Part shown: one piece after another, positions 1 through 9,252 of the stretch | Layout: every line of letters starts with the position of its first letter | Numbering within the stretch: position 1 is the first letter of the stretch | NCBI GenBank assembly: GCA_001803565.1 | Contig: MHDQ01000023.1 | Location: 1-9,252 of the forward strand | Direction of reading: 5' to 3' | Source of the DNA: Nitrospinae bacterium RIFCSPLOWO2_12_FULL_45_22 | Lineage (GTDB): Bacteria > 2-12-FULL-45-22 | Length of the DNA: 9,252 bases | Translations under genes and position numbers: made by a program | The notes under the pieces: generated by a model | Seen by the model: only the letters and a program-made list of their open reading frames with translations | Databases searched by the model: none | Told to the model about the DNA's origin: nothing

Positions 1-129
1 GCGGCTACTGAAGTAAGTCCTATCACAGATTTACGGGCATCGGCAGAATATAGACGGGAGATGGTTAGAGTATTGCTTAAGAGAGGGATAAAGAGTGCCT
101 GGGAAGAATTAAAAAGAGTTAGGGGTTAA
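1..129 (+). CDS. FAD-binding (medium) subunit of a molybdenum hydroxylase, C-terminal fragment
   Basis: Frame 1 is open from the window edge to TAA at 127-129 and gives 42 residues. They include SPITDLRASAEYRREMVRVL, which resembles the end of the CO-dehydrogenase-type flavoprotein C-terminal domain (CoxM/XdhB-like), where an S(P/D)xxDxRASAEYR stretch is usual. In this family the subunit binds FAD and passes electrons from the 2Fe-2S subunit to the final acceptor. The stop lies 5 bp before the small-subunit start, so the genes are probably cotranscribed in the medium-small-large order known from cox operons. The N-terminal FAD-binding part lies outside the window, so only the family can be called. 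Confidence 0.85.
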   Translation, partial: AATEVSPITDLRASAEYRREMVRVLLKRGIKSAWEELKRVRG

Positions 130-134
130 CGAAC

Positions 135-596
135 ATGACCCACCAAATAGAATTAATAATAAATGGTGAGCACTATGAATTAATGGTAAAGGCTAATAAG
201 ACCCTTTTAGAACTCTTACGGGAAGATTTAGATTTGACCGGGACAAAAATGGGCTGTGGTACTGGAGATTGTGGTGCCTGTACCGTGCTACTTGATAACA
301 GACCTGTTAATGCCTGTTTGGTCTTAGCAGTAGAAGCCAGAGGTAAAGAGATAGTTACCATTGAAGGACTAGCCCAGGGTGAGACCCTCCATCCCCTCCA
401 GCAGGCCTTTATTGATCACGGAGCAGTACAGTGTGGGTTCTGCACCCCTGGTATGATCCTCACGGCTAAAGCCCTGCTCGATAATAACCCCAATCCTACT
501 GAACCGATGATCCGAAGGGCTATTGCAGGAAACATCTGCCGCTGTACGGGCTATACCAAGATTGTAAAGGCTATTATGGCAGTAGCTTCTAGATAG
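135..596 (+). CDS. 2Fe-2S (small) subunit of a xanthine dehydrogenase/CO dehydrogenase-family molybdenum hydroxylase
   Basis: This 153-residue protein has the normal length and all eight cluster ligands of CoxS-type subunits. The plant-ferredoxin-like N-terminal domain has C41, C46, C49 and C61 (CGTGDCGACTVLLD, then NAC). The helical second domain has C100, C103, C135 and C137 (QCGFCTPGM and CRCTGY). The two [2Fe-2S] clusters relay electrons from the molybdenum centre in the large subunit to FAD in the medium subunit. The ATG at 135 follows an AGGGGT stretch about 8 bp upstream and sits 5 bp after the previous stop, consistent with translational coupling. No signal peptide is present, so the enzyme should be cytoplasmic. 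The family call is secure, the substrate is not. Confidence 0.95.
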   Translation: MTHQIELIINGEHYELMVKANKTLLELLREDLDLTGTKMGCGTGDCGACTVLLDNRPVNACLVLAVEARGKEIVTIEGLAQGETLHPLQQAFIDHGAVQCGFCTPGMILTAKALLDNNPNPTEPMIRRAIAGNICRCTGYTKIVKAIMAVASR

Positions 597-609
597 GATA
601 TTTAACATT

Positions 610-2967
610 ATGGCAGAATATAAAGTCATAGGACAGAATCTTCCTAGGGTAGATGCACAGGATAAGGTTACGGGCCGTGCTAAGTATTCCTTGGACATAA
701 AACTCCCTAGGATGCTTTCTGGCCGGATACTAGGGAGTATGTTCCCGCATGCTAAAATCCTTAAGATCGATGCCAGTAGAGCTAAGCGCTTAGCAGGAGT
801 AAAAGCAGTCATTACAGCAGATGACATACCAGATGTGCGCTGGGGCTTCATATTGAAAGACCGCACAATACTGGCTCACGAAAAAGTAAGGTATATTGGT
901 GAACCGATAGCTGCCGTGGCTGCTATTGATGAAGAGACTGCTGATGAGGCCCTGGAGCTTATCCAAATAGAATGTCAAGAATTGCCTGCCATATTTCATC
1001 CTGAAGAAGCTATGGCTGTAGGGGCGACCCTTATCCATGAGGAGCTGCACAGTTATACTGCTATGGGAGAAATTATCCGCAAAAACAATGTCTGTTCCCA
1101 TACTGTTATCCAGCAAGGTGATATCGAGACAGGCTTCAGCGGTTCAGATGAGGTCTTTGAAGATTGTTTTACTACCCAGATGGTACATCAATGTTATCTA
1201 GAGCCCCATGTAGCAGTATGTGATGTAAATCATTCAGGTAATCTTACTATTTGGACCAGTACCCAGTCCCCCTTCTTTGTCAGGAGTGAGCTGGCTGAGA
1301 CATTATTAATGCCCATAAGTAAGATCAAAGTTATACCCCTTAATGTTGGAGGAGGTTTTGGTGGTAAATTCGGTATCCTGCTAGAGCCGATCTGTGCCTT
1401 ATTGGCTAAGAAAAGTAATCGGCCCGTAAAGATAGTCATGACTCGAAAAGAGGAGTTTACTACGGCTAACCCACGGCATCCTACTATCATGAAGCTCCGT
1501 ACTGGAGTAAAAAAGGATGGGACATTAGTTGCTCGAGCAGCTACTTTGATTTATGATACCGGGGCATTTGCTGGTATGGGCCCAATAGTCAGTTGCAATG
1601 GTGCTAAATTTATTACAGGACCTTACCGGATACCCCATATAATGATCAATAGCTACTGTGTCTATACCAATAAAACACCGGCTAATCTCTGCCGTGGAGC
1701 TGGTAGTCCCCAAGCTACTTTTGCCTCGGAATCGCAGATGGATATTATTGCTACCAAGCTCGGCATAGATCCCCTAGAATTGCGCTTAAAAAATGGTGTA
1801 GAAGAAGGGGATATGTCTTCCACAGGACAGGTTTTACATGGGGTAGGATTCAAAGGAACTCTAAGGCTAGCGAGCCAGAAAGCTCCCTGGGTACCACATA
1901 AACCGGATATCTATCAAGGTAAAGGAATAGGATGCTTGCAGTATGAGACCGGTACTTTGGGTTCCAGTTGCTGCATAAGGTTGAATGAAGATGGAACTTT
2001 TGCTTTGATCATAGGGACTATAGAAATAGGACAGGGCTCTACTACTATCCTTAGGCAGATAGCAGCCGAAGGCCTAGGCGTCCCGGTAGAAGCAGTTAAT
2101 ACAGCTATCGGAGATACCGATATAGCACCTTACGATATGGGTACTGGTGCCGATAGGGTAACTTTCAGTATGGGTAATGCCGTACTGGTCGCTGTTAGAG
2201 ATATGAAGGCCCAATTGTTCCAGATAGGTGCTATGCTGCTCGAGGCCAATCCCGACGATATAGAATTGCAAGACGGTAAAATAATAGTCAGAGGTGCTCC
2301 AGAAAGAGGTATACCTTTATCAGATCTAGCTATGGCTTGCCATATGCTGAAAGGTGGTCCGATACTAGCTAAAGGGTCTTATCTTGCCGAAGAGCCACCT
2401 TTTAATACCCAGAGTATCAAAGGAGGTTTTTTCCCTTCTACACCAGCACCTACTTTTGCTACCCAGATAGCGGATCTAAAAATAGACCCTGAGACTGGTC
2501 AGGTAGAGCTCCTGAAGATTACGGCTGCCCATGATGTAGGCTTTGCTATTAACCCTATGGCGGTTGAGGGGCAGATTGAAGGAGGGGTAGTGATGGGTGG
2601 TGGATATGCATTGTCAGAGGAGATAATATTTGACCAGGGCAAGATTATTAACCCTAAGTTAGCTGATTATAAGCTCCCTACTGCCCTGGATGCACCCCAG
2701 ATAGAGGCTTTAATAGTGCAAGAGCGGTCTTTGACTGGTCCTTTTGGTGCCAAAGGAGTGGGCGAGCCCGGTGCTGCACCTACCGCCCCAGCTATTGCTA
2801 ATGCTATATATTCTGCAGTAGGAGTCAGGGTAAAGGATTTACCTATCACGGCTGAAAAACTCTACTGGGCCCTTAAGCACAATGTAAGCGTTCAGCCCTC
2901 AGCAATCAGCGGTCAGCAAAATAAGGCAATAGGCGATAGGCAAAAAAATCTAGCTCCTGACCTCTAG
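610..2967 (+). CDS. Molybdopterin-binding (large, catalytic) subunit of a xanthine dehydrogenase-family hydroxylase
   Basis: The 785-residue protein has the family layout: an N-terminal aldehyde oxidase/XDH a/b-hammerhead domain (about 20-130), then two molybdopterin-binding domains. Visible motifs are GGGFGGK (247-253), CRGAGSPQ (361-368), EIGQGS (472-477) and GVGEPG (716-721); E719 corresponds to the catalytic Glu1261 of bovine xanthine oxidase. Against the bovine sequence recalled from memory, Glu802 becomes F254, Arg880 becomes about N330 and Phe914 becomes A364, so xanthine is not the obvious substrate. R362 (bovine Arg912) is kept. The CoxL form-I signature is absent, so this is not an aerobic CO dehydrogenase. 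The ATG follows AGGAT at 595-599. The last 26 or so residues after YWALKHN are encoded by a palindromic repeat and are unlikely to be native. Confidence 0.93.
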   Translation: MAEYKVIGQNLPRVDAQDKVTGRAKYSLDIKLPRMLSGRILGSMFPHAKILKIDASRAKRLAGVKAVITADDIPDVRWGFILKDRTILAHEKVRYIGEPIAAVAAIDEETADEALELIQIECQELPAIFHPEEAMAVGATLIHEELHSYTAMGEIIRKNNVCSHTVIQQGDIETGFSGSDEVFEDCFTTQMVHQCYLEPHVAVCDVNHSGNLTIWTSTQSPFFVRSELAETLLMPISKIKVIPLNVGGGFGGKFGILLEPICALLAKKSNRPVKIVMTRKEEFTTANPRHPTIMKLRTGVKKDGTLVARAATLIYDTGAFAGMGPIVSCNGAKFITGPYRIPHIMINSYCVYTNKTPANLCRGAGSPQATFASESQMDIIATKLGIDPLELRLKNGVEEGDMSSTGQVLHGVGFKGTLRLASQKAPWVPHKPDIYQGKGIGCLQYETGTLGSSCCIRLNEDGTFALIIGTIEIGQGSTTILRQIAAEGLGVPVEAVNTAIGDTDIAPYDMGTGADRVTFSMGNAVLVAVRDMKAQLFQIGAMLLEANPDDIELQDGKIIVRGAPERGIPLSDLAMACHMLKGGPILAKGSYLAEEPPFNTQSIKGGFFPSTPAPTFATQIADLKIDPETGQVELLKITAAHDVGFAINPMAVEGQIEGGVVMGGGYALSEEIIFDQGKIINPKLADYKLPTALDAPQIEALIVQERSLTGPFGAKGVGEPGAAPTAPAIANAIYSAVGVRVKDLPITAEKLYWALKHNVSVQPSAISGQQNKAIGDRQKNLAPDL

Positions 2968-3022
2968 CCTCTTGCCCATAGCCTGTTTTAGCTGAAAGCT
3001 GACGGCTGATAGCTGAACGCTT
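2886..3022. repeat. Imperfect 137-bp palindromic repeat made of 7-nt units, overlapping the 3' end of the large-subunit gene
   Basis: The left arm (2888-2917) and the reverse complement of the right arm (2991-3020) match at 24 of 30 positions; the six mismatches fall in pairs between TCAGC blocks. Each arm is therefore a run of degenerate TCAGCNN heptads, bounded by AAGCGTTCAGC on the left and GCTGAACGCTT on the right. The interior continues a second heptad family (ATAGGCN, for example GGCAATAGGCGATAGGC, with inverted partners near 2972-2985). Repeats of this appearance occur in dispersed copies in some environmental bacterial genomes. Here the element supplies the last codons and the stop of the upstream gene and leaves only 20 bp before the next start. 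It is non-coding by origin and could form a long hairpin in the operon mRNA. Confidence 0.75.
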
Positions 3023-3042
3023 CCAGCAAAAAATTACTCCAG

Positions 3043-4071
3043 ATGAATAGTAAAAAGATTAGAATAGAAGAAGCTATTGGTTTACCTTTAGCCCATGATC
3101 TTACTCGGATCATTCCTGGTGAGTTTAAAGGAGCAGCCTTCAAACGGGGACATATTATACAGAAAGAAGATATTGGTCAACTCAAGGCCATAGGTAAGGA
3201 AAGCATTTATATATTAGAATTGTCTCCTGAAGAAATACACGAAGACGAAGCAGCTATACAAATAGCTGAGGCAGTAACTACCAATGATTTTTTTATCACT
3301 GAGCCTTGTGAAGGGAAGGCCAATATAAAGAGCCGTACGATGGGTTTACTCAAAGTGGATAAAGACCTCCTGTGCCAGATAAATTCGCTGGCGGGAATAA
3401 TCCTTGCTACTTTACACAGTGGTACCTTATGCCGACCAGAAATGGTAGTAGCTGCTACCAGGATCATACCACTAGCTATAGAAAAAAAATGGCTTGAGGC
3501 GATAGAGAAGCTATGTCGGGAACAAGATAAAGTCATTAGCCTGCAGCAGCTAAAGAGTAAAAAAGTGGGGATAGTTATTACTGGCAATGAGATTTATCAT
3601 GGGATGATAAAAGATAGCTCAGGTGATATCATGCAAGGGAAGCTTGAGTCTTATGGTTCTCACGTGACTAGAAGGATCATTGTTCCGGATGACCCTATTG
3701 AGATTGCCCAGGCTATTCGCCTCTTACGAGAAAGTGGAAGTGAGATGATCTTAGTGACTGGAGGGATGTCAGTAGATCCCGATGATGTAACATTAGAAGG
3801 AGTAAAAGAAGCTAAAGCCAGTATTATTTTCTATGGTATACCTATATTACCAGGTTCAATGCTGCTATATGCCGTATTAGGTAGTACTCCTATCTTAGGC
3901 GTACCAGCCTGTGCTATCTATCATAAAGCTACTGCCCTTGATATAATCCTTCCTAAAGTATTAGCTGAGGAAGATATTACTAAAGATGACATAATTACTC
4001 TGGGACACGGCGGTCTTTGTCTCCATTGTGGTAACTGCCATTTTCCGGCATGCCCTTTCGGAAAGGAATAA
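3043..4071 (+). CDS. MoeA/MoCF-domain molybdopterin-binding protein with a C-terminal four-cysteine motif
   Basis: The 342-residue protein contains a MoCF_biosynth (MoeA/MogA/CinA-type) fold from about residue 174 on. It shows GIVITGNEI (176-184) and VTGGMSVDPDDVT (238-250), the glycine-rich and Asp motifs that bind molybdopterin or MPT-AMP. Residues 1-170 are not a typical MoeA N-terminus. The extreme C-terminus carries C326-x2-C329-x2-C332-x4-C337, which could bind zinc or an Fe-S cluster. Similar proteins sit in molybdenum hydroxylase operons of anaerobes, so a role in Mo-cofactor insertion or modification is likely; the exact reaction is unknown. The start has no good Shine-Dalgarno sequence, perhaps because the repeat at 2886-3022 replaced the native leader. 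Coupling to the upstream gene may also have been lost. Confidence 0.8.
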   Translation: MNSKKIRIEEAIGLPLAHDLTRIIPGEFKGAAFKRGHIIQKEDIGQLKAIGKESIYILELSPEEIHEDEAAIQIAEAVTTNDFFITEPCEGKANIKSRTMGLLKVDKDLLCQINSLAGIILATLHSGTLCRPEMVVAATRIIPLAIEKKWLEAIEKLCREQDKVISLQQLKSKKVGIVITGNEIYHGMIKDSSGDIMQGKLESYGSHVTRRIIVPDDPIEIAQAIRLLRESGSEMILVTGGMSVDPDDVTLEGVKEAKASIIFYGIPILPGSMLLYAVLGSTPILGVPACAIYHKATALDIILPKVLAEEDITKDDIITLGHGGLCLHCGNCHFPACPFGKE

Positions 4072-4094
4072 CCTTATTTTGAAGAGATTAGTCC

Positions 4095-5168
4095 ATGGAA
4101 GATATTTATCGAGAGATTAAGCGATTAAGAACAGATAGGGAAAAAGCTGTTTTGGCCACTGTTATAACTAAATTGGGTTCCGCGCCCAGGGAAAAAGGGG
4201 CTAAGCTGTTAGTAAGAGAAGATGGAAGCTCCATAGGCTCTATTTCTGGCGGGTGTGTGGAGGCTGAAACCTGGCAGGAAGCCATGCAAGTCATGCAGAC
4301 AGGGGAAAGCAAGGTTATTGGCTTTCATCTTACCGAAAAAGAAGCGGTAGAGAGTGGACTTATATGCGGTGGTAGGATAGAAGTTTATCTGGAGCCTTTA
4401 TGGATGGATTATGCCTCTGAGGAAGGTGATATATTTGAAGAAATTACCCATATTCTATCCAGGGAAGGGAGGGCTTTTCTGGCAACGGCTATAAAAAGAG
4501 AGGCATCTAAGGGGCAAGAAAAGATTTTAATAAGACAAGAAGGGTCTACCTTAGGAAGTTTAGGAGACAAGCTTTTAGATAACTCGATTATAACCCATAC
4601 CAGAGAAATGATAGGAAAAGAAGAGCCCGTCCTGGTAACCATAAAAAATTCTCAGAATAAGGAATGCGAGATCTATCTGGAACCCATCTTGCCCACTCCC
4701 ATCCTATTTATATTTGGTGGAGGGCACATCTCTTTACCCCTTGCCCGAATTGCTAAAATAGTTGGGTTCAAGGTAGCAGTGATAGATGATCGGGAACTAT
4801 ATGCCAACAAGGATAGATTTCCAGAGGCAGATGAAATATATCCCCTCGAATTCGAAAATTTTTTTGAACAGTTTGAATTATCCCCCAGGGCTTATATTGT
4901 TATCGTTACTCGGGGTCACTTGCATGATGAGCTAGTATTAGAGAAGGCCCTGAAGACTGAAGCCGCTTATATAGGTATGATTGGCAGCAAGCGCAAGGTC
5001 AGGTATACCTATGACAACCTCATGCGCAAAGAAATAACAGAGGAGCAGCTTTCCCGGGTCCATGCCCCTATCGGATTAGATATAAAAGCTGAGACGCCTG
5101 AGGAGATTGCCATAAGCATCATGGCAGAGATTATCAAAATAAGGAGGCATTATCTTGCCAGGGGATAA
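4095..5168 (+). CDS. xdhC: XdhC/CoxI-family molybdenum cofactor maturation protein
   Basis: The 357-residue protein has both family domains. The N-terminal XdhC_CoxI domain reads ATVITKLGSAPREKGAKLLV (21-40) followed by GSISGGCVE (48-56). The C-terminal XdhC Rossmann domain reads FIFGGGHIS (GGGH at 208-211), then VTRGHLHDELVLEKAL and YIGMIGSKRKV. In characterised relatives XdhC binds molybdenum cofactor, helps its sulfuration and delivers it to the large subunit, which fits a place 23 bp after the MoCF-domain gene and behind the structural genes. C54 in the SGGCVE motif is the conserved Cys thought to matter for cofactor handling. The ATG at 4095 has only a weak GAAGAG-like ribosome site. This is the last gene of the plus-strand operon in view. 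Confidence 0.92.
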   Translation: MEDIYREIKRLRTDREKAVLATVITKLGSAPREKGAKLLVREDGSSIGSISGGCVEAETWQEAMQVMQTGESKVIGFHLTEKEAVESGLICGGRIEVYLEPLWMDYASEEGDIFEEITHILSREGRAFLATAIKREASKGQEKILIRQEGSTLGSLGDKLLDNSIITHTREMIGKEEPVLVTIKNSQNKECEIYLEPILPTPILFIFGGGHISLPLARIAKIVGFKVAVIDDRELYANKDRFPEADEIYPLEFENFFEQFELSPRAYIVIVTRGHLHDELVLEKALKTEAAYIGMIGSKRKVRYTYDNLMRKEITEEQLSRVHAPIGLDIKAETPEEIAISIMAEIIKIRRHYLARG

Positions 5169-5197
5169 CAATCTCATAAGGTCGTTGGTTGAGATTG
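5169..5197. terminator. Possible hairpin between the convergent xdhC and lptE genes
   Basis: CAATCTCA (5169-5176) and TGAGATTG (5190-5197) form an 8-bp perfect stem with a 13-nt loop directly after the xdhC stop and 29 bp from the lptE stop. Neither strand has a T-run immediately 3' of the stem, so it is not a canonical intrinsic terminator. It may be a processing or weak bidirectional termination hairpin. Confidence 0.35.
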
Positions 5198-5225
5198 AGA
5201 AAACGAAAACTCCTATACTTTCAAG

Positions 5226-5750
5226 TTAGAAACTGGCGGTAAGCAGGTCTAACAATTCCAGGGCAAAGTCTTTAGAAGCCCTCTGTAATGCCTCTTGTTT
5301 ACCGGCTTCGCTACTGGAGATAGATTCACTTACCCGATATTCTCGGTAAGTATCCAGGGTTTGTTGAAAAATGATTTTCTTTTTCTTAATATCCCGAAGG
5401 GTAATGAGGATAGCCATATTTAGCCGATATTCGGTAACATTGTCTTGAGGATCAAAAGCCAGAGGTGTAAGCACATAAGAATGAATCTCGCCGGTTAAGA
5501 TAGCATCGGCCCTATTACGGGCACCAATCTTTACTCTACCATCGGTCAGGAATTCTTGCCTGACAGTCCGGGTAATTTCTCTTTCGATCTGCGGTTCACC
5601 GGTCTTATTGACAAAGATAGGGATAAATACCTGCTTAATATTGCCCGGAAGGCCTTGTCCGCTCCCTACCAGCCTGTACCCACAGCCTATAGTTGCTATG
5701 AGAATGACTACTAATAATACTGAAATAATGCCCGAAATGCGTGGTATCAT
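5226..5750 (-). CDS. lptE: LptE-type outer-membrane LPS-assembly lipoprotein
   Basis: The 174-residue protein begins with a hydrophobic signal (residues 5-21, ISGIISVLLVVILIATI) ending in G22-C23, followed by CGYRLVG, the usual mature start of LptE-like lipoproteins. The -3 position is Thr, so the lipobox is imperfect but plausible. The LPGNIKQVFIPIFVNKT stretch (34-50) and the two-helix, b-sheet pattern match the family. LptE forms the plug of the LptD translocon that places lipopolysaccharide in the outer membrane, so the host should be diderm. The start is supported by AAGGGAG (5761-5767) 10 bp upstream. The gene converges on xdhC and is not obviously linked to either neighbour's function. 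The call rests on N-terminal motifs; distant LptE homologues are variable. Confidence 0.82.
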   Translation of the reverse strand: MIPRISGIISVLLVVILIATIGCGYRLVGSGQGLPGNIKQVFIPIFVNKTGEPQIEREITRTVRQEFLTDGRVKIGARNRADAILTGEIHSYVLTPLAFDPQDNVTEYRLNMAILITLRDIKKKKIIFQQTLDTYREYRVSESISSSEAGKQEALQRASKDFALELLDLLTASF

Positions 5751-5760
5751 AATGCAACAT

Positions 5761-5767
5761 CTCCCTT
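5761..5767 (-). promoter_or_regulatory. Ribosome binding site of lptE
   Basis: On the minus strand AAGGGAG lies 10 bp before the ATG at 5750 and supports that start. The repeat element begins 3 bp further upstream, so any lptE promoter must lie in or beyond it. Confidence 0.6.
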
Positions 5768-5770
5768 AAC

Positions 5771-5921
5771 CACGAATTACACGATAATACGGATGATACA
5801 AATAACCACAGAGGACACAGAGCCTGTAGCAGCCCGTCTTACGGTGCTATAGACCTTTAGCAGGGTAAGGCCCTGCGGCTACCTCTTCATTCGGGTTATT
5901 GGTACGTTCGTGCAATTCGTG
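5771..5921. repeat. Repeat element of about 150 bp with inverted ends and two internal hairpins
   Basis: The ends are inverted copies: CACGAATTACACGA (5771-5784) and the reverse complement of 5908-5921, CACGAATTGCACGA, match at 13 of 14 positions. A further AATAACC match lies inside (5801-5807 and its inverted partner near 5894-5900). The interior holds CCACAGAGGACACAGAG (5806-5822), a phrase that recurs in many bacterial intergenic repeats. It also holds two hairpins: TAGCA..CCGT-ctt-ACGG.TGCTA (5827-5849) and GCAGGG-taagg-CCCTGC (5860-5876). No gene is visible. It reads as a composite of REP-like or MITE-like non-autonomous sequence. No target-site duplication was found. Confidence 0.6.
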
Positions 5922-5937
5922 TTTTCTGTGATGATTT

Positions 5938-5944
5938 GTTAGAC
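5938..5944 (-). other. R''-type core box of a truncated or repeat-invaded attC (attC3)
   Basis: The minus strand reads GTCTAAC, a perfect RYYYAAC box, 10 bp after the stop of the 235-residue gene. Its exact complement, GTTAGAC, is the R' box at the head of the same cassette (6747-6753), as expected for the two halves of one cassette's attC. A clear partner R' box downstream is missing. The best candidate, GTTAAGG at 5764-5770, matches only GTTRRR and is 168-181 bp away across the repeat element. The site is probably degraded, or its 3' half was replaced. Confidence 0.55.
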
Positions 5945-5953
5945 AACAAAAAG

Positions 5954-6661
5954 TTATTTTTTGATAGATTCAGTTTTCTTCAACGTTCCATCGGGTTTGA
6001 TTCTTTCCTCAAGCCAACTCCAATCAATTGATCGGATCCGGGGAGTTGATTCTACAAATATCTTCCCATGACAAAATTCTCTCGTTTCATTTTCAACACT
6101 CCAGTACATTCCTTCTCCGCTATGTCCAATTATTGCTATTTCAATGGGATGCGATCCTCCTTCACCTGCTGGTATAATTTGCCTATGATTCCCATAGCGT
6201 AAAATCAAATCAGATGTAAAACCATAAAATTTTATTATAGAACCGGAGTAGATTAGATTTGGTGCCCTCCAAATTTGTCCAGGCTCAAGTGGTACGTACT
6301 GAGACATCACTTGCTGTGGCTGTCGTTCAGACTCTGACCGAACTGTCGCAAGTATGGTCTTATAAGCCTCAAGTTGTACTTCCATAGTGGATAATTGCTG
6401 CTCTAATGCTTTTGCTCTTTCTTTGGCTTCTTGTGTATTATTCACCGCCTCAGTTAGTTGAATTGACTTAATTTTTGATTCTTGATTTGATTGATAGGTA
6501 ATTACAAGTGATGTAACAAAACCTAATAGAGCTAAGAACATAGTGATATAACCAGTTACTGTAAGTTTCTTTATACCAGTTTTACTCTTGTTCCATGTTC
6601 CACCTTTTATAGCCACAAGTGCTGCAAAGAATGTAATCAACTGCCCAAGATAATTAAACAT
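5954..6661 (-). CDS. Cassette-borne membrane protein of unknown function: two TM helices plus coiled coil
   Basis: I do not recognise this 235-residue protein. The N-terminus has two hydrophobic helices (about residues 4-19 and 36-55). A charged heptad-like stretch (about 58-108, rich in E, K, Q, A and L) looks like a coiled coil. A soluble C-terminal region (about 125-225) with PGQIWRAPN, GGSHPIEIAIIGHSGEGMYW and GKIFVESTPRIRSIDW seems b-rich. The layout suggests an inner-membrane anchored sensor or scaffold. It is the only gene in cassette C, between attC2 upstream and the attC3 core box downstream, so lateral acquisition is likely. The start is secure: AAGGAGA lies 6 bp before the ATG. Several unknown cassette proteins have this TM-plus-coil design, but no function can be given. 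Confidence 0.75.
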   Translation of the reverse strand: MFNYLGQLITFFAALVAIKGGTWNKSKTGIKKLTVTGYITMFLALLGFVTSLVITYQSNQESKIKSIQLTEAVNNTQEAKERAKALEQQLSTMEVQLEAYKTILATVRSESERQPQQVMSQYVPLEPGQIWRAPNLIYSGSIIKFYGFTSDLILRYGNHRQIIPAGEGGSHPIEIAIIGHSGEGMYWSVENETREFCHGKIFVESTPRIRSIDWSWLEERIKPDGTLKKTESIKK

Positions 6662-6667
6662 GATCCA

Positions 6668-6687
6668 TCTCCTTATTTTAAATAAGG
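6668..6687 (-). promoter_or_regulatory. Strong ribosome binding site with an overlapping hairpin
   Basis: AAGGAGA (6668-6674, minus) is the Shine-Dalgarno sequence of the 235-residue gene. Its AAGG is also the 3' arm of an inverted repeat (6671-6687, CCTTATTT and AAATAAGG on the minus strand). A stem of 6-7 bp with a 3-5 nt loop would pair part of the ribosome site and could lower translation. The stem is A/T-rich and weak. Confidence 0.45.
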
Positions 6688-6746
6688 ACGGCCAATGGTG
6701 GTTTCATATATACTTTCATGCTCCTTGCTCTACACTTGTGGTTGTT

Positions 6747-6805
6747 GTCTAACGAAAAAATCAGCCGCCACGCTTTTTATGGTCGGCTGGATGGGCTTGT
6801 TAGAT
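6747..6805 (-). other. attC recombination site (59-base element), attC2
   Basis: On the minus strand the 59-bp site runs from R'' ATCTAAC (6799-6805, fits RYYYAAC) to R' GTTAGAC (6747-6753, fits GTTRRRY). The inner boxes CAGCCGACC and GGCGGCTG pair with a single unpaired A on the L'' side, the asymmetry that integrase uses to choose the strand. This orientation agrees with the minus-strand genes. The crossover point would be between G6753 and T6752. The R'' box contains the TAA stop codon of the DUF2442 gene. This is the best-formed site in the window and the main evidence for an integron-type array. Confidence 0.85.
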
Positions 6806-7066
6806 CATTTTTTTATAATACGTTAAATCTTTGTTCCCCAATATTAAACCCGGAACGCTAATATCTTCATCTATTTCTTCCCAATGAATTCCTGTGCCAC
6901 CTCCGCTTAACTCATAATTATTTCTCTGTTCAGAAGTAGCATTTAACAAACGTGGAAAATAAACTAAAGGAATGGAAAGTTGCCTTCCATCCGTTAAAGC
7001 AACCCACATATTTTCTTTATCAAACCAAATTCTTGTTGCATTTGCTTCAAATGTTAAAGTGCTCAT
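6800..7066 (-). CDS. DUF2442-domain protein, second gene of a cassette-borne pair
   Basis: The 88-residue protein follows the DUF2442 pattern from memory: IWFDKENMWVALTDGRQLSI, then PLVYFPRLLNATSEQRNNYE, GGGTGIHWEEIDEDISVPGL and a short basic tail. No catalytic residues are established. DUF2442 genes often sit beside DUF4160 genes and recur in integron cassettes; a toxin-antitoxin-like role has been proposed by arrangement only. Here it overlaps the DUF4160 gene by 20 bp and has a strong GAGGAG ribosome site (7074-7079) inside that gene, so the two are translationally linked. Its stop codon lies in the R'' box of attC2, which means the cassette has no spare sequence at its 3' end. Confidence 0.85.
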   Translation of the reverse strand: MSTLTFEANATRIWFDKENMWVALTDGRQLSIPLVYFPRLLNATSEQRNNYELSGGGTGIHWEEIDEDISVPGLILGNKDLTYYKKMI

Positions 7067-7292
7067 TCCATTTCTCCTCTATTAATTGACTTTTATCTTC
7101 TACCACTTTTCTGAATTCATTCAATTCCTTACTTGAAAATCCATAATTATATTCAAGGCTGACAAATGGTTTAATCCAAAATTTAGCTCTATTCGGACCT
7201 TTTCGGACATGAATATGGATTGGTTCCAATGGATAACCCTCATTTGAAAAGAAAAGAAACCTATGTCCTTTCCAATTAAAAACTTTTGGCAT
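7047..7292 (-). CDS. DUF4160-domain protein, first gene of a cassette-borne pair
   Basis: The 81-residue protein matches DUF4160: MPKVFNWKGHRFLFFSNEGY, then EPIHIHVRKG, AKFWIKPFVSLEYNYGF, SSKELNEFRKVVED and EEKWNEHF. The HIHV motif and the small a/b layout are typical of the family; the biochemical role is unknown. It overlaps DUF2442 by 20 bp in the usual order. No Shine-Dalgarno sequence precedes the ATG at 7292, but TATAAT ends 6 bp upstream (7299-7304), so the mRNA may be leaderless. The cassette head, GTTATAT in attC1, lies 38 bp upstream, so a promoter, if real, is carried inside the cassette. Confidence 0.85.
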   Translation of the reverse strand: MPKVFNWKGHRFLFFSNEGYPLEPIHIHVRKGPNRAKFWIKPFVSLEYNYGFSSKELNEFRKVVEDKSQLIEEKWNEHFNI

Positions 7293-7298
7293 TTAATT

Positions 7299-7304
7299 AT
7301 TATA
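7299..7304 (-). promoter_or_regulatory. Possible -10 box for the DUF4160/DUF2442 cassette
   Basis: The minus strand has a perfect TATAAT ending 6 bp before the DUF4160 ATG, preceded by ACGA. Transcription from it would start at or near the A of ATG, giving a leaderless mRNA, which fits the missing ribosome site. There is no recognisable -35 at the right distance (TTTTAA at 7322-7327), and the region is A/T-rich, so the match could be chance. Confidence 0.35.
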
Positions 7305-7329
7305 TCGTAAGGCTTTCTTAATTAAAATG

Positions 7330-7402
7330 ATATAACGGTAGAGTTTACCCGCCGGCAATGAGCGCCAGCGAATGCCGGGCGGTGTAGAACGAATTGTTAG
7401 CG
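7330..7402 (-). other. attC-like recombination site, attC1
   Basis: On the minus strand the 73-bp site runs from CGCTAAC (7396-7402, one mismatch to RYYYAAC), followed by AATTCGTTC as in many attC sites, to GTTATAT (7330-7336, one mismatch to GTTRRRY). The middle holds an inverted repeat, ACCGCCCGGCA and TGCCGGCGGGT, 11 bp with two mismatches and a 15-nt spacer. The cassette that begins here (TTATAT) and its own R'' box in attC2 (complement TTAGAT) agree at 5 of 6 bases. It is more degenerate than attC2 but lies at the expected place, 25 bp after the end of the interrupted gene of cassette A. Confidence 0.7.
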
Positions 7403-7427
7403 GATAATACAATACTTATATGTATAA

Positions 7428-7577
7428 CTATTTTCCTTGCATACTATCCAGATTTTGCCTTATCCACTTTTCTAGTTGGTCTGCAGCCTCATTAGTTACT
7501 TTTTCAAAATAAGCGGTATCCCTTTTGAGTCCATCAAATTTGACCATTAATTTTGAACAATTATTTTCTTTAACTAA
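7428..7577 (-). pseudogene. 3' fragment of the IS-interrupted cassette A gene
   Basis: The frame from the TTA target-site codon (7575-7577) runs for 48 more codons to TAG (7428-7430), starting VKENNCSKLMVKF and ending EKWIRQNLDSMQGK. Joining it to codon 225 of the 5' fragment (8500-8502) with one copy of the duplicated trinucleotide gives a continuous 273-codon gene. The C-terminus is a charged amphipathic helix. As it stands the fragment has no start or ribosome site and should be silent. The attC1 R'' box begins 25 bp downstream. Confidence 0.85.
7575..7577. repeat. Left copy of the IS target-site duplication (TAA)
   Basis: TAA here and TAA at 8500-8502 flank the IS directly. TNA is a usual target for the IS5/IS427-type group. 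Keeping one copy restores the interrupted reading frame, which independently supports the boundary. Confidence 0.8.
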
Positions 7578-7597
7578 GAGCTTATCCGTAAATAACT
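7578..7597. repeat. Left terminal inverted repeat of the IS
   Basis: The 20 bases starting GAGCTTATCC and ending AATAACT are identical to the reverse complement of 8480-8499; similarity stops after that. It contains the stop codon of the transposase (7582-7584, minus). Confidence 0.9.
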
Positions 7598-8040
7598 CCC
7601 ACCTTTCTAAAAGCTATAATAGAAGCTGCCAAGTGCAGAAGGGCTTCATAAGTATCATCCCGCTTTTCATAACGGACTAAAATCTTTCTGAATCTGTTGA
7701 ACCAGGAATGAGCTACCTCAACAACCCATCTTCTGGCTTTATAGCCCGGCACATTCTTCTTGGCCTCTATTTCCTTTCCTCGTTGCTTTACATGTGGAAC
7801 ATAACCCCGTTCTTTCATTATTTCCTTTGCCGGCTCTCCCGTATACCCTTTATCAGCGCAAAGGTTTTGAACCGTTCCTTCCGGCGGCGAAACTACACGA
7901 CCATCCAAAACTGCTGCAAGCTGCGATACATCATGCCGGTTTGCTCCTGTTACGATAATCGATAGAGGGACGCCAATTCCGTCCACAAGGATATGACGCT
8001 TGCTTCCATTTTTTTCCCCTGTCCGTTGGATTGGGGCCAA
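7582..8040 (-). CDS. IS5-family transposase, C-terminal frame (orfB)
   Basis: This frame holds the last two catalytic acidic residues of the DDE nuclease: D63 in LCADKGYTGEP and E108 in RRWVVEVAHSWFNRFRKIL, counted from a nominal TTG at 8040. NGSKRHILVDGIGVPLSI and GANRHD are also typical. The TTG start is probably not used; the frame is more likely reached from orfA by frameshift or slippage at the A7 run (8009-8015), because orfA holds the first catalytic Asp. Alone, orfB cannot make an active enzyme. It ends in RKVGVIYG, whose last codons and stop lie in the left terminal repeat. Confidence 0.88.
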   Translation of the reverse strand: MAPIQRTGEKNGSKRHILVDGIGVPLSIIVTGANRHDVSQLAAVLDGRVVSPPEGTVQNLCADKGYTGEPAKEIMKERGYVPHVKQRGKEIEAKKNVPGYKARRWVVEVAHSWFNRFRKILVRYEKRDDTYEALLHLAASIIAFRKVGVIYG

Positions 8041-8422
8041 CAGCTATCTGAGCTAAGGGAGCTTTTACCATTGCTCCATCAATACTTTGCCATTCCCAGG
8101 CTATCCCCTCCATCTCGTCATATTCAGCAAGACCTGCCTGCCACAACCTGAGAAAAAAGCCTTCCTTTAACCAGTATATGAAATAGGCATGTATTGAGCT
8201 TGAACTGCCAAAGCGTTCCTTGGGCAGTGCCTTCCACTGGCATCCTGTTCGCAACACATACACAATTCCTTCAAAAATAGTACGCGGAGGTTTTTGTCTG
8301 CGGCCACCTCCGGGCTTACGTTTATACTCCTTCTTCTCGTCTCTTTTAGTGGGTGGTGGAATTAGAGATTCCGCCTTCTCCCAAAATGCATCCGATACTT
8401 CCCAGGACAGTGTTTTTGCCAT
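7931..8422 (-). CDS. IS5-family transposase, N-terminal frame (orfA)
   Basis: I start this at the ATG 8420-8422, preceded by GGAGGGGG (8424-8431); the longer reading from 8461 lacks a ribosome site. The product begins MAKTLSWEVSDAFWEKAESL, the usual IS5 N-terminal DUF4096-like domain. It continues with GIVYVLRTGCQWKALPKERF and YFIYWLKEGFF, then SIDGAMVKAP with the first catalytic residue D115 and GPNPTDRGKK. After the A7 run the frame runs into KQASYPCGRNWRPSIDYRNR, which is out-of-frame translation, and stops at 7931. The natural continuation is in the other frame (DRGKNGSKRH). The gene is either frameshifted and dead, or expressed by slippage. Confidence 0.88.
   Translation of the reverse strand: MAKTLSWEVSDAFWEKAESLIPPPTKRDEKKEYKRKPGGGRRQKPPRTIFEGIVYVLRTGCQWKALPKERFGSSSSIHAYFIYWLKEGFFLRLWQAGLAEYDEMEGIAWEWQSIDGAMVKAPLAQIAVGPNPTDRGKKWKQASYPCGRNWRPSIDYRNRSKPA
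8009..8019 (-). promoter_or_regulatory. GGGGAAAAAAA run at the transposase frame switch
   Basis: The minus strand has G4 then A7 exactly where the two transposase frames must join. Reading six A instead of seven gives DRGKNGSKRH, the expected family sequence. It is thus either a one-base insertion mutation or a slippage site; loss of one A by polymerase slippage, or a +1 ribosomal shift, would produce full-length transposase. Confidence 0.5.
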
Positions 8423-8479
8423 ACCCCCTCCGCATTCGTTTTTGTCTGCGGAGTATAGCATTCCTATTTTAAATCTACA

Positions 8480-8499
8480 AGTTATTTACGGATAAGCTC
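8480..8499. repeat. Right terminal inverted repeat of the IS
   Basis: Its reverse complement is identical to 7578-7597 over 20 bases. Together with the TAA at 8500-8502 it fixes the right end of the element. The five codons ELIRK and the stop at the end of the 5' fragment come from this repeat. Confidence 0.9.
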
Positions 8500-9174
8500 T
8501 AATTCTTTTGCTCTTGTTTTCCATTTGCAAGTAGGATTACAATTGAATTTCGGCTTCCAATCTTTCCTTGCTTTGGCAATTATTCCTTGAACTTGATTAA
8601 AATTTTCACACTTTTCAATATCTTTTATGTATTCTGAATTTCCGTCATAAATATAATCATTAAATTGTATATGCTCTATTAATTCTATTTCTTTCATATC
8701 TTCAGGATTGTTGCTGACTAAAAATTCAATATTATCTTCGATACCCTCAATTAGTTTAACAGCAAATTCAGATATACTTTCATTAAGAGGCCTTTCTAGT
8801 TTAGGTTTTGTATCTCGCAACGACTTTGCTGAACTAACCAAAAATTCATCAAAATCGAGTTCTTCCACGTCAATATTGCCGGCGTGCTGAGTTACTGCTT
8901 CAGAATATTCTTCGCTGAATGACCATCCCTCCATTAATCCTTGCGATCTTTCAAACAAAATTATGGCAAGATCATGGTAAATCCAAGCTAACGGATATAT
9001 TATTTCGTCATATTTAATTCCAGAATGATAGAGTTCATTTCTGTAGCTATGAGCTATTAGTATTAGATCTGCTTCATCTGAAGAAATTTTATTTAATTTA
9101 TTTTTACAAAACTTAACCTTCTCATCAAAATGTTGCCCAAGTACTTTATTTTTTAAACTAGTAGTCTGTAACAT
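8482..9174 (-). pseudogene. 5' fragment of cassette A gene, HEPN-like protein, truncated by the IS
   Basis: The open frame has 230 codons, of which the first 225 are native and the last five (ELIRK) come from the IS. I do not recognise the family. An early region reads ADLILIAHSYRNELYHSGIK, where R45-N46-x3-H50 fits the RX4-6H active-site motif of HEPN ribonucleases and sits between predicted helices. A YPLAWIYHDLAIILFERSQG helix follows. The rest is acidic and helical. C-terminal Cys residues (NCNPTCKW, 213-220) might bind metal. HEPN proteins are common in defence and toxin systems, but one motif is weak evidence. ATG 9174 lacks a ribosome site, and an in-frame TAA lies just upstream. The intact protein would have had 273 residues, ending at 7428. 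Confidence 0.75.
8500..8502. repeat. Right copy of the IS target-site duplication (TAA)
   Basis: This trinucleotide is codon 225 (TTA, Leu) of the interrupted gene on the minus strand and pairs with the copy at 7575-7577. Confidence 0.8.
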
Positions 9175-9252
9175 TAATTAATATACTTATATCGTGAGAG
9201 GATCTCCCGTATAAGTCCAGCGAAATGGTTTTGAATTTTTGTTATACAGTTT
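9175..9252. other. Leader of cassette A up to the window edge
   Basis: No gene is visible. Read on the minus strand, ACGATATAA and AATTAATG just before the start resemble the leader of the DUF4160 gene (7290-7311). GTATAAC at 9241-9247 resembles an R'' box (one mismatch), which would place a preceding attC here. No clear R' box or inner stem was found, and the expected head of cassette A (GTTAGCG, complement of its R'') is not present in these bases. Confidence 0.3.

Follow-up and report, generated by a model that had tools for sequence, protein, structure and literature searches.

A partly decayed integron-type cassette array upstream of lptE in a Nitrospinae bacterium

The minus-strand genes upstream of lptE in this Nitrospinae bacterium very probably represent the distal end of an array of integron cassettes, which was fused to the host chromosome by the loss of its last attC site. 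The array is real and partly decayed, and it is a further example of an already known system. The window, i.e., the whole stretch of DNA that was analyzed (9252 bp), is identical with contig C23 of a draft genome of 3.67 Mb (321 contigs, 85% complete). According to profile searches, molybdenum hydroxylase genes and xdhC occupy positions 1-5168 and are followed by lptE on the minus strand, with the cassette array located upstream of the latter. All genes and attC sites of the array share the minus-strand orientation, and the cassette DNA exhibits a G+C-content of 31-38% versus 44% for the adjoining chromosomal genes. An Rfam search of the window yielded no match.

Two covariance models were used for the detection of attC sites. 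R1 was derived from 12 attC sites of other contigs of the same genome, selected for their box pattern and their folding, the window being held out, and R2 from 46 attC sites from integrons of other phyla, including no sequences of this genome. As the training sites of R2 were found with R1, the independence of the two is incomplete. A first-pass annotation of this DNA had described two attC-like sites between minus-strand genes and had proposed a covariance-model search; both models indeed returned matches at 6747-6805 and 7330-7402. The features of the array region are the following:

5938..5944, minus strand: lone R'' box GTCTAAC, the sole attC remnant in cassette C (forms an inverted repeat with the head of that cassette)
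5954..6661, minus strand: cassette C gene, open reading frame for a 235-aa protein, no family over cut-off
6747..6805, minus strand: attC site 1, between cassettes B and C (R1 41.9 bits, E 9.8e-8; R2 42.8 bits, E 1.4e-8)
6800..7066, minus strand: cassette B gene 2, DUF2442 protein, DhiA-like antitoxin candidate (Pfam E 2.4e-22)
7047..7292, minus strand: cassette B gene 1, DUF4160 protein, DhiT-like toxin candidate (Pfam E 3.7e-17)
7330..7402, minus strand: attC site 2, between cassettes A and B (R1 20.1 bits, E 0.0048; R2 37.4 bits, E 2.5e-7)
7428..7576, minus strand: putative detached 3' gene piece of cassette A, an open frame between the IS element and site 2
7577..8500, minus strand: IS5-type element in cassette A (inverted repeats, Pfam DUF4096 and DDE_Tnp)
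8482..9174, minus strand: 5' part of the interrupted cassette A gene, a 230-aa open reading frame ending inside the IS element
9157..9252, no strand assigned: contig-end repeat of 96 bp, shared at 99% identity with the start of contig C115

Both sites exhibit the attC architecture of R''/R' boxes, an L''/L' stem and extrahelical bases on one strand, each site having two single extrahelical bases with 5 bp between them. The boxes of site 1 are canonical (R'' ATCTAAC, R' GTTAGAC), and on the minus strand it reads ATCTAAC-AAGCCCATC-C-AGCCG-A-CCA...TGG-CGGCT-GATTTTTTC-GTTAGAC. In its fold R'' and R' are paired (DNA fold z about -3), and its extrahelical bases on the bottom (plus) strand are T and G, the usual pair. 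Site 2, which reads CGCTAAC-AATTCGTTCTAC-A-CCGCC-C-GGCA...TGCC-GGCGG-GTAAACTCTACC-GTTATAT on the minus strand, has imperfect boxes (R'' CGCTAAC, R' GTTATAT) and does not stand out by its fold score (z -1.0 to -1.4). Its extrahelical bases occur in reverse order relative to site 1. IntI1 favors sites of the T-N6-G or T-N6-C type, with wider types being accepted by other IntI (PMC3053210). Because of the other order of its extrahelical bases, site 2 may be the poorer recombination substrate.

Known integrons served as positive controls. The class 1 aadA1 attC was matched by both R1 and R2, R2 placed an attC after nearly every cassette in two resistance arrays, and in many named genomes across many phyla both models found attC next to intI, nearly all of these sites being upstream of intI and on the opposite strand. 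In 19 lptE loci of other genomes, which served as negative control, neither model detected any attC. It might still be argued that ordinary genes are separated here by chance palindromes or by terminators, as site 2, taken alone, is weak with R1 and ordinary in its fold. However, R1 and R2 agree on place and strand, and the remaining R1 matches in the window reach at most 7.7 bits, save for the opposite strand of site 1 with 10.7 bits. The cassette ends are, moreover, complementary over 12-13 nt. A chance origin of the sites is thus very improbable.

The complementarity of the cassette ends had already been proposed as a signature of integrated circular cassettes, based on a match between the cassette head (TTRRRY) and its own R'' box at six of six positions for cassette C and five of six for cassette B. 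The same counts were obtained here. On its own, however, this 6-mer is weak, since random pairings of real heads and tails match at 6/6 in 12% and at 5/6 or better in 46% of cases, and it was set aside as sole proof of cassettes. The match does extend beyond the six positions. The ends of cassette C form a perfect inverted repeat of 12 nt, which was reached in none of 5000 shuffles, and those of cassette B are complementary at 12 of 13 nt; the segments concerned are 5938-5949, 6742-6756, 6793-6805 and 7323-7335.

A similar tendency is seen in further cassettes, whose heads match their R'' boxes at 5.58 of 6 positions on average, compared to 4.42 for shuffled pairs. Past the R box, 33 cassettes of this genome match at 2.12 of the next five positions (1.28 if shuffled) and 47 cassettes of other phyla (L133-L193) at 2.51 (1.36 if shuffled), with none of 5000 shuffles reaching the observed value in either set. 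Resistance cassettes (L219/L220) match at three or more of these five positions in eight of nine comparisons, with one aadA1 cassette entering the nine twice, from two plasmids. The arms of cassettes B and C are the longest among the measured cassettes of this genome. As a statistical pattern the complementarity past the R box is strong here, and a limited literature search found no earlier description of it. It is conceivable, though rather doubtful at present, that head-tail complementarity past the 7-nt R box can give an excised circle a longer attC stem upon folding than is available to the integrated form, either as a scar of cassette birth or as an aid to reintegration of the circle.

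A complete attC at the tail is present for cassette B and for the remains of cassette A, but not for cassette C. The latter retains only the R'' of its attC and is for this reason classed as a decayed cassette. The first-pass annotation had reported a single R'' core box at 5938-5944; GTCTAAC is found there and nothing attC-like follows it. No attC match was obtained across 5700-6000, the best overlapping match scoring -0.2 bits. A dispersed intergenic repeat, of which contigs C129, C138 and C150 carry partial copies, is located at 5807-5891. The idea that this repeat had inserted into the last attC found no support, as its copies match 5807-5891 only and thus end well short of the R'' box. 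The protein of cassette C is probably membrane-anchored, with a pair of membrane helices, one long helix and a beta domain at the C-terminus, as judged from a single-sequence structure model with a mean pLDDT of 59, which was too poor for a structure search. No full-length relative was found in named genomes, viral contigs or plasmids, and a search of 386 genomes gave partial N-terminal matches only. A match to the PADLOC model 'gop' (E 0.00094) was rejected, because it spans the membrane and long-helix part only.

Cassette B is the sole cassette of the window with a complete attC on both sides. Its DUF2442 gene, which overlaps the preceding DUF4160 gene by 20 bp, has its stop codon in R'' of attC site 1. 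The same domain pair, with the toxin gene first and the genes overlapping, forms the demonstrated toxin-antitoxin system dhiTA of Dickeya dadantii (PMC8198452). Unlike dhiTA, the pair described here resides in an integron cassette, and its DUF4160 protein bears only a weak similarity to the NCBIfam model of DhiT (E 0.026, 15.1 bits, cut-off 100). As this score lies far below the cut-off, the pair is regarded as DhiTA-like in arrangement and is not assigned as DhiT itself. Judged by domains and gene order, cassette B likely encodes a toxin-antitoxin pair. A PDB sequence search with the DUF4160 protein gave chance-level matches only. Relatives of cassette B adjoin attC in five other genomes, in two of which they lie between two attC (L105, L125). 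Four more copies of DUF4160 occur in this genome, three of them on contigs with nearby attC matches, of which one is weak.

Cassette A is interrupted by the IS5-type element, which has perfect terminal inverted repeats of 21 bp and two overlapping transposase frames and is flanked by a TAA (or CTAA) direct repeat. No protein family matched the 230-aa frame, and a PDB sequence search with this protein returned chance-level matches only. On reading alone, the frame contains a HEPN-like motif, RNELYH. Its single-sequence structure prediction (mean pLDDT 38) was too poor for a structure search. The first codons of the frame are overlapped by the contig-end repeat, which probably represents one end of a mobile element that was not assembled.

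In agreement with the first-pass annotation, no integrase gene was found in the window and thereby on the contig. IntI genes were seen on other contigs only. A profile search of the genome yielded two intact IntI genes over the TIGR02249 cut-off, on C243 (467 bits) and C304 (439 bits), as well as several further copies which are truncated or internally deleted. The C243 IntI has relatives with up to 78% identity in another genome and with 45-63% across many phyla. The comparison genomes included one from the same order and none closer, the others being related at the domain level only. With R2, attC matches at E<=1 numbered at least 66 and were spread over 35 contigs of the genome, a lower bound as 150 of 437 candidates were scored. 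At least about 60 attC sites lie beyond the window. With two intact IntI, several remnants and this number of further attC, an integrase could act in trans.

Several of these loci deserve description. The intact IntI at C304:4451-5815 (L023; 454 aa) carries an N-terminal extension of about 130 residues and lies beside at least seven attC; a further IntI-like N-terminal fragment is found at C304:6842-7015. At C115:7412-9601 (L028), an internally deleted IntI is located beside two attC which flank a two-gene toxin-antitoxin-like cassette, and this locus is an integron with a dead integrase. The IntI remnants at C136:20148-20653 and C317:8631-9136 (L029, L030) lack the same middle part (model positions of about 125-268), as if both descended from one deleted copy.

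That the genes are integron-type cassettes, as had been proposed, is borne out by the two held-out models and their controls, by the common orientation, by the complementary ends and lower G+C-content of the cassettes, by the two IntI over the cut-off elsewhere in the genome and by the relatives of cassette B beside attC in other genomes; the lack of an IntI and of an evident attI on the contig and the imperfect site 2, weak with R1, speak against it. The linkage between array and integrase is unreadable and an orphan cluster is inseparable from a distal end, because the contig stops at 9252 inside the repeat shared with C115. The array could be a true CALIN, an orphan cluster whose integron lost intI or which was placed away from its integron. 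No IntI is found on the contig, the two attC lie about 0.5 kb apart, at least two attC being the default for a CALIN in IntegronFinder 2.0 (PMC9024848), and the many decayed IntI and scattered attC contigs of this genome, such as C115, would fit such an origin. However, the contig ends within a repeat just 1.85 kb past site 2, and split integrons in draft genomes are known to inflate CALIN counts (PMC9024848), which leaves this possibility slightly short of an even chance.

A standing just below evens is likewise given to the possibility that a complete chromosomal integron has its distal end in this array and its integrase beyond the contig end. The genome has two intact IntI, the one on C304 accompanied by an attC array, and the cassettes of the window all point one way, as if read away from an integrase beyond 9252. 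Yet C23 does not overlap with C243 or C304, and the only contig end it shares is that of C115, both contigs entering the same repeat.

On the minus strand the order is broken cassette A, attC, cassette B with DUF4160/DUF2442, attC, cassette C and R''. Under the preferred reading of a fused array end, the cassettes were joined by an IntI tyrosine recombinase, which recombines attC as a folded bottom strand and does so at G^TT, and a later loss of the last attC fused the array end to the host chromosome. By the established mechanism, cassette B, being alone in having a complete attC on both sides, would be the cassette which an IntI in trans could still excise, and cassette C would no longer be able to leave by itself. 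The pair of cassette B might act as a DhiTA-type toxin-antitoxin and help to keep the array.

With sedentary chromosomal integron arrays and CALINs the array shares the attC architecture, the single gene direction, toxin-antitoxin-like cargo and the presence of IntI in the genome. It differs in being short, interrupted by an IS element and deprived of its last attC after R'', in showing no integrase in cis on the contig and in belonging to an isolated lineage. The class 1 integron cassettes aadA1, aadA2 and qacL have attC matched by the same models and show head-tail complementarity past the R box; in contrast to them, the cargo of the window is not drug resistance and no attI1 or IntI1 is evident.

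These findings document an integron-rich genome in an isolated bacterial lineage and show that cassettes repeatedly carry a DhiTA-like pair. If the extended complementarity of cassette ends holds true in a large set, it would provide a testable handle on how cassettes are made.
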